Part shown: positions 1 through 64,000 of the stretch, piece by piece
Layout: the number at the start of each line of letters is the position of its first letter
How positions within the stretch are numbered: the first letter of the stretch is position 1
From: Flavivirga jejuensis
GTDB lineage: Bacteria; Bacteroidota; Bacteroidia; Flavobacteriales; Flavobacteriaceae
DNA length: 64,000 bases
Direction of reading: 5' to 3'
NCBI RefSeq assembly: GCF_030540765.1
Contig: NZ_JAUOEL010000006.1
Coordinates: forward strand, 124,001-188,000
Notes under the pieces: model-generated
The model's database searches: none
Seen by the model: the letters and a program-made list of their open reading frames with translations, nothing else
Told to the model about the DNA's origin: nothing
Made by a program: the position numbers and the translations under genes

Positions 1-474
1 AGCTCCTAAATCGTGATGCTTATTTTTAATCAAAAAATCTGTTCCCTTTAATACTTCAATATCTTTTGTTAGCTGTTTTGTTTTTGAATTAAATAAATCC
101 AATTTATATGTAGGCAGTGATAAAAAACCTAATACATCTAAATCAAATTTAATTTGACAATTTAAAATAACATCTAATGTATTAAAAGCCAAATAGTCAT
201 CGGCATCAATAAAATATATATACTCCCCTTTTGCTAAAGTTATTCCAATATTTCTTGTTGCCCCCAACCCATGATTAGCCTGACTATAAATATTAATATT
301 ATGATGTTTTTTTTTAAACGCTTCAATAACATGTAATCCATTATCTGTAGACCCATCATTAATTAGTATAATTTCATAATTATCGGTATTTAGATTTTGA
401 TTTACTAAACTATTCAAGCATCGTTCAATACATGCTTCTGCATTATAAAAAGGCACTATAATACTTAATAACAT
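1..474 (-). CDS. Family 2 glycosyltransferase, C-terminus outside window
   Basis: A reading frame starts at an ATG at 474 on the minus strand and runs off the left edge, giving 158 visible residues. It opens with the GT-A nucleotide-sugar fold typical of family 2: the strand LLSIIVPFYN, then INDGS at residues 38-42 and the metal-binding motif YFIDADDY around 87-94. Such enzymes transfer a sugar from a nucleotide-sugar donor to a growing surface glycan on the inner face of the membrane. It resembles the glycosyltransferase at 4581-5606, with the same motif spacing, so the two are probably paralogues in one polysaccharide region. Donor and acceptor cannot be read from the sequence. Confidence 0.88.
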   Translation of the reverse strand, partial: MLLSIIVPFYNAEACIERCLNSLVNQNLNTDNYEIILINDGSTDNGLHVIEAFKKKHHNINIYSQANHGLGATRNIGITLAKGEYIYFIDADDYLAFNTLDVILNCQIKFDLDVLGFLSLPTYKLDLFNSKTKQLTKDIEVLKGTDFLIKNKHHDLGA

Positions 475-487
475 ATTATATTAATTT

Positions 488-648
488 AGAAACTGTTTAA
501 ATTTTATCCTTTAGTTTATTTTGTTGTCTTAAGCCCTATTTCTGCAGCAAAATGTCTTTTAATAGCGATGCTATTCGCTTTTATTTTGCCTTGACTGAGA
601 ACCTAATCCTCCCAAACTAATTTCAAAAACAAAACCTAAACAGTTTCT
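488..648. repeat. MITE-like element with 12-bp terminal inverted repeats
   Basis: AGAAACTGTTTA at 488-499 is repeated as its exact reverse complement at 637-648, bounding a non-coding 161-bp stretch. Inside is a second inverted repeat, CAAAAT...AATAGC gat GCTATT...ATTTTG (about 548-590). This is what a small non-autonomous element looks like. I see no convincing target-site duplication and no transposase. The rest of the 475-819 gap is AT-rich and shows no gene. Confidence 0.5.
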
Positions 649-819
649 TAGTTTCACTAAGCTAATACTATCGCTAAAAAATCCAGAACTTTTTAGATTA
701 AAAGTGATTATTTGCGTTATAGCTTATATATTAAATTATTGGTTTAAAAAACGTTAACTTAATAAAGATTTATATATTTAACCAAAAAATAGTAATTAAT
801 TTCATACAAAAATATTTAT

Positions 820-1533
820 ATGCTGAGTATTTCTAAATCCGTAGTGTCATACAATATTCCAAAAAAAGTACTTCAAATTATAATTATTACTCCAATAATT
901 ATGACACTCTGTTTTTTAATATTTATAATTAATCCTGCTACTAAAAGTTTTGGATTCTGGCTTGTTTCAGAAAATAGACCTATAGAAATATTTACTTTTA
1001 TTTTCTTGATAATTGGTGGTTTGTTTGGTGCTTATAATTCATTTAAGCTAAGAAAATATCTAGAGTCTGGCCCTCTTATTTTCTATGGGATATTTTCTTT
1101 TTTTTTAATTATTGTTGCTATGGAAGAAATTGCTTGGGGACAATGGTTTTTTCATTTTGAGACTCCAACCGAATGGGCTAAAATGAATAGGCAAGGAGAA
1201 ACAACATTGCATAATTTAGAAATTATGGGTGGACATAATGAAATTCTTCGCATAATCTTCGGACTTGGTGGGATAATAGGTGTAGTATTAAGAAATCACC
1301 CGAAAATAAAAAAAATTGGGGCTCCAAAAATACTTGCTAGTTGGTTTTTAATTATTGTATTTATGGGCTTTATTGATTTTATGGAAGGTGAAGGTTGGAT
1401 TCAAATTAGTGATAATTATGTACATGAAATACGGAGTACCTCAGAATTAGTAGAGCTTTTAATAGGTATAAGTTCATTCCTTTATTTATTCTTGAATTTT
1501 AGATACCTTAAACAATTAATAAAAACGCAATAA
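820..1533 (+). CDS. Polytopic membrane protein, unknown, EEIAWGQ family (copy 1)
   Basis: The product is 237 aa with about six hydrophobic segments (near residues 20-37, 55-72, 86-101, 140-157, 170-188 and 214-230), so it should lie in the inner membrane. Its hallmark is AMEEIAWGQWFFHFETP at 100-116, followed by a polar stretch QGETTLHNL. The acidic pair and histidines at a membrane edge could form a metal or catalytic site, but that is inference. It is followed after 10 bases by a close paralogue with the same motif. I do not recognise a characterised family. Its position beside glycosyltransferases suggests a role in surface glycan or lipid chemistry. Confidence 0.75.
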   Translation: MLSISKSVVSYNIPKKVLQIIIITPIIMTLCFLIFIINPATKSFGFWLVSENRPIEIFTFIFLIIGGLFGAYNSFKLRKYLESGPLIFYGIFSFFLIIVAMEEIAWGQWFFHFETPTEWAKMNRQGETTLHNLEIMGGHNEILRIIFGLGGIIGVVLRNHPKIKKIGAPKILASWFLIIVFMGFIDFMEGEGWIQISDNYVHEIRSTSELVELLIGISSFLYLFLNFRYLKQLIKTQ

Positions 1534-1543
1534 CTCACTGATA

Positions 1544-2239
1544 ATGATCAATTATAATACATATAAAATAACTAAAAAGACAAATAACATCATTTTAATC
1601 GCTCCAATAATTATGTCGATTCTAATGGGGTTGTTATTTATTTTTCCAGCAACTTCTAATTTTGGTTTTTGGCTACTTGAAGAAAACTCCCCAGTTGAGT
1701 TATTAACTTTCTTTCTTTTTATAATAGGAGGTATTTATGGTATTCGTTTTGTTTATAAGCATAAAAAAGATTTAGAAATTTATGTAAGAATATTTTATAC
1801 TTTATTTTCTATTTGTTTAATACTAATCGCGATGGAAGAAATTGCATGGGGACAGTGGTTTTTCCACTTTGAAACCCCCGAAGAATGGTCAAAAATAAAC
1901 ATGCAAGGAGAAACCACGCTTCACAATTTAAAAGGAATGCAAGGGCATTCAGAAGTTTTACGAATCATTTTCGGTTTAGGAGGTGGTTTTGGAATAGTAT
2001 TAGGCTACTTTTCTAAATTTAATAAGATAAGCGTTCCTCCAGTTCTTTTTACTTGGTTTTTAATTATCTTTTGTCACGGAGTCATTGATTTTATACAAGA
2101 TATTATTGTAATTAGTTCTAAATACGATTTTGCAATAGTAAAAACTTCTGAATTTATTGAACTTTTAATAGCTGGCAGCTCATTTTTATACCTATGGCTT
2201 AACTTTAAGAAATTAAGAAGTGAGACCTTTTCAAATTGA
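1544..2239 (+). CDS. Polytopic membrane protein, unknown, EEIAWGQ family (copy 2)
   Basis: The product is 231 aa and collinear with the preceding 237-aa protein over its whole length: both have N-terminal IMS/IMT membrane segments, the AMEEIAWGQWFFHFETP block, the QGETTLHNL segment and an FGLGG motif. The pair arose by tandem duplication and has diverged substantially elsewhere. The 10-base spacing implies a two-gene operon. Multiple membrane spans are clear; the function is unknown. The gene converges on the minus-strand gene ending at 2284, with a 44-base gap and no strong terminator hairpin. Confidence 0.75.
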   Translation: MINYNTYKITKKTNNIILIAPIIMSILMGLLFIFPATSNFGFWLLEENSPVELLTFFLFIIGGIYGIRFVYKHKKDLEIYVRIFYTLFSICLILIAMEEIAWGQWFFHFETPEEWSKINMQGETTLHNLKGMQGHSEVLRIIFGLGGGFGIVLGYFSKFNKISVPPVLFTWFLIIFCHGVIDFIQDIIVISSKYDFAIVKTSEFIELLIAGSSFLYLWLNFKKLRSETFSN

Positions 2240-2283
2240 TTTTTTTTGCACTCGGTTCCGTCTAGGAGTGGTTTGGTCAATTA

Positions 2284-2934
2284 TTATTCTTTATTCAAAT
2301 AAAAAGCATAGCATAAAATAAGACTCATCGCAAACATTTCACCACCATCTTCAACGAGTGAAAACCTATTACTATGGTAAGGTATTGCTATATGAAGAAG
2401 ATCAATAAAAACACCAAAAAAGACCAGTAACAGAACTAAGACAAAAATATTTTTTGTGACTTTTTTTCCTTTTATATCTATTCTAAAATATGAAAATAGA
2501 AATAATATTAAAAATAGAAATCCAACAGAAAATGAAACCAAAACTTCTCCAAAGTCTTGAGGGCGTAAATTAAATCTCGGTTGCATGTTAAAATATCCTT
2601 TTAAATATTTTCCAAAATTTTCGTGAATGGCCAAAGAATCATCTAATAACAAATACAAAAAGAATAATGCCCAAACAAAATAGATGACATGCTTTTTTCT
2701 TAATGTTATAAAAAGAAATAACATAAATATCCAAAATTCTTTCATGTATTGATAAAATTCAGAGTATCCTAAATCTAATTCTATTGAAAAATAAGGGTTC
2801 CCATCTATTATATTATGCACATATAGAGTATGTAATATTAAAAACATGAAATCTGTAACAAGTAATAAAACCAATAATGATTTATTACTTGAAACAGATT
2901 TGTATAGATCTCTAAAAGTTTCTTTTATCGTCAC
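2284..2934 (-). CDS. Polytopic membrane protein, unknown (DDSLAIHE motif)
   Basis: The 216-aa product is mostly hydrophobic, with about six predicted membrane spans and a polar loop carrying LLLDDSLAIHENFGKYL around residues 95-111. The start is GTG, 10 bases after the stop of the upstream HAD gene; no ATG is available before it. The gene is the last of a minus-strand run of glycosyltransferase, ATP-grasp protein, HAD hydrolase and membrane protein. Acidic/histidine motifs of this kind occur in membrane enzymes, but I cannot name the family. A role in modifying or exporting a surface polymer is inference from neighbours. Confidence 0.7.
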   Translation of the reverse strand: MTIKETFRDLYKSVSSNKSLLVLLLVTDFMFLILHTLYVHNIIDGNPYFSIELDLGYSEFYQYMKEFWIFMLFLFITLRKKHVIYFVWALFFLYLLLDDSLAIHENFGKYLKGYFNMQPRFNLRPQDFGEVLVSFSVGFLFLILFLFSYFRIDIKGKKVTKNIFVLVLLLVFFGVFIDLLHIAIPYHSNRFSLVEDGGEMFAMSLILCYAFYLNKE

Positions 2935-2944
2935 TTTTTGTTTG

Positions 2945-3616
2945 TTATTTAATTATAGTTTCAATTTGACAAAAATCAGTAATAGTATGTTTTGCCAAAT
3001 ACTCTTTTGCTAATAAAGCTTCATTCTGCTCATGTATATTTAAACCATTATCAGCTAAACAAATTGTAATCCAATCGAGCTTATTTGGTGTAATAAAATC
3101 TTTTTTAAGATTGTCTCCAATGTAAAAATACTGACCGATACCAAACACATTTTCGAAATGTTTATAATTATTAATATTAGGTTTTTCACTACCAAATTCT
3201 TCAGATATTAAAATCTCTGAAAACCAAGTACTAAGCCCTAATGCCATAATCTTACTTCGTTGCTGCCTGCTTCTCCCATCTGTTAATAATGCAAGATCTA
3301 TATTTGCTTTTTTTAAATTGTTTAGCACAGATATTCTGTCTTCTGACAAACTTATACTAGGTTGATGATTTCTGTATATGCTCAACAATTCTTCTACAGT
3401 AAATTCTAAATTATAGGTTTTAATTATTTCTATGAAAACATTTTTATTGTCATAAAAATAATCAAGCATCCTACTACTTATAAGCTCTTTATTAATGTGG
3501 ATCGCATTTGAGATCTTTATAGCTATTTCGTTAAAAGCAGATTTTAAAAAGTCTATTTCGTTATAAAGCGTATCATCCAAATCAAAAACAACTATTTTTT
3601 TATTTCTCATAATCAT
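2945..3616 (-). CDS. HAD-superfamily hydrolase
   Basis: The 223-aa product has the four HAD motifs in order: motif I VFDLDDTLYNE (residues 10-20, nucleophile first Asp), motif II LLTDGRS near 114, a motif III lysine in GSEKP near 143, and motif IV YIGDNLKKDF near 167. These enzymes are mostly phosphatases using an aspartyl-phosphate intermediate; the alpha-helical cap fits a subfamily I member. Its start overlaps the end of the upstream ATP-grasp gene by 17 bases, so the two are translationally coupled. ATP-grasp plus HAD pairs are common in flavobacterial polysaccharide loci. The substrate is unknown. A second ATG lies at 3610. Confidence 0.88.
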   Translation of the reverse strand: MIMRNKKIVVFDLDDTLYNEIDFLKSAFNEIAIKISNAIHINKELISSRMLDYFYDNKNVFIEIIKTYNLEFTVEELLSIYRNHQPSISLSEDRISVLNNLKKANIDLALLTDGRSRQQRSKIMALGLSTWFSEILISEEFGSEKPNINNYKHFENVFGIGQYFYIGDNLKKDFITPNKLDWITICLADNGLNIHEQNEALLAKEYLAKHTITDFCQIETIIK

Positions 3617-4568
3617 GTACTAAAACTTCATCATCATACCTAAGCATCAATAAATTTTCTTCCCAACCGCTATAATAACTCAATGTTTCATTTAAAAGAT
3701 ACTCCTGAATTAACCATTTTGGATAGTTCCCTCCTGCTAAATATGACAATGGAAACCCGCCACCAAATCTTGGATTAATCTCAATACCCATTATGTTTTT
3801 ATCTGTTTTATGCAAAAACAATTGAATAGTAATACATCCTCTAGCGCCTTTTAAATGCATAAAATTAGTTTCTATTAATGATATAATTTGATTCCTTTTT
3901 GTAACGCCTTTACTTACTTCTCCCTCACGTGTTTCTATCCGTTTTCGTGGTATCACACATTTTAAAATACTGTTTTTGTCATAATATAAATCACATGTAT
4001 ATTCATCATAAACATCATGATCCAAATATTCAAAAAAGTAAAGGAGATCATTCTTTTCGTGATATTTAGATATTTGGTCTTCATTCTTAACAAGGTAATT
4101 TTCATCACTGCCACTGCCATTAATTGGTTTTATAAATATGGGAAGTTTATAATTATCTTTAGAATAAACTTTGGGTACTCCAACATTTAATTCATTAAAT
4201 AAACTTTGAGATTTTAATTTATTATTACATTTTTTTATAAGTTTTTTGCTCGATAATACCAACTGTATCTTAAATTCTAAGAATTTCTTCTTATTCTTTG
4301 CTAATACTAAAAGTTCTGTATCTAGGGTAGGAATTATTAAACGTATATTGTTTTCTATACATATTTTTAACAATGAATCTATATAAGCTGGATCTTCAAT
4401 CTCACAAATCTTGAATGATTTATCTGAAATTTGGCTTGCAGCAGAGAGACCAGGGAATGCATCTACAACAAACACTTTAGCTAAAGGGTTAATTTTAGTT
4501 AGTTCTTTCTTAAATGCTGTAACTAGCGAAACTCTTCTTCCTCCAGAAGTTATTAAAATATTACTCAT
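3600..4568 (-). CDS. ATP-grasp domain protein (carbamoyl-phosphate-synthase-like)
   Basis: The 322-aa protein begins with a pre-ATP-grasp Rossmann segment (ILITSGGRR at 4-12) and ends with the ATP-grasp metal-binding loop EINPRFGGG near residue 267. ATP-grasp ligases join a carboxylate to an amine or similar nucleophile through an acyl-phosphate. The carbamoyl-phosphate-synthase-like branch is frequent in polysaccharide and peptidyl-natural-product loci. It lies 12 bases downstream of a glycosyltransferase and overlaps the following HAD gene, so all are probably one transcript. The real substrate is not deducible. Confidence 0.88.
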   Translation of the reverse strand: MSNILITSGGRRVSLVTAFKKELTKINPLAKVFVVDAFPGLSAASQISDKSFKICEIEDPAYIDSLLKICIENNIRLIIPTLDTELLVLAKNKKKFLEFKIQLVLSSKKLIKKCNNKLKSQSLFNELNVGVPKVYSKDNYKLPIFIKPINGSGSDENYLVKNEDQISKYHEKNDLLYFFEYLDHDVYDEYTCDLYYDKNSILKCVIPRKRIETREGEVSKGVTKRNQIISLIETNFMHLKGARGCITIQLFLHKTDKNIMGIEINPRFGGGFPLSYLAGGNYPKWLIQEYLLNETLSYYSGWEENLLMLRYDDEVLVHDYEK

Positions 4569-4580
4569 ATAATCGTTGGT

Positions 4581-5606
4581 TTATAATAATGTCCTTTTTC
4601 TAAAAAACGGGTTTATCACCCAAAAAATAATATAATACAAACGCTTAACATTAAATATGTTAGAGATAAAAATGTAAGCTATTCCATTATAATCGTTTCC
4701 TAAAAAAGAGTTTAGAGGGTATGCTCTTATTCGAGACATATTATTAATAATTATTTTAACTTGTTTTAATTCTATTGTGGATTTTAATATTCTTATCATC
4801 ATAAAAAAAACAAAAGATTGTTGTCTTGCTTTTAATCTTTTAATGCAAAGTCCGTTTTTATTACTAGAATTATTAATACTCTCAATAAGCGAATTAAATA
4901 CTAATGCTGCATTCTCATTGTCGTATATAACATTTAAATAGTGCTCTGGTTCTCTATTTGTCATCGCAGAGCCCACTCTTTTTACATGCCTGTGTGCGTC
5001 TATTGGTAGTTGAGCTATAAAATGAGTTTGTATAAATAAAGATGTTGTAAAAATAGCATCTTCCATCCATCGTCCTTCTATAAATCTAACACCACTTTTC
5101 TTTAAAAAATCCCGACTAATAATATACCACCAAACTTCACTTTTATAGCCAATACTTCCAATATAATCTAGCCCATTCATTTTATTTAATGCATAAGTCT
5201 TATTTCTGTCTGAAGCAGATTCGTGTAAACTAAAAAGACTTGTTCCTGTAGACAAGAATGTTAAAATCTCTAACTCATATGCATCGCTATGATCTAAAAT
5301 TAATCGTAATACATTATTAGCTAAATAATCATCAGGATCGATAAAATAAACATATTTACCCTTAGCTAAATCTATTCCTTTATTTCTAGCACTGCCAACA
5401 CCCCCATTTTCCTTATTATGAATAATAATATTTGAGTGTTTATCGCTAAATTGTTTTGCTACAGAAAGACTACCATCCTTCGATCCATCATTAATTATAA
5501 GTATTTCATAGTCATTTTCATCTAAATCTTGACTTAATAGACTTTCAATACATCTAGCTATGTACTTTTCTACATTATAAACAGGAATTATGATGCTTAA
5601 TCTCAA
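4581..5606 (-). CDS. Family 2 glycosyltransferase
   Basis: The 341-aa protein starts directly with the GT-A strand RLSIIIPVYNVEKYI, has IINDGS at 37-42 and the metal-binding FIDPDDY at 88-94, and a helical C-terminal third with hydrophobic stretches that could touch the membrane. It should transfer a sugar onto a surface glycan intermediate. The only usable start is TTG at 5606: no in-frame ATG lies between it and the upstream stop, and the family's N-terminal strand begins right after it. It heads the minus-strand run 5606 to 2284 and is a likely paralogue of the truncated glycosyltransferase at the left edge. Confidence 0.9.
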   Translation of the reverse strand: MRLSIIIPVYNVEKYIARCIESLLSQDLDENDYEILIINDGSKDGSLSVAKQFSDKHSNIIIHNKENGGVGSARNKGIDLAKGKYVYFIDPDDYLANNVLRLILDHSDAYELEILTFLSTGTSLFSLHESASDRNKTYALNKMNGLDYIGSIGYKSEVWWYIISRDFLKKSGVRFIEGRWMEDAIFTTSLFIQTHFIAQLPIDAHRHVKRVGSAMTNREPEHYLNVIYDNENAALVFNSLIESINNSSNKNGLCIKRLKARQQSFVFFMMIRILKSTIELKQVKIIINNMSRIRAYPLNSFLGNDYNGIAYIFISNIFNVKRLYYIIFWVINPFFRKRTLL

Positions 5607-5826
5607 TACGCTAATTTGTTTAAAATTATTTCTTAGATAGCTAGTAAGATAAGTAACAACAAAGGCTGTACTTTAATGATTATAAAAATTGAGATGATGA
5701 GATGTAAAATGTTCCCCCTTAAGTTAATAGCAATTAAATATAAATTTTTAATTTATAAAGTATCAATAAACTCGATTATCTGTTGAATTCTCCTATAAAA
5801 ACATATATATATCTATGTTTATATTG

Positions 5827-5834
5827 TATTTTTG
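5827..5834 (+). promoter_or_regulatory. Candidate -7 box of prfB
   Basis: TATTTTTG matches the Bacteroidota -7 consensus TAnnTTTG and lies 18 bases before the prfB ATG. I find no good -33 TTG at the usual 19-21 base spacing, so the call rests on the -7 match alone. Confidence 0.4.
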
Positions 5835-5852
5835 TGCAAAACAAGAATAAAT

Positions 5853-6963
5853 ATGATTACTTCAGATCAAATTAAAGATCTTAATACCCGCCTAGATAAA
5901 CTTAGGCACTATCTTTGACGTAGATGCCAAACTTATAGAAATACAAAACGAAGAAGAACAGACCTTCGATCCCAACTTCTGGAACGACCCAAAAGCTGCA
6001 GAAACGATTATGAAATCGCTTCGAGTTAAGAAAAAATGGATCGAAGATTATAACAAAATAAAAACACTTTTAGAAGATCTAGAGGTGCTTTACGAGTTTT
6101 ATAAAGAAGGAGAGTCTACTATAGAAGATGTTGAAGAACTATATAACGAAGCATCCAATTTACTAGAAGATGTTGAGTTTAAAAACATGCTTTCTGAAGA
6201 AGGTGATAGCTTAAGTGCTGTTTTACAAATTACAGCTGGTGCAGGTGGTACCGAAAGCTGTGATTGGGCTAGTATGTTAATGCGAATGTATTTAATGTAT
6301 GCCGAAAAAAATGGTTTCAAAGTAAAAGAACTTAACTTTCAGGAAGGTGATGTAGCTGGTATAAAAACAGTCACTTTAGAAATTGAAGGCGATTTTTCTT
6401 TTGGATGGTTAAAAGGCGAAAATGGTGTACACCGCTTAGTAAGAATTTCTCCTTTTGATAGTAACGCAAAACGACATACAAGTTTTGCTTCTGTTTATGT
6501 ATATCCGTTAGTTGATGACACCATTGAGATTGACATCAATCCTGCAGACATAGAAATTACAACCGCTAGATCTAGTGGTGCTGGAGGACAAAATGTAAAT
6601 AAAGTTGAAACTAAAGTACAGCTAACCCATAAACCTAGCGGTATCCAGATCTCATGTTCAGAAACAAGATCACAACATGATAACAGATCCAGGGCTATGC
6701 AAATGCTAAAATCTCAGTTGTATGAAATCGAACTTCAAAAACAATTAGCACAACGTGAAGATATTGAAGCAGGTAAAATGAAAATTGAATGGGGAAGTCA
6801 AATTCGTAATTATGTGATGCACCCATATAAATTAGTAAAAGATGTAAGAACTGCTCATGAAACTGGTAATGTTGATGCTGTTATGGATGGTAATATTGAA
6901 GCCTTCTTAAAATCTTATTTAATGACGATGGGTCAAAAAGTAGAAGACGATAATCAGTTATGA
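5853..6963 (+). CDS. prfB: Peptide chain release factor 2, expressed by programmed +1 frameshift
   Basis: RF2 ends translation at UGA and UAA codons. The gene is split: codons 5853-5915 give a 21-residue start ([10 protein letters not shown]...HYL) ending at an in-frame TGA (5916-5918). Reading continues in the +1 frame from GAC at 5917 to the stop at 6961-6963, for 369 aa in total, the normal RF2 length. The downstream part carries the RF2 anticodon-like motif SPF (in VRISPFDS) and the catalytic GGQ loop [15 protein letters not shown]. An annotation that starts at the internal ATG 6010 would lose the N-terminal domain. The stop overlaps the next gene's ATG (ATGA), so prfB heads a three-gene operon. 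Confidence 0.97.
5904..5919 (+). promoter_or_regulatory. RF2 programmed frameshift site
   Basis: The sequence AGG CAC TAT CTT TGA C has the classic RF2 arrangement. An internal Shine-Dalgarno-like AGG lies nine bases before the slippery CTT, then comes the weak stop context TGA C. When RF2 is scarce the ribosome pauses at TGA and slips +1 on CUU, so RF2 controls its own synthesis. The TATCTTTGAC core is the same as in Escherichia coli. Confidence 0.95.
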
Positions 6964-7580
6964 ATAAAATAGATACTATAATTTTTGACCTCGGTGGGGT
7001 TTTAATAGATTGGAATCCTGAATATGTTTTTTTAGATGAATTTAATGGAGACCGCGAAAAAATGCAATGGTTCTTTGATAATATTTGCACAAACGATTGG
7101 AACGAAAATCAAGATGCAGGATACTCTATGGCCAAAGCAACCGAAGAACGGGTAGCTCTTTTTCCTGAATATGAAACTTTAATTAGAATGTTTTATGGCA
7201 GATGGGTAGAGATGTTAGGAGAAGCAATAAGTGGTACTGTAGATATTCTTGAATCACTTATAAAATCTAATAAATATAAAGTTGTAGCCCTAACCAATTG
7301 GAGCAGTGAAACCTTCCCTATCGCTCTGGATAAATTTGAATTTTTACAATGGTTTAAAGGTATTATTGTCTCTGGTGACGAAAAAACCAGAAAACCTTTT
7401 GATGCCATTTATAACATCACTTTAAATCGCTTTAATATAACTGCGGAGCACTCGATTTTTATTGATGATAACTTAAGAAACATCGAAGCAGCTAACAATT
7501 TAGGCATTAACGGAATTCATTTTAAATCTCCAGAACAACTTATTCAACAATTAAAAAATTATAACATCCATATACAATGA
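6960..7580 (+). CDS. HAD-family phosphatase (YihX-like)
   Basis: The 206-aa protein has HAD motif [15 protein letters not shown] at residues 9-22, motif [12 protein letters not shown] around 107, a motif III lysine in EKTRKP around 144, and motif [13 protein letters not shown] around 165. The [11 protein letters not shown] form of motif I is typical of the YihX-like branch, small-molecule phosphatases with a helical cap. It overlaps prfB and the following arsC-like gene by ATGA junctions, so all three are co-translated. No functional link to translation termination is apparent. Confidence 0.9.
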
Positions 7581-7918
7581 TAAAAATATATCATAATAAT
7601 CGCTGTAGTAAATCACGTTGCGGACTAGAAATACTTGAAAAATCTGGAAAAGAATTTGAAATAGTTAAATACCTGGAAGACGTTCCTAGTTATAAAGAAT
7701 TACAAGGCTTAATAGCGCTATTAGGCATAAAACCTATAGAATTAGTTAGAAAAAATGAAGCTATTTGGAAAGAAAAGTTTAAAAACAAAACGCTAAGTGA
7801 TAAAGCCGTTATTACTGCTATGGTCGAAAACCCAAAACTAATAGAGCGTCCCATTATTATTAATGGTAAAAAAGCTATTATTGGCAGACCTCCCGAAAAA
7901 ATACTAGATATCATCTAA
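7577..7918 (+). CDS. ArsC-family reductase (arsenate reductase-like)
   Basis: The 113-aa protein has the thioredoxin-like ArsC fold: IYHNNRCSKSRCGLEIL at residues 3-19 places the reactive cysteine (Cys9) as in glutaredoxin-dependent arsenate reductases, and the C-terminal part keeps the RPIIINGKKAIIGRPP segment with anion-binding arginines. Arsenate reductases convert As(V) to As(III) with glutathione or glutaredoxin. Many close relatives (Spx, YffB) are not arsenate reductases, and there is no ars operon nearby, so the substrate is open. It is the third gene of the prfB operon. Confidence 0.82.
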   Translation: MIKIYHNNRCSKSRCGLEILEKSGKEFEIVKYLEDVPSYKELQGLIALLGIKPIELVRKNEAIWKEKFKNKTLSDKAVITAMVENPKLIERPIIINGKKAIIGRPPEKILDII

Positions 7919-8002
7919 TATTTTATATTCTTATTAACACAATTTTAACCTTTCACCATTAAACCTTAAGTTGTTTTTGCGATCTAATAGCAAAAATTAT
8001 TA

Positions 8003-10498
8003 ATGAATAAACCCACTCTAACTGGTTTTATGCTTCTATTGGGCATACTTGTAACTTATGCGCAACCAAAAAGCAAAGACATTTCAAACACAGCATCAAT
8101 AATATCAAAAGATGTTACAATAACAGGAAAAGTTCTCGATAAGGAAACTAAAGATCCTCTCGAATATGCTACAGTTTCCTTTTTTAACAAACAAAAAAAC
8201 AAAATTGTAGCAGGAGGTATTACCGATATTAATGGCGTGTTTAGTATTCCTATTCCTAAAGGCGTTTATGATATTTCTATTGAATATATCTCGTTTAAAA
8301 CACTAACATTTCCAAACAAAAAAATCGAATCCAATATAAACTTAGGAGTTTTCTTTTTAGAGATCGATCTAGAATCGCTTGATGAAATTGAAATTATCGC
8401 CGAGCGTACCACAGTAGAATTAAAACTTGATAAGAAAATCTATAATCTGGGAAAAGATTTAACGGTTAAAGGAGGAACAGTTAGTGATGTTTTAGACAAC
8501 GTTCCATCAGTTTCTGTAGATGTTGAAGGTAATGTAGCCCTACGAGGTAATGATAACGTTCGTATTTTAATTAACGGAAAGCCTTCGGGGTTAGTTGGTT
8601 TAAATTCTACAGATGCCCTACAGCAACTCCCAGCCGAAGCAATTGAAAGAGTTGAAGTTATCACCTCCCCTTCGGCTCGTTATGATGCAGAAGGTACTGC
8701 TGGAATTTTAAATATTATATTGCGTAGAAGTAAGCTGCAAGGTTTAAATGGAGCAATAACAACCAATGCAGGGTATCCAAATTCTGCAGGAGTCTCTGGT
8801 AATATTAATTACAGAACTGGTGATTTTAATTTTTTTAATACCACTGGATACAGCTATAGAGAATCTCCAGGAAATGCTTTAACAGAAACACACTATTTTA
8901 ATGAATATTTTGATGGAGATTTAATGGTTAATGTTGATGATCCTGATACTTTTATTAATGAAAAACGAAAATTTGATAGACAACGAAAAGGGCTTACCAC
9001 AAATATTGGATTAGAATGGTATATAAATGATACTGCTTCATTAACAACTTCAGTAGTATATAGAAATAGTGATAATACTTCTGATACAAGCAATACCATT
9101 ACTGAGCTTGATTCAAATGGAAACTTATTAAGTGAATCTATTCGTTTGGAACCAGAATTAGAAGATGACAAAACAATTCAATACTCTGTTAATTTCGATA
9201 AGCAATTTAATGGAAATAGCGAACACAAATTAACATTCGATTTTCAATATGAAACTAGCGAAGAAGATGAAAATGCCATAGTGACTCAAGATGGTGATGA
9301 TGCAGAAGACGTTAGAACTTTCGAAGTGCAGAATGAAATTCTTTTGCAAACAGATTATGTACTCCCAATTGGAAAAAATAGCCAATTTGAAGGCGGTTAC
9401 AGAGGAACTTTTAATGAATTAAATACAGATTACACACTTAAGTTTAATGAAAATGATGTTTTTGTTTTAGATACAGACGCAAGTAATAATCTTATTTATA
9501 GAGAATATGTAAATGCTGCTTATTCACAATTTGGAAGCAAAATAAAAGATAAATTTTCATTCCTTTTAGGATTAAGAATGGAAGCTACACGTATTACTAT
9601 AAACCAAATTACTAGTAGCGATTTCGATCGCAAAAATTATATTGAATTTTTTCCTACTATAAATTTAGCTTATGAGATTTCCGAAGATCAAAGTATTACG
9701 CTGGGGTATAATAGAAGAATAAGTCGTCCTCGTTCTCGTTATATAAACCCATTCCCGTCTAGAAGCAGTGCTACGAATCTTTTTCAAGGAAATCCAGATA
9801 TAAATCCTAGTTTCTCAAACACACTAGATCTGGGTTATTTAAATAGCCTTGAAAAACTAACACTAAACTCATCATTATACTATAGTCGTTCTACCGATGT
9901 ATTTACATTTATCACAGAAACTACAGGCGATTTTGCAATAATAAATGGTTCTGAATTCCCAGTAATTAGAAGAACACCAATAAATTTAGCAACTAATGAT
10001 CGTTTTGGTTTTGAGTTTACGCTTACTTATAAGCCAAATAAAAAATGGAGTTTAAATGGGAACTTCAATTTATTTGACTCTAAAACCAGAGGTAATTATA
10101 ATGATGTTACTTATGACGCAAATAATTTAAGTTGGTTTGCCAGAATAAATAATAAGTATACATTACCAGGAGATATCGATTGGCAAACCCGTTTATTTTA
10201 TATGGGACCAAGTGAAGATGCCCAAAACATACGCAAAGAGATGTTTGCAACAGATTTGGCCTTTAGTAAAGACTTATTTAATAGCAAAGCATCATTAGCT
10301 TTTTCTATAAACGATGTGTTTAACAGTAAAAAGCGTGTTATAGAATCATTTACAGATTCTTTTAATAGCGATGCCGAATTTCAAAGAAGAATGCGTAGTT
10401 TCAACATATCATACACACACCGATTTAACCAAAAGAAAACACGTGAAAATCAACGACGTGGTGGTAATGATAATGGGGACTTTGATTTTGAAGGCTAA
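8003..10498 (+). CDS. Outer-membrane beta-barrel protein of TonB-receptor type
   Basis: The 831-aa protein begins with a signal peptide (about 1-20, ending ILVTYAQP). A carboxypeptidase-regulatory-like beta-sandwich follows (about 45-125, ITGKVLDKETKDPLEYATV). A TonB plug region (about 150-230) contains VLDNVPSVSVDVEGNVALRG and RVEVITSPSARYDAEGTAGI. A long beta-barrel follows, ending in an aromatic-rich FNISYTHRF strand and a short polar tail. It matches the outer-membrane beta-barrel family abundant in Flavobacteriaceae, distinct from SusC. No SusD partner is adjacent, so it is not a polysaccharide utilisation pair. A substrate (peptide, siderophore or other) cannot be assigned. Confidence 0.88.
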   Translation: MNKPTLTGFMLLLGILVTYAQPKSKDISNTASIISKDVTITGKVLDKETKDPLEYATVSFFNKQKNKIVAGGITDINGVFSIPIPKGVYDISIEYISFKTLTFPNKKIESNINLGVFFLEIDLESLDEIEIIAERTTVELKLDKKIYNLGKDLTVKGGTVSDVLDNVPSVSVDVEGNVALRGNDNVRILINGKPSGLVGLNSTDALQQLPAEAIERVEVITSPSARYDAEGTAGILNIILRRSKLQGLNGAITTNAGYPNSAGVSGNINYRTGDFNFFNTTGYSYRESPGNALTETHYFNEYFDGDLMVNVDDPDTFINEKRKFDRQRKGLTTNIGLEWYINDTASLTTSVVYRNSDNTSDTSNTITELDSNGNLLSESIRLEPELEDDKTIQYSVNFDKQFNGNSEHKLTFDFQYETSEEDENAIVTQDGDDAEDVRTFEVQNEILLQTDYVLPIGKNSQFEGGYRGTFNELNTDYTLKFNENDVFVLDTDASNNLIYREYVNAAYSQFGSKIKDKFSFLLGLRMEATRITINQITSSDFDRKNYIEFFPTINLAYEISEDQSITLGYNRRISRPRSRYINPFPSRSSATNLFQGNPDINPSFSNTLDLGYLNSLEKLTLNSSLYYSRSTDVFTFITETTGDFAIINGSEFPVIRRTPINLATNDRFGFEFTLTYKPNKKWSLNGNFNLFDSKTRGNYNDVTYDANNLSWFARINNKYTLPGDIDWQTRLFYMGPSEDAQNIRKEMFATDLAFSKDLFNSKASLAFSINDVFNSKKRVIESFTDSFNSDAEFQRRMRSFNISYTHRFNQKKTRENQRRGGNDNGDFDFEG

Positions 10499-10512
10499 GA
10501 CCATTTACATAT

Positions 10513-10556
10513 AAACACAAAAAAAGGAAGCTAAAATAGCTTCCTTTTTTGTGTTT
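10513..10556. terminator. Bidirectional terminator hairpin
   Basis: GGAAGCTA and TAGCTTCC pair around an AAA loop and are flanked by an A run on the left and a T run on the right, extended further by AAACAC/GTGTTT. It lies between two convergent genes and can stop transcription from both sides. Confidence 0.85.
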
Positions 10557-10580
10557 AAATATAACTTTAGTCAAATAATG

Positions 10581-10757
10581 TTATGAATTTTGACGTTTTG
10601 CTTTTTTCTCTTCACGCATTTCTTTTAATCTTTCAATTAAAGCACCTCCAATCCAATAAGGGATAACGAAGGTTAATAGAAATATCATTAACCAAAATCC
10701 TATCGTTAATATGGTTAAAAAAGCTAAAAATCCTAAATATTGATCAAAATCAAACAT
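10581..10757 (-). CDS. Small membrane protein, unknown
   Basis: The 58-aa product (MFDFDQYLGF...) has one long or two closely spaced membrane segments (about 7-45) and a strongly charged tail (EMREEKKAKRQNS). The frame can be extended to a TTG at 10790, but the ATG at 10757 gives a cleaner start and is preferred. It shares the convergent terminator with the beta-barrel gene. Small hydrophobic proteins like this are common in the family; no function can be given. Confidence 0.6.
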   Translation of the reverse strand: MFDFDQYLGFLAFLTILTIGFWLMIFLLTFVIPYWIGGALIERLKEMREEKKAKRQNS

Positions 10758-10849
10758 AATTGTAACGTGTCTTTTATAAATCTCATGCAAAGATAATGCA
10801 AAGCTATTTGTTATACAATATCAAATTAAAATTTATTAATGATTCATTC

Positions 10850-11491
10850 CTAATCTAAATTAGGTTGTGGTGTCATTCTTAAATAAGGTTTAACTTCTTT
10901 AAAACCTTTTGGAAAAATACCTGGAATATCTTCTGTTGCCACAGAAGGTACAACAACACAATCATCACCATTATTCCAATTTGCTGGAGTTGCTACTTTA
11001 TGATATGCCGTTAATTGTAAAGAATCTATAACACGTAATAATTCATTAAAATTCCTACCTGTTGAAGCAGGATACGTTATTGTTAATTTAACTTTCTTAT
11101 CTGCTCCAATAACAAAAACCGATCGTACTGTTAATTTACTATCTGCATTGGGGTGAATCATATCGTACAATTCAGATACTTTTCTATCTTCATCTGCTAT
11201 AATAGGAAAATTAACGGTTGTTTCCTGTGTTTCATTAATATCATCTATCCAGCCATGATGCGAGTTAACACCATCAACACTTAATGCTACAACTTTTACA
11301 TTGCGCTTATCGAATTCAGATTTGTATTTTGCTACCGTCCCTAACTCAGTTGTACAAACTGGAGTATAATCTGCTGGGTGTGAAAATAAAATCCCCCAAC
11401 TATCCCCTAACCAATCATGAAAATTAATAGTCCCTTCTGTTGATTGGGCTGTGAAATTTGGTGCTTCGTCTCCTAATCTAATAGTTGCCAT
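10850..11491 (-). CDS. Peroxiredoxin, 1-Cys Prx6 type
   Basis: The 213-aa protein has the AhpC/TSA thioredoxin fold with the peroxidatic cysteine at residue 46 in HPADYTPVCTTELG and the Prx6-type C-terminal domain ending near YLRMTPQPN. Prx6 enzymes reduce hydrogen peroxide and organic hydroperoxides in the cytosol. The length and the long C-terminal dimerisation arm separate it from the shorter 2-Cys AhpC. It is a single gene on the minus strand, divergent from fumC with a 190-base intergenic region. Confidence 0.93.
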   Translation of the reverse strand: MATIRLGDEAPNFTAQSTEGTINFHDWLGDSWGILFSHPADYTPVCTTELGTVAKYKSEFDKRNVKVVALSVDGVNSHHGWIDDINETQETTVNFPIIADEDRKVSELYDMIHPNADSKLTVRSVFVIGADKKVKLTITYPASTGRNFNELLRVIDSLQLTAYHKVATPANWNNGDDCVVVPSVATEDIPGIFPKGFKEVKPYLRMTPQPNLD

Positions 11492-11681
11492 ATGTTTAAA
11501 AATTTAAATTTTTATAGAATTGTTTTTAATCTCTTGCTAAGATACTCTTTTTACAAGACCTATTTAAAATAATGGTATTGTATAAATGTTAAAAAAGTCT
11601 TTAAAAAAACTAACAAATATCATATAAAAAAACAGCTCAAAACAATTAACTTTACAGCTTAAAATTAAACCATTAAAAGAG

Positions 11682-13079
11682 ATGAGTTACAGAATAGAGA
11701 AAGATACTATGGGTGAGGTGAAAGTTCCTGCAGACAAGCTTTGGGGAGCTCAAACCGAACGATCAAGAAACAACTTTAAAATTGGGACTTCGGCTTCCAT
11801 GCCATTAGAAATAATTTACGGGTTTGCTTATCTAAAAAAAGCTGCCGCATATACCAATTGTGAACTTGGAGCTTTATCTGTTGAAAAACGTGATTTAATC
11901 GCTAATGTTTGTGATGAAATATTAGAAGGTAAGCATGATGATCAATTTCCTTTAGTTATATGGCAAACTGGATCGGGAACTCAAAGTAATATGAATACGA
12001 ATGAAGTCATTGCTAATAGAGCGCATCAAATAGCTGGAAAAATAATTGGAGAAGGAGAAAAAACGATTCAACCAAACGACGACGTTAATAAATCACAATC
12101 TTCTAACGACACCTTCCCTACTGGAATGCATATTGCAGTTTATAAAAAAATAGTTGAAATTACGATTCCAGGCGTAAAACAATTACGGGATACTTTAAAT
12201 AAGAAATCTGAAGATTTTAAAAACGTTGTAAAAATTGGACGTACCCATTTAATGGATGCGACTCCACTAACACTCGGACAAGAATTGTCTGGTTATGTTG
12301 CTCAACTAGATTATGGTATTAAAGCTTTAGAAAATACTTTATCTCATTTAAGCGAATTGGCACTAGGTGGTACTGCTGTTGGTACTGGGTTAAATACACC
12401 TAAAGGTTATAGTAAACTTGTAGCACAATATATTGCTGAATTTACAAATTTGCCATTTGTAACAGCTCCAAATAAGTTTGAAGCTTTGGCGGCTCATGAC
12501 GCTTTAGTAGAAACACATGGAGCCTTAAAGCAATTGGCTGTTTCTTTAAATAAAATTGCAAATGATGTAAGAATGATGGCTTCTGGTCCGCGTTCTGGTA
12601 TTGGAGAAATTATTATTCCTGCAAACGAACCTGGGAGTTCTATCATGCCAGGGAAAGTTAATCCAACCCAATGTGAAGCATTAACGATGGTTTGTGCTCA
12701 AGTTATGGGGAACGATGTCGCTGTTTCTGTAGGTGGCATGCAAGGACATTACGAATTAAATGTGTTTAAACCTGTTATGGCTGCAAACGTTTTACATTCA
12801 GCACAATTAATTGGAGATGCTTGTGTGAGTTTTGATCTAAATTGTGCCGTAGGTATAGAACCTAATAAAGAAGTAATTACTACATTATTAAATAATTCTT
12901 TAATGCTTGTAACAGCTTTGAATACAAAAATTGGCTATTATAAAGCTGCAGAGATCGCAAATACTGCTCATAAAAATGGTACAACTTTAAAAGAAGAAGC
13001 TATTAATTTAGGCTATGTTACTGCCGAAGATTATGATGCTTGGGTAAAACCCGAAGATATGGTTGGAAGCTTAAAATAA
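11682..13079 (+). CDS. fumC: Class II fumarate hydratase
   Basis: The 465-aa product carries the fumarase/aspartase signature [15 protein letters not shown] around residues 319-333, with the catalytic serine loop, together with the upstream [17 protein letters not shown] and [17 protein letters not shown] blocks. It interconverts fumarate and L-malate in the citric acid cycle as a homotetramer. The IMPGKVNP loop and the NMNTNEV sequence favour fumarase over aspartase or argininosuccinate lyase. It stands alone, with a terminator just downstream. Confidence 0.96.
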
Positions 13080-13138
13080 ATTTCCAATAAAGAATTTCTT
13101 GAAACCAACTTCTTTTCGATTAAGGAATTAGAATAACA

Positions 13139-13174
13139 TAAAAAAACAGGTAATAAATATTACCTGTTTTTTTT
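13139..13174 (+). terminator. Terminator after fumC
   Basis: AAAAAACAGGTAAT (13141-13154) pairs with ATTACCTGTTTTTT (13159-13172) around a 4-base loop and continues into a T tract. Confidence 0.85.
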
Positions 13175-13266
13175 GGTTGGTTAGCTATATATCAATCTTT
13201 TAACTTTAAAATTAAAAGGATATCTCCAAATATATAATTAAAGATATTACTAAAAATTAACATATG

Positions 13267-13842
13267 TTAATTTTTGTCAATTTTTTTTCTAATTCTACTT
13301 AATTGAACTGGGGTTATACTCAAGTATGATGCAATATGATATTGTGGAATTAAACCATCTATTCCTGGGATTTTCTTTCGTAACTTTAAATACCGCTCTG
13401 TAGCATCCATTGAAATAAACTCCAATTGCCGCTCTTCGTACCTAATAAAAATACGCTCTAAAACCTTGCTATACAGGTTACTAATAAGAATATCTTCTTT
13501 GCAAAATTTAATAATATCATCGAAATTTAACTCATATACTTTACACTCTGTAAGTGTTTCGTAAGTTAACCTAGAAGGCCGTTTTTTTATCAAAGCTGTA
13601 AGTGATCCAACAAAACTAAAAGGCATAAAAAAATTCTTATTAAACTCCTTTCCTGTTTCAGAACTCAGGTAAGCGCGCATAATTCCAGATATTAACAAAT
13701 AAATTTTACTGGGAATCTCCCCAGATTTATCTATTTGAACACCTTTCTCTATTTTTCTAAACGTTGATATGCTTGTTAATTTTTCAAAAGTTTCTTCCGA
13801 AACATCTAAAAATGAATTTAAAAAAATGACATTTGGATTCAT
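13267..13842 (-). CDS. Crp/Fnr-family transcriptional regulator
   Basis: The 191-aa protein has an N-terminal cyclic-nucleotide-binding-like beta-roll (about 15-115: IPSKIYLLISGIMRAYL, then FNKNFFMPFSFVGSLTAL) and a C-terminal winged helix (about 140-190: DATERYLKLRKKIPG, IASYLSITPVQLSRIRKKI). The roll lacks the conserved cAMP-contacting arginine of true Crp, as is usual in Bacteroidota members, so the ligand is unknown. Just upstream is a truncated racemase remnant, which may have been its target gene. Confidence 0.9.
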   Translation of the reverse strand: MNPNVIFLNSFLDVSEETFEKLTSISTFRKIEKGVQIDKSGEIPSKIYLLISGIMRAYLSSETGKEFNKNFFMPFSFVGSLTALIKKRPSRLTYETLTECKVYELNFDDIIKFCKEDILISNLYSKVLERIFIRYEERQLEFISMDATERYLKLRKKIPGIDGLIPQYHIASYLSITPVQLSRIRKKIDKN

Positions 13843-13845
13843 TGC

Positions 13846-14103
13846 TTATAGTTTTAAAGCTGTCTCAAACGCATTAGGAGCCTGTATAGTGATCGTATTG
13901 AAAACAGGTGAAAATACATTAGATTGTTTTATACCTAATGGTATTTCTGTACATTCTAAAATAATACCTTCTCTGTCATTATCAATCAATTTCTCTGTAA
14001 TTTGCACATAAACAAGTTTATATGCACCATTAAGTATCCTTTTGAATAACGAAACACAAACTATTTTATGAATAGTTTTTTTTCTGGTGAATCCCAATAA
14101 CAT
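13846..14103 (-). pseudogene. Remnant of an aspartate/glutamate racemase (C-terminal third)
   Basis: The 85-residue frame matches only the C-terminal part of Asp/Glu racemases. EGIILECTEIPLGIKQ (about 45-60) corresponds to the family block G-V-I-L-G-C-T-E-I around the second catalytic cysteine, followed by PVFNTITIQA, where the family has PVFDTT-IHA. About 150 N-terminal residues, including the first catalytic cysteine, are absent, and the upstream bases are a dispersed intergenic repeat. The glycine before the cysteine is replaced by Glu. It cannot be an active racemase and is best read as a decaying remnant. Confidence 0.7.
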
Positions 14104-14215
14104 TAATTTTGTAGGTTAAATTTTGTGCTAAACTAATGTTTTTTTGTGTTTTCTTATATATTAAATAAAGAATTTCTTGCCCCCCTTCCTTTGCCTATAG
14201 GCAAGCTCGAATCCA

Positions 14216-14263
14216 ATGTCATCCAGAAGAGGTACGACTGAAGAATCTTTAGAGATTAATTAT
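14216..14263. repeat. Dispersed intergenic repeat (GAGGTACGACTGAAGAATCT type)
   Basis: GTCATCCAGAAG followed by AGGTACGACTGAAGAATCTT is a short copy of a repeat module that also occurs at about 32521, 45030, 45140, 47865 and 47935. Here only half of the palindromic module is present. The rest of 14104-14334 is non-coding. Confidence 0.65.
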
Positions 14264-14334
14264 TTAAAATTCAATCCTTTCGCAAACATAGGATGACCTA
14301 TATACAGTAAAAATTAAAAAGAAAAATTATTGCA

Positions 14335-14365
14335 TAAAAAAGCCTCAAGTAAAAACTTGAGGCTT
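14335..14365 (-). terminator. Terminator of the coiled-coil membrane protein gene
   Basis: AAGCCTCAAGT (14340-14350) pairs perfectly with ACTTGAGGCTT (14355-14365) around AAAA. Read on the minus strand it ends in a T run and lies 24 bases beyond the stop codon. Confidence 0.88.
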
Positions 14366-14388
14366 AGTCCTTAAGTGTTATATATAAT

Positions 14389-15273
14389 TTACTTTAAAGT
14401 AAATTCAGAACTTGATACCAAATCTCTTTCGTTAAAAACGTTTACAACGTAACGTCCTTTCGCAAAACTCTCTTTTCCTTTTGAGGCTACAAATTCACAG
14501 ATATTAAGACTCGTATTCTCATAATTAAATTTACTAATAATACTGTAACTTAATATTTTTTGATTTATATTAACCTGCTCATTTAAACCTAAAGTTTTGT
14601 TTTGAGGATCTACAACCTGTACATATAATTCTTGGTCTCCTGCTTGAACTAAAGCATTTTTAGCAACAGTAAAACATACTCTAATTTTATCTGTACGAGA
14701 CGCTCGTTCTGTTGGTATTAATTTTCCAGATGTTCTTTCAATAACTCCGAATCCTTTTAAACCAACAGTATTTAAAACTGCTGCATTTTCAACAACTTCA
14801 GCTAAAGCATTATTTTGAACTAATAAAGAATCAGTAAACATATTACGCTCTTCTAACCTAACGCGAGTACTATCTAAAGATGTCGCTAAATATGAGTTTT
14901 CAACTCTTAAAGAATCGTTTTGCGCTAATAATACATCCATTTCTTTTTGTAAAGACTGATATTTCTTTTTGTATCTCCACAAACTTCTTACGTTTGTTTC
15001 AGACATTTTCAATGAGTCAATTAAACCTTGTATACGCTCTCTTGCTCCTATTAAATTTTTGTTTGCTACATCATTTTCGTTAATAGCCACATCATATTGT
15101 TTTGCCATAGCACTTAGATCGTTCATGACTAATTGCTTTTCTGCTATTAAATCCTCTTTTACTTGGTTACTACTTCTATACAAATTCATTGTATAAAATC
15201 CAGTTCCTAAAAATAAAACTAATGCTACTCCTAATGCTATTTTAAGGCCCATGCCATTCTTGCTCATTTCCAT
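14389..15273 (-). CDS. Membrane-anchored coiled-coil protein, unknown
   Basis: The 294-aa protein has one N-terminal membrane helix (about 9-28, GLKIALGVALVLFLGTGFY). A long coiled coil follows (about 35-160, rich in Glu/Lys/Gln/Leu heptads). Last comes a beta-rich globular domain (about 175-294: KLIPTERASRTDKIRVCFTV, ELYVQVVDPQ, GRYVVNVFNE). The topology suggests a periplasmic protein held to the inner membrane. Proteins of this layout are conserved in Flavobacteriaceae without assigned function as far as I can tell. It has its own terminator and is divergent from the arginase-family gene. Confidence 0.78.
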   Translation of the reverse strand: MEMSKNGMGLKIALGVALVLFLGTGFYTMNLYRSSNQVKEDLIAEKQLVMNDLSAMAKQYDVAINENDVANKNLIGARERIQGLIDSLKMSETNVRSLWRYKKKYQSLQKEMDVLLAQNDSLRVENSYLATSLDSTRVRLEERNMFTDSLLVQNNALAEVVENAAVLNTVGLKGFGVIERTSGKLIPTERASRTDKIRVCFTVAKNALVQAGDQELYVQVVDPQNKTLGLNEQVNINQKILSYSIISKFNYENTSLNICEFVASKGKESFAKGRYVVNVFNERDLVSSSEFTLK

Positions 15274-15383
15274 AATTACGTGTTTTTAAAATTTAGTGTT
15301 ATTATAATTTTAATAGTTGATTTTTTTTAATGCCATAAATAAATAATAATGTATTTTTAGTACTTATAAATTTAATTACTTAA

Positions 15384-16400
15384 ATGGATAAACTTGTTTT
15401 ATTTAAAAATTCTTCACAAAATAAATTATTAAACAAACGCCTTGGTGAATCCAAATTTGGTCAACATGTTAAAATATTAACCGACATTTCCAATATATAC
15501 GAACAACTTAAAAATTTGGATGTCATGTATGTGATAATTGGTTTACCTGAAGATGTTGGAGTATTTGCAAATCATGGTAAAACAGGAACATCAAAGGCCT
15601 GGGAAGCCACGCTTAAAGTTTTGCTAAACATTCAAAGTAACCAGTATACAAAAGCTAACAACGTTTTAATTTTAGGGCATCTTGATTTTACCTCTGAAGC
15701 GTTAGAAATTTCAGAATTAGATATTTCTAAGAAAAAAGATATTTTAAAAGCGAGAAAAATAGTTTCAAAAATTGACAACTATGTGTCATATATTATAAAT
15801 CAAATCGTTTTAGCGGGCAAAAAACCAATCATTATTGGTGGCGGACATAATAATGCTTATGGAAATATTAAAGGAACTTCCTTAGCATTAAACAAACCTA
15901 TTAATGTTATTAATTTTGATGCACATTCCGATTTTAGACCCGAAGAAGGTCGGCATAGTGGCAACGGATTTAGTTATGCATACGCAGAAGGCTTTTTAAA
16001 AAACTATTTTATTTTCGGTTTACACAAAAATTATACTTCAGATAAATTATTTAAAACGTTGAATAAATTAAAATCTATTAAATATAATACGTTTGAGTCT
16101 TTAGAAATAAGAAAAGAATTAAAGTTTAAAAACGAATTAAATCGCGCTTTAAATCATATTTCTAAAGCACCATTTGGTATAGAAATAGATTGCGATGCTA
16201 TTGAAAATATTCCCAGTAGCGCTATGACACCTAGTGGGTTTAGTGTAAACAAAACCAGACGGTTTTTAAACTTTTTTGCTCAGCAAGAACATGCCTGCTA
16301 TCTGCATATTTGTGAAGCATCTCCAAATAAAAAGACTAGTGCACAGATTGGAAAACTCATCACCTATTTAATTACAGATTTTATTAGTCCGCGCTATTAG
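15384..16400 (+). CDS. Arginase-family amidinohydrolase, probable formimidoylglutamase
   Basis: The 338-aa protein shows the full manganese site of the ureohydrolase fold: His155 in IIIGGGHNNAYG, Asp179/His181/Asp183 in NFDAHSDFRPEEG, and Asp269/Asp271 in IEIDCDAIEN. The Flavobacteriaceae members with the FDAHSDFR and PSSAMTPSGF segments are usually annotated as formimidoylglutamase (HutG), which splits N-formimidoyl-L-glutamate to glutamate and formamide in histidine breakdown. No hut genes flank it, so agmatinase or arginase activity is not excluded. Confidence 0.82.
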   Translation: MDKLVLFKNSSQNKLLNKRLGESKFGQHVKILTDISNIYEQLKNLDVMYVIIGLPEDVGVFANHGKTGTSKAWEATLKVLLNIQSNQYTKANNVLILGHLDFTSEALEISELDISKKKDILKARKIVSKIDNYVSYIINQIVLAGKKPIIIGGGHNNAYGNIKGTSLALNKPINVINFDAHSDFRPEEGRHSGNGFSYAYAEGFLKNYFIFGLHKNYTSDKLFKTLNKLKSIKYNTFESLEIRKELKFKNELNRALNHISKAPFGIEIDCDAIENIPSSAMTPSGFSVNKTRRFLNFFAQQEHACYLHICEASPNKKTSAQIGKLITYLITDFISPRY

Positions 16401-16553
16401 CGTAACAGGAAAACTCAGTTTAGGAGTCTGTAAGACCGCGTTAAAATTGTAAGCTGAACCTCTTATGTTGGTAAGCTCCCCATTTTTAGTAGGATCTAGC
16501 TTTAATCCCTTTTATAAAAGCAAAAATTTATATTAAATTATTTAGTAATTACA

Positions 16554-16574
16554 TATATTTGCATAAGCACTTAT
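16554..16574 (+). promoter_or_regulatory. -7 box and 12-bp palindrome before the MarR-GNAT gene
   Basis: TATATTTG (16554-16561) is a perfect TAnnTTTG box 28 bases before the ATG. Immediately after it, ATAAG CA CTTAT (16563-16574) is a perfect palindrome near the expected transcription start, a position suited to repression. No clear -33 TTG is seen. The palindrome as an autoregulatory MarR site is inference. Confidence 0.5.
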
Positions 16575-16589
16575 ATAAATAACAATATT

Positions 16590-17546
16590 ATGGATGCATT
16601 ACGTGGTTATGGAGAGTTAGGATTAGGATCTAGGCTTAAAAGAGTAAGTGAATATTTGATGAAAGAAACACAATTAGTTTACAATCATTTTAATATAGAT
16701 TTTGACCCTTACCTATTCCCAATATTTAAGATAATTATAAATAAAAAAGGAGTCACAAATTCCGAAATACAAAATTCATTACAATTTACACAACCCGCCA
16801 TAACTCAAGCCGTTAACAAATTAAATGACAAAGGGTTAATCATTTACAAAACAGATGCGTTTGATAAAAGAAAAAAAATCCTCTTCTTGTCTGATAAAGG
16901 AAATAAAGTATTAGAAAAACTTAGGCCTGTATGGAAGTGTATTGATGAAGTTATAAAAGAATATACTCTAGAAAGTTCTTCTTCATTAATTGAACATTTA
17001 AATATTTTGGAAAATAAGCTTAACACCAAAAGTTTTAGTACTACCATCATTAATAATATTAAAATAAATACAACAAAAGCACTTGAAATCATTTCTTTTG
17101 AAAAGCAATATGCTAAAGATTTTTATGAACTGAATGTTGAATGGTTAAAGACATTTTTTTATGTAGAACCTTACGATGAAGAGGTTTTAAGCAATCCTGA
17201 ACACTATATTATTAATAAAGGAGGTCATATATTTTTTGCTAAAATGAACAACCAGATTGTTGGAACAGTTGCTTTAATGCCTATTGGTGACGATGGGCTT
17301 TCTGAACTGACAAAAATGGCTGTCTCTCCTAAACATCGTGGTTATAAAATTGGTCAGCAACTTATGCAGTATTGTATTGATTATGCTAAATCTATCGGAC
17401 TACCAAGCCTTATCCTTTATTCTAATACAACTTTAGAGAATGCCATTTATATATACAAAAAGTACGGGTTTATCGAAAAACCGTTAGAACCTGACACTCC
17501 CTATAAACGAAGTGATATTAAAATGGAATTAGATTTAAAAAATTAA
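16590..17546 (+). CDS. MarR-type regulator fused to GNAT acetyltransferase
   Basis: The 318-aa protein joins two domains. Residues about 1-145 are a MarR winged helix (GVTNSEIQNSLQFTQPAITQ recognition region, then the wing DAFDKRKKILFLSDKG). Residues about 165-318 are a GNAT fold with the acetyl-CoA loop HRGYKIGQQLMQYCID around 250 and a C-terminal IYIYKKYGFIE. Such fusions are widespread. The acetyltransferase substrate is unknown and the MarR part probably controls its own promoter, which carries a palindrome. It is monocistronic, with a strong terminator downstream. Confidence 0.9.
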   Translation: MDALRGYGELGLGSRLKRVSEYLMKETQLVYNHFNIDFDPYLFPIFKIIINKKGVTNSEIQNSLQFTQPAITQAVNKLNDKGLIIYKTDAFDKRKKILFLSDKGNKVLEKLRPVWKCIDEVIKEYTLESSSSLIEHLNILENKLNTKSFSTTIINNIKINTTKALEIISFEKQYAKDFYELNVEWLKTFFYVEPYDEEVLSNPEHYIINKGGHIFFAKMNNQIVGTVALMPIGDDGLSELTKMAVSPKHRGYKIGQQLMQYCIDYAKSIGLPSLILYSNTTLENAIYIYKKYGFIEKPLEPDTPYKRSDIKMELDLKN

Positions 17547-17621
17547 CCAGATTGTTTATACTACAGAACAATACTTATATTTAATACACTCATTTATCAA
17601 AGGATCTAAGTTAAGCCAATG

Positions 17622-17665
17622 ATATAATCCGTTTAAATTTTTATTTAAACGGATTATATTTTTCT
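17622..17665. terminator. Bidirectional terminator, 16-bp perfect stem
   Basis: ATATAATCCGTTTAAA (17622-17637) pairs perfectly with its reverse complement at 17644-17659 around a 6-base loop, followed by a T run. It separates two convergent genes. Confidence 0.85.
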
Positions 17666-17682
17666 TAAATAATAAATAGAAA

Positions 17683-17955
17683 TTAATTCATGAAATAATA
17701 AAACGAGCTAAAAAGAATCAAAAAAAGAATGAAAAACAATAAATAATCCTTTAATCTATCTTTTTTAAGATTACTTCTTATTCCTTCTTTTAACCTTTCA
17801 AGTTCTGATGCTCTTATGTTTGGAGAATTAAATTCAAGCTTTTTCCCATATCTTTTGTTGAGTAGTTTCTTCTTATCAAATTTACCACTCGATTTATTTT
17901 TCCTTTCATTGCGCCTTTTTACAACCTCTTTATTAAGATTTTGTCCTGCTAACAT
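17683..17955 (-). CDS. Small basic protein with C-terminal membrane anchor, unknown
   Basis: The 90-aa product has a very basic first half (KRRNERKNKSSGKFDKKKLL), a middle helix (ASELERLKEGIRSNLKKD), and a single C-terminal hydrophobic segment (about 69-88), so it looks tail-anchored with its body in the cytosol. It lies beyond the end of the 18056-29599 cluster on the same strand, about 100 bases from the broken gene there, and might be a further member. No family recognised. Confidence 0.55.
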   Translation of the reverse strand: MLAGQNLNKEVVKRRNERKNKSSGKFDKKKLLNKRYGKKLEFNSPNIRASELERLKEGIRSNLKKDRLKDYLLFFILFLILFSSFYYFMN

Positions 17956-18055
17956 ATCTCTTCTTGTTAATATCTTTCAAAGGATTTTTCTTTTTTTTAT
18001 TGTCTTTTAACTTGTTTATCAAACACACTAGACTATTTATTTAATAGTATTAATA

Positions 18056-18343
18056 TTAATCTACGTCATCTGAAACCTTATTATTAATATATTTAAAAAC
18101 CTCAATCAATTCTGAATTGATTAAATTCAATATAGCTAAGCTAAATGTTTCAAAAGTTAGTCTATTCCACTCATGCTTTTTAAAAATCGAGACATAATTA
18201 TATTTAATCTTGGATATTCTCCAATTAAACAAATTCCAATATCATCACAATGGATTTTATCAAAATGAAAATCTATCTTTTTATCATAAAATCTTGTTCG
18301 TTCGAACAGTTTAAAACAAAAAAATAAGATTTGTAACAACCAT
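18056..18343 (-). pseudogene. Small gene broken by two homopolymer frameshifts
   Basis: An ATG at 18343, nine bases after the stop of the 563-aa membrane protein gene, opens the frame MVVTNLIFLF. Deleting one T in the TTTT run near 18313 continues it into KLFERTRFYDKKIDFHF...RLNIIMSRFL. Adding one A in the AAAAA run near 18180 continues it into KKHEWNRLTFETFSLAILN and on to a stop at 18056. The repaired product would be 95 aa, with a normal-looking composition. No frame is open across the whole region. Either the gene is recently inactivated or the two indels are sequencing errors, and both lie in homopolymers. Family unknown. Confidence 0.55.
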
Positions 18344-18351
18344 TATATGTT

Positions 18352-20043
18352 TTAATTTTTCATAGCCTTCAAAGAATCAATTTGCTTCTGTAATCTTTCA
18401 ATTTCTTTAGCCTTTTCATCTACTATAGGAATAATGCTTACAGAATCTTTTACCGTTTCAGAAAGATCTATGTCTTTAGTGTCTTCAACAAAATAATAGC
18501 CAATCCCTTCACTAGCTCTCCAAGCCTCATTCAACTGGTCGTAAACAGTTTTATCCCATTGACTTGGGTGCTTAACATCAATCCAAATAACATCTCTATA
18601 CTCGCTATCAATCAATGCTAAATCTGGAGTCGCTGAACCATCAAAATTACCAGAACCTTCTCTTACAGCTGATATAGTACCTAAGAAGAACATGCGTTTT
18701 CTTCCCGCAATATTTTTTATGTATGGTCTAAACTCAACAGGTTTATTCACCGACCAATCAAACTCTTTGCGAGATTCAATAACTTTTAAAGGCATGGCTG
18801 AAACACCCGCATATCCTTGTTTTTTAGACGCATGATCGTAATAATAAATGGTATCGGTACCATCTGCTGGTATAAAAACACTAAAGGTTAAACTGGTACG
18901 GGCATCCCCCACTGGTTCTAAGCCAAACCAATGATATAAACCACTATATGCATCCGTTTCAGTATCAGAAAAATCAAAATCAGTAACAAATGGTTGTTGA
19001 TTCTGATCGTCTGCTAAATTAGGGATCTTAACAGCTGTTTCCATATTCCATGGTAACGGATCGCTAAATCCTCCTAAAAACTTTAAGGACTCCGCCTGTA
19101 AACGTGATACTTTTTCTGCTAATGTATTTTGTTTTGTGAGATACGGGTGATTTTTCATCTCTTCAGGACTTATATAAGTTCCTTTTCCTATTAAAATACG
19201 TTCGATATAATCATTAAAATCATGTTCACCATTCTCAATAACCACAACACCCCCAAAGGTTGGATAGGGAAATAAAAAGCCTTTCCATTTAATTAAACTT
19301 ACAACTTCCACCCATTGACCTGTATCGTTTTTCATATAATAGGTATCACTAGGTTCCAGTGTAAATAACTGGAAAAAGTTGAAACGTTGTACTACAGCAT
19401 TATAGGTGTTTCTACTAAACTTTAATGATTCTCCTATCGAAAAGGTTACTGGAATTCTGTTTTCACTTGAAAACCTGGGAAATGGTGTGGTACTAGACAC
19501 TGCAAAAACTTCTTCAGTGTTATCTGTTATACCTTGCCATACGTACTTTTCTGTAGGTTGTATAGCCATTGTCCATTTATTCTCATCGTCTACTCTTACT
19601 AAATGTGGTAATGAAACATCTTTGGTTTCTCCTACACTTTCATTTGCCATAGAGAATACGTTACGTAATGGTTGTATGCGTTCGTTCTGCGTTAGAGGTA
19701 GCTCATTAATCTCTACCCTGTTTAGATTATTAAAAACATTGTATGTTTTCATATAATCATACATTTTAAAGTGCCAACCTATTACATATAAAATTCCGAA
19801 GAAAACAACCAATAATCCCAGAATAGCTAAACGTGTTCCAGTGTTTGCCGAGCGTCGAAACTTTCGCAAACCCAAAAACAAAGCAATGGCGCTTAATAGA
19901 ATGATGAAGATGAATTTCCTAACAAATAATAAAGCTGGTTGATAATCATCACGTAAAACAAATAATGTAATGAGCAAGATCAATGCAATAATTATTGTTC
20001 TAACCTTTTGTCGTTTTCCTCTGTTCCAGTAGCTTTTAATCAT
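18352..20043 (-). CDS. Membrane protein with large soluble domain, unknown
   Basis: The 563-aa protein has three N-terminal membrane helices (about 13-30, 36-56 and 70-92) and a roughly 440-residue, beta-rich soluble domain with repeated aromatic segments (TEKYVWQGITDNTEEVF, LKWFGLEPVGDA-like). It ends in a coiled-coil tail (AKEIERLQKQIDSLKAM). The first loop is short, so the large domain is probably on one face of the inner membrane. I recognise no characterised family. It is the penultimate gene of the minus-strand cluster starting at 29599, 93 bases after the 173-aa membrane protein gene; those 93 bases contain a palindromic repeat. Confidence 0.78.
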   Translation of the reverse strand: MIKSYWNRGKRQKVRTIIIALILLITLFVLRDDYQPALLFVRKFIFIILLSAIALFLGLRKFRRSANTGTRLAILGLLVVFFGILYVIGWHFKMYDYMKTYNVFNNLNRVEINELPLTQNERIQPLRNVFSMANESVGETKDVSLPHLVRVDDENKWTMAIQPTEKYVWQGITDNTEEVFAVSSTTPFPRFSSENRIPVTFSIGESLKFSRNTYNAVVQRFNFFQLFTLEPSDTYYMKNDTGQWVEVVSLIKWKGFLFPYPTFGGVVVIENGEHDFNDYIERILIGKGTYISPEEMKNHPYLTKQNTLAEKVSRLQAESLKFLGGFSDPLPWNMETAVKIPNLADDQNQQPFVTDFDFSDTETDAYSGLYHWFGLEPVGDARTSLTFSVFIPADGTDTIYYYDHASKKQGYAGVSAMPLKVIESRKEFDWSVNKPVEFRPYIKNIAGRKRMFFLGTISAVREGSGNFDGSATPDLALIDSEYRDVIWIDVKHPSQWDKTVYDQLNEAWRASEGIGYYFVEDTKDIDLSETVKDSVSIIPIVDEKAKEIERLQKQIDSLKAMKN

Positions 20044-20053
20044 ATTATCTTTT

Positions 20054-20135
20054 TGTCATTCCTGCGTAGGCAGGAATCTTATTATATTATTAATATCTTA
20101 TTTCAAAGTGGATTCCTGCCTACGCAGGAATGACA
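20054..20135. repeat. Pair of inverted palindromic intergenic repeats
   Basis: The 25 bases from 20054 (TGTCATTCCTGCGTAGGCAG...) recur as an exact reverse complement at 20111-20135, and each arm is itself nearly palindromic (CCTGCGTAGGCAGG). The pair can fold into a long hairpin between two genes of one operon. Related units lie at 22149-22248, 28222-28245, 33589-33667 and 44903-44930. Confidence 0.8.
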
Positions 20136-20136
20136 A

Positions 20137-20658
20137 TTACAACAATCCTTTATCCTTTAATCGTTCTCTAGCACTTTTCTGTTCTCCTTCTGGTTCTTCT
20201 TTTATTTTCTCTACATCTTCTATTTCTTCGGTTTCTTTTGTTTTTAGGTCTTCAATAAAATCTTTTCCTTTTTCAATAGTATCATGAACAATATCTTCTA
20301 AGGAATCTGATTTTTCTTCGATAACTTCTCCAGATTTAAAGACAAAATTAGCCAAATAAGTTCCAGCAAGTGTACCAACAATCATAGAAGCAAATATTGA
20401 AATAGTCGCTATATCTATGGGAATTAAAAACCGAGTAATAACGATACCTACTAAAAATAGAAACCCAATAAAAACCAACCGAACTAAGAATGATTGCTGA
20501 TATACAAACCCCTTTTTATCTGTGGGTTTCATTTGCAATGCTTTCGAGTTAAAAATTTTATTAAAAAATCGATATAAACCATTACCACGAGATTCTTTCC
20601 AATACAAAAAAGTACCAAAGAAAATTGCTGCTATAAAAATTATTAGATCTAGTCCCAT
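20137..20658 (-). CDS. Small membrane protein, unknown
   Basis: The 173-aa protein has an N-terminal membrane helix (about 3-21) and two central ones (about 55-78 and 83-108). The C-terminal third is highly acidic and charged (EVIEEKSDSLEDIVHDTIEK, then TEEIEDVEKIKEEPEGEQKS), likely a cytosolic coiled or disordered tail. It sits between two unknown genes of the 18056-29599 cluster. The charged tail could be a docking site for the cluster's coiled-coil protein, but this is speculation. Confidence 0.72.
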   Translation of the reverse strand: MGLDLIIFIAAIFFGTFLYWKESRGNGLYRFFNKIFNSKALQMKPTDKKGFVYQQSFLVRLVFIGFLFLVGIVITRFLIPIDIATISIFASMIVGTLAGTYLANFVFKSGEVIEEKSDSLEDIVHDTIEKGKDFIEDLKTKETEEIEDVEKIKEEPEGEQKSARERLKDKGLL

Positions 20659-20739
20659 GTTGTTATTTTTTAGTTTGAAGTACGGAGTTGGAAGCTTGAA
20701 GTTTCTTACTCATACTTGTTAATACTCTTTTTATTTATT

Positions 20740-20861
20740 CTCCTCCTTTTTAAGGAGGAGTGGATTTTGATTTCTAAAAATCAAAAGACGAGGTGGTTAT
20801 TTACCCTTCCGTCTTTAATTCTCTTAAAGAATTAAATCCACCTTCCCTTAATAAGGGAAGG
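20740..20861. repeat. Short intergenic palindromes
   Basis: CTCCTCC TTTTTAA GGAGGAG (20740-20760) and CCTTCCCTTA A TAAGGGAAGG (20841-20861) lie in a 250-base gap of the minus-strand cluster. Between them, GATTTCTAAAAATC and TTAATTCTCTTAAAGAATTAA are further small palindromes. They look like degenerate repeats; they might also slow transcription. Confidence 0.5.
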
Positions 20862-20908
20862 AACTTATTAATTACTATACCAGTATCTATAAAATTAGTC
20901 TATAACCA

Positions 20909-22144
20909 CTAAATTTTGTTACTAATAGTCGCTATAGCCCATTCTTTAAACGAATCGTCCCATGACTTAAAACTAGCATAAAAATCTTCTTTGTCGTACC
21001 AATACCAATACAATACATCTTTAGGCGCAACGTTTACCAACAATTTCCAGATTAAATCTTGGTGTCTTCCTTCTAAAGAGGAATGTGGTTTATGTAATGC
21101 TTCAAACAATTTTAAATCTACAATGTCGGCTATTTTATATTGATTGCTAGTTTCTATTTTTTCTAAGTAACGCTCCACACTCATAACCTTTTTACGTGAT
21201 TCCAGATCTAATTTATTAAGATAACTTTTGTATAAAATAGGATTGTCTAAAATATCCTTAACTGGATGTTCTGTTTTTTGTAGATATTGTGTTATTTCAA
21301 ACTTTTTAATACGCTCATAACGTTCTGTTTTTACCGCGTTTTCTAAATCGTATTCTATAATAACATGATCCCGCAATTTATCCATTAATTCTGGTTGATG
21401 AATATGATATATTAGCACATCATAATTTGTATCTTTAATAGCTTCTTTATGCCAGGTCTCATCTTCAAAAACTATTATTGGTGTAATAAAATCACGTAAC
21501 ACATAAACACCCTTAAATGCTTTGGTATAAAAAGAATCGGTGTTGAATTGTAGCTCGTACAATTCTAAATCTCTATTACGTAAGTCTCCATAAGCTTTAG
21601 CAGAGACTAATAGTTGTTCATGAATTTTCTCATCTATAAAATTATTATCTCTATTAAAAGTTTCAATGAGTTTTAATTGCTCTTTTTGAACATCTACCAG
21701 GTTATTTATTAAATGAAAATTGATAGATACCGTTTTGTATTTTAAAACATCCAAGGGTTCATAAAAAGTATCAATCCCCTGATCGAAATCTAAACAAATG
21801 GCACAATCGCGTGTAATGTCATTTATTTTTTCTCCATGTGTTTTAAAAACATGTTGCATCATATCTCTATCGAATGTATGAAAAGGCACATACACTGGTT
21901 TTCCTTTTTGAAGTGGCGAAATTATAATACCATGTGCATTGGCATCACCATTATTTAGATAATGCATTGCTTCCTTTTCTTCTGCAATCTCTGGACTCCA
22001 TCCTATACCATCTATATGAAACGTTTTTAACTTCGTTTTTGTAAACCCTAATTTTACCAAACATTTATTATAACGCTCCACTAGTTTTCCGCTAACGGGA
22101 ATTAGTTCACTTCTATATAAATTGGCTTCTTTTAATTTGTCCAT
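20909..22144 (-). CDS. Unknown 411-aa cytosolic protein of the AAA/NUDIX cluster
   Basis: The protein has no signal peptide and no membrane helix. It is mixed alpha/beta, with a segment KGKPVYVPFHTFDRDMMQ around 86-103, DFDQGIDTFYEP around 126, and a C-terminal aromatic stretch (VLYWYWYDKEDFYASFKSWD). I do not recognise a family and see no catalytic signature that could be trusted. It follows the NUDIX gene after 106 bases that contain palindromic repeats, and precedes the membrane protein genes. The conserved order suggests it works with the AAA ATPase. Confidence 0.75.
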   Translation of the reverse strand: MDKLKEANLYRSELIPVSGKLVERYNKCLVKLGFTKTKLKTFHIDGIGWSPEIAEEKEAMHYLNNGDANAHGIIISPLQKGKPVYVPFHTFDRDMMQHVFKTHGEKINDITRDCAICLDFDQGIDTFYEPLDVLKYKTVSINFHLINNLVDVQKEQLKLIETFNRDNNFIDEKIHEQLLVSAKAYGDLRNRDLELYELQFNTDSFYTKAFKGVYVLRDFITPIIVFEDETWHKEAIKDTNYDVLIYHIHQPELMDKLRDHVIIEYDLENAVKTERYERIKKFEITQYLQKTEHPVKDILDNPILYKSYLNKLDLESRKKVMSVERYLEKIETSNQYKIADIVDLKLFEALHKPHSSLEGRHQDLIWKLLVNVAPKDVLYWYWYDKEDFYASFKSWDDSFKEWAIATISNKI

Positions 22145-22148
22145 CTTT

Positions 22149-22248
22149 TGTTATTCCCACGAAGGTGGGAATCTCATTATTTTATGTTATTAACTTAAAA
22201 ACATTATTTTATCTTTCAAAGTGGATTCCTGCCTACGCAGGAATGACA
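22149..22248. repeat. Palindromic intergenic repeats, two variants
   Basis: A variant arm TTATTCCCACGAAGGTGGGA (from 22151) faces a standard arm GATTCCTGCCTACGCAGGAA (from 22224). The second arm and the bases before it (ATCTTTCAAAGTG) match 20098-20135 closely, so the unit has been copied between two gaps of the same operon. Confidence 0.75.
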
Positions 22249-22250
22249 AA

Positions 22251-22835
22251 CTACTCCAACAACTTATGAATCATTGCATACTGCAACAAAACAATAGTCC
22301 TTGTATCTACTATTTCTCCAGTATTCAGCATATTAACTGCTTCAGAAAAAGACATCTCTAATACGTCAATATCTTCATGTTCACTATCTAATCCACCACC
22401 ATCATTAACTTTCATAGCATCGGTGTATTCACCAATAAAGAAATGCATCTTTTCTGTCATCACTCCGGGGGACGAATAGGCTTCATATACTTTTTGTATT
22501 TCTTTAATCCTATAACCAACTTCTTCCTCTGTTTCTCTTATAATACAGGCTTTCGGGTTATCTTTATCGAGCATTCCTGCACAAATTTCAACTAAAAAAC
22601 CATCGTCATTGTCATTCACATATGTGGGCATCCTAAACTGTTTTGTTAGGATAATCGTTTGCTTTTCTTTGTTATAAAGAAGAATTCCTGCTCCATCTCC
22701 TCTATCGTAAACTTCTCTTACTTGGGTTACCCATTTACCATTTGTCATTAAATAGTCAAACGTTAGTTTTTTGAGTATATAATAGTTATCCGAAAGTAAT
22801 TTACTTACTATATTTTTAATACGATTAGTTGCCAT
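22251..22835 (-). CDS. NUDIX hydrolase (NudK-like)
   Basis: The product from ATG 22835 is 194 aa. The NUDIX helix reads GMLDKDNPKACIIRETEEEVG, with the essential REtEEEvG metal site intact; the first Glu of the usual box is replaced by Asn. Relatives of this layout hydrolyse nucleoside-diphosphate sugars such as GDP-mannose or ADP-ribose. The start overlaps the end of the AAA ATPase gene by 11 bases, so the two are coupled; a TTG six bases further upstream is less likely. NUDIX plus AAA coupling is unusual and supports a functional unit. Confidence 0.88.
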   Translation of the reverse strand: MATNRIKNIVSKLLSDNYYILKKLTFDYLMTNGKWVTQVREVYDRGDGAGILLYNKEKQTIILTKQFRMPTYVNDNDDGFLVEICAGMLDKDNPKACIIRETEEEVGYRIKEIQKVYEAYSSPGVMTEKMHFFIGEYTDAMKVNDGGGLDSEHEDIDVLEMSFSEAVNMLNTGEIVDTRTIVLLQYAMIHKLLE

Positions 22836-24789
22836 TTTCAAAACTGCTTCTTGCTTCTCTATCTATATTTAATTGGTTGACTCTAGCATCTACTTTTCGT
22901 TTAAAATCGGTATCTGCAATGGTTGCGACATTATCTAAATAACGAACGACTTCTTGACGACGAATTTCCGAAAAGTCTAAGCCTTTCATATTGGCACGCA
23001 TCAATTCCTGAAGCATATTAAACTTAGTTTCATAATCTTGCTTGAAATAGGTTTCTGGGTTTTCGAACCAATCTTCCTCTAAATCAAAATCTGTTAGTCG
23101 TAACGACACAGCACTTTGAATGTTTCTCACATCACGTGATGAAAAGAAAGGAAACGCCTTTTGCATATCTTTATAAAGATTCGCATAGAATGCATGTTCA
23201 TTGGTTTTGAATTGTTTTTCTACGTTATCATAAATATCATGAACACGTTCCTCGGTTGGTTTGTTAGAAACATTAAGGATTTCTCCCATGTTTTTTGCCA
23301 ACCCTTGATCTTCTAAATAGTTATAGTTTTCTGGCCCTTGCATGTTTACAAAATCGGGCATGGTAGCATCTAATTTACGCCACCACAAGTGATCTTGATC
23401 TAAAAAGTCATGCTCTGTTCTGGCGCCATCTATTTTAAATCGCCCTTGTACACGAGAAATAACTGCTTTATCTAGCATTTCGGGTAGATTAGTAAATAAT
23501 CCTATCGAACTGTTCCCATAGTTTACGGCATAAGCACCTTCTGTATAACGCAAAAAGACTCCTATTACCTCTTTTACTCCTGCCGAAACACCTTGTGCTG
23601 TTCGTTCTTGTAAATTATTCTCGGCATCATCAATAGGTGCAAAAATTAATTTTGAAGGGTCTTGCATAGGTTTCATCCACTCGACCATTTTTTCTGCCGA
23701 ACCGCCTTGAAATGTACTTATTAGCGTATCAGGCATCGGGTGAAACAAAAACGGAATATCTAAAGTATCACAATGTTCTTTAAGTTTCGTTGCAATCGCA
23801 GCAATCAACATACTTTTTCCTGTTCCTGGAATACCATAGCCCATAAATACAGGCATAAAACCACCTAATTCCTGAAACGGATTTTTCTTAGCTGTAAAAT
23901 CATAGCTCAACATACGTTCGGTTAAACGACGTGCAAAGTGTTTTGCATCTCGATTCCCAACAATTTGTTCAAACTTAATTTTATTGAACTCAATGCTTTT
24001 TGCTGTTCCTTCAAATACATTGCTCCAACCAGAAATAGCAAATTCAGATTTTTCTAACTTATACGTTCTGTCCTCAATAGTTTCGGTATATTCTAAACTG
24101 CTTTTACGTAATTGAATTTCATCAATTAAAGCTTCAAAATACACCACTGTAAAATCGATAACATCTTTATCGGATTTGATGATTTCTGGATGCCCTAAAT
24201 ATTTGTCGTAATAAAATAAACCACATGAGATTCCTTTTAAAGGCGTCATTATAGACACTTCTGGAATGCCTGCAAATTTCTGCTTCATGACACTTAAATC
24301 GTCTGAAGCATGTGGTTTTATATCGTTTAAAATCTTATATGCTGTAGCAAATATCATAAATGCTGTAGCGGTATGCATTTTACTTTCAAATTCACGCTTA
24401 CCATTGGTATCTAAGGCTGATTTGTTTTCGTTTAAACTTGATAAACCAGATGCATCATAGTAACTATCTTTAATCCAAATACCTAAGGTAATACCTTCTT
24501 GTACGGCATAAAGTGTTTGATTCAAATTAATAGGAATCGCAATGGAATCTGGTAATAATCGTTTTTTTAAAGCTAAAATCGTTTTTGATACTGAGGTAAT
24601 CTCTGCTGCATTGTTACCATTATTGGCACGAGACAGGTATAACAAAATAGACTCACCTTGAGCATCTTTATCTTTATTCTTTGCTCGCTGACCTTGCTCC
24701 CATTGTATACTTTTTAAATAAGAAGACGCTTCATCTCGAAGCATATCAAGTTCGGTAAGTTTTATTGGGAATGTTGAGTTGTGTTCCAT
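22825..24789 (-). CDS. AAA+ ATPase, unusual family
   Basis: The 654-aa protein has a helical N-terminal region (about 1-300) unlike common AAA proteins, then one AAA module. Walker A is GYGIPGTGKS at 317-326. Walker B is IFAPIDDAEN at 382-391, with Asp-Asp in place of the usual Asp-Glu. A sensor-1 asparagine lies in GLFTNLPE near 434, and candidate arginine fingers in ISRVQGRF near 446-450. A C-terminal helical domain (about 520-654) follows. Such proteins use ATP to remodel protein or membrane assemblies. It lies four bases after the M28 peptidase gene and overlaps the NUDIX gene. No known system is recognised. Confidence 0.85.
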   Translation of the reverse strand: MEHNSTFPIKLTELDMLRDEASSYLKSIQWEQGQRAKNKDKDAQGESILLYLSRANNGNNAAEITSVSKTILALKKRLLPDSIAIPINLNQTLYAVQEGITLGIWIKDSYYDASGLSSLNENKSALDTNGKREFESKMHTATAFMIFATAYKILNDIKPHASDDLSVMKQKFAGIPEVSIMTPLKGISCGLFYYDKYLGHPEIIKSDKDVIDFTVVYFEALIDEIQLRKSSLEYTETIEDRTYKLEKSEFAISGWSNVFEGTAKSIEFNKIKFEQIVGNRDAKHFARRLTERMLSYDFTAKKNPFQELGGFMPVFMGYGIPGTGKSMLIAAIATKLKEHCDTLDIPFLFHPMPDTLISTFQGGSAEKMVEWMKPMQDPSKLIFAPIDDAENNLQERTAQGVSAGVKEVIGVFLRYTEGAYAVNYGNSSIGLFTNLPEMLDKAVISRVQGRFKIDGARTEHDFLDQDHLWWRKLDATMPDFVNMQGPENYNYLEDQGLAKNMGEILNVSNKPTEERVHDIYDNVEKQFKTNEHAFYANLYKDMQKAFPFFSSRDVRNIQSAVSLRLTDFDLEEDWFENPETYFKQDYETKFNMLQELMRANMKGLDFSEIRRQEVVRYLDNVATIADTDFKRKVDARVNQLNIDREARSSFENGN

Positions 24790-24793
24790 TTGT

Positions 24794-26974
24794 TTACTTA
24801 TTATTATAGAAAATTACTTCTGCATGCTTTAATACATCAAATATATCTAGCAATGTTTGTGTAGGCACAATTATTTTATATGCTGCGAATAAAGCATTTT
24901 GTATATCTATAATTGTATTTTTTCCATTTGCATAACTTAAAATGATATCTTCAAATTCATAAATTCTTAATTCTCCTACTTCTCGTTCTCTTAAAACTGA
25001 AAGTAATTTTTCAATTTCGCTTTGAATTTTGACATATTTATCTTCATCTTCCTTTATTTGCCCATATGTAGAATAAAAAGAGTTTAGTCTTTTATCAGAA
25101 AATTTATTGGGTATTATTTTATTAGCTTTTAGTTCTTTTTCTGATAAATTATAATTTTTATTTACGTCATCATTATTTATAGTTACTAATGATGCTAAAT
25201 CTTTTAATGCGCTACTTTTTTCTAAATTATATTGTTCAATTTTATGTGAAATTATTTTATTAACTTTTCTATTATTAGAAAACTGTAAACATGTTTTTAG
25301 TGTTTCAATTTCTCTTTTGTATGCACAGTTTATAATTTGTGAAGCAAAATAAAATGTCTTTTTTTTATTTTCATTACTGCTTAACAAATACTTTCTACTT
25401 TCAAACTTATCTTCTTCTAATCGTTTTTTACCATACATTTCTACGAGATTGATTATATCTACTGAATTATCTTCATCTGCATATGCAGCCATAATGATAT
25501 TTGCCATTCCTATAAAAACAACACGGTGTAATTGTGTCGCATCAACTTTATCTGGAGTATCTTCACTAGAATGGTAAAAATTATCAGGCCAAGTACTATA
25601 GGCGATTCCTGGGATTCCAAAATCATTAAATATTTGATGATCAGAGCCTCGTGTATACCTTTCAATACCTGCATTAATATGATTTCGAGAACCTGTTAAA
25701 GAAATAATATGATAGTCTTTTCTTTTTGGATACTTACTATTATTAAAAGTGTTTACAAAATCTAATATAGATGCTGAAAATGCGTTTATATATGATGGAT
25801 TCCAATCTGGGGTATATGTTATATTAAAAAAAGAATTTGACTTTTTTAAGTTTGCACCTAACATATCTAAGTTTATATTAAAAAGAAGCTTTTTATTTTT
25901 ATCCTTTAAATGTCTTGAAAACCAAGCCTTAGTACCCGTGAATTCTGGTAACCACAAAAAACGTATCGTTCTTAAAGGTTGCTGTATCTTATTTTCATCT
26001 ATCAGTTTTTTAAAAGTCCTTATTATCTCCAAAGAAACCGCACTTCCAGATGCATTATCATTTGCTCCTGGTTTATAATGATCTATATGAGACGTTATAA
26101 TGATTTCTTCATCGGGGAATTTTGATCCTTTAATAATACCACTTACAATACCAAATTCATCAGGCTCAAGTGTTGTGTCAACATTAACCTGTAGACTAAC
26201 TTTTCCTCTGCTTAATTGACTTTTTAACTCATTTGCTCTGCGGTTAGATATCATAAAAGCAAAAGATTGTTTCTCCTTATTTTCAACTGTTGGCATATAA
26301 GTCCACCCTACTTGATCTTGATAATCACCTTCTTGCCTATTTGATTTATCCCAATATGGGGTCGTGTATGAGGAAATAATACCTATAGCTCCTTTTTCCC
26401 AAACAGCTTTGTTTAGAACAGTATACGGGCTTTTAGATGTTAATACTATATTTCCTTTTATGTCTTTGTTTATGTAATCTGAATCTTTACCTTGTCCAAT
26501 ATCCACTAAATCTGCAATGGTATCTTTTGAATAACTATTAACGACTAAAGACATTGGAAGTTCTTTATAGGATGTTAATTTATAGTAGTAAGGTGTATTT
26601 ACAAACAACTCTCCTTTTTTAACCTTCCATGTCATTTGTGGAGCGTCTCCAAAATAACTAGTTTCACCATCTGATTTATAATATTCTACTTTTAACTCAT
26701 CGAGACCAAATTCTTTAGCTTTTTTTTCGATTAGGTTTATAGATTTGTTATAACCTTCTGTATTTTGTTGTCTATCAATTAATGAAATTTCCTGAACCAA
26801 ATCATTAGCTATATCGCCAGAGCTATTATGAATAATTAATTTAGTAATAGAATCACTTATAATTAAACCTGTATCCGAGCTTAAATTTTTTAAAACAGGA
26901 GTGCTTTCTTGAGAAAAGGCTAAGGATAGACATAAAAAAAGAAAAACTAAGCTTATTTTTTTTTCTTTTTTCAT
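24794..26974 (-). CDS. Exported M28-family metallopeptidase with PA-like domain
   Basis: The 726-aa protein has a signal peptide (about 1-21, LFLCLSLAFSQ), a PA-like insert (about 155-265, DIKGNIVLTSKS...GAIGIISSY) and an M28 peptidase domain. The zinc and catalytic residues are visible: His296 in SHIDHYKPG, Asp305 in GANDNASG, Glu344 in LPEFTG, Asp370 in NLDMLGA and His468 in FYHSSEDTPD. A 230-residue helical C-terminus of unknown role follows. M28 enzymes are aminopeptidases or carboxypeptidases. Its ATG overlaps the upstream stop (ATGA) and it ends four bases before the AAA gene. The gene is visibly richer in A+T than its neighbours. Confidence 0.87.
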   Translation of the reverse strand: MKKEKKISLVFLFLCLSLAFSQESTPVLKNLSSDTGLIISDSITKLIIHNSSGDIANDLVQEISLIDRQQNTEGYNKSINLIEKKAKEFGLDELKVEYYKSDGETSYFGDAPQMTWKVKKGELFVNTPYYYKLTSYKELPMSLVVNSYSKDTIADLVDIGQGKDSDYINKDIKGNIVLTSKSPYTVLNKAVWEKGAIGIISSYTTPYWDKSNRQEGDYQDQVGWTYMPTVENKEKQSFAFMISNRRANELKSQLSRGKVSLQVNVDTTLEPDEFGIVSGIIKGSKFPDEEIIITSHIDHYKPGANDNASGSAVSLEIIRTFKKLIDENKIQQPLRTIRFLWLPEFTGTKAWFSRHLKDKNKKLLFNINLDMLGANLKKSNSFFNITYTPDWNPSYINAFSASILDFVNTFNNSKYPKRKDYHIISLTGSRNHINAGIERYTRGSDHQIFNDFGIPGIAYSTWPDNFYHSSEDTPDKVDATQLHRVVFIGMANIIMAAYADEDNSVDIINLVEMYGKKRLEEDKFESRKYLLSSNENKKKTFYFASQIINCAYKREIETLKTCLQFSNNRKVNKIISHKIEQYNLEKSSALKDLASLVTINNDDVNKNYNLSEKELKANKIIPNKFSDKRLNSFYSTYGQIKEDEDKYVKIQSEIEKLLSVLREREVGELRIYEFEDIILSYANGKNTIIDIQNALFAAYKIIVPTQTLLDIFDVLKHAEVIFYNNK

Positions 26975-28032
26975 GGTTTATCTATTTTCATTCCAACTAT
27001 TTCAACAGGCGGTTTTGCTAAATCATTTATAAGCTCTGGTGTTTTATTGTATAGTAATTGAATAATACGATGTGGTGCAAATACGTATTTTTGTTTAAAC
27101 ACATCGTTCCATTTTTGAAGGATTTGTTTATTAAAAAACCCACCTTCTTTAAATTCACTGCCAGATACGACTTCATCTATTTTTAATGAAATAGCATACG
27201 ATTCTAAAGGAATTTCTTTCTTGCCTATACCTTCTAAAAGCGCATGTGTTATATCGTTTTCATCTTTTGCAAAAACATTATGCATGGGGCCTAAATCGAT
27301 TCGTTTTATAAGCTTTGGTGCTACTTTGGCTAGTTTTCTATCTATAGTATATGCCATAGTATCTAAACTCATTTTTCTATCTGCCGTAGTTTTTAAAACC
27401 TCATAAATTTCATCTTTATAATCGTTAATGCGTGTACCGTCATAATTGAAATACATAAAGCAGATAAAAGGTCGGTTAAGAGACACATCGTAAAAACTCC
27501 AACTAGTAAGTAAATCCCCGTTTGGGTTTTTAGGAACACTTAATATTTTGCCTTGTACAAAACGATTAAAGATATATTGTTTCTTAACTGATGAATAATA
27601 TACTATAGATGCCGCCTGAAATAATTTGCTTTTTTTAATGGGTTCTTTTTTACGCATTAAGGTATCTAGAAACTCTTCTTTTAAAGTGTTTACTGGTGTT
27701 AGTTTTCCTAAATAATCATCACGCAATTCTAAATCGTTAAACAGGTAACGAAATTCCAAATAGTTTGGAAACCCAGAATAAGTTAAATCGACCTTCATGT
27801 TATCCTCGTCGTCATACATATATTTAATACGCATGGCTTCTATAGAGTATAGTAACAGATCGTTATATTGCTTAAACAAACGTACTTCTTGATTATTACA
27901 AAGGGCTTGTTGTTGTACAGCAACTATAAGTTCTTTAAATGCAAAATCAATCATTTTATGATAGAATACATAATGTTCTTTGGAATCTAGAACTGCTGAA
28001 TCTAATGGTGTTACAATGTGATTAATGGACAT
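26971..28032 (-). CDS. Unknown 353-aa protein of the AAA/NUDIX cluster
   Basis: This is a soluble protein with no signal peptide, helical in its first third (HYVFYHKMIDFAFKELIVAV) and mixed afterwards (FICFMYFNYDGTRIND at about 193-208; SYAISLKIDEVVSGSEF near 290). I recognise no family or active-site motif. The stop overlaps the start of the M28 peptidase gene by four bases. A 220-base gap with dispersed repeats separates it from the coiled-coil gene upstream. Confidence 0.75.
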   Translation of the reverse strand: MSINHIVTPLDSAVLDSKEHYVFYHKMIDFAFKELIVAVQQQALCNNQEVRLFKQYNDLLLYSIEAMRIKYMYDDEDNMKVDLTYSGFPNYLEFRYLFNDLELRDDYLGKLTPVNTLKEEFLDTLMRKKEPIKKSKLFQAASIVYYSSVKKQYIFNRFVQGKILSVPKNPNGDLLTSWSFYDVSLNRPFICFMYFNYDGTRINDYKDEIYEVLKTTADRKMSLDTMAYTIDRKLAKVAPKLIKRIDLGPMHNVFAKDENDITHALLEGIGKKEIPLESYAISLKIDEVVSGSEFKEGGFFNKQILQKWNDVFKQKYVFAPHRIIQLLYNKTPELINDLAKPPVEIVGMKIDKP

Positions 28033-28109
28033 TAATTAAGTATTCAGTTGCAGTATTTAGTAGATAGTTATACTATACTACTAATACATTAATATTTTAT
28101 GTTTAAAAA

Positions 28110-28245
28110 TGGGCGTTACCACAAGGGTCGGGCTTTCACTACTCGCTCTTTTCAAGGAGCTCAAACAAACCGTTCAATCCCTAACGCAGTATAAAGATAA
28201 CTTCAGAATTTCTATTAATAAGATTCTGCCTTCGCGGGAATGACA
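28110..28245. repeat. Flavobacterial GGGCGTTACC...CCCTAACGC repeat plus palindromic unit
   Basis: GGGCGTTACCACAAGGGTCG at 28111 begins a unit of about 80 bases ending ATCCCTAACGC near 28190. Its GGGCGTT...GGTCGGGCTTTC and CCCTAACGC ends are familiar from many flavobacterial genomes, where this unit recurs between genes. It is followed by one CCTGC-type palindromic unit (GATTCTGCCTTCGCGGGAAT, 28222 on). The two fill most of the 28033-28252 gap. Confidence 0.65.
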
Positions 28246-28252
28246 AATTATC

Positions 28253-29599
28253 TTAGCTCAACAAATCGTCGTCGCTTGCTTCTGGCTTTGGTTTCCCTTC
28301 TGGTTCACCATCATTACCGTCTGAAGCTTTATTAGGATCTGTTTTATAATAGTCTTCGAAAATCTCTTTCATATCGATACCATAACGCTCTGCAAAATTC
28401 TTTTGAATATCCTTGTCTTTAGCACGAATTTCTTGTAAAGCTTCGGCATAACTGCTATATACACCTTGCATTACTTTTTCATGAACGGGGATATTATCCA
28501 TCATGTCCTGACGTGCTTTTGCACTTGCTGTATGCATAGAGGCAAGGGTTTCACCTATATGTTCATCGGTTTTTACACCCAAGTGTTCTAAAATGGCTGC
28601 AAATTCTTGATCGGTTCTAGCTTTTAAAGCTACTACATAACCATCATAGTATTTTAAACGTTCTTCAGTATCACTCTTTAATTTAGCTCGGTGTGTTTGT
28701 AAGTTGCTACGTAACGAGGTTAATACTTTGATCGTTAAATTATGTTTGTGCACAAAACTATCTTTACTGGCTGCAAGTGTTGTATACGCGTTTTTTAAAC
28801 CCTCTAGTTCTTCTACTTTTTGCTCTAAAGTAGTTACTTTACCAACGGCTTGTGCATAATTTGCAGATTGCTTATCTACAATATCTTCAAGTTCTTGACG
28901 TGCTTGTTTTAATAGCGCGTATTGCTCTTCTAGTTTATCTTCTACTTCTTTCTTCTTTTCTAATGCTTTTGTATGATTTTTGGTTGCTTCAACAATGGCA
29001 TCTTGCAACTTGTCTTCTACTTCTTTAATCTCTATTTCTCGATTTTTTAATCTGCTTACTGCTGCTTGAGATTTATAAGACAATTCACTTAAAAGTGTTT
29101 GAACATCGGCACTTTCAATACGTTCTTGAAACATCGCTTTTGCTTTATTATCTGCAGCTGCACGTGTTTTTTCAGCAATTTTAAGTTCCTCTTGCTCTTT
29201 TATAATTTTACTTTTACGCCCCCAAAGGTTATTCCACCATGTATCTGGTTTGGCTTCGGCATCTTCTAATTCTATTCTGGCGCGTTCTAACGCTTTTTGA
29301 GCATCGTCAATTACTTTTTGCTCGGTAGCGTTAAGTGCTGAAAATTTTTCGAAAATAATACCAACTTCATCTTGATAGTCGGTTAGGTCTTTAATAGCAT
29401 CTAAAAGCGTTGTTCTATCTTTTTCTGCCATATCTACCACATCATCTAAAGTGGCATTTAATATTTTTTGTCGAACTTCTGGATCATCTTCTTGCGATAA
29501 TTTAGATTTCATAGTGTCTATGGCTTTTCCCCAATTGACATCTACTTTTTCTGTTTTCTCGTTAGAATTGGTTTCTAATAAATCAAAATCATCTGACAT
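28253..29599 (-). CDS. Long coiled-coil protein, first gene of the AAA/NUDIX cluster
   Basis: The 448-aa cytosolic protein is almost entirely helical. A helical head covers about 20-90, an extended coiled coil about 95-130 and 150-300 (repeated Glu/Lys/Ala/Leu heptads), and a second helical bundle about 300-410. A short disordered, Gly/Pro/Asp-rich tail ends ASDDDLLS. A Trp-rich interruption (PDTWWNNLWGRKSK, about 117-130) breaks the coil and could touch a membrane. It looks structural rather than enzymatic. Superficially it recalls toxic-anion-resistance (TelA) and PspA-like proteins, but I see no motif that proves either. It probably heads the 29599-18056 cluster. Confidence 0.75.
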   Translation of the reverse strand: MSDDFDLLETNSNEKTEKVDVNWGKAIDTMKSKLSQEDDPEVRQKILNATLDDVVDMAEKDRTTLLDAIKDLTDYQDEVGIIFEKFSALNATEQKVIDDAQKALERARIELEDAEAKPDTWWNNLWGRKSKIIKEQEELKIAEKTRAAADNKAKAMFQERIESADVQTLLSELSYKSQAAVSRLKNREIEIKEVEDKLQDAIVEATKNHTKALEKKKEVEDKLEEQYALLKQARQELEDIVDKQSANYAQAVGKVTTLEQKVEELEGLKNAYTTLAASKDSFVHKHNLTIKVLTSLRSNLQTHRAKLKSDTEERLKYYDGYVVALKARTDQEFAAILEHLGVKTDEHIGETLASMHTASAKARQDMMDNIPVHEKVMQGVYSSYAEALQEIRAKDKDIQKNFAERYGIDMKEIFEDYYKTDPNKASDGNDGEPEGKPKPEASDDDLLS

Positions 29600-29873
29600 A
29601 AAGATAGAATAGTTTTAAATTTGTATAAAAATATTTGAGTTAAGCAATTTCGTTAAAAAAAATCAATTTTAAAAATAAACACTTATTTTGTTTTTAGCCT
29701 CTTTTTACCAAAACAAACCCTACTTAAGTAGGATGTAAATTAAAATATTAGACTAAAGTTTAAGAAATCTTATTTTAACTCATCTTGCTTAATACAAGTG
29801 TGGAACTTTAATAAAATGTTACATTTTTTTTAAATTAATAATTATTTTATCATGATGTTATCTTTTTAGTAAA

Positions 29874-29903
29874 TTGCTAAATGGATAAATTATATTATAT
29901 TTG
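29874..29903 (+). promoter_or_regulatory. Promoter of the 80-aa membrane protein gene
   Basis: TTG (29874-29876) and TATATTTG (29896-29903) with 19 bases between them fit the Bacteroidota sigma-A promoter (TTG, then TAnnTTTG). The ATG is 34 bases downstream of the box. The rest of the gap 29600-29937 is AT-rich and shows no gene. Confidence 0.65.
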
Positions 29904-29937
29904 GTTAGACTATCTAACCCAACCTTTAAAATAAATT

Positions 29938-30180
29938 ATGTTACTTAACTATATGTCTTTGTATACATTAGTTCTCACTTTAATAAACCAATCTGATATT
30001 GTTACAGTGCTAATTGTTGTGGTGATTATTTTCTCTATTTTATTAATTTTTGGTGTGAGAAAATCTTATAAGCTTAAAAAGGAGAATGATAGATTAAACA
30101 GCATAGATACAAAAATACCTGATGAAGCGGATGACGATTATACAGATTTTACAGAGGGGCATATGTATGATAATAAATAA
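29938..30180 (+). CDS. Small single-pass membrane protein, unknown
   Basis: The 80-aa product has one strong membrane helix (about 23-42, TVLIVVVIIFSILLIFGV), then a basic stop-transfer stretch (RKSYKLKKEN) and an acidic C-terminus (DEADDDYTDF). It has a good promoter upstream and a terminator directly after the stop, so it is a single-gene unit. Its function is unknown. The start could also be Met6. Confidence 0.7.
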   Translation: MLLNYMSLYTLVLTLINQSDIVTVLIVVVIIFSILLIFGVRKSYKLKKENDRLNSIDTKIPDEADDDYTDFTEGHMYDNK

Positions 30181-30212
30181 AAAACGCCCACTTTTCAGCA
30201 GGCGTTTTATAA
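30179..30212. terminator. Bidirectional terminator
   Basis: AAAACGCC (30181-30188) pairs with GGCGTTTT (30201-30208), flanked by A and T runs, between the convergent 80-aa gene and ettA. Confidence 0.8.
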
Positions 30213-30214
30213 AC

Positions 30215-31906
30215 TTATCTCACTAATTTCTTATACTTTATTCGTTTTGGCATTAAATCACCGCCAAGACGTTTCTTTTTATTTTCTTCATAATCACTAA
30301 AACTACCTTCAAAGAAATATACTTGAGAATCGCCTTCAAAGGCTAAAATATGGGTACATATTCTATCTAAAAACCATCTATCGTGCGATATAACTACTGC
30401 ACAACCAGCAAAATTCTCTAAACCTTCTTCTAAAGCACGTAGTGTATTTACATCAAGATCGTTAGTAGGCTCATCTAAGAGCAGTACATTGCCTTCTTCT
30501 TTAAGCGTCATAGCTAAATGCAAACGGTTTCTTTCTCCTCCAGATAGTAATTTTACTTTCTTATTTTGCTCACTTCCTGAAAAATTAAAACGACTTAAAT
30601 ACGCACGTGAATTCACTTGCTTGCCTCCCATCATGACCAGCTCTTGTTCATCACTAAAATTTTGCCAAATTGATTTTTCTGGATCGATGTTGGAATGGCT
30701 TTGATCTACATAAGCTATTTGAGCTGTTTCTCCGACTTTAAACTCGCCTTTATCTGGTGTTTCTTCACCCATTATCATTCTAAAAATAGTGGTTTTACCA
30801 GCGCCATTAGGACCTATAACACCAACTATTCCTGCTTGTGGGAGGTTGAAGTTTAAATCATCATACAACAATTTATCATCATATCCTTTACTAACACCAG
30901 AGGCTTCAATAACATTGGTTCCTAATCGTGGGCCATTAGGAATGTATATTTCTAGTTTTTCGTCAAGTTGTTTTTGATCTTGACTCATTAATTTATCGTA
31001 ATTCTTTAAACGTGCCTTCTGCTTGGTTTGACGACCTTTTGCGCCTTGCCTTACCCATTCTAACTCACGTTCTAAGGTTTTTTGACGTTTAGATGCTGTT
31101 TTACTTTCCTGTGCTAATCGTTTTGATTTTTGATCTAACCAAGATGAGTAATTTCCTTTCCACGGAATCCCTTCGCCTCTATCCAATTCTAAAATCCAAC
31201 CTGCTACATTATCTAAAAAGTATCTATCGTGCGTTACTGCTATTACAGTACCTTTATATTGCGCTAAATGATGCTCTAACCAATGTACAGATTCTGCATC
31301 TAAGTGATTGGTAGGCTCATCTAATAATAATACATCGGGTTCTTGTAAAAGTAAACGACATAGCGCTACACGACGTTTTTCACCTCCAGAAAGTACTCCA
31401 ATTTTTTTATCACCATCTGGAGTACGTAAAGCGTCCATGGCAATTTCTAATTTGGTATCGAGTTCCCAGGCATTCGCAGCATCAATTTGGTCTTGAAGTT
31501 CTGCTTGACGGTTCATTAACTTCTCCATTTTATCAGGATCGGAATATACTTCTTCCAAACCAAACATGTCGTTGATTTTGTTATACTCGTCAAGAATAGC
31601 AACGGTTTCGGCTGCACCTTCTCTTACTACTTCCATGACTGTTTTATCATCATCCAGTTTTGGCTCCTGCTCTAAAAATCCAACGGAATAATCTTGTAAA
31701 AAGGTAACATCTCCTTGGTAATTTTTATCAAGACCAGCTATAATTTTTAGTAGCGTAGATTTACCAGAACCATTAAGACCTAAAATCCCAATTTTGGCTC
31801 CATAAAAGAAGCTTAAATAAATATTTTTTAATACGGGTGTATTGGCACCTTGAAATGTCTTAGTTAAACCAGACATTGAGAAAATTACTTTCTTGTCGTC
31901 ACTCAT
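30215..31906 (-). CDS. ettA: Energy-dependent translational throttle protein EttA (ABC-F)
   Basis: The 563-aa protein consists of two ABC ATPase domains in one chain and no membrane segment, the ABC-F layout. Walker A motifs are GLNGSGKST (near 42) and GPNGAGKTT (near 370); signatures are LSGGEKRRVALCRLL and LSGGERNRLHLA. The arm inserted in the first domain (about 95-140) and the overall length fit EttA rather than Uup or YheS. EttA binds the ribosomal E site and gates entry into elongation according to the ATP/ADP ratio. It is monocistronic. Confidence 0.94.
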   Translation of the reverse strand: MSDDKKVIFSMSGLTKTFQGANTPVLKNIYLSFFYGAKIGILGLNGSGKSTLLKIIAGLDKNYQGDVTFLQDYSVGFLEQEPKLDDDKTVMEVVREGAAETVAILDEYNKINDMFGLEEVYSDPDKMEKLMNRQAELQDQIDAANAWELDTKLEIAMDALRTPDGDKKIGVLSGGEKRRVALCRLLLQEPDVLLLDEPTNHLDAESVHWLEHHLAQYKGTVIAVTHDRYFLDNVAGWILELDRGEGIPWKGNYSSWLDQKSKRLAQESKTASKRQKTLERELEWVRQGAKGRQTKQKARLKNYDKLMSQDQKQLDEKLEIYIPNGPRLGTNVIEASGVSKGYDDKLLYDDLNFNLPQAGIVGVIGPNGAGKTTIFRMIMGEETPDKGEFKVGETAQIAYVDQSHSNIDPEKSIWQNFSDEQELVMMGGKQVNSRAYLSRFNFSGSEQNKKVKLLSGGERNRLHLAMTLKEEGNVLLLDEPTNDLDVNTLRALEEGLENFAGCAVVISHDRWFLDRICTHILAFEGDSQVYFFEGSFSDYEENKKKRLGGDLMPKRIKYKKLVR

Positions 31907-31977
31907 TATTAATTATTAATTTGTAGTCATTAAACTTGCTCTTGTAAAAAATGGTCAATCAAAATAGTAAATAATTA

Positions 31978-32160
31978 CTAAACTCTTCCTTTTAAAGCAT
32001 TAAATACCCATGCATTAGCAAAAAAACCAATTCCAACAGCAGCAAAGCCCCAGCCTGCTACATCATCATATCTAAAGGCTCCAAGTGCAATTAATGCTAA
32101 CCCTACAAATATCATTATAAAAGTAGCCCAAGCTAAAACGGTATTTTTATTCATTCCCAT
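31978..32160 (-). CDS. Small two-helix membrane protein
   Basis: The 60-aa product (MGMNKNTVLAW...) has two membrane helices (about 8-27 and 34-53) joined by a short FRYDDVAGWG loop. Very similar small proteins are widespread in Flavobacteriaceae; I recall them under the label CAL67264 family, without a known role. It lies 71 bases upstream of ettA on the same strand. A second Met at position 3 could be the start. Confidence 0.75.
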   Translation of the reverse strand: MGMNKNTVLAWATFIMIFVGLALIALGAFRYDDVAGWGFAAVGIGFFANAWVFNALKGRV

Positions 32161-32399
32161 AATATTTTTCTATTTTGGTTATTAGTCAGAACGCAAATAT
32201 CGTATATTTTTTGAATTGATTTAAGGAAAAGATGAATTAACACGAAACTATAATAGTCTGATGTTTTTAAATCAAGTTGCAATTTTCTGAATAGTTTTAA
32301 AATACCAACGGCTATGAAAATATTTTGTATTAAGATATTATACCTATTTGTAAAGTAAAAATTTCATTCTGATAGCACTAATTTTTGAACAAAAAAAGT

Positions 32400-32645
32400 A
32401 TGCATGTCATCCTGAATGTAATGAAGGGTCTCTTAAAGTTTTAATGTTTAACGATACTTCACCTTGCTACCATTGACGGATTTCATAAGTAATTAATTTT
32501 CAATCATTTGTCATTCATAGCACAGCGAAGAATCTTTATTATTAATCTCTAAAGATTATTCAGTCGTACCTCCTCTGATGACACCCCAATTACGTCATTT
32601 CATCCGCTAGTTAAAATTTTTAACACAGATCTCTAGATGACACTT
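32400..32645. repeat. Cluster of dispersed intergenic repeats
   Basis: The 500-base gap 32161-32660 contains no gene. Its second half is a composite of repeat modules. GTCATCCTGAATG...GAAGGGTCTC lies near 32406. A full copy of the GTCATTCAnAGC...GAAGAATCTTTA / TAAAGATTnTTCAGTCGTACCTC palindrome lies at 32511-32575. A 65-base module (ATGACACC...AATTACGTCATTTCATCCGC) at 32578-32643 recurs in inverse orientation at about 47738-47803. Confidence 0.75.
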
Positions 32646-32660
32646 TTTAAGCTCCTTCTT

Positions 32661-33533
32661 TTAACTCGCTGGAAGAAATCCCATTTTACCCGCTTGATAA
32701 TCCCGCATCGCTTCCATAATCTCTGTTTGTGTATTCATAACATAAGGTCCGTAAGTAGCCACTTTCTCATTAAAAGGTTCACCAGAAAGAAATAATAGCT
32801 TACTTGTATTATTTCCTTTAATGGTAAAACCGCTGCCATCCTGATTAAATTGAATGAGCTGATTTTTATCTAGTTTCAAATTTTCTGAACCGTTAACTGC
32901 TACATCTCCATTTAATAAATACAACATCGATTGATGTGTTTTAGAAACCTCTACAAAGTACTCACCGCCTGCTTCAATAGCAATCATATAAGCATTTACA
33001 GCTGTTTGTGTACTTATTTTTCCGTATTTACTTCCTAATTCGCCAGCAATAATTTGAATTTTCACTTTTCCATCTTCAGATGTTATAACATTAAAATCTT
33101 CGTTTTTCACGTGCTGATAATTGGCAGCAATCATTTTCTTCTCTGCTGGTAAATTCAACCATAATTGAATGCCCTCTAACGTCCCTCCTTTTTGCACAAA
33201 CTCCTTTGTTGGTCCTTCGGCATGAATAATACCACGCCCAGCAGTTGTCCATTGTACATCACCAGTTTTAACAATACTTTCATTCCCTAAAGAATCTCTA
33301 TGTAATTGTTCGCCTTGAATTAAAAAGGTTATCGGTTCGAATCCTCGATGTGGATGTGGTCCTAAATCGAAAGGGTTATTTTCTTCTGAAATTTTATAAG
33401 GACCATAATGATGTAATAATATAAATGGATCTACCATATCTATATCTCGACCTGGTAATGGTTGTCTTAATTGTATAGGTCCCATATTAACAAAATCGCT
33501 TCGTCCTACTGTTTTTATTGTGTTTGTTTTCAT
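32661..33533 (-). CDS. Pirin family protein
   Basis: The 290-aa bicupin protein has the pirin N-terminal metal site in LGPHPHRGFEPITFL (about 56-70) followed by TAGRGIIHAEGP (about 96-107), and the second cupin with the C-terminal pirin domain (SGEPFNEKVATYGPYVMNT). Bacterial pirins include quercetin 2,3-dioxygenases and redox-linked regulators, and the actual activity is uncertain. It is the last gene of a minus-strand run after an FMN reductase and a MarR regulator, the usual flavobacterial setting for a quinone/electrophile response. Confidence 0.92.
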   Translation of the reverse strand: MKTNTIKTVGRSDFVNMGPIQLRQPLPGRDIDMVDPFILLHHYGPYKISEENNPFDLGPHPHRGFEPITFLIQGEQLHRDSLGNESIVKTGDVQWTTAGRGIIHAEGPTKEFVQKGGTLEGIQLWLNLPAEKKMIAANYQHVKNEDFNVITSEDGKVKIQIIAGELGSKYGKISTQTAVNAYMIAIEAGGEYFVEVSKTHQSMLYLLNGDVAVNGSENLKLDKNQLIQFNQDGSGFTIKGNNTSKLLFLSGEPFNEKVATYGPYVMNTQTEIMEAMRDYQAGKMGFLPAS

Positions 33534-33546
33534 AATCCTCCCTAAT

Positions 33547-33667
33547 CCCTCCTAAGGAGGGACTTTTTTTAATATTAAACTTTCTTTTTTTATTCCATTG
33601 AAGAAGGGAATCTTTTTATCGCGACCTCAAAAAGTATAATGAGATTCCATCCTTCGAGGGAATGACA
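33547..33667. repeat. Intergenic palindromes between pirin and marR genes
   Basis: CCCTCCTAAGGAGGG (33547-33561) is a perfect palindrome. TTATTCCATTGAAGAAGGGA (from 33589) and GATTCCATCCTTCGAGGGAA (from 33643) are degenerate inverse copies of the CCTGC-type palindromic repeat seen in the AAA/NUDIX cluster. Confidence 0.65.
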
Positions 33668-33676
33668 AATTAGTTG

Positions 33677-34114
33677 TCATCGCATTTTATCTAGCAGATT
33701 ACTTAATTGTTCTGCTTCCTCTTCACTTAAATTTTTTAATAAATCTTTATTAATATTACGTGGAATTGCTGCTAAAAGCTTTTTTCCTTCATCGGTAATA
33801 ACAATTTTAACAACACGTCTATCATGTTCTGAAGGGATACGCTTAATACAATCCTTTGCACATAATTTATCCATTAATCTGGTTGCATTAGGGGAACGTT
33901 CTAGCATTCTATCCTTAATCACTTGAACATTTAAAGGTTCTTTCGCGCCATTTAATATTCTTAAAATATTGTACTGTTGAGGAGATATCCCATATGGCTT
34001 AAAGAAATCATTTTGATAACTTGTTATCCAACTTGCCGTATATATAATATTCAACAAAGCCTTAATTCTGTTATTTGGAAACTTTGAATTGATATCTTTG
34101 GAAAAATCCCCCAT
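33677..34114 (-). CDS. MarR-family transcriptional regulator
   Basis: The 145-aa protein has the MarR winged helix: ISPQQYNILRILNG (about 44-57), recognition region LERSPNATRLMDKLCAKD (about 73-90) and the wing basic motif SEHDRRVVKIVITDEG (about 95-110), with dimerisation helices at both ends. It follows the FMN reductase gene by 30 bases that contain three copies of TATTCAG. It probably binds the operator at 34716-34739 and represses its own operon until an electrophile or quinone releases it; this is inference from position. Confidence 0.92.
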   Translation of the reverse strand: MGDFSKDINSKFPNNRIKALLNIIYTASWITSYQNDFFKPYGISPQQYNILRILNGAKEPLNVQVIKDRMLERSPNATRLMDKLCAKDCIKRIPSEHDRRVVKIVITDEGKKLLAAIPRNINKDLLKNLSEEEAEQLSNLLDKMR

Positions 34115-34144
34115 GTGTTTTTGTATTCAGTATTCAGTATTCAG

Positions 34145-34675
34145 TTATAGTTCTTTTTGCAATGATGCTATTTTGTTTTTCAAATCAGAATTTAATGCTT
34201 CATTGGTAATCTTTCCTTCCGAAAAATTATCGTTGAATGATGGAAAAGAAAAGTCTTCAATAATGTTTCCCCCCATAAAAGCAAAGCGTCCTTTTGCAAT
34301 ATCTAAAACAGTTGCTCCTCCTCTAGCTCCTGGAGATGTAGCCATTAATAACATAGGTTTCTCACTCCATAATTTACCATCTATTCGAGACATCCAATCA
34401 AATAGGTTTTTAAATGCTGTTGAATATGCTCCATTATGTTCTGCTAACGATAAAATAATGCCATCTGATGCTTTAATAGCGTCTAAAAATTTATGCGCGT
34501 TATCTGGAATACCATGATCTATTTCATAATCAATACCATATAAAGGTAATTCAAAATCGTTTAGATCTAAAATAGTAACCGTTACGTTTTCAACCAAACT
34601 TGATGCATAGCTAGCGAGTTGTTTATTTATTGAGTTTCTACTGTTAGTTCCTGCAAATGCAATAATGTTTTTCAT
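34145..34675 (-). CDS. NADPH-dependent FMN reductase-family oxidoreductase
   Basis: The 176-aa flavodoxin-like protein has the FMN phosphate loop AGTNSRNSINKQLA at 8-21, the LAEHNGAYSTAFKNLFDWMS segment (about 76-95) that binds the isoalloxazine ring, and MLLMATSPGARGG (about 106-118). Such enzymes reduce quinones, azo compounds or chromate with NAD(P)H. It is the first gene of an operon with a MarR regulator and pirin, directly after a good promoter whose -33 element lies inside a palindrome. Confidence 0.9.
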   Translation of the reverse strand: MKNIIAFAGTNSRNSINKQLASYASSLVENVTVTILDLNDFELPLYGIDYEIDHGIPDNAHKFLDAIKASDGIILSLAEHNGAYSTAFKNLFDWMSRIDGKLWSEKPMLLMATSPGARGGATVLDIAKGRFAFMGGNIIEDFSFPSFNDNFSEGKITNEALNSDLKNKIASLQKEL

Positions 34676-34697
34676 ATGTTTTAATTATTTTATGATA

Positions 34698-34739
34698 CAA
34701 ATATAGTGTAAAAACAATTAGTTTCCAAGGAAACTAATT
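34698..34739 (-). promoter_or_regulatory. Promoter with operator centred on the -33 element
   Basis: On the minus strand a TTG (34728-34726) and TATATTTG (34705-34698) are 20 bases apart, an ideal Bacteroidota promoter. The TTG is the exact middle of a 24-base perfect palindrome: AATTAGTTTCC at 34716-34726, then AA, then GGAAACTAATT at 34729-34739. A repressor bound there would block the polymerase. The MarR gene in the operon is the obvious candidate. Bases 34740-34994 hold nothing else I can identify. Confidence 0.8.
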
Positions 34740-34994
34740 CCATGTTATATATTTTATATTTTTTCATTAGCAGAGATTCAGAATATCATAATATGACCTT
34801 ATTCGAAATAGGTGGCAACTATCCCTATTCATTAATTTTGTTACCAAATACTACGGGTTTACCAAATAAGTAAGAATGCTCGTTCCTTGTAAATAAGAAT
34901 TAAAATAAAGTTGTTATTTAAAGTATGGATATATTAATCATTAATTTGTTTTACAATAGTTTACAGAATATATTAGCACCCTGAAAAAAAAAAT

Positions 34995-35495
34995 ATGTTC
35001 CCCAAAAACAACCTACTTTTTTTCTTTATAATTATTGTTTATCAGTTTGGAAATACTCAAAGTTTAAAAAAACAAACTTTAGGAAACCAAGGTGCTTCTC
35101 ATTTTGTTTATACCAATAATAAAAGTTATTATATCCTTGAGAGTATTGGGCAAGCTAGTGTTACCCATACTTTTAATGCTAATAATTATTCATTGAGACA
35201 AGGTTATTTGCAACCTGTATCTGCTTCTTTAATTTCAATAGATTCCAATACAGATATTGAAGCTGTCATTTTTCCAAATCCGTTTTCATCTAAAGTTGAG
35301 GTTAAATTTAAAAAACCAATTATCGATATTTTGCAGGTTACGCTTAGAGATGTTTTAGGCAGAATTATTTTAAATAAACAATTTAGTCCAATGCAATCCA
35401 TTGTTTTGAATTTAAATAATTTAAATACCGGGACTTATTTGATTCAAATAAGAATGCGCTCCAAATTATTAAATGCGAAAATTATTAAACGATAA
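34995..35495 (+). CDS. Secreted protein with T9SS type A sorting domain
   Basis: The 166-aa protein has a signal peptide (about 1-21, LFFFIIIVYQFGNTQS), a short central region (QGASHFVYTNNKSYYILESIGQ pattern, about 32-75), and a C-terminal type A T9SS sorting domain of about 75 residues: VIFPNPFSSKVEVKF, then VTLRDVLGRII, LNLNNLNTGTYLIQI and AKIIKR. The domain directs export through the type IX system and anchoring to the cell surface. It is the first of three adjacent genes for exported proteins; the next starts one base after its stop. Confidence 0.88.
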   Translation: MFPKNNLLFFFIIIVYQFGNTQSLKKQTLGNQGASHFVYTNNKSYYILESIGQASVTHTFNANNYSLRQGYLQPVSASLISIDSNTDIEAVIFPNPFSSKVEVKFKKPIIDILQVTLRDVLGRIILNKQFSPMQSIVLNLNNLNTGTYLIQIRMRSKLLNAKIIKR

Positions 35496-35496
35496 T

Positions 35497-36141
35497 ATGA
35501 AGAAACAATTGCTATTTAATCTCATTTTTATATTCAGTATTTCAGGTTTTGCCCAACAATTATATATAGAATATGGATCTAATATTTTATCATTTGATTA
35601 TAAAAACTCACAAGGTATGCCTTTAGATAATCTTTTATCACAGTCTAAAACCTACCTGGGTATGGGATATAGAGATAATATCAATAAAGAAAAAACACTC
35701 TATCTCTCTTTAGGAGCCACTTATAGTGGTTATGGAGTTATAGGAAGTGATCTTAGATTAGATAATTATTATGAGTGGGATGTTAGTTATTTGGGGGTTA
35801 CAGCAGGTTTAGATACTAAGTTGTTTCAATTAAATGATTTTTTATTCTATATAAAAGGGGCTATAGCTACCGAGTTCTTGATAAGAGGAAATCAAACTAT
35901 AAATAATCAAGTATACAATTTAATAGGAAAAGAGGAATTTAATAAAAACATCTTTTTTATAAAAGGAAGCTTAGGCATGCAATACCCTATTTCCAGGAGT
36001 ACGGCTATTTTTGCAAATTATACATTTGGCAAAACAGTACTGATAAATAGTGATACTAGTGAAGAAACATTAAAATTAAATGCACATCAATTTGGATTTG
36101 GTTTTGTTATAAATCTGCCAAATTGTAATTGCGATAATTAA
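35497..36141 (+). CDS. Outer-membrane beta-barrel protein, unknown
   Basis: From the ATG at 35497 the product is 214 aa with a clear signal peptide (about 1-19, FIFSISGFAQQ) and alternating beta strands ending in FGFGFVINLP, typical of small outer-membrane barrels. An upstream in-frame start at 35473 would overlap the previous gene and spoil the signal peptide, so 35497 is chosen. It lies between a T9SS cargo gene and a large fibre-like gene and may help assemble or anchor their products. Confidence 0.75.
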   Translation: MKKQLLFNLIFIFSISGFAQQLYIEYGSNILSFDYKNSQGMPLDNLLSQSKTYLGMGYRDNINKEKTLYLSLGATYSGYGVIGSDLRLDNYYEWDVSYLGVTAGLDTKLFQLNDFLFYIKGAIATEFLIRGNQTINNQVYNLIGKEEFNKNIFFIKGSLGMQYPISRSTAIFANYTFGKTVLINSDTSEETLKLNAHQFGFGFVINLPNCNCDN

Positions 36142-36148
36142 ACAAAAT

Positions 36149-38044
36149 ATGAAAATGAGACCTACTTATTTAACTTTTTTATTATTAATATTAACGTGTT
36201 TTAGTTATGCACAAACAGATGGAATTACGTATCAAGCAGTTATTATAGATAATAATCCACAGGAAATACCAGGCGTAGATATTCCATCTAACAATATACC
36301 TAATACAGCATTACAGGTTAGATTTACAATTATAGATAATTTGAATAATTCCGAATATCAAGAAACTCATAATACAACAACCAATGCCTATAGTATGATT
36401 AATTTAGTGATAGGCAAAGGCACACCTAACATTGGAGCATTTGATGAGATATATTGGAATAACTCTAAATTTTTAATGGTAGAAATCGATTTAAATGATG
36501 GTAATGGAATGATTGAATTTAGTTACCAAGAGCTCACCTATATACCATATGTAAGGCATAGAGAAATTATAGCAACGTCTACTTTAGATGTCGATGGAGT
36601 TACTAATTTAAATAGTGATTTATTTGTGAACAATGGTTCTTCAACTACCTTATCAGGAAATTTAACAGTACAAGGAACATCATTATTTCAAGATGATATA
36701 ACTGTAGAAGGAACATCATTATTTCAAGACAATATAACAGTAGAAGGAACATCATTGTTTCAAGACGATATAACAGTAGAAGGCACGTCAAATTTAAATG
36801 ATCAGGTAACCATTAATGCTAATATAACAGGAGGTGAAGAGAGTTATGAAGCATATCCATTAAGAATAGAAGGCAGCCAGCAAGGTATTGCAGTTAGATT
36901 AACAGCGGGTACTCCAAATAATTCTAATAATTTTATCACCTTTTTTGATAATGGAGGTAATGCTGTAGGTCGTATAGAGGGAGAAACAACAGCAGAAGCA
37001 GCTAGTGATCCAGAGTTTATTTATGAAGAGTCTATTTTGATAGCTGAAGAAGTAAAAGCAGGCGTAAATGTTGCTTCATCATTTACACCAATCGTTGTAG
37101 GAGGTGTGGGAGCTGCAACAGGTCCCTGTGGCCCTTGTATTGCCTCGGCGGCAGCAGATTTAGCTTTGGCAACAGCAAATTTGGTTACTTTTAATCTTTT
37201 CGCTTTATCTAATTTGGGGGTAACATACCAATCGGGTTCTGCAGATTATGCCGAATGGCTAGAACGAAGCAACTTTGGTGAAAAAATGAGTGCAGGTGAT
37301 ATTGTAGGGGTAAATGGAGGAAAAATTTCTAAGTATACAATGAATTCACAACACTATATGGTTGTTTCTACTAAACCAGCCATATTGGGTAATATGCCAA
37401 TGCAGGGGAATGAAGCATTATATGAAAAAGTAGCCTTTATGGGGCAAATTCCAGTGAAAGTTAGAGGTATTGTCTTGCAAGGAGATTATATCATACCTTC
37501 TGGTCTTAATGATGGAACAGGAATAGGTGTTTCACCTCAAAAAATAAAAGCAGAACAGTATCGCGAAATTGTTGGCGTAGCATGGTCTGAAGCATTGATA
37601 AATAATGGTGTATCAATGATAAATATGGCTATAGGTTTAAACGCTAACGACGTGGCTAATTTGGCTATAGAACAAGAAAAAAAGATTAAAGTTTTAGAAG
37701 ATAAATTCAAAACTTTAGAGCAGCGTTTATTAGCATTAGAACATGGTTCTGTTGAAGTTGTAAATTTAGAAAAAACGACCACAGAAAAGGAAAATAAGAC
37801 ACCTCAAAAAGAACTGTCAAGGTCTCAATTAGTTGCATCTTATATGCCTCCTGAGTTAAGTGATGAAATTATGGAAGAGGCTATGTTATATTTAGAAAAT
37901 GGATATAAGAATAATGGGATTGACATAGAAAACCACCCTGGATTAAATAAATTATTTAACGATTCTAATTATAGAAAAAAGATTATAGCCAAAACAAAGG
38001 CTAATTATAAAAAATCTTATAAGAAGCTTTTAGAAAAAAACTAG
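36149..38044 (+). CDS. Exported fibre-like protein with 12-residue repeats
   Basis: The 631-aa protein has a signal peptide (about 1-21, LLILTCFSYAQ) and an N-terminal domain beginning TDGITYQAVIID, common in flavobacterial exported proteins. Four tandem 12-residue repeats of the type TVEGTSLFQDDI follow (about 173-222), the pattern of a trimeric beta-helix stalk. Further on are SGSADYAEWLERS (about 364), resembling the ADYAE motif at the start of tail-fibre and intramolecular-chaperone domains, and a short coiled coil (LEDKFKTLEQRLLALE, near 516-531). The tail is charged and helical. No T9SS sorting domain is visible on it. A surface appendage is inferred. Confidence 0.75.
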   Translation: MKMRPTYLTFLLLILTCFSYAQTDGITYQAVIIDNNPQEIPGVDIPSNNIPNTALQVRFTIIDNLNNSEYQETHNTTTNAYSMINLVIGKGTPNIGAFDEIYWNNSKFLMVEIDLNDGNGMIEFSYQELTYIPYVRHREIIATSTLDVDGVTNLNSDLFVNNGSSTTLSGNLTVQGTSLFQDDITVEGTSLFQDNITVEGTSLFQDDITVEGTSNLNDQVTINANITGGEESYEAYPLRIEGSQQGIAVRLTAGTPNNSNNFITFFDNGGNAVGRIEGETTAEAASDPEFIYEESILIAEEVKAGVNVASSFTPIVVGGVGAATGPCGPCIASAAADLALATANLVTFNLFALSNLGVTYQSGSADYAEWLERSNFGEKMSAGDIVGVNGGKISKYTMNSQHYMVVSTKPAILGNMPMQGNEALYEKVAFMGQIPVKVRGIVLQGDYIIPSGLNDGTGIGVSPQKIKAEQYREIVGVAWSEALINNGVSMINMAIGLNANDVANLAIEQEKKIKVLEDKFKTLEQRLLALEHGSVEVVNLEKTTTEKENKTPQKELSRSQLVASYMPPELSDEIMEEAMLYLENGYKNNGIDIENHPGLNKLFNDSNYRKKIIAKTKANYKKSYKKLLEKN

Positions 38045-38118
38045 AATAAACAGAACGTAACGTTTTTAAACTAAAAAATCTTGAAACTGACTATCCTTAC
38101 CTTTACAAGCAGGTAGTC

Positions 38119-38190
38119 ATGGATATTAACTTCAATAAAAAAGAAGATCATAATAAACTCTTACTCTTCTGATTAAACAACCGCTTGGAA
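38119..38190 (+). pseudogene. Duplicated 5' fragment of the downstream carboxylase gene
   Basis: From the ATG at 38119 about 49 bases are nearly identical to the first bases of the carboxylase gene at 39740 (one A-for-C change), and weaker similarity continues for about 25 more. It encodes MDINFNKKEDHNKLLLF and then a stop, so it is only a scar. Similarity begins abruptly at the start codon: the upstream bases of the two copies differ. Confidence 0.85.
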
Positions 38191-38243
38191 AAGTTTTTTT
38201 AAATTATGTGGTTTTTTCACACACCATTCTAAATCATGCTTTT

Positions 38244-38251
38244 TATATTTA
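38244..38251 (+). promoter_or_regulatory. Candidate -7 box before the first small secreted protein gene
   Basis: TATATTTA lies 25 bases before the ATG. The surrounding bases (TTTTTTCACAC, TTCTAAATCATGCTTTT, AACCCCATG) are repeated before the second gene at 38787, where the box is the consensus TATATTTG. Confidence 0.45.
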
Positions 38252-38276
38252 GATAAATAATTTAAAATTAAACCCC

Positions 38277-38633
38277 ATGAAAAAACTTTTTTTTATTGCT
38301 CTTTTTGCAATCGGATTATCAACCACAGTACACTCACAATGTGTTTCAGATTATAATTATAATGATATTACTTTATGCGGCTTAGATGAAGTAATAAACT
38401 TTAATGGAGGAAACAGTGGCGGTAATCATTGTATTATTTGGGTTAATGGTTCTAACAAATATGCTAGTATTTATATAGGTGGCACTGAATATTCTGCATC
38501 ATTACAGTATAGATATCTTTTGGCTGGCTTAGACATGTACTATGTAGAAATAGATGTTGATGATGATACTTATGCGTTCATGGTAGGAGTAAATGGTTAC
38601 GCCCTTGAGGAATACGACATTTGCAAAAACTAA
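38277..38633 (+). CDS. Small secreted protein, unknown (copy 1)
   Basis: The 118-aa product has a signal peptide (about 1-20, FFIALFAIGLSTTVHSQ) and a roughly 97-residue mature part rich in Tyr, Asn, Gly and Asp with a few cysteines (CVSDYNYNDITLCGLDE; ...YDICKN). The signal peptide and upstream region are nearly the same as those of the next gene, while the mature parts have diverged strongly. It lies in the segment inserted between the carboxylase fragment and the intact carboxylase gene. No family recognised. Confidence 0.7.
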   Translation: MKKLFFIALFAIGLSTTVHSQCVSDYNYNDITLCGLDEVINFNGGNSGGNHCIIWVNGSNKYASIYIGGTEYSASLQYRYLLAGLDMYYVEIDVDDDTYAFMVGVNGYALEEYDICKN

Positions 38634-38750
38634 TTTCAATGCGATTTATATAACATCGCATAGAAGTATTATTTATTCGAAAAAAACATTTATATATTAA
38701 AACTTCTCATTTATGTGTTTTTTTCACACGTCGTTCTAAATCATGCTTTT

Positions 38751-38758
38751 TATATTTG
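38751..38758 (+). promoter_or_regulatory. Candidate -7 box before the second small secreted protein gene
   Basis: TATATTTG, a perfect TAnnTTTG match, lies 28 bases before the ATG in an upstream region duplicated from the first copy. No clear -33 TTG. Confidence 0.5.
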
Positions 38759-38786
38759 AGATAAACAATTTAAAATTTTAAACCCC

Positions 38787-39146
38787 ATGAAAAAACTATT
38801 TTTTATTGCATTATTTGTTATCGGATTAACAACTACAATTCAGGCACAATGTCTAAACCCATCTAACACTCCTGGATATACTGGATCTACTGGTTTTCTA
38901 GATATATTTACATTTGGTAGTGATTCTATCGATGTGGGAATAAGTGTTTCCTCTGAAACATTTACAATAGATGCTCAAATAATAAATTTAACCAATATGG
39001 GTACGTATTATGGCCCTTATTATCTAGAAGGTGGTGAAACATTTTATTTTGCTGAAATTACATATGGAGGTTATACTTATTATGCTGATATATCCAAGAG
39101 TCATCTTAGTGGTTTAATAGATCATTGGGAGGTTTGTAGATATTAA
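38787..39146 (+). CDS. Small secreted protein, unknown (copy 2)
   Basis: The 119-aa product has the same kind of signal peptide as the preceding gene (FFIALFVIGLTTTIQAQC) and a Tyr/Gly/Ser-rich mature region ending in WEVCRY, matching the YDICKN end of copy 1. The pair is spaced about 510 bases apart and shares its promoter region. This fits tandem duplication followed by rapid divergence of the mature protein, as in surface-exposed or effector-like proteins. The function is unknown. Confidence 0.7.
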   Translation: MKKLFFIALFVIGLTTTIQAQCLNPSNTPGYTGSTGFLDIFTFGSDSIDVGISVSSETFTIDAQIINLTNMGTYYGPYYLEGGETFYFAEITYGGYTYYADISKSHLSGLIDHWEVCRY

Positions 39147-39739
39147 ACAATATATAAACTTACTCGTTGTACATTTAAGGAAGCTTTCTTATTTTTAAGG
39201 GTATTAATATCATATTTAGGCTTAATAATTCTATACCCCTAACCAAAGTATCAAAGTTATTTCTAAACTAAACCATTTAATTGATTTGTGAGATTTTTAT
39301 CTTAAACGCACAACGGGTTAAACTTATACTTTTTTATTTGTATTATTTTATTCCCTTTCTCTTTCGTCGAACTCAAATTTGTAGATCCTCTTCAAATTTT
39401 TCACAGACACAATAATATATTTTCACTAACTTATAATTCTTATCATTGGTTTTTGCATTCAAAAAAAACCTGTTGAAATAAACTTTCTATGCGCTTAAAA
39501 TCAGTATATTAAATAATTTTTAACTGTGTTTTTTCAACTAATCAAACTTGTTTTTTTTATTATTCCCAACTCTCAATTTGCATTTCTTCCTAATCAATAA
39601 TCATTTGTTACCAAATTGATATAAAGACTAACATAATTATTAATAGTGGATATTAAAAAAAAACTTAAATCTTACAAAAAAGGATTAATCTAAAAATTTA
39701 AACTTTTGTACTTTAGCGACAAACTAACTAATATATTAC
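39147..39739. other. Gene-free AT-rich gap
   Basis: This 593-base stretch shows no open frame, hairpin terminator or repeat that I can recognise. It probably contains the carboxylase promoter; TACTTTAG at 39709-39716 is a one-mismatch -7 candidate. Confidence 0.5.
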
Positions 39740-41368
39740 ATGGATATTAACTTCAATAAAAACGAAGATCATAATAAACTCTTACTTTCAGAATTAAAAA
39801 AACGCTTAGCACAAGTAAGCCTTGGTGGCGGAAAAAGCCGTATAGAAAAACTTCACAGCAAAGGAAAAATGACTGCTAGAGAACGTATTAATTATCTATT
39901 AGATGCTAAGTCTAAATCTGTAGAAATTGCTGCTTTTGCTGGAGAAGATATGTACAAAGAGCATGGAGGCTGCCCTTCTGGGGGTGTTGTTGTTAAAATG
40001 GGCTATATAAAGGGCAAACAATGCATAGTTGTTGCTAATGATGCTACAGTTAAAGCCGGGGCTTGGTTTCCTATTACTGGCAAAAAAAACTTAAGAGCTC
40101 AAGAAATTGCTATCGAAAATAAACTTCCTATTATTTACTTGGTAGATTCTGCCGGGGTGTATTTACCGCTTCAAGATGAAATATTCCCCGATAAAGAACA
40201 TTTTGGACGTATTTTTAGAAATAATGCCATTATGAGTAGTATGGGAATTACCCAAATTGCCGCTGTTATGGGAAGTTGTGTTGCTGGAGGAGCTTATTTG
40301 CCTATTATGAGTGATGAGGCTTTAATTGTTGATAAAACAGGCAGCATCTTTCTTGCGGGGAGTTATTTGGTAAAAGCTGCTATTGGAGAAACCATTGATA
40401 ATGAAACTTTGGGAGGTGCAACCACGCATTGCGAAATTTCTGGAGTAACCGATTATAAAGCCAAAGATGACAAGGATGCTTTAGATACTATTCAAAATAT
40501 TATCGATAAAATTGGTGATTACGATAAAACGGGTTTTAATCGCTCCGCTTCAAAAAAGCCAAAAGAAAACCCAGAAGATATTTATGGAATTTTGCCTAAA
40601 TCCAGAGCCGATCAATATGATATGTATGACATTATAAAGCGATTGGTCGACAATTCTGAGTTTGATGAATATAAAGCAGGCTATGGACAAACCATTATAA
40701 CCTGCTATGCCAGAATTGATGGCTGGGCAGTTGGCATTGTTGCTAATCAACGTAAATTGGTTAAAACAAAAAAAGGTGAAATGCAATTTGGCGGTGTTAT
40801 TTATAATGATAGTGCCGACAAAGCAACACGTTTTATTGCGAATTGTAATCAGAAAAAGATCCCATTAGTATTTTTACAAGATGTTACGGGTTTTATGGTT
40901 GGTAGTAAAAGTGAGCATGGTGGTATTATTAAAGATGGTGCCAAAATGGTAAATGCCGTTAGTAATTCTGTGGTTCCAAAGTTTACGATTATTATCGGAA
41001 ATAGTTATGGTGCTGGAAATTATGCTATGTGTGGAAAGGCTTACGATCCTAGATTGATTGTTGCGTGGCCTAGTGCAGAATTGGCGGTTATGAGTGGTAA
41101 TTCGGCAGCCAAAGTATTATTACAAATCGAAAAAGCTTCATTAGAAAAGAAAGGCGAAAAAATTACGCCTGAAAAAGAAGCTAAGCTTTTTAATAAGATA
41201 AAAGACAGATACGACAATCAAGTATCTCCTTATTATGCTGCTGCACGTATTTGGACGGATGCTATTATCGACCCCTTAGATACTCGAAATTGGATTAGTA
41301 TGGGCATTGAAGCCGCTAACCACGCTCCTATTGAAAAACCATTTAATTTAGGAATATTGCAAGTATAA
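39740..41368 (+). CDS. Acyl-CoA carboxylase, carboxyltransferase (beta) subunit
   Basis: The 542-aa protein has both halves of the carboxyltransferase fold. The N-terminal half has GKMTARERINYLLD, then PIIYLVDSAGVYLP and MGSCVAGGAYLPIM. The C-terminal half has IPLVFLQDVTGFMVG, IIIGNSYGAGNYAMCG and AWPSAELAVMSGNSA. These form the acyl-CoA and biotin-carboxyl sites. Sequence features (DEIFPDKEHFGRIFRN) are closest to methylcrotonyl-CoA carboxylase, which acts in leucine breakdown, but propionyl- or geranyl-CoA specificity cannot be excluded. No biotin carboxylase subunit is adjacent. A copy of its first codons lies 1.6 kb upstream. Confidence 0.9.
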   Translation: MDINFNKNEDHNKLLLSELKKRLAQVSLGGGKSRIEKLHSKGKMTARERINYLLDAKSKSVEIAAFAGEDMYKEHGGCPSGGVVVKMGYIKGKQCIVVANDATVKAGAWFPITGKKNLRAQEIAIENKLPIIYLVDSAGVYLPLQDEIFPDKEHFGRIFRNNAIMSSMGITQIAAVMGSCVAGGAYLPIMSDEALIVDKTGSIFLAGSYLVKAAIGETIDNETLGGATTHCEISGVTDYKAKDDKDALDTIQNIIDKIGDYDKTGFNRSASKKPKENPEDIYGILPKSRADQYDMYDIIKRLVDNSEFDEYKAGYGQTIITCYARIDGWAVGIVANQRKLVKTKKGEMQFGGVIYNDSADKATRFIANCNQKKIPLVFLQDVTGFMVGSKSEHGGIIKDGAKMVNAVSNSVVPKFTIIIGNSYGAGNYAMCGKAYDPRLIVAWPSAELAVMSGNSAAKVLLQIEKASLEKKGEKITPEKEAKLFNKIKDRYDNQVSPYYAAARIWTDAIIDPLDTRNWISMGIEAANHAPIEKPFNLGILQV

Positions 41369-41406
41369 TATAATAAAACACTTTCAACCCCAAATTTGTT
41401 TAGATT

Positions 41407-43401
41407 ATGAAAAAAAGAAATATTTTACGCATACTAGGCCTACTGTTTACTAGTTATGTGTTATACTTAGTCTATACCTTCTATATCGATAATAATGACA
41501 ATATAAAGTCCATTTATTTGGTTCCTAATGATGCTGTTTATATCATTGAAAGTCAGAAACCGATTGATAATTGGAATGCTATAAGTAAAAGTGATATTTG
41601 GAAACACCTAAATACCAATGCTTATTTTAATAACCTTTCCGAAAGTCTTAATAAGCTAGACACCATCTTTAAACAAGATGAAAGTACTTTTAAAAGACTA
41701 GGAAACAGAGATATACTTATATCTGCTCATGTTTATGCGCCAGGAAAATATGATTTTTTCTATGTTATTGATTTACAGAAAATAGCAAAACTAAATGTAC
41801 TAAAAAATCATTTAAACACATTTACTAATGATAATTTTAAAATAAGTAAGCGCAAATATCATGAGCATCAAATAACAGAAATTTTCGATATAAAAACTCA
41901 TGAAACACTATACATGAGCTTCATAAAAAATCAAATGATTGTGTCGTATATGCATACACTCGTTGAAGCTTCAATAGATCAATATTTAGAACCTCAGATT
42001 GGAAGAGATCTTAATTTTATAGAAGTAAGCAGAGAAGTTGGTTATAATGATATGTTTCGTTTATATTTTCAGTATGACTATTTAGATGATTTTATTGAGG
42101 TTTTTTCGAAAGAACCTAGTGATTTTGGAAAAACATTAAGCAACAGCTTAGAGTTTAGTGGTTTTAGCTTTGATCTAGATGATAATACCATAATAGCAAA
42201 TGGCATAACAAATTTTAATGATAAAGCAAACGCCTACTTAAAAGCTCTAAAAAAATCTGGAAAAAGCACACGTAGCATTAGCAAAGTGGCACCAAAACAA
42301 ACAGCACTTTATTTAAGTTTTTCGTTTAGTAGCTTTAATGAGTTTTATAATAATTTTGAAACCATTCAGAAAGAAGATCCAGAGCAATTTAAAAGTTATT
42401 TAGATGGGATAGAAAAAGTAGAAAACTTTTTGAAGATAGACTTAAAAGAAAATTTTATTAGTTGGATAGATGATGAAATAGCCCTACTCCAACTGCATTC
42501 AACAGTCTCTCAATCTAAAAAAGATGTCGCCATTGTTCTAAAAACGAATGATAGTGAAAATGCAAAAAAACATTTAGACTTTATTTTAGAACAAATACGA
42601 AAACGTAGCCCTGTAAAATTTAAAGAAGTTAATTATAAAGGTTATCCCATTAACTTTATGTCCATTAAAGGTTTTTTTAAACTCCTCATAGGAAATTTAT
42701 TTAAAGACGTTGATAAACCTTATTTTACTATAATAGAAGATTATGTGGTATTTAGCAATCACCCCAATACCTTAAAAAGTATTATAAATAGTTATACAAC
42801 TAAAGAAACTCTAGACACTTTTGAAGCCTATAAAGATTTTAACGATATGTTTGATAGCAGATGCAGTGCTTTTACCTATATAAACGCTCCTAATCTATAT
42901 AATAGTGTGTATCATTCTGTAGATACAAATACAAAAAAACAGTTAAAGACGAATAAAGATTATTTTATTTGTTTTCCGCAAATTGGTATTCAATTAACAT
43001 CGGAAAAAGACTTTTTTGAAAGTAAAATAGTTATCGATTATGAAGATCCAGAGATTGTAAAAACAAAATATACCTTTACAGATACAAACATCAAACCTAA
43101 AACAAACACACGCGCTCAATTAATAGAAATTACCGAAGAAAATTTAAACAAAGAAACTATTTTCAATATTCCCGAAATTTATCCTACAGATTTAACTGCT
43201 AAAGAATTTATAAAAAAGCACGCGAATGGAAAGGTTAAATTTTCTGTTGAACTAAAAGACGGATTAAAACATGGAGACTATAACGAGTATTATAAAAATG
43301 GAAAACTAAAAATCTCTGGAAAGTATTCTAAAGACGAACAAAATGGTACTTGGCGTGTTTATAATTTTGATGAAGATTTAATATTTAAAAAGCGGTTTTA
43401 A
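41407..43401 (+). CDS. Membrane-anchored protein with C-terminal MORN-like repeats, unknown
   Basis: The 664-aa protein has one N-terminal membrane helix (about 8-26) and a large extracytoplasmic region of repeating alpha/beta segments (YLVPNDAVYIIES; DILISAHVYAPGKYDFFYVID; DVAIVLKTNDSENAKKHLD). The layout recalls the uncharacterised DUF3352-type proteins. The last 60 residues contain MORN-like units (LKDGLKHGDYNEYYKNGKLK, then ISGKYSKDEQNGTWRVYNF). It is 38 bases after the carboxylase gene and 34 before another membrane protein gene, so co-transcription is possible. Function unknown. Confidence 0.72.
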   Translation: MKKRNILRILGLLFTSYVLYLVYTFYIDNNDNIKSIYLVPNDAVYIIESQKPIDNWNAISKSDIWKHLNTNAYFNNLSESLNKLDTIFKQDESTFKRLGNRDILISAHVYAPGKYDFFYVIDLQKIAKLNVLKNHLNTFTNDNFKISKRKYHEHQITEIFDIKTHETLYMSFIKNQMIVSYMHTLVEASIDQYLEPQIGRDLNFIEVSREVGYNDMFRLYFQYDYLDDFIEVFSKEPSDFGKTLSNSLEFSGFSFDLDDNTIIANGITNFNDKANAYLKALKKSGKSTRSISKVAPKQTALYLSFSFSSFNEFYNNFETIQKEDPEQFKSYLDGIEKVENFLKIDLKENFISWIDDEIALLQLHSTVSQSKKDVAIVLKTNDSENAKKHLDFILEQIRKRSPVKFKEVNYKGYPINFMSIKGFFKLLIGNLFKDVDKPYFTIIEDYVVFSNHPNTLKSIINSYTTKETLDTFEAYKDFNDMFDSRCSAFTYINAPNLYNSVYHSVDTNTKKQLKTNKDYFICFPQIGIQLTSEKDFFESKIVIDYEDPEIVKTKYTFTDTNIKPKTNTRAQLIEITEENLNKETIFNIPEIYPTDLTAKEFIKKHANGKVKFSVELKDGLKHGDYNEYYKNGKLKISGKYSKDEQNGTWRVYNFDEDLIFKKRF

Positions 43402-43435
43402 TGCTTATCAATGAAATAAATTAAACAAAAATAAA

Positions 43436-44125
43436 ATGGTAGTATTCAATATTCATGCTGTAATAGTTATTTTACTAGTTCTTGGAGTAAACTATTTATT
43501 ATCCTTCATTTTTCCTGATTTTCAAAACCGGAGTCATCCTTTTTTTTGGTTAGCCTTTTCTGTTATTGCCGGAATTACGGAACAAACAAAATTAAAAGGA
43601 AGATTATTTTGGTTGCCTTTATGGTTAATAGGTCTTTTTGTTTTTACAAAAATATCTATTAGCGAATATCAAAAAAACGATTCTTTAACAGCTCCAATAA
43701 TTTTTCTTGTTATAGTTATAATTGCTTTTTTATTAATTAAAGTCTTTAATATTAAAGGATGGAATAAGGCAAAACAACACTTGAAAAGGCTAAAAGAAAC
43801 AAATCATGATGTTAACAATATTGAACAATCCTCCCTTTTAAAACAAGCCTTTTTCCTGCCTCGTTTTTTTATTCCTGATAGTGACATACAACTTATGTTT
43901 TTTGGAAAAATATATAATAAGATATATACATTATGGTTTTCTAAGCCTGAAAGAATTTCACATTATTTAAAACTTATCACTCTTATAAAAAATACAATAT
44001 CTGAAGAATTGTTTAATGCTAAAGTTTCTGTTCTTAACGATAGGCTTATAAAATTAAGAGAAGGTAAAGTCACCTCAATAGATGAATATTTAGTAAAAAA
44101 TATTGAAGAAGTTCTAAAAAAATAG
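43436..44125 (+). CDS. Membrane protein, unknown
   Basis: The 229-aa protein has four hydrophobic segments in its first 110 residues (about 7-25, 37-50, 57-72 and 87-105) and a charged helical cytosolic half (about 110-229: KAKQHLKRLKETNHDVNNIE; SEELFNAKVSVLNDRLIKL). No family recognised. It is the third gene of a plus-strand run after the carboxylase and MORN-tailed protein genes. Confidence 0.68.
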   Translation: MVVFNIHAVIVILLVLGVNYLLSFIFPDFQNRSHPFFWLAFSVIAGITEQTKLKGRLFWLPLWLIGLFVFTKISISEYQKNDSLTAPIIFLVIVIIAFLLIKVFNIKGWNKAKQHLKRLKETNHDVNNIEQSSLLKQAFFLPRFFIPDSDIQLMFFGKIYNKIYTLWFSKPERISHYLKLITLIKNTISEELFNAKVSVLNDRLIKLREGKVTSIDEYLVKNIEEVLKK

Positions 44126-44214
44126 AAGCCTAACACTAAATAAAGGATTTTAAGTTTTTTATTTTCTCGTGAAAATTCTGTATATTAATGATTGAAAATC
44201 AATAACTTTTAATC

Positions 44215-44637
44215 ATGGGAACAATAAAAACACTAAACAAGTGGGCCAATGCACATACGTATTTACCTCTTGATTTATTACGTGTCGCTTTAGGTGTCTT
44301 TTTATTTATAAAAGGCATCAGTTTTATGTCAGACAGTGCCATGCTAATGGAATTATTTAAACCAATCCAAAATTTAGCTGGGGGTATGATGGTTATTCAC
44401 TATGTGGCTCCTGCTCATTTTATTGGAGGGGTCTTAATTTCTTTTGGATTACTTACCAGATGGGTTATTATTGCACAACTACCTATTTTAGTAGGAGCTA
44501 TTATTATAAATTTTGTTGGTGAAATGAATTCTAATAATTTATTATTCGCTATTATAACATTATTAGTTTGTGCCTTTTTCTTATTATATGGTTCTGGAAA
44601 AAACTCCCTGGATTATTATTTTAAAATGCAGAAATAA
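44215..44637 (+). CDS. DoxX-family membrane protein
   Basis: The 140-aa protein has four membrane helices, with the DoxX-like pattern LPLDLLRVALGVFLFIKG at the first helix and a His-rich loop (IHYVAPAHFIGGVLISFGLL) before the third. DoxX-type proteins are small membrane proteins variously linked to thiol or redox chemistry; the actual role here is not shown. It stands alone after a 90-base gap. Confidence 0.82.
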   Translation: MGTIKTLNKWANAHTYLPLDLLRVALGVFLFIKGISFMSDSAMLMELFKPIQNLAGGMMVIHYVAPAHFIGGVLISFGLLTRWVIIAQLPILVGAIIINFVGEMNSNNLLFAIITLLVCAFFLLYGSGKNSLDYYFKMQK

Positions 44638-45256
44638 AAAGAGACTGTCTAAAAAGTGATGACCTTTGTCATCCAGAAGCTTGCCTAAGAATCGGCAGAT
44701 CAAGGAGACTTCTGAAGAATCTATACTTGTTTTATTTTGAGATTCTTCACTTCGTTCTGAATGACACTAACCTTTTGCATACATGGAATGATATTACCAT
44801 TTGTACAAAATAAGACCGACATGTCATTCAGAGACCTGAGATAAAAAAAATATCAAGTGGAGGAAATGACGTTATTGAGTATGGTCAGGTTAGTAGTTTT
44901 TTTGTCATTCCTGCGAAGGCAGGAATCCACATGATCGAATATTTTTAATGTTATGAAAAACAACGTCTTAAAAAATAACGTCAATGGTAGGCTATCGAAA
45001 ACAAAATATATTTTGTTTGAAGATATAAGCGAAGCTTACGACTGAAGAATCTTTAGAGATTAATTATAAAGATTCTTCGCTGCGCTCTGAATGACAAGTA
45101 GCTGAAAGTTAGTTATTTACAACAACACGTCAATAGTAAGGAGGTACGACTGAAGAACCTCTTGACGTTTTAATCTTTTTATTTTTGAGATTCTTCACTT
45201 CGTTCTGAATGACAGCGAAACTTACGACTGAAGAATCTCATAAATTTTAATGCTTA
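44638..45256. repeat. Repeat-packed intergenic region
   Basis: This 619-base region has no gene and is built from dispersed repeat modules. GAGACTGTCTAAAAAGTGAT lies at 44641. Several half copies of GAAGAATCT...AGATTCTTCACTTCGTTC follow, with one CCTGC-type palindrome at 44903-44930. A 106-base unit (44989-45094) recurs almost unchanged and in the same orientation at 47809-47914, on the other side of the next gene. More GTACGACTGAAGAAnCT copies run to 45240. Confidence 0.8.
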
Positions 45257-47602
45257 TTACAAATTTTGATATGAAGAAACAAGTCGAATAAATTCTGCTC
45301 TATACCCCTCTTTATCATCTCCTCTACCTTTTTTAGCCAACTCAATAACATCTTCTGTTTTCGAATTATTATGATATTTAGATTGTCTTAATTGCATTCC
45401 CAACAAAGCTACTGCTGAAGCAAACTTCAAATCTTCGGAAGCTTCTGTTATAGTGTTTTTCTGAACATGAACCATTTCTATACTTTTATCTCCATCTGGC
45501 TTTTTATATCTAAACTTTACTGTAAATAATTCATCCGAATAATTCTTAGTGACTTCAGTTTTAGTATATTTTAAATCACTCACATCTTTAAGGTAATCAC
45601 TTTTTACCCCATTTGGAATCACCTCATACAAAGCTGTTACTGTATGTCCGCTTCCCAATTCTCCTGCATCTTTTGCGTCGTCAATAAAATCTTCATCTTC
45701 AAGTATTCTATTTTCATATCCAATCAATCTATAGGCTTGTACTATATTGGGATTAAATTCTATCTGAATTTTTACATCTTTTGCTATAGTAAATAATGTG
45801 CCTCCAAATTCTTTTCCAAAAACTTTTTGAGCTTCTTGCATCGTATCGATATATGCATGGTTTCCATTTCCTTTATCGGCTAATGTTTCAAGCTTAGAAT
45901 CTTTATAATTTCCATAGCCAAATCCTAAAACCGATAGAAACACACCTGATTTTCGTTTTTCTTCAATTAATGTTTCCATAGCTTTATCACTAGACGCTCC
46001 TACATTAAAATCCCCATCGGTAGCTAAAATTACTCGATTATTCCCATTCTTTTTATAATGTTTTTCTGCTAATTTGTAAGCTAGTTTTATACCAGCTCCA
46101 CCAGCTGTAGATCCTCCAGATTTTAAATGATCTAAAGCAGCTAATATTTTCTCTTTATGCTTTCCAGAAGTTGGTTCTAAAACAACACCAGCAGCACCAG
46201 CGTATACAACTATTGAGACTTTATCTTGTTCACGCAGTTGATTCACTAAAAGCCTGAAAGCCGATTTTAAAAGCGGGAGTTTGTTTTGAGACCCCATAGA
46301 ACCAGAAACATCTAATAGAAATGTTAGGTTTGATGCTGGCAATTCTTCATGAGCATATGTTTTTCCTTGTAATCCTATTTTAACAATTTTAGTCTCATTA
46401 TGCCATGGTGTTCTAGCTACTTCTGTATTTATTGAAAAAGGATGTTCATTCGTTGGTTGTGGGTATTTATAATCAAAATAATTAACCATTTCTTCAATTT
46501 TAACGGCATCTGGTTCAATAGATACACCGTTATTAATCATACGTCTTATATTACTATATGAAGCTTTATCAACATCAATAGAAAAAGTAGATAACGGAGA
46601 AAGCGATGTGCGCTCAAAACTATTCTCGTTAATGACAGCATAATTTTCTTGATTATTTAGTCTAAAATTTCCATGGTGTGTTGTTATTACCACACACCCA
46701 TTTTTTGCTATCTTTCCAAATTTTTGCTTTGCCTTCCCTTTTTTATATTCTTTTTTACTATCAATATCAGATGCAGCAATAGTCTCAATTATATAATTAT
46801 TCTCTTTTTTTATTGGAATTCCATCAACGATATATAATAGTTCTTCATCTTTTTCAAATTTCCTGTTTTTTGTAGAAATGAGTATCACACCATTTGCTCC
46901 TTTACTTCCATATACCGATGTAGCACTAGCATCTTTAAGCACACTAATATTTTTTATTTGATTTGGGTTTAAATGTTCCATATTGGAATAAGAGGTTTCA
47001 ACACCATCAACAACAACCATAGGCTCACTTCCTTTTGATACAGATGCTATTCCTCTAATTAGAATACGAGAATTGGAATCTATCATCCCTTTATTATTAG
47101 TAATGTTAACCCCAGACACGTGGCCTTGCATAGTTTTTAAAACGGATGTAGCATTTACTTGATTTGCTAATTTATTGTGATATGCTTTTTGTTTTTGACG
47201 TTTTATTTCTGATTTAGAAATGGGCTTAGACCTAACAACAGAAGCCGATCTTGTTATATAGGACTTCCTAGTAGTTCCATAAGCTGTAACTACAACTTCA
47301 TCTAAGGTTGATATGTCTTCTTCTAACACCACAGAAATTGTATTAAAGGTTCCCACTTTCTTTTCTTGCGTTACAAAACCTAAATAGCTAAAAACAAGAA
47401 CATCTGTTGGTTTTGCTTTAATTTTATAAAGTCCATCAAAATGAGTCGTTACTCCTTTACTCGACCCTTTTATCAAAATAGTTACGCCTGGTAACGGTAA
47501 ACCATCACTTGCAGATGTTACTTTTCCAGATATCAGTCGTTCTTGTCCTTGAATGTGTATTGAAACGGTCAATACAAAAATGAATGTTAATAACGTTTTC
47601 AT
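45257..47602 (-). CDS. TonB-plug / von Willebrand factor A (YfbK-like) fusion protein
   Basis: The 781-aa protein has a signal peptide (about 1-19) and a carboxypeptidase-regulatory-like domain (about 22-105, ISGKVTSASDGLPLPGVTI). A SusC-like plug follows (about 155-250: ILIRGIASVSKGSEPMVVVDG, VLKDASATSVYGSKGANGVI), then a short, degenerate second plug-like unit (about 253-310, LLYIVDGIPIK...NGCVVITTH). Last comes a YfbK-type module: SPLSTFSIDVDKASYSNIRR, a VWA domain with the MIDAS motif DVSGSMGS (about 432-439), and the C-terminal domain found in YfbK. There is no beta-barrel, so it cannot be a transporter. A surface or periplasmic adhesion/scaffold role is likely. Confidence 0.85.
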   Translation of the reverse strand: MKTLLTFIFVLTVSIHIQGQERLISGKVTSASDGLPLPGVTILIKGSSKGVTTHFDGLYKIKAKPTDVLVFSYLGFVTQEKKVGTFNTISVVLEEDISTLDEVVVTAYGTTRKSYITRSASVVRSKPISKSEIKRQKQKAYHNKLANQVNATSVLKTMQGHVSGVNITNNKGMIDSNSRILIRGIASVSKGSEPMVVVDGVETSYSNMEHLNPNQIKNISVLKDASATSVYGSKGANGVILISTKNRKFEKDEELLYIVDGIPIKKENNYIIETIAASDIDSKKEYKKGKAKQKFGKIAKNGCVVITTHHGNFRLNNQENYAVINENSFERTSLSPLSTFSIDVDKASYSNIRRMINNGVSIEPDAVKIEEMVNYFDYKYPQPTNEHPFSINTEVARTPWHNETKIVKIGLQGKTYAHEELPASNLTFLLDVSGSMGSQNKLPLLKSAFRLLVNQLREQDKVSIVVYAGAAGVVLEPTSGKHKEKILAALDHLKSGGSTAGGAGIKLAYKLAEKHYKKNGNNRVILATDGDFNVGASSDKAMETLIEEKRKSGVFLSVLGFGYGNYKDSKLETLADKGNGNHAYIDTMQEAQKVFGKEFGGTLFTIAKDVKIQIEFNPNIVQAYRLIGYENRILEDEDFIDDAKDAGELGSGHTVTALYEVIPNGVKSDYLKDVSDLKYTKTEVTKNYSDELFTVKFRYKKPDGDKSIEMVHVQKNTITEASEDLKFASAVALLGMQLRQSKYHNNSKTEDVIELAKKGRGDDKEGYRAEFIRLVSSYQNL

Positions 47603-48068
47603 AATAGTTGATTTTAAAGTTTAGCATAAAACTAATCTCAAACCCTTTCTTATAAAACCGATAATGAGTGAAGTGTCCTTTTGAATGAGTCAGGTACAAA
47701 AAAAGAGATTAAAGGTCTAAAAAGTGATGAACTATGTCATGTCATCAGAGATCTGTGTTAAAAATTTTAACTAGCGGATGAAATGACGTAATAGGGGTGT
47801 CATTCAGAAGGCTATCGAAAACAAAATATATTTTGTTTGAAGATATAAGCGAAGCTTACGACTGAAGAATCTATAGAAATTAATAATAAAGATTCTTCAC
47901 TTCGTTCTGAATGAACTTTGTCATTCAGAGGAGGTACGACTGAAGAATCTCTTGAAGTTTTAGCCTTTTTATTTTGAGATTCTTCACTTCGTTCTGAATG
48001 ACATTAACTATTATAAAAGAAAGTTACGTACTCTTTAGGCTATTCTTATTCTAATCACTGAATAGTGG
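47603..48068. repeat. Repeat-packed intergenic region
   Basis: This 466-base gap has no gene. It contains the inverse copy (about 47738-47803) of the 32578-32643 module, the second 106-base unit (47809-47914), and further palindromic modules (TTCAGAGGAGGTACGACTGA from 47924, GATTCTTCACTTCGTTCTGA from 47979). Confidence 0.8.
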
Positions 48069-50147
48069 TTAATCTCTTTTCTTTATAGGTCTTGTACCAA
48101 AACGTTTGGTATAAATTTTTGAAAAATAAGTATCATTATTAAAACCTACTTCCAAAGCAAGTTGTTTAAGTAAAATTGTAGGATTCTTTTCTAAAATTTC
48201 TCTGGCTTTTTGAAGCCTTATTTCTTTAATAAAGTTATTTGGACTCAAACCTGTATGACTTTTAATTTTTCTATAAAAAGAACTTTTAGAAATATTAAAT
48301 GTTTCAGCAATACTATCTTGGTTTAGGTTCCTGTCATACGATTTTTCGTAAATATAACGTTTTAGTTCTGTTATAAAACTATCACTATATCTTTCTAGTT
48401 CTATATTGTGAACTTCATTATACGAATTTCTTGAGGTATCATTTTTAATACAATTTTTGATACGCGTTAAAAGTTCTTTTTTATCAAAAGGTTTAGTAAC
48501 ATAATCATCGATTCCAAGTTTTAGAACGTCTAATTTGGTATTAATATCAGTTCTAGCTGTGAGCATAATAATAGGGGTCTTATTGTTATGCTCCTTAAGT
48601 TTTGCAACAAACTCATAGCCATTTAATTTTGGCATCATATAGTCGGTTATTATAAAATCAATGGCTTCTTGTTCAATAATTTTTAAAGCTTCTAAACCAT
48701 TCGAAGCCTCAAAACAAGTATTATTTGGTAATATGGAAACTATATGTTTTCGCATATCATAATTATCATCTACAATTAAAAAATTGGATCCTGATATTTT
48801 AGCATTTTCTTTTAATATATGTTCTTTTTTTATGGCATCGGGTATTGTGTTTGTGCTAGTAATACGAGGCTGTTTTTTTTCTAGAGCTAGTTTAATAGTA
48901 AACGTACTTCCTTTATTAGGGGTACTTTCCAATAAGAGTTGGCCATTGTGTAACTCAATAATTTCTTTGCTAAAAGCTAAACCAATACCACCACTACCAC
49001 CAGATTTATTTATATCGTTGTTAACTTGATAAAATCGATTAAACACATTTTTCATGTTGGCTTTAGCAATACCAATTCCTGTATCAGAAACCTTAATAAG
49101 CACTTCTTGATTTTCTTCAGAAAGATTAATGGTAACCATCCCTACATCTGTATATTTTAAAGCATTTATAAGTATATTAGTAATGGCTCTTTCTAGAAAA
49201 ACGGTATCTATTTTTGCTATATAGTCTTCCATGTTTTCTGAAATGTTAAAAGCAATATTTTTTTGATCAAATAAGGGTTCAAAATCTAGATATTGTTTAC
49301 GAACCAATTCAGAAACATTAGCCAACTTAAATTGTAAACTAAACTGAGAAGATTGCATTTTAGCTAAATCTAATACATTATCCACCATATTAGTAATCGC
49401 ATTAATTTGTTTTTTAATACCTTTTTCAATGGCAATTATTGGTAGTGTTTTTTCTGTGTATTTTTCTAATTCAGAAACTTGTCCCTGAATTAATGTTAAA
49501 GGAGTTCGTATTTCATGAGATATATTGGTAAAAAATTGAGATTTAAATTTATCGAGCTGTTCTAATTCTTTTGTTTTAGCTTCTAGTATTTTTTCATTTC
49601 TAATATTAAGATTTTTAAAATAACTAACTACTATAAACACGCCATAAAACAAGAAAGGGGGGTTCATGTTATTAAAAACAGAAACAGGGTAATGTTTAAA
49701 ATGCAAATTAGGAAAGTAAAACCCTGATAAACATATTATTAAGACAAAAATATTTATCTTTTTATTATCAATATAAATTAATGAAACTGCAGGAGGTAAT
49801 AAAAAATAATATTCTAAAAGCTCAGCTTTATACATATAATTAGAAAATAATAAGATCATTATTGTAAGATTAAAAATACATACAATACTGGCAATAAAAT
49901 GCTTCTTGTAATATTGTAATATTTTTACACTAGCTATAAAAAATAGCATAATTATATAACTCATATTTATGAGCTGGTCTTTAAAAAAATCTTCTATAAA
50001 AGAAAAGAGCACAAATAAAATCCAACTATTACAAAATATGTTTAGCAACTTAATCTTCTTAAAATCATTTTCGCTCGTATTTTCATCGATTCCTAATGAA
50101 GTATTGGTGTAAAATAACGCAGTTATTTTCTTAATTATTTTTTTCAT
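48069..50147 (-). CDS. Hybrid histidine kinase / response regulator with AraC output domain
   Basis: From the ATG at 50147 the product is 692 aa. About six N-terminal membrane helices (about 35-185) replace the large periplasmic sensor of classical Bacteroides HTCS proteins. Next are HisKA with the phospho-accepting His211 in FFTNISHEIRTPLTL and HATPase (NALKY N box, DTGIGI and GGSGGIGLA G boxes). A receiver domain with Asp502 in FIITDYMMPKLNG and a conserved TKPF lysine follows, and then a C-terminal AraC helix-turn-helix pair (about 590-692). It therefore senses, phosphorylates itself and binds DNA in one chain. It is divergent from the first BspA-like gene. A longer TTG start at 50168 is less likely. 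Confidence 0.93.
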   Translation of the reverse strand: MKKIIKKITALFYTNTSLGIDENTSENDFKKIKLLNIFCNSWILFVLFSFIEDFFKDQLINMSYIIMLFFIASVKILQYYKKHFIASIVCIFNLTIMILLFSNYMYKAELLEYYFLLPPAVSLIYIDNKKINIFVLIICLSGFYFPNLHFKHYPVSVFNNMNPPFLFYGVFIVVSYFKNLNIRNEKILEAKTKELEQLDKFKSQFFTNISHEIRTPLTLIQGQVSELEKYTEKTLPIIAIEKGIKKQINAITNMVDNVLDLAKMQSSQFSLQFKLANVSELVRKQYLDFEPLFDQKNIAFNISENMEDYIAKIDTVFLERAITNILINALKYTDVGMVTINLSEENQEVLIKVSDTGIGIAKANMKNVFNRFYQVNNDINKSGGSGGIGLAFSKEIIELHNGQLLLESTPNKGSTFTIKLALEKKQPRITSTNTIPDAIKKEHILKENAKISGSNFLIVDDNYDMRKHIVSILPNNTCFEASNGLEALKIIEQEAIDFIITDYMMPKLNGYEFVAKLKEHNNKTPIIMLTARTDINTKLDVLKLGIDDYVTKPFDKKELLTRIKNCIKNDTSRNSYNEVHNIELERYSDSFITELKRYIYEKSYDRNLNQDSIAETFNISKSSFYRKIKSHTGLSPNNFIKEIRLQKAREILEKNPTILLKQLALEVGFNNDTYFSKIYTKRFGTRPIKKRD

Positions 50148-50212
50148 GAGAGACTGTTTGGGGCTCAAAAATAAAGATATGAATTTAATATGTATATCTA
50201 ATTCCTAATAAA

Positions 50213-50218
50213 TTGACC
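50213..50218 (+). promoter_or_regulatory. Single TTGACC half-site near the kinase gene
   Basis: AATTGACCAGTTTT at 50211-50224 matches one unit of the paired sites at 50347 and 52514 and lies 66 bases upstream of the hybrid kinase start. It could be an autoregulatory half-site. Confidence 0.4.
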
Positions 50219-50346
50219 AGTTTTAAGTATTTATATTTAAGTTTTGCTTTTTGTTGCTACAAATTTAATAGTTATAAAATTTCACTTGAAAATATTTATT
50301 TTTTTGTATGTAGATTCTTTAAAAAATAAGCTTTACCCCCCAATAA

Positions 50347-50403
50347 TTGACCAATTTGTAAGGTCGATTGACCAATTTGTGATCTTTTAATTCCTTTATT
50401 TTG
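50347..50403 (+). promoter_or_regulatory. Tandem TTGACCAATTTGT sites and promoter of BspA-like gene 1
   Basis: TTGACCAATTTGT occurs at 50347 and again at 50368, exactly 21 bases (two DNA turns) apart in direct orientation, as AraC-type activators prefer. The second copy supplies a TTTG (50376-50379) in -33 position, 17 bases before an imperfect -7 box TATTTTG (50397-50403). The layout suggests activation by the neighbouring hybrid regulator. Confidence 0.65.
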
Positions 50404-50434
50404 TATTTAATTTTAAATGAATCTTATTAAAATC

Positions 50435-52291
50435 ATGAAACCAAATCTTTTAAGACCCCAACACCTACTAATGTTTCTTGCATTTATACTAGTTGCAAGT
50501 TGCTCTAGAGATGATGATAAACAGGTATCAGTAACATTAATAACAATAGAAGCAGAAACCACTAGTATTTTAAAAAGTACTACATTACAATTAACCGCCA
50601 CAGTAAAACCAGAAAATGCAGAAAACAAAGGCATCACTTGGGCTAGTAGTGATGAAACAATAGCTACCGTAAACCAAGAAGGATTAGTAACTGGCTTGGA
50701 ACTCGGGGAAGTAAACATTACAGCAACATCAACAGCAGACTCATCTATAAGTGGAACCTTTACTTTAGTGGTTACTGGATCTACAAGTAATGCTATAACC
50801 TCATTTACTATAAATGATGTAGAGGGAACCATTAATGATGATAATACAATAGTCGTTACATTTCCTTTTGGTACAGATATAACCGCATTAACACCTACAA
50901 TTGGTATTCCTGAATTTGCTACTGTAAGCCCAACAGGCGCACAGGATTTTTCAGCACCCATTAGCTATACGGTAACTGCCGAAGATGGTAGTACTGCAAC
51001 ATATACAGTTAGTGTTACAGTGAATGCACCTTCCCCTTTTATTACAACTTGGAAAACGACTAGCGACAATGAGAGTATTACAATTTACATAAACCCTAAT
51101 ATCACTACTGGATACGATTACCAAATAAATTGGGGAGATGGCAGTACAGAAAGTAATCTTACAGGAGATGCTACCCACAAATATGCGAGTGCAGGAACCT
51201 ATATCGTAGAAATATCAGGTGATTTTCCTGCTATCTATTCTGGTTATAATAACAGAATAAACGCAGAAAAACTCCAAACGATTGAAAATTGGGGCGATAT
51301 AACATGGAAAAGTATGGAAAAAGCATTTGCTTATTGTACTAATCTAACCTATAATGCTACAGATATTCCTAATCTAGATAATGTAACTAATATGGCTAGT
51401 ATGTTTTTTGTTGCATCCGATTTTAATGGAGATCTTAGTAGTTGGGATGTTAGTAAGGTAACTAATATGGTAGCTATGTTTTTTGGTGCATCCGATTTTA
51501 ATGGAGATCTTAGTAGTTGGGATGTTAGTAAGGTAACTAATATGGCTAGTATGTTTTTTGGTGCATCCGATTTTAATGGAGATATTAGTAGTTGGGGTGT
51601 TAGTGAGGTAACTAATATGTATGCTATGTTTAATAATGCATCCAGTTTTAATGGAGATATTAGTAGTTGGGATGTAATTAAGGTAACTGATATGGCTAGT
51701 ATGTTTTCAAATGCATCCGATTTTAATGGAGATATTAGTAGTTGGGATGTTAGTGAGGTAACTAATATGGAAGCTATGTTTGCTTACGCATCCAATTTTA
51801 ATGGAGATATTAGTAGTTGGGATGTTAGCAATGTAGAGACTATGCATGCTATGTTTTATTATGCATCCAATTTTAATGGGGATATTAGTAGTTGGGATGT
51901 TAGTAAGGTAACTAATATGAATTTTATGTTTAATAATGCATCCAGTTTTAATGGAGATATTAGTAGTTGGGATGTTAGTAAGGTAATTAATATGTCTAAT
52001 ATGTTTGCTTACGCATCCAATTTTAATGGAGATCTTAGTAATTGGGATGTTAGCAATGTAGAGACTATGCGTGCTATGTTTAATTACGCATCCAATTTTA
52101 ATGGAGATCTTAGTAATTGGGATGTTAGCAAGGTAACTACTACATATGGTATGTTTAATAACGCAACAGCTTTCAGTCAAGACCTTTCAAATTGGGCTAC
52201 AGATAACGTAACAGATTGTGCCATTTTTGCTGCTGGTTCAGGGCTTACATCAGCACAACTACCAACTGCGGGTACTTGTTTTCAGCCATAA
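50435..52291 (+). CDS. BspA-like repeat lipoprotein 1 (11 repeats)
   Basis: The product from ATG 50435 is 618 aa. A lipoprotein signal (LAFILVASCS, cysteine lipobox) is followed by a bacterial Ig-like Big_2 domain (about 30-110, ATVKPENAENKGITWASSDE). An Ig-like/cadherin-like domain ending YTVTAEDGSTATYTVSV comes next (about 115-195), then a PKD-like segment (YDYQINWGDGSTES). Last are 11 units of a 25-residue repeat (FNGDISSWDVSKVTNM type), ending in a shared SAQLPTAGTCFQP tail. These BspA/DUF285-type solenoids are surface adhesins or binding proteins. The start is chosen because the third paralogue has no ATG at the position equivalent to 50417. Confidence 0.88.
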   Translation: MKPNLLRPQHLLMFLAFILVASCSRDDDKQVSVTLITIEAETTSILKSTTLQLTATVKPENAENKGITWASSDETIATVNQEGLVTGLELGEVNITATSTADSSISGTFTLVVTGSTSNAITSFTINDVEGTINDDNTIVVTFPFGTDITALTPTIGIPEFATVSPTGAQDFSAPISYTVTAEDGSTATYTVSVTVNAPSPFITTWKTTSDNESITIYINPNITTGYDYQINWGDGSTESNLTGDATHKYASAGTYIVEISGDFPAIYSGYNNRINAEKLQTIENWGDITWKSMEKAFAYCTNLTYNATDIPNLDNVTNMASMFFVASDFNGDLSSWDVSKVTNMVAMFFGASDFNGDLSSWDVSKVTNMASMFFGASDFNGDISSWGVSEVTNMYAMFNNASSFNGDISSWDVIKVTDMASMFSNASDFNGDISSWDVSEVTNMEAMFAYASNFNGDISSWDVSNVETMHAMFYYASNFNGDISSWDVSKVTNMNFMFNNASSFNGDISSWDVSKVINMSNMFAYASNFNGDLSNWDVSNVETMRAMFNYASNFNGDLSNWDVSKVTTTYGMFNNATAFSQDLSNWATDNVTDCAIFAAGSGLTSAQLPTAGTCFQP

Positions 52292-52365
52292 TAAGCCTAA
52301 GTGATAAATTATGAAGCTAAATGCCTTGCAGATTTTAGTGAAAGGCTAGGGTATAAATTTTATTA

Positions 52366-52402
52366 TTAAAAAAGGCTGGTTTAAAAAACCAGCCTTTTTT
52401 AA
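52366..52402 (+). terminator. Terminator after BspA-like gene 1
   Basis: TTAAAAAAGGCTGGTTT pairs perfectly with AAACCAGCCTTTTTTAA around AAA. The same hairpin and 60 preceding bases follow all three paralogues. Confidence 0.9.
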
Positions 52403-52513
52403 TTAGTAGTCACTTTTAAGAAGTACATATAGTATCCTTTAGTTTTAATAAACCTAATCATTATCTACTTTTTTTATAAGAAAAAACTTCAAAATAGATT
52501 TCACCCCCAATAA

Positions 52514-52570
52514 TTGACCAGTTTGTGAGGTTGATTGACCAATTTGTGATCTTTTGATTCTCTTATTTTG
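52514..52570 (+). promoter_or_regulatory. Tandem TTGACC sites and promoter of BspA-like gene 2
   Basis: TTGACCAGTTTGT at 52514 and TTGACCAATTTGT at 52535 are again 21 bases apart. TTTG (52543-52546) and TATTTTG (52564-52570) have the same 17-base spacing as before gene 1. Confidence 0.65.
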
Positions 52571-52601
52571 CATTTAATTTTAAATGAATCTTATTAAAAT
52601 C

Positions 52602-53792
52602 ATGAAACCAAATCTTTTAAAAACCCAACACCTACTATTGTTTTTTGCATTTATACTAGTTGCAAGTTGCTCTAGCGATGATGATAAAACTGAAGCATCA
52701 AGTATTGAAGTAAACTCAATAACAATAGAAGCAGAAACCGAAACCACTAGTATTTCAAAAAGTACTACATTACAATTAACCGCCACAGTAAAACCAGAAA
52801 ATGCAGAAAACAAAGGCATCACTTGGGCTAGTAGTGATGAAACGATAGCTACCGTAAACCAAGAAGGATTAGTAACTGGCTTGGAACTCGGGGAAGTAAA
52901 CATTACAGCAACATCAACAGCAGACTCATCTATAAGTGGAACCTTTACTTTAGTGGTTACTGGATCAACAAGTAATGCTATTACCTCATTTACTATAAAT
53001 GATGTAGAGGGAACTATTAATGATGATAATACAATAGTCGTTACATTTCCTTTTGGTACAGTTATAACCGCATTAACACCTACAATTGGTATTTCTGAAT
53101 TTGCTACTGTAATCCCAACAGGCGTACAAGATTTTTCAGCACCCATTAGCTATACGGTAACTGCCGAAGATGGTAGTATTGCAACATATACAGTTAGTGT
53201 TACGGTGAATGCACCTTTTATTACAACTTGGAAAACGACTAGCGACAATGAAAGTATTACAATTTACACGAATCCTAATATTATTACTGGATACGATTAC
53301 CAAATAAATTGGGGAGATGGCAGTACAGAAAGTAATCTTACAAGAGATGCTACCCACCAATATGTGAGTGCAGGAACCTATATTGTAGAAATATCAGGTG
53401 ATTTTCCTGCTATTTATTCTCCTTATTCTAATGCAACAAACTCAGAAAAACTCCAAACGATTGAAAGTTGGGGCGATATAACATGGAAAAGTATGGAAAA
53501 AGCATTTGCTTATTGTGCTAACCTAACCTATAACGCTACAGATATTCCTAATCTAGATAATGTAAACGATATGTCTGATGTGTTTACTTTCGCATCCAAT
53601 TTTAATGGAGATATTAGTAGTTGGGATGTTAGTAAGGTAACTGATATGCGATTTATGTTTTTTGATGCAACAGCTTTCAATCAAGACCTTTCAAACTGGG
53701 CTACAGATAACGTAAGATATTGTGACTATTTTGATGCCGGTTCAGCGCTTACACCAGCACAACTACCAACTGCAGGTTGTTTTCAGCGATAA
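52602..53792 (+). CDS. BspA-like repeat lipoprotein 2 (2 repeats)
   Basis: The product from ATG 52602 is 396 aa and collinear with paralogue 1: lipoprotein signal (LVASCSSDDDK), Big_2 domain, cadherin-like domain, PKD-like WGDGSTES segment. It has only one FNGDISSWDV repeat and one terminal FNQDLSNWAT unit before the common PAQLPTAGCFQR end. The loss of nine units relative to paralogue 1 is in frame. It is preceded by the same paired TTGACC sites and followed by the same terminator, so it is a separately regulated copy. Confidence 0.87.
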   Translation: MKPNLLKTQHLLLFFAFILVASCSSDDDKTEASSIEVNSITIEAETETTSISKSTTLQLTATVKPENAENKGITWASSDETIATVNQEGLVTGLELGEVNITATSTADSSISGTFTLVVTGSTSNAITSFTINDVEGTINDDNTIVVTFPFGTVITALTPTIGISEFATVIPTGVQDFSAPISYTVTAEDGSIATYTVSVTVNAPFITTWKTTSDNESITIYTNPNIITGYDYQINWGDGSTESNLTRDATHQYVSAGTYIVEISGDFPAIYSPYSNATNSEKLQTIESWGDITWKSMEKAFAYCANLTYNATDIPNLDNVNDMSDVFTFASNFNGDISSWDVSKVTDMRFMFFDATAFNQDLSNWATDNVRYCDYFDAGSALTPAQLPTAGCFQR

Positions 53793-53867
53793 TTAAGACC
53801 AAGTGCTAAATTATAAAACTACATACCTTGCAGATTTTAGTGAAAGGCTAGGGTATAAATTTTATTA

Positions 53868-53904
53868 TTAAAAAAGGCTGGTTTAAAAAACCAGCCTTTT
53901 TTAA
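53868..53904 (+). terminator. Terminator after BspA-like gene 2
   Basis: The same perfect hairpin as at 52366-52402 (GGCTGGTTT/AAACCAGCC arms, A and T flanks). Confidence 0.9.
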
Positions 53905-54013
53905 TTAGTAGTCACTTTTAAGAAGTACATATAGTATCCCTTAATACAAAATTACAGCATACCATAGTTTTAATAAACCTATCCTGCTACTTTTTTATAA
54001 GATTTGGTTCCCT

Positions 54014-54021
54014 TATTTTTG
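54014..54021 (+). promoter_or_regulatory. -7 box of BspA-like gene 3, without TTGACC sites
   Basis: TATTTTTG is a full TAnnTTTG match. The corresponding positions before genes 1 and 2 have one T fewer (TATTTTG). No TTGACC repeat is found in 53905-54052. Confidence 0.5.
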
Positions 54022-54052
54022 TATTTAATTTTAAATTAATTTTATTAAATTC

Positions 54053-55450
54053 ATGAAATCAAATCTTTTAAGAACCCAACACCTACTAATGTTTCTTGCT
54101 TTTATACTATTGGCTAGTTGCTCTTGCGATGATGATAAACAGGTATCAGTAACATTAATAACAATAGAAGCAGAAACCACTAGTATTTTAAAAAGTACTA
54201 CATTACAATTAACCGCCACTGTAAAACCAGAAAATGCAGAAAACAAAGGCATCACTTGGGCTAGTAGTGATGAAACGATAGCTACCGTAAACCAAGAAGG
54301 ATTAGTAACTGGCTTGGAACTCGGAGAAGTAAGCATTACAGCAACATCAACAGCAGACTCATCCATAAGTGGAACCTTTACTTTGGTGGTTACTGGATCT
54401 ACAAGTAATACTATAACCTCATTTACTATAAATGATGTAGAGGGAACCATTAATGATGATAATACAATAGTCGTTACATTTCCTTTTGGTACAGATATAA
54501 CCGCATTAACACCTACAATTGGTATTCCTGAATTTGCTACTGTAAACCCAACAGCGGTACAAGATTTTTCAACGCCCATTACCTATACAGTAACTGCCGA
54601 AGATGGTAGTACTGCAACATATACAGTTAGTGTTACGGTGAATGCACCTTCCCCTTTTATTACAACTTGGAAAACGACTAGCGACAATGAGGATATTACA
54701 ATTTACATAAACCCTAATATCACTACTGGATACGATTACCAAATAAATTGGGGAGATGGCAGTACAGAAAATAATCTTACAGGAGATGCTACCCATCAAT
54801 ATGCGAGTGCAGGAACCTATACCGTAGAAATATCAGGTGATTTTCCTGCTATCCTTTCTTACGGTAACACAAACGCAGAAAAACTCCAAACGATTGAAGG
54901 TTGGGGCGATATAGCATGGGAAAGTATGACTCTTGCATTTGCTTATTGTACTAATCTAACCTATAATGCTACAGATGTTCCTAACCTAGATAATGTAACG
55001 AGATTGGAGGGGATGTTTATTTCCTCACCCAATTTTAATGGAGATATTAGTAATTGGGATGTTAGTAAGGTAACTAATATGGCTATTATGTTTTATAATG
55101 CAACAGCTTTTAATGCAGATCTTAGTAGTTGGGATGTTAGTGAGGTAACTAATATGTCTAATATGTTTTCTAATGCATCTAGTTTTAATGGAGATATCAA
55201 TAGTTGGGATGTTAGTAAGGTAACTAATATGGAAGCTATGTTTTTTGGTGCATCCAATTTTAATGGAGATCTTAGTAATTGGGATGTTAGTAAGGTAACT
55301 ACTATGTATGGTATGTTTAATAACGCAACAACTTTCAGTCAAGACCTTTCAAATTGGGCTACAGATAACGTAACAGCTTGTGCCTATTTTGATACCGGTT
55401 CAGCGCTTACACCAGCACAACTACCAACTGCAGGTTGTTTTCAGCCATAA
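54053..55450 (+). CDS. BspA-like repeat lipoprotein 3 (5 repeats)
   Basis: The 465-aa product has the same order as the other two: lipoprotein signal (LLASCSCDDDK), Big_2, cadherin-like, PKD-like (WGDGSTENN) and then five 25-residue units (three FNGD, one FNAD, one FSQD), ending PAQLPTAGCFQP. Repeat number differs from its paralogues while the N-terminal domains remain nearly the same, so change is concentrated in the ligand-facing solenoid. It lacks the paired TTGACC sites of copies 1 and 2 and has a consensus -7 box instead. Confidence 0.88.
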   Translation: MKSNLLRTQHLLMFLAFILLASCSCDDDKQVSVTLITIEAETTSILKSTTLQLTATVKPENAENKGITWASSDETIATVNQEGLVTGLELGEVSITATSTADSSISGTFTLVVTGSTSNTITSFTINDVEGTINDDNTIVVTFPFGTDITALTPTIGIPEFATVNPTAVQDFSTPITYTVTAEDGSTATYTVSVTVNAPSPFITTWKTTSDNEDITIYINPNITTGYDYQINWGDGSTENNLTGDATHQYASAGTYTVEISGDFPAILSYGNTNAEKLQTIEGWGDIAWESMTLAFAYCTNLTYNATDVPNLDNVTRLEGMFISSPNFNGDISNWDVSKVTNMAIMFYNATAFNADLSSWDVSEVTNMSNMFSNASSFNGDINSWDVSKVTNMEAMFFGASNFNGDLSNWDVSKVTTMYGMFNNATTFSQDLSNWATDNVTACAYFDTGSALTPAQLPTAGCFQP

Positions 55451-55524
55451 TAAGCCTAAGTGCTAAATTATAAAACTACATACCTTGCAGATTTTAGTGA
55501 AAGGCTAGGGTATAAATTTTATTA

Positions 55525-55561
55525 TTAAAAAAGGCTGGTTTAAAAAACCAGCCTTTTTTAA
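55525..55561 (+). terminator. Terminator after BspA-like gene 3
   Basis: Third copy of the GGCTGGTTT/AAACCAGCC hairpin with T run. Confidence 0.9.
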
Positions 55562-55654
55562 TTAGTAATTACTTTTAAGGGTTATGTATAATGAAATATG
55601 GGAGAATTTAAGCCAGTCCTATCTGCTATTAGAAAAGTTAAAATGATAAGTTCT

Positions 55655-57427
55655 CTATTTAATCTCCAGACTATAAGGAAATAATAATTGAATGCCTTTT
55701 TTCTTAGACATCGATTTTATCTCTTTTAAAATTCTATAATTCTCCTCTCCTAATTCTTCTTTTAAAATAGCTTCTTTAGTGTTTGAACCTTTCAACAATT
55801 GATTCATTAGAGCATTAGCTAAATCCTCTTCTTCATAAACAGGGAATTCTTCTATTTTATAATCTTCAATGTCGGCAGCTTCAGAAGCTCTCTGTAGTGC
55901 TAAATCCAATCCACCTAATTCATCTACCAACCCATTATTTAAAGCATCTACGCCAGTCCAAACACGTCCTTGGGCAATGGCTTTCACATCATCTTGGGTC
56001 ATATTACGACCTTCTGCTACCCGATTTGTAAACAATTCATAAATATCTATAATCCCTTCTTTAATAAAAGCACGTTGTTCATCATTTAAAGGTTCAAAAA
56101 AGCTATACAACACCGCATTTTTATTAGTGACGACTTGTTCTGCGTTAATCCCTATATTATCTGCTAATTGCTTCCCATTAGGTAGCACGCCAAACACACC
56201 AATACTTCCTGTAATGGTTGTAGGTTCTGCTATAATTTTATCGGCATTACATGCAATATAGTAACCACCAGATGCTGCAACATCTCCCATTGAAACGATA
56301 ATGGGTTTCACTTTTTTGGTTAACTCAATTTCTCTCCAAATTAACTCACTTGCCAACGCACTTCCACCAGGAGAGTTTATACGTAAAACGATGGCCTTAA
56401 TCTTATCATCTTCTCTGGCTTCTTTTAAAGAGGCATTCATAACCCCCTGCCCTACAGATTCCTCATCCCCTTCTCCATAAATAATATCCCCTTCTGCATA
56501 AATGACTGCTATTTTGTTTTTACTCTTATTAGATTTTAATTTATTAGCAGCATAGATCGAATACGCTCCAATAGTAACGGACTTAATATCTTCATTAAAC
56601 TCAACGCCTAGAGCTTCTCTTATATCATTAATATATTCATCATGATATGCAATTTTATCTATAAGTTGAGAGGCTTTAGCTAAATTGGCATTTCTAGCCA
56701 ATAAACTATCTGCTATAACATGTAACCGTTCTGGAGTAATCGCTCTACTTTTTGAAATATCTTGTTTCATTTCATTCCAAAGCCCATTTAAATAAACAGA
56801 AATCTGATCTCTATTTTCATCACTCATTTTATTTGCCAGGAATGGTTCTACGGCACTTTTATATTTCCCGAACCTTACAACTTCCATTTTAAAACCAGAT
56901 TTTTCCTGAAAATCTTTAAAGTATAAACGCTCAGAATACAGTCCTTTAAACTCCATCATCCCTACTGGATTCATGTAAATAGTATCTGCAACAGAACTTA
57001 AATAATAATCTTTCTGTGTATAAACATCGGCGTACGCCACTATGAATTTTCCAGATTCTTTAAATTTTAATAAAGCATTTCGCAAAGCCTTTATTTGTGA
57101 AATACCTGCAATAATAAAATTACTATCTATAGAGATTCCTTTAATATTATCATCACTTGCAGCATAATTTATAGCATCAATAATATTAAATAAGCCGTTT
57201 TTTTCATCTTCGTTTAAAAACGGATATGCATTGAATTCTGTTTTATCTGCATAATCTTGTATAGGAAAGTCTAAGGTTAACTCTAAAATTGAATTAGGTT
57301 TTACATGAACGGTCTCTTCTGATGACGATCCAACTAATAACCCAATGATAAATAGCCCTATAAAACAGATAACAAAAAATACAATAATACCTGTTACTGT
57401 AGATAAAACACGTCTAATAAAATTCAT
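55655..57427 (-). CDS. sppA: Signal peptide peptidase SppA, 67K type
   Basis: The 590-aa protein has one N-terminal membrane helix (about 10-32) and two tandem S49 peptidase domains, the long (67K) form. The catalytic lysine is in RFGKYKSAVEPF near residue 190 of the first domain, and the serine in DVAASGGYYIAC near 385 of the second. The oxyanion region is INSPGGSALASE. It degrades cleaved signal peptides in the inner membrane as a tetramer. It follows menE on the same strand after 47 bases and may be co-transcribed with the menaquinone genes. Confidence 0.95.
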   Translation of the reverse strand: MNFIRRVLSTVTGIIVFFVICFIGLFIIGLLVGSSSEETVHVKPNSILELTLDFPIQDYADKTEFNAYPFLNEDEKNGLFNIIDAINYAASDDNIKGISIDSNFIIAGISQIKALRNALLKFKESGKFIVAYADVYTQKDYYLSSVADTIYMNPVGMMEFKGLYSERLYFKDFQEKSGFKMEVVRFGKYKSAVEPFLANKMSDENRDQISVYLNGLWNEMKQDISKSRAITPERLHVIADSLLARNANLAKASQLIDKIAYHDEYINDIREALGVEFNEDIKSVTIGAYSIYAANKLKSNKSKNKIAVIYAEGDIIYGEGDEESVGQGVMNASLKEAREDDKIKAIVLRINSPGGSALASELIWREIELTKKVKPIIVSMGDVAASGGYYIACNADKIIAEPTTITGSIGVFGVLPNGKQLADNIGINAEQVVTNKNAVLYSFFEPLNDEQRAFIKEGIIDIYELFTNRVAEGRNMTQDDVKAIAQGRVWTGVDALNNGLVDELGGLDLALQRASEAADIEDYKIEEFPVYEEEDLANALMNQLLKGSNTKEAILKEELGEENYRILKEIKSMSKKKGIQLLFPYSLEIK

Positions 57428-57473
57428 AATTTATATTTTCTATTTGTATTGAAAAAGGTGACAAAGTTACGAC

Positions 57474-58571
57474 TTAAGCCAATAAATTTAATAACTCTAA
57501 TGTTTTTTTACGCTGAACCTTGCCTGAGGGGGTTTCTACAAATCGTTCTACCGCATAAATTTTTTTTGGTTTTTCAAATTTATCCAGGTCTAAAAAAACG
57601 GATGTGTTAAGCTTATTAGAATCGCTTTCCAAAACTAAAATAAGCTGTTCTCCTAAAGTTTTATGAGGGCTTGAGGCTACAAAAAAACGTTTTTTTATTT
57701 TATCGTGAAGTTTAGACTCTATCGCTTCAGGAAATAATTTAAGACCACCAGAGTTTATAACATTATCGTAACGCCCTAACCATTCAAACTCGCTGTTAGA
57801 AAGACATTTAACAAAATCGTTCGTTACAATTTTATTTTTTGAAAGTCTTGGAGCATCAATTATTAAACAACCTCTTTCGTCTTGCGAAATGCTAATATTT
57901 GGGAGTGTTTGGAAGTAAGATGCGTCGTCAAGCTCTGTATTTCGGTCCTTTTCTTTATTAAAATTATTGATTTTTTTTACTGCGATATGCGTTACTGTCT
58001 CAGTCATACCATAGGTTTCGTAAACATTCGAATTTAAGTTTTGAAGCCTGTTTTTCAATGAATTTGAAACCGATGCACCTCCAACAATAATAGTTTTAAT
58101 ATGTTGGCAGTTATCTAATGAGTTTTGGAGTTGTAACGGAATCATCGCACAAAAATCATAATGCCTCTTTGTATTAAAATTTGGTTGAGAAACAGGTGCA
58201 ACCAAATCTAATTCTAATCCAATAACTACAGCTCTAACAAGCATCATTCTACCTGCTATAAAATTTGAAGGTAAACAATGTAATGCTTTATCACCAGATT
58301 TTAAATTGAAAAAATCACCCGTTGCTATAGCCGAATTCACCATGGCTTGCTTTCTAATAGAAATGGGTTTCGGGATGCCTGTTGATCCAGATGTATTAAC
58401 CACTATAAAATCATTATGATCTAACCAATCCAATAAAAATTCACCGATAAACGTCTCATAAGGCAACCCTTCTTTAACAAAACTATAAGCCACTTCCATA
58501 AGGTCTTCATACGTATAATGAATCCCATTTAGCTTAAATCTATTATGAACTTTATTGTATTTTGGTGTCAC
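57474..58571 (-). CDS. menE: AMP-binding enzyme, probable o-succinylbenzoate-CoA ligase
   Basis: The 365-aa acyl-adenylating enzyme has the P-loop VVNTSGSTGIPKP (about 57-69), the adenine-binding YETYGMTETV (about 184-193), GRYDNVINSGGLKL with the ribose-binding aspartate (about 266-279) and the C-terminal catalytic lysine in TPSGKVQRKKTL. It is short for the superfamily (usually 450 or more), as flavobacterial MenE proteins are. MenE joins CoA to o-succinylbenzoate in menaquinone synthesis; linkage to menC, menA and menB supports this. The start is GTG at 58571: no in-frame ATG precedes it and the family N-terminus aligns there. Confidence 0.88.
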   Translation of the reverse strand: MTPKYNKVHNRFKLNGIHYTYEDLMEVAYSFVKEGLPYETFIGEFLLDWLDHNDFIVVNTSGSTGIPKPISIRKQAMVNSAIATGDFFNLKSGDKALHCLPSNFIAGRMMLVRAVVIGLELDLVAPVSQPNFNTKRHYDFCAMIPLQLQNSLDNCQHIKTIIVGGASVSNSLKNRLQNLNSNVYETYGMTETVTHIAVKKINNFNKEKDRNTELDDASYFQTLPNISISQDERGCLIIDAPRLSKNKIVTNDFVKCLSNSEFEWLGRYDNVINSGGLKLFPEAIESKLHDKIKKRFFVASSPHKTLGEQLILVLESDSNKLNTSVFLDLDKFEKPKKIYAVERFVETPSGKVQRKKTLELLNLLA

Positions 58572-58583
58572 GTCCTAGATCTT

Positions 58584-59540
58584 CTATGATTTTATAATCT
58601 TTTTTTTTGGTGGTTCTATAACATTCCCAAAAAGTTTATCTTTCCAATTGGTCCAATGATACTTTTTGGAAAGAATAAAAAGTAATATAGGGAATACAAC
58701 AAATACGGGAACAAATATTTCCATAACCCCCATTTTTTCGGGGTCCGACAAATCCTTAAAAATAGAATGTGTTTGAAAAGCAGTCCAATCTGCTGTTACA
58801 AGAAGTGCTGTAAATAGGTTGTTAGCAGCATGAAACCCTAGTGATAGCTCCATACCTTCATCCATAAGTGTCATAATTCCTAACATCAACCCTGTACCTA
58901 TATAATAAATCATAATAACATACCCGAGTTTTTCAACTTCGGGGTTTGCTATATGAAGTAAACCAAAAACTGTAGACGTAATAATTAATGGCACCCATTT
59001 ATTCTTTGCAATGATGCCTATCCCCTGCATTAAATATCCTCTAAACAAATACTCTTCAAAGCTTGTTTGTAATGGTACTAATAAAACCGCAATAGCACTA
59101 AGTATTAAAAATGGTTTTAATTTAAAATTAAACACATAATCCTCTGATGTGATATAATAATCTATTAATACAAAGCTACTTGAAACAATTCCCCAGAGAA
59201 AGAAAATAAACCAAAACCTTTTCCAATCTATTTTTTTTCTTGTTGTTGTTAAATCTACAAAGGATTGTTTGTGAAGATATTTAACGGCTAATAGTAAAAA
59301 TAACAAGCCGCCAGCAAAAGGTAATAACACAAAAACCAAATTTAAATTTGATTCAAATAATGTCATAATATAGTTTGTATCCCCCATTTGTGATTGATCT
59401 ATATTGCCATTAAATGTTTCTATAAATATGGCTATTAAATGCGGTGCAGAAAATACAAAAACACCAGTAATTGCTATTAATACCCCTATTATATAGCGCC
59501 ACCAATCGTGTAAGCCCTTATAAGCTTGAGTTATATACAT
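58584..59540 (-). CDS. CPBP-family intramembrane glutamic protease
   Basis: The 318-aa protein has about eight membrane helices and the three CPBP motifs: SFEEYLFRGYLMQ (the EExxxR motif with the catalytic glutamate, about 161-173), FGLLHIANP (about 193-201) and LGFHAANNLF (about 233-242). CPBP (Rce1-like, ABI) proteins cleave within or next to the membrane. It sits between menC and menE, 3 and 12 bases from each, so it is co-transcribed, although no role in quinone synthesis is known. Confidence 0.9.
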   Translation of the reverse strand: MYITQAYKGLHDWWRYIIGVLIAITGVFVFSAPHLIAIFIETFNGNIDQSQMGDTNYIMTLFESNLNLVFVLLPFAGGLLFLLLAVKYLHKQSFVDLTTTRKKIDWKRFWFIFFLWGIVSSSFVLIDYYITSEDYVFNFKLKPFLILSAIAVLLVPLQTSFEEYLFRGYLMQGIGIIAKNKWVPLIITSTVFGLLHIANPEVEKLGYVIMIYYIGTGLMLGIMTLMDEGMELSLGFHAANNLFTALLVTADWTAFQTHSIFKDLSDPEKMGVMEIFVPVFVVFPILLFILSKKYHWTNWKDKLFGNVIEPPKKKIIKS

Positions 59541-59543
59541 TCC

Positions 59544-60581
59544 TTATAAATTTATGTTCCAATTAATACTATTATTATATTGCAATGTACCATTTTTAAC
59601 TTGTAATGGTGAATCAAAATTATTAGTAAATAATCCGCCAGTTCCCAAGCCTTGTGGTAAATGACTCTGTTTGCAATAAGTATATTGAGCGATCGCGTTT
59701 AGTCCAATATTACTTTCTAATGCACTGGTAATCCACCATCCTATTTGGTGATGTTCTGCAATACGAATCCATTCATTACTTCCTTTAAACCCTCCAACTA
59801 AACTTGGTTTTAAAATAATATACTGAGGGTTTATGGTTTGTAGCAGTTCTTGCTTATTTGTTACAGAAAATACCCCTATTAATTCTTCATCTAAAGCAAT
59901 TGGTAATGGGGTCTCTTTGCATAATTGCTTCATCTCTTGTATTTGACCTTGTTTTATGGGCTGTTCTATGGAATGCAAATCGAAATCTGATAATATCTTT
60001 AATTTTTCTAAAGCTTCGGAAGGTGTAAATGCACCATTGGCATCTACCCGTAATTCGATATCTTTAGAGCTAAATTCTTTTCTAATAGATTTTATAAGAT
60101 TTATTTCGGTTTGAAAATCAATTGCTCCAATTTTCATTTTAATACATGAGAAACCAGCTTCTAGCTTTTCCTTTATTTGCTGTTTCATGAACACTTCTGT
60201 TCCCATCCAGATTAAACCGTTTATCGAGATGGCTTCCTTACTCTGAGTGAATTTTGATGGAAATAATTCAAAACGATCTTGACTTTCTAAAGATTTAAAA
60301 GCCATTTCTAAACCAAATTGAATGCTCGGAAATTCAATTAATTCAGATAATAAATCCTCTAAACGCTTATTGATGTTTTTACAAAGCCATTGCAGTTTTT
60401 CTTCATAGTCTGGTCTGTCGTCAACCGAAAGCCCTCTAAACAAACCACATTCACCTATACCTTGCTTGCTTTCAGAATTTAAAAGAAGGATCCATGTTTC
60501 TTTAGTTTTTAAAATACCTCGCGACGTGCCACTGGCTTGCTTAAAATTTAGGATGTGTTTTTTATAAGATGCCTGTATCAT
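59544..60581 (-). CDS. menC: o-Succinylbenzoate synthase
   Basis: The 345-aa enolase-superfamily protein has the catalytic residues of the muconate-lactonizing subgroup: the lysine pair in CIKMKIGAI (about 145-153), metal ligands Asp in RVDANGAF, Glu in SIEQPI and Asp in ALDEEL, and the second lysine in ILKPSLVGG. It dehydrates SHCHC to o-succinylbenzoate, one step before MenE. The gene begins directly after the stop of the MBL hydrolase gene and ends three bases before the CPBP gene. Confidence 0.9.
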   Translation of the reverse strand: MIQASYKKHILNFKQASGTSRGILKTKETWILLLNSESKQGIGECGLFRGLSVDDRPDYEEKLQWLCKNINKRLEDLLSELIEFPSIQFGLEMAFKSLESQDRFELFPSKFTQSKEAISINGLIWMGTEVFMKQQIKEKLEAGFSCIKMKIGAIDFQTEINLIKSIRKEFSSKDIELRVDANGAFTPSEALEKLKILSDFDLHSIEQPIKQGQIQEMKQLCKETPLPIALDEELIGVFSVTNKQELLQTINPQYIILKPSLVGGFKGSNEWIRIAEHHQIGWWITSALESNIGLNAIAQYTYCKQSHLPQGLGTGGLFTNNFDSPLQVKNGTLQYNNSINWNINL

Positions 60582-61259
60582 CTATAATTCGATAAAATCG
60601 CCAATTTCAAGAAGCATTAAATCTTTTTCTTTTTCGAAAAACTTTCGCTTTGCCAGCTCATGGTCGATCTCAATGTAACCAAACGTATCAAAATGATAGC
60701 CTAATACTTTATCGCATGCAACAAAATCACTCGCAAAAATAGCATCATCAATTCCCATTGTAAAATTATCACCAATAGGTAAAATGGCTAAATCCAACTT
60801 TGTTTGAAGCGGAATAAGTTTCATATCAAAAGTAAGTGCTGTATCGCCTGCTATATAAATATTTTTATGTTCACCTTCTATAACAAAACCGCCTGGCTGG
60901 CCCCCATAGCTTCCATCGGGAAAGGATGATGTATGGATTGCATTGACGTACTTAACAGAGCCAAAATCAAAACGCCACGTACCACCATGATTCATAGGAT
61001 GGCATTCTATTCCTAATTTTTCAAAATGTGAAGCGACCTCAAAATTAGAAACCACTACAGCTCCTGTTCGTTTGGCGATAGCTTCAACATCTAAAATATG
61101 ATCTTGATGCGCATGTGTTACCAAAATATAATCGGCTTTTAGTGCTTCTATATTAATATGTGATGCTTTGGGGTTTCCTGAAATGAAAGGATCTACAAGT
61201 ATATCAACATCATTTACTTGTATCCCTAAACTAGCGTGACCATAAAATGTGATTTTCAT
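60582..61259 (-). CDS. UPF0173-type metal-dependent hydrolase (MBL fold)
   Basis: The 225-aa metallo-beta-lactamase-fold protein has FYGHASLGIQ at the N-terminus, VTHAHQDHILD (HxHxDH, about 48-58), MNHGG, and the third metal region IAGDTALTFDM (about 135-145). This is the UPF0173 / YtkL-like group; the substrate is unknown. It is embedded in the menaquinone operon between menA and menC, and its stop adjoins the menC start. A side role such as a thioesterase for a CoA intermediate is possible but only inferred. Confidence 0.9.
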   Translation of the reverse strand: MKITFYGHASLGIQVNDVDILVDPFISGNPKASHINIEALKADYILVTHAHQDHILDVEAIAKRTGAVVVSNFEVASHFEKLGIECHPMNHGGTWRFDFGSVKYVNAIHTSSFPDGSYGGQPGGFVIEGEHKNIYIAGDTALTFDMKLIPLQTKLDLAILPIGDNFTMGIDDAIFASDFVACDKVLGYHFDTFGYIEIDHELAKRKFFEKEKDLMLLEIGDFIEL

Positions 61260-61302
61260 TATTTCTAGATATTAAATTTAGCAAAAGTAAAGTACAAAAA
61301 AA

Positions 61303-62205
61303 CTATAACAAATGCCCTACTCCCATAAGGATTGCTAATAAAACAGTTGTTAGGGCTAACTTTTTTAATTCTGGGTCTAGTAATTTAGGGTCTGTATTTT
61401 TACTTACCTTTTTAATATGAATGAATAAAGGTATGTAAGCCACGATAAAAATCAAATTATATGGCGATGTATAGTATAATATTCCGAATAAGGAAGACAA
61501 TGTAATGGCTAATCCTATTAATGTATAATGGTATAATTTAACATTTTTAATTCCAATCTTAACCGCTAGTGTTATTTTATTTGATTTTTCATCAGAGATT
61601 ATATCGCGCATGTTATTAAGATTAAGAACACCCGCACTTAACAATCCTATGGTGCAGGCAGGGAGGAAAACAACATGATCTATTGTTTTAGCATATAACA
61701 CATAACAACCAATAACACTAACTAAACCAAAGAAAATAAACACAAAAATGTCTCCCAAACCTCTGTAACCATAAGCATTACTTCCTACGGTATATTTTAT
61801 GGCACCAACAACTGATGCTATACCAAGAGCAAAAAACAAAAGAGTTAGCAAAAAATGCTTAACCCCAAATGCGGAAAAAATCAAAAAAAACGCTAATACT
61901 ATAGAAATTAGAACATTAATTTTAATGGCATTAAACATCTCTTCTGGCGATATTTTTCCAGATTGTATGGCACGCTCGGGGCCTATTCTATCATTATTAT
62001 CGGTGCCTTTAATACCATCACCATAATCATTAGCTAGATTAGATAATATTTGAAAACTTAAAGTGGTTAAAATCGCAAGAATGCCAATTTTCCACTCAAA
62101 AAAACCATTATATTCTGCTAAACATGATGCTAAAATAATACCAGAGATAGATAAGGGTAACGTCCTTAAACGCATTGTAGAAATCCAAAGGGATACTTTC
62201 TTCAT
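61303..62205 (-). CDS. menA: 1,4-Dihydroxy-2-naphthoate polyprenyltransferase
   Basis: The product from ATG 62205 is 300 aa, an UbiA-family membrane enzyme with about nine helices. The first aspartate motif is NLANDYGDGIKGTDND (about 60-75) and the second NNMRDIISDEKSNK (about 190-203); both bind the Mg-diphosphate of the prenyl donor. It attaches the isoprenoid tail to DHNA to give demethylmenaquinone. A longer frame from TTG 62271 would overlap menB and add an atypical N-terminus, so it is rejected. One base separates it from menB. Confidence 0.93.
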   Translation of the reverse strand: MKKVSLWISTMRLRTLPLSISGIILASCLAEYNGFFEWKIGILAILTTLSFQILSNLANDYGDGIKGTDNNDRIGPERAIQSGKISPEEMFNAIKINVLISIVLAFFLIFSAFGVKHFLLTLLFFALGIASVVGAIKYTVGSNAYGYRGLGDIFVFIFFGLVSVIGCYVLYAKTIDHVVFLPACTIGLLSAGVLNLNNMRDIISDEKSNKITLAVKIGIKNVKLYHYTLIGLAITLSSLFGILYYTSPYNLIFIVAYIPLFIHIKKVSKNTDPKLLDPELKKLALTTVLLAILMGVGHLL

Positions 62206-62206
62206 A

Positions 62207-63046
62207 TTATGGAATCCATTTTTTAACAAAATTAGGCTTACGTTTTTCAAGAAAAGCATTTCTTCCTTCAATAGCTTCTTCTGTCATGTAAGCTAAACGA
62301 GTCGCTTCTCCTGCAAATACTTGCTGACCAACCATACCATCGTCTGTTAAATTCATAGCGAATTTAAGCATCTTTATGGATGTTGGTGATTTTGCCAATA
62401 TTTCTTGTGCCCACTCATAGGCAGTTACTTCTAATTCATCATGAGGTACTACGGCGTTTACCATGCCCATGTCTAAAGCTTCTTGTGCAGAATAATTTCT
62501 TCCTAAGAAAAATATTTCACGCGCTTTTTTCTGTCCGACCATTTTTGCTAAATAAGCAGAACCATATCCTCCATCAAAACTAGTAACATCGGCATCTGTT
62601 TGCTTAAAAATAGCATGTTCCTTACTTGCTAATGTTAAATCGCAAACAACATGTAAACTATGTCCGCCTCCTACTGCCCATCCTGGTACAACCGCAATAA
62701 CTGCTTTTGGCATGAACCGAATTAAACGCTGAACTTCTAAAATATTTAAACGATGATACCCATCTTCTCCTACATAACCTTGATGTCCTCTTGCTTTTTG
62801 ATCGCCTCCACTGCAAAAGGAATAAACACCATCTTTGGTTGAAGGCCCTTCAGCAGATAATAATACAACACCTATGTTAACATCTTCATTAGCATCATAA
62901 AAAGCATCATATAATTCACTAGTAGTTTTTGGTCTAAAAGCATTACGTACGTCTGGCCTGTTAAAAGCAATACGTGCCACGCCATGACACTTTTTATAAG
63001 TGATATCTTGATATTCTTTAACTGTAACCCAATTCTCTTGGTTCAT
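62207..63046 (-). CDS. menB: 1,4-Dihydroxy-2-naphthoyl-CoA synthase
   Basis: The product from ATG 63046 is 279 aa, a crotonase-fold enzyme with the MenB hallmarks: RPDVRNAFRPKT, YSFCSGGDQKARG (oxyanion and substrate loop, about 78-90), PGWAVGGGHSLHVVCDLTLA (about 122-141) and TDADVTSFDGGYG (about 150-162). It closes the ring of o-succinylbenzoyl-CoA. The TTG at 63064 lies inside the likely -7 box and cannot be the start. It is the first gene of the menB-menA-hydrolase-menC-CPBP-menE run. Confidence 0.95.
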   Translation of the reverse strand: MNQENWVTVKEYQDITYKKCHGVARIAFNRPDVRNAFRPKTTSELYDAFYDANEDVNIGVVLLSAEGPSTKDGVYSFCSGGDQKARGHQGYVGEDGYHRLNILEVQRLIRFMPKAVIAVVPGWAVGGGHSLHVVCDLTLASKEHAIFKQTDADVTSFDGGYGSAYLAKMVGQKKAREIFFLGRNYSAQEALDMGMVNAVVPHDELEVTAYEWAQEILAKSPTSIKMLKFAMNLTDDGMVGQQVFAGEATRLAYMTEEAIEGRNAFLEKRKPNFVKKWIP

Positions 63047-63061
63047 TTTTGTTATTTTAGT

Positions 63062-63069
63062 CAAAAATA
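63062..63069 (-). promoter_or_regulatory. -7 box of the menaquinone operon
   Basis: TATTTTTG on the minus strand is a perfect TAnnTTTG, 15 bases before the menB ATG. A -33 TTG at standard spacing is not obvious in the 54-base divergent gap. Confidence 0.45.
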
Positions 63070-63100
63070 AATTTTATTTCATTAAATCGCTTACTTCACC

Positions 63101-64000
63101 ATGAAAAATAAATATTTCGCTGCTGTTTTTATTTTATTCACATGTTTAACTCATTCTCAACATTATGATTTTAAGACCATTATAGATCTTGAAACTACAA
63201 ATGTGATTAGCCAGGACCATACAGGGACTTGTTGGAGTTTTTCTACTTCGTCTTTTCTTGAAAGTGAAATAATTCGTATAACGGGTGATCAAATTGATTT
63301 ATCTGAAATGTATAACGTGCGCCATGCCTATATTAACAAATCATGGAACTATATTATGAGGCAAGGAAAAACACAATTTAGTGAAGGAGGCTTAGCACAC
63401 GATGTAATTCATTCTATTTCGGAACATGGTTTTGTACCAAATGCTGCATACACTGGTTTAATGAATGGACGTACGAAACATGACCATTCCAAATTAGTAG
63501 ATACTTTAAAAAGTACTTTAGATAACTATATAAAAGCACCTAAATCTTTTAACTGGAAAAAGCATGTTAATGCTATTTTAGATTCTTATCTCGGTAGTAA
63601 TGTTACAAGTTTTAATTATAAAGGTGTTGCTTATACCCCTGCATCTTTTATGAAGAAAACAAAGATTATCCCTGAAGATTACGTTACTATAACCTCTTTT
63701 TCGCATAAACCTTTTTATACAAATTTTATCTTGAACATTCCTGATAACTTTTCTAATGGTGCTTTTTTTAATGTAAAATTAGATGAACTAATACATATTG
63801 TAAATAATGCTTTAGAAAAAGGATTTACTATTGAATTAGATTGCGATGTTAGCGAGAAAACATTTTCGTCGAAACATGGATTAGCAATCCTTCCCAAGGA
63901 TGGTATAAATTTAGAAGATGCGTTTATAAACATATCTGAAGAAAAGCAAGTAACTCAGGAATTGAGGCAACAAGAATTTGAGAACTATAATACCACAGAC
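63101..64000 (+). CDS. Exported C1-family cysteine peptidase (aminopeptidase C-like), C-terminus outside window
   Basis: An ATG at 63101 opens a frame that runs through the right edge with 300 codons visible. It encodes a signal peptide (about 1-19, FILFTCLTHSQ) and then the papain-fold active site SQDHTGTCWSFSTSSF, with the oxyanion glutamine at 38 and the nucleophile Cys44. The following EGGLAHDVIHSISEHGFVP resembles aminopeptidase C / bleomycin hydrolase. The catalytic His and Asn lie beyond the window. An exported C1B-like peptidase is common in Bacteroidota. It is divergent from menB. Confidence 0.85.
   Translation, partial: MKNKYFAAVFILFTCLTHSQHYDFKTIIDLETTNVISQDHTGTCWSFSTSSFLESEIIRITGDQIDLSEMYNVRHAYINKSWNYIMRQGKTQFSEGGLAHDVIHSISEHGFVPNAAYTGLMNGRTKHDHSKLVDTLKSTLDNYIKAPKSFNWKKHVNAILDSYLGSNVTSFNYKGVAYTPASFMKKTKIIPEDYVTITSFSHKPFYTNFILNIPDNFSNGAFFNVKLDELIHIVNNALEKGFTIELDCDVSEKTFSSKHGLAILPKDGINLEDAFINISEEKQVTQELRQQEFENYNTTD

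Follow-up and report, generated by a model that had tools for sequence, protein, structure and literature searches.

The DNA analysed here, called the window throughout, is a stretch of 64,000 nucleotides from Flavivirga jejuensis (contig NZ_JAUOEL010000006.1), in which paired direct repeats precede two genes for BspA-like proteins next to a divergently transcribed gene for a hybrid kinase with an AraC output domain. The question raised by this locus is which protein acts on the repeats, and which genes come under its control. Hybrid two-component systems (HTCSs), in which a sensor kinase and an AraC output are joined in one chain (PMC3878776; PMC11253607), regulate polysaccharide-utilization genes (PMC11253607), and the operators predicted for them in Bacteroides, direct repeats of 21 bp on average, have been interpreted as sites for dimers two helix turns apart on one face of the DNA (Ravcheev et al. 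2013, PMC3878776). An HTCS with a 21-bp repeat operator is therefore already known as a kind. In the present study, we propose, with a probability of about 0.87, that the direct-repeat pair (15-bp half-site TTGAYYRATTWGTGA, 21-bp period) is the predicted operator of the divergent hybrid regulator, which would activate dispersed genes for surface proteins.

Repeat pairs at the locus

The features of the locus were as follows.

48069..50147, − strand: hybrid regulator, 692 aa from ATG 50147, with an N-terminal membrane region (about residues 1–190) and HisKA, HATPase_c, Response_reg and HTH_18/AraC domains (Pfam, over cut-off)
50213..50225, + strand: isolated half-site-like TTGACCAGTTTTA, not above chance
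50347..50361, + strand: half-site 1 (distal) of the predicted gene 1 operator
50368..50382, + strand: half-site 2 (promoter-proximal) of the same, likely over the −33 region
50396..50403, + strand: −7-like element TTATTTTG of gene 1, its G lying 21 nt after half-site 2
50417..52291, + strand: gene 1, predicted by eye to encode a lipoprotein; its repeats are Big_2, DUF5018 and DUF285 (BspA-like); ATG 50435 may be an alternative start
52514..52528, + strand: half-site 1 of the predicted gene 2 operator
52535..52549, + strand: half-site 2 of the same
52563..52570, + strand: −7-like element TTATTTTG of gene 2
52584..53792, + strand: gene 2, a paralogue of gene 1 for a DUF285 lipoprotein (by eye), possibly starting at ATG 52602
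54053..55450, + strand: gene 3, third DUF285 paralogue

The regulator start at ATG 50147 was chosen by alignment with five homologues, and the listed open reading frame uses TTG 50168. The repeats that a preliminary description had placed before the two BspA/DUF285 genes were found as described, with TTGACCAATTTGT at 50347 and 50368 for gene 1, TTGACCAGTTTGT at 52514 and TTGACCAATTTGT at 52535 for gene 2, all on the + strand and with a start-to-start period of 21 bases in both pairs. Allowing up to 3 mismatches, the pair matched twice in the window, whereas 100 dinucleotide shuffles gave 0.00 matches on average. The genome-wide scan for 21-base pairs that the same description had suggested, run with up to 3 mismatches and the reversed pattern as control, returned 8 pairs against 0 over the whole genome (6.0 Mb, 33 contigs), and every one of the 8 exact half-sites TTGACCAATTTGT in the genome lay within a 21-bp pair. 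Single half-sites were uninformative, since with up to 1 mismatch the genome held 31 of them against 28 in the reversed control; the stretches around other single half-sites (L016–L028) gave no extra pairs at the threshold used. The 13-mer first named as the motif is present but does not make up the full unit, the conserved half-site being longer, about TTGAYYRATTWGTGA.

Two other parts of the preliminary description carried less weight than it gave them. The lone half-site at 50213 (TTGACCAGTTTTA, 2 mismatches), which it had linked to the regulator, was at chance level (14 window matches with up to 2 mismatches, 11.8 expected) with no partner 21 bases away (by eye; the window pair scan also reports none there), and was dropped as evidence for regulator binding. 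Genes 1 and 2, counted as two cases, do both have the repeats but are not independent, their promoters being nearly the same over about 100 nt through the start codon; because these promoters are duplicates, the window alone gives one observation, not two. The gene 3 promoter has kept the −7 element and leader of genes 1 and 2 without the operator repeats, which it either lost or never had, and for this reason gene 3 is probably out of the regulon or silent.

Elsewhere in the window, repeat copies ending in GATTCTTCACTTCGTTCTGAATGACA, plus a 106-nt unit (94% alike), were seen at 44712–45263 and 47745–48003. They flank the gene at 45257–47602, which shares the strand of the regulator gene, lies 3′ of it and encodes a 781-aa fusion of CarboxypepD_reg, TonB plug and VWA/YfbK_C.

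The hybrid regulator

PF00512, PF02518, PF00072 and PF12833 were all above their curated cut-offs in the single regulator protein, which is the architecture of an HTCS. The sequences SHEIRTPL and TDYMMPK, which we take to contain the phospho-acceptor His and the receiver Asp, respectively, have these residues invariant in 6 homologues. By Pfam, the window's regulator had neither a large periplasmic sensor (Reg_prop/Y_Y_Y or a ligand-binding domain) nor a LytTR domain; its N-terminus, of ~190 aa, contains several hydrophobic stretches, but no Pfam domain was recognised in it. Structure prediction from a 6-sequence alignment was poor (mean pLDDT 53.9, pTM 0.28).

Two to three similar regulators coexist in the own genome (that of the window) and in strain Hp32. 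The second own copy is located beside DUF285-type genes where contigs end, and operators precede those genes (L070 1–2826, L015 1–6826 and L014; the starts of own contigs C29 and C1, and C18), and these contig ends look like one tandem array split in the assembly.

Promoter geometry

For the analysis of promoter geometry, 37 pair-bearing promoters were compiled (13 from the own genome, 3 from G005, 2 from G006, 3 from G010, 3 from G011, 10 from Hp32 and one each from G452, G298 and G027); where a promoter had several overlapping or successive pairs, only the pair nearest to the gene was counted. The G066 match (3 mismatches, inside an open reading frame that looks like ftsA by eye) and the own site C12:371937 (weak, with 3 mismatches and without the fixed TTG) were excluded. 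Even with C12:371937 included, none of the 27 Flavivirga sites fell inside an open reading frame of at least 120 aa.

The half-site consensus over the 37 promoters was TTGAYYRATTWGTGA, and the middle of half-site 2 was richer in A (TTGACCAAWWWNTGA). A TTG ended 20 or 21 nt past half-site 2 in 33 of the 37 promoters and was missing from this place in the remaining 4; when promoters with similar downstream DNA were removed, the fixed TTG was found in 16/19 against a background of 0.02 per position. The −7 consensus of Bacteroidota is TAnnTTTG, and on this basis we presume TTATTTTG to be a −7-like element. Since the TTG ends 20–21 nt after half-site 2, this half-site probably lies over the −33 region, with half-site 1 on the same DNA face two turns further upstream. 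Such an arrangement, a half-site at −33/−35 with fixed spacing to −7/−10 in 33/37 promoters, would be the geometry of a class II activator. Six promoters in G006, G010 and G011 had two pairs each, 63–74 bp apart, and in 5 of the 6 the pair nearer to the gene showed the fixed −7 spacing, the exception being G006 C7. A sigma-70 promoter scan, the model of which is ill-suited to the Bacteroidota phylum, was set aside: it gave 14 promoter-like sites where shuffled sequences gave 28.5, and no site ended at the −7 elements described here.

Co-occurrence of the pair and the regulator

Degenerate pairs were detected in 5 of the 12 genomes of the genus (14, 5, 5, 3 and 3 matches) and in none of the other 7, with 1 control match overall, and a full-length regulator at least 60% identical to that of the window was found only in the same 5 genomes, with two copies in the own genome. 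This co-occurrence gave a Fisher p of 0.0013, which is uncorrected for relatedness and overstates independence because the genus genomes are related. DUF285 genes were present in 11/12 genomes, among them 6 of the 7 motif-free ones; the motif is thus not merely travelling with DUF285. LytTR matches numbered 9–34 in each of the 12 genomes; as DUF285 is present in 11/12 and LytTR in 12/12, neither explains the distribution of the motif.

Among 149 relatives, the strict pair (up to 3 mismatches) was found in only 5, namely G066, rejected above, and four genus members, one of which is the own genome. Strain Hp32 gave 15 pair matches and 0 control matches. For G027, the genome search gave 2 overlapping matches and 1 control match, so this case rests on the regulator-side motif itself (score 14.0, modest), which has three tandem half-sites at a 21-bp period and a TTG at the fixed place. 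In G452, G298 and G027, the sole site found with the pattern used was the regulator-linked one, which suggests a local ancestral pair that may later have been passed on to scattered genes, both in Flavivirga and in Hp32.

Linkage of the pair to the output module

The pair was located upstream of, and reading away from, 12 of the 17 full-length regulator homologues examined. All 12 homologues with an HTH at least 48% identical to that of the window (48–100%) had the pair, with scores of 14.0–44.8, and six of these were outside the matrix training (three in Hp32, and those of G452, G298 and G027). The other five, with HTH identities of 47% or less, had no pair upstream (best score 1.8); they comprise G337 (28%) and four homologues in G003, G007 and G011 (42–47%), and in at least two of these four an N-terminal motif of a similar kind, KKIRLLNIF, was noted by eye. 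The dividing line of 48% was set after the scores were known. No motif was found near a 166-aa fragment in G005, which consists of a receiver end and an HTH (53% identical) with no kinase or sensor, or upstream of seven other HTCS-like genes of the own genome (scores at most 1.1); these came from 8 loci, one of which yielded no gene with the pattern used.

Natural exchange of sensors was also seen among these proteins. Hp32_3, a protein of 1270 aa with Reg_prop, Y_Y_Y, kinase and receiver domains and an HTH 64% identical to that of the window, has the motif, and G337 is its reverse, with a related sensor, a 28%-identical HTH and no motif; the genus homologues with a similar N-terminus but no motif lean the same way as G337. 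Because the propeller-sensor HTCS with the same output also has the pair, it is the output module, rather than the sensor, that the operator follows. Among the homologues, divergence of the HTH is accompanied by that of the kinase and receiver, and the swap therefore implicates the entire C-terminal module. Taken with the co-occurrence in 5/12 genomes, the linkage at 12/17 homologues and the lack of the motif at the 7 other regulators give comparative support to the earlier proposal that the repeats are sites for the AraC-type regulator.

Related arrangements were also recorded. Sister short-sensor hybrid regulators with 42–47% identical HTHs occur without the window's operator at L072 6242–10879, L073 7396–9585 and L074 7322–9523. 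In Hp32 (L116, L141/L150 and L145), three hybrid regulators follow one another; each is paired with a divergent operator and a surface protein of its own, and one of the three has a Reg_prop/Y_Y_Y sensor.

Genes downstream of the pairs

An open reading frame of at least 100 aa begins within 520 nt downstream in 28/37 promoters; two of the 9 promoters lacking one are directed off the edge of their contig. Of the 28 target frames, 24 were judged by eye to start with a signal peptide, a lipobox or a membrane anchor. The Pfam scan covered 26 of the 28 and assigned 5 to DUF285, 6 to other LRR/BspA-type families, 2 to LamG and 1 to M57 peptidases, with Por_Secre_tail in 6 over the cut-off and in 2 below it (the Pfam classes overlap), and 8 had no Pfam family. 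SusC/SusD or catalytic CAZyme families were found in 0/26 scanned targets, and these 26 gave no sign of control of an adjacent polysaccharide-utilization locus. The site C12:109538 lies downstream of a gene that looks susD-like (by eye), and for this reason may belong to such a locus. Unrelated targets (a 1498-aa protein with a sub-threshold T9SS tail, a 1620-aa LamG protein, proteins of 363 and 229 aa, and others) had little in common beyond the operator and the −7 element.

In G006, G010, G452, G298 and G027, the regulator-side motif faces no obvious large gene. At L147 8198–8490, L149 7474–7740 and L148 8400–8750, the regulator-side promoter aims into about 270–450 nt with no large gene, a region that holds a terminator-like hairpin (by eye). 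The operator-driven region of G452 contains a 52-aa CPxC/CxxC open reading frame, which looks disrupted in G298, raising the question of a small peptide or small RNA.

Discussion

How the regulator may act can be outlined from the motif, its position, its link to the regulator family and its set of targets, which the sequence comparisons show. A signal would reach the membrane N-terminus of the regulator and a His-to-Asp phosphorelay would proceed within one polypeptide, after which two C-terminal AraC domains would bind head-to-tail, separated by two turns, on one side of the helix. Of these, the promoter-proximal one, over the −33 region and 20–21 nt upstream of the −7 TTG, would then recruit RNA polymerase (class II activation), and the output would be dispersed cell-surface and secreted proteins, including DUF285 and LRR BspA-like, T9SS-tailed and LamG proteins. 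The existence of such a signal, the binding, its dependence on the phosphorelay and an activating rather than repressing role are what we infer from this arrangement.

The activating role has to be weighed against repression, in which the regulator binds the repeats and half-site 2 blocks RNA polymerase at −33 until the kinase is signalled. Half-site 2 would overlap −33 in 33/37 promoters under either role, so the geometry fits repression too. However, going by the spacing rule between −33 and −7 elements, a separate −33 element could not fit into the 20–21 nt between half-site 2 and the last base of the −7 TTG, and the spacing is constant to 1 nt in these 33 promoters, as expected if the regulator contacts polymerase. 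Characterised HTCSs mostly activate, and we regard repression as unlikely. Slightly less likely still is that the repeats are bound by a different regulator, most plausibly of the LytTR type, which has both the hybrid kinase gene and the surface genes under its control. LytTR response regulators such as AgrA and YpdB bind direct repeats of about 21-bp period, about two turns apart, with a DNA-binding fold that differs from that of AraC, so on general knowledge the period would suit LytTR sites as well as AraC sites. LytTR proteins are also abundant (9–34 matches per genome in the 12 genomes), and the own site C29:213333 has a LytTR gene at a distance of 4.3 kb, but among the matches listed no other lies within 5 kb of any site. 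An IclR-like gene (by eye) lies 2.4–3.9 kb from the motif in three syntenic loci (G006, G010 and G011), but none was seen, by eye, at the other regulator loci. Against a LytTR protein stand its occurrence in 12/12 genomes when the motif occurs in just the 5 with the hybrid regulator, and the presence of the motif upstream of 12/12 full-length regulators with a similar HTH, in several contexts, where it tracks the C-terminal module and not the sensor. Unlike LytTR systems, the window's regulator has no LytTR domain, and the motif is not co-distributed with LytTR.

A further explanation, in which the repeats are part of a duplicated mobile promoter that moves with BspA-like genes and has no dedicated regulator, draws on the duplication of promoters 1 and 2 and on several DUF285 copies in the genome with near-identical upstream DNA. 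It is largely refuted by the DUF285 genes in 6 regulator-less genomes, where 0 motif matches were found, and the unrelated targets, which share little beyond operator and −7 element, also speak against it; we consider it very improbable.

The divergent hybrid regulator with its operator, as read here, resembles the Bacteroides HTCS systems described in PMC3878776 in having kinase, receiver and AraC HTH in one polypeptide and a direct-repeat operator of ~21 bp; the Bacteroides operators likewise rest on comparative evidence (PMC3878776). TTGAYYRATTWGTGA was set beside them by period and architecture. Unlike the regulons described in that source, which consist of polysaccharide-utilization genes (PMC3878776), the targets here are mostly scattered surface and secreted proteins, and unlike the large periplasmic domain of Bacteroides HTCSs, the sensor here is a membrane region of ~190 aa. 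SusR-like regulators of Bacteroides also use direct repeats, but with a separation of 67 or 77 bp in place of 21 bp (PMC3878776), although several promoters of G006, G010 and G011 do carry two pairs 63–74 bp apart. PMC12125979 concerns a Vibrio XylR-type regulator. In a search of the open-licence literature, we found no paper joining 'hybrid two-component' with BspA/DUF285 and no report of the TTGAYYRATTWGTGA operator or its regulator assignment. What appears to be new is the predicted operator TTGAYYRATTWGTGA and its assignment to this regulator, together with the short membrane sensor and a putative regulon made up of dispersed surface proteins.

A broader and more tentative picture, to which we give somewhat less than even odds, is that regulator, divergent operator and surface repeat protein make up one cassette, which is duplicated as a whole and in which sensors are exchanged but the operator code stays the same, and that this operator has been recruited by scattered T9SS, LRR and DUF285 genes into one signal-controlled 'surface coat' regulon apart from polysaccharide-utilization loci. 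Because the natural swap keeps the output and operator and changes the sensor, signal and output should be separable in experiments. HTCSs have been studied mainly as switches of polysaccharide-utilization loci. The candidate operator defined here makes a switch and the genes likely under its control directly testable, and thereby opens a testable route to the control of BspA-like, LRR and T9SS-tailed proteins, which are common but poorly understood in marine flavobacteria.
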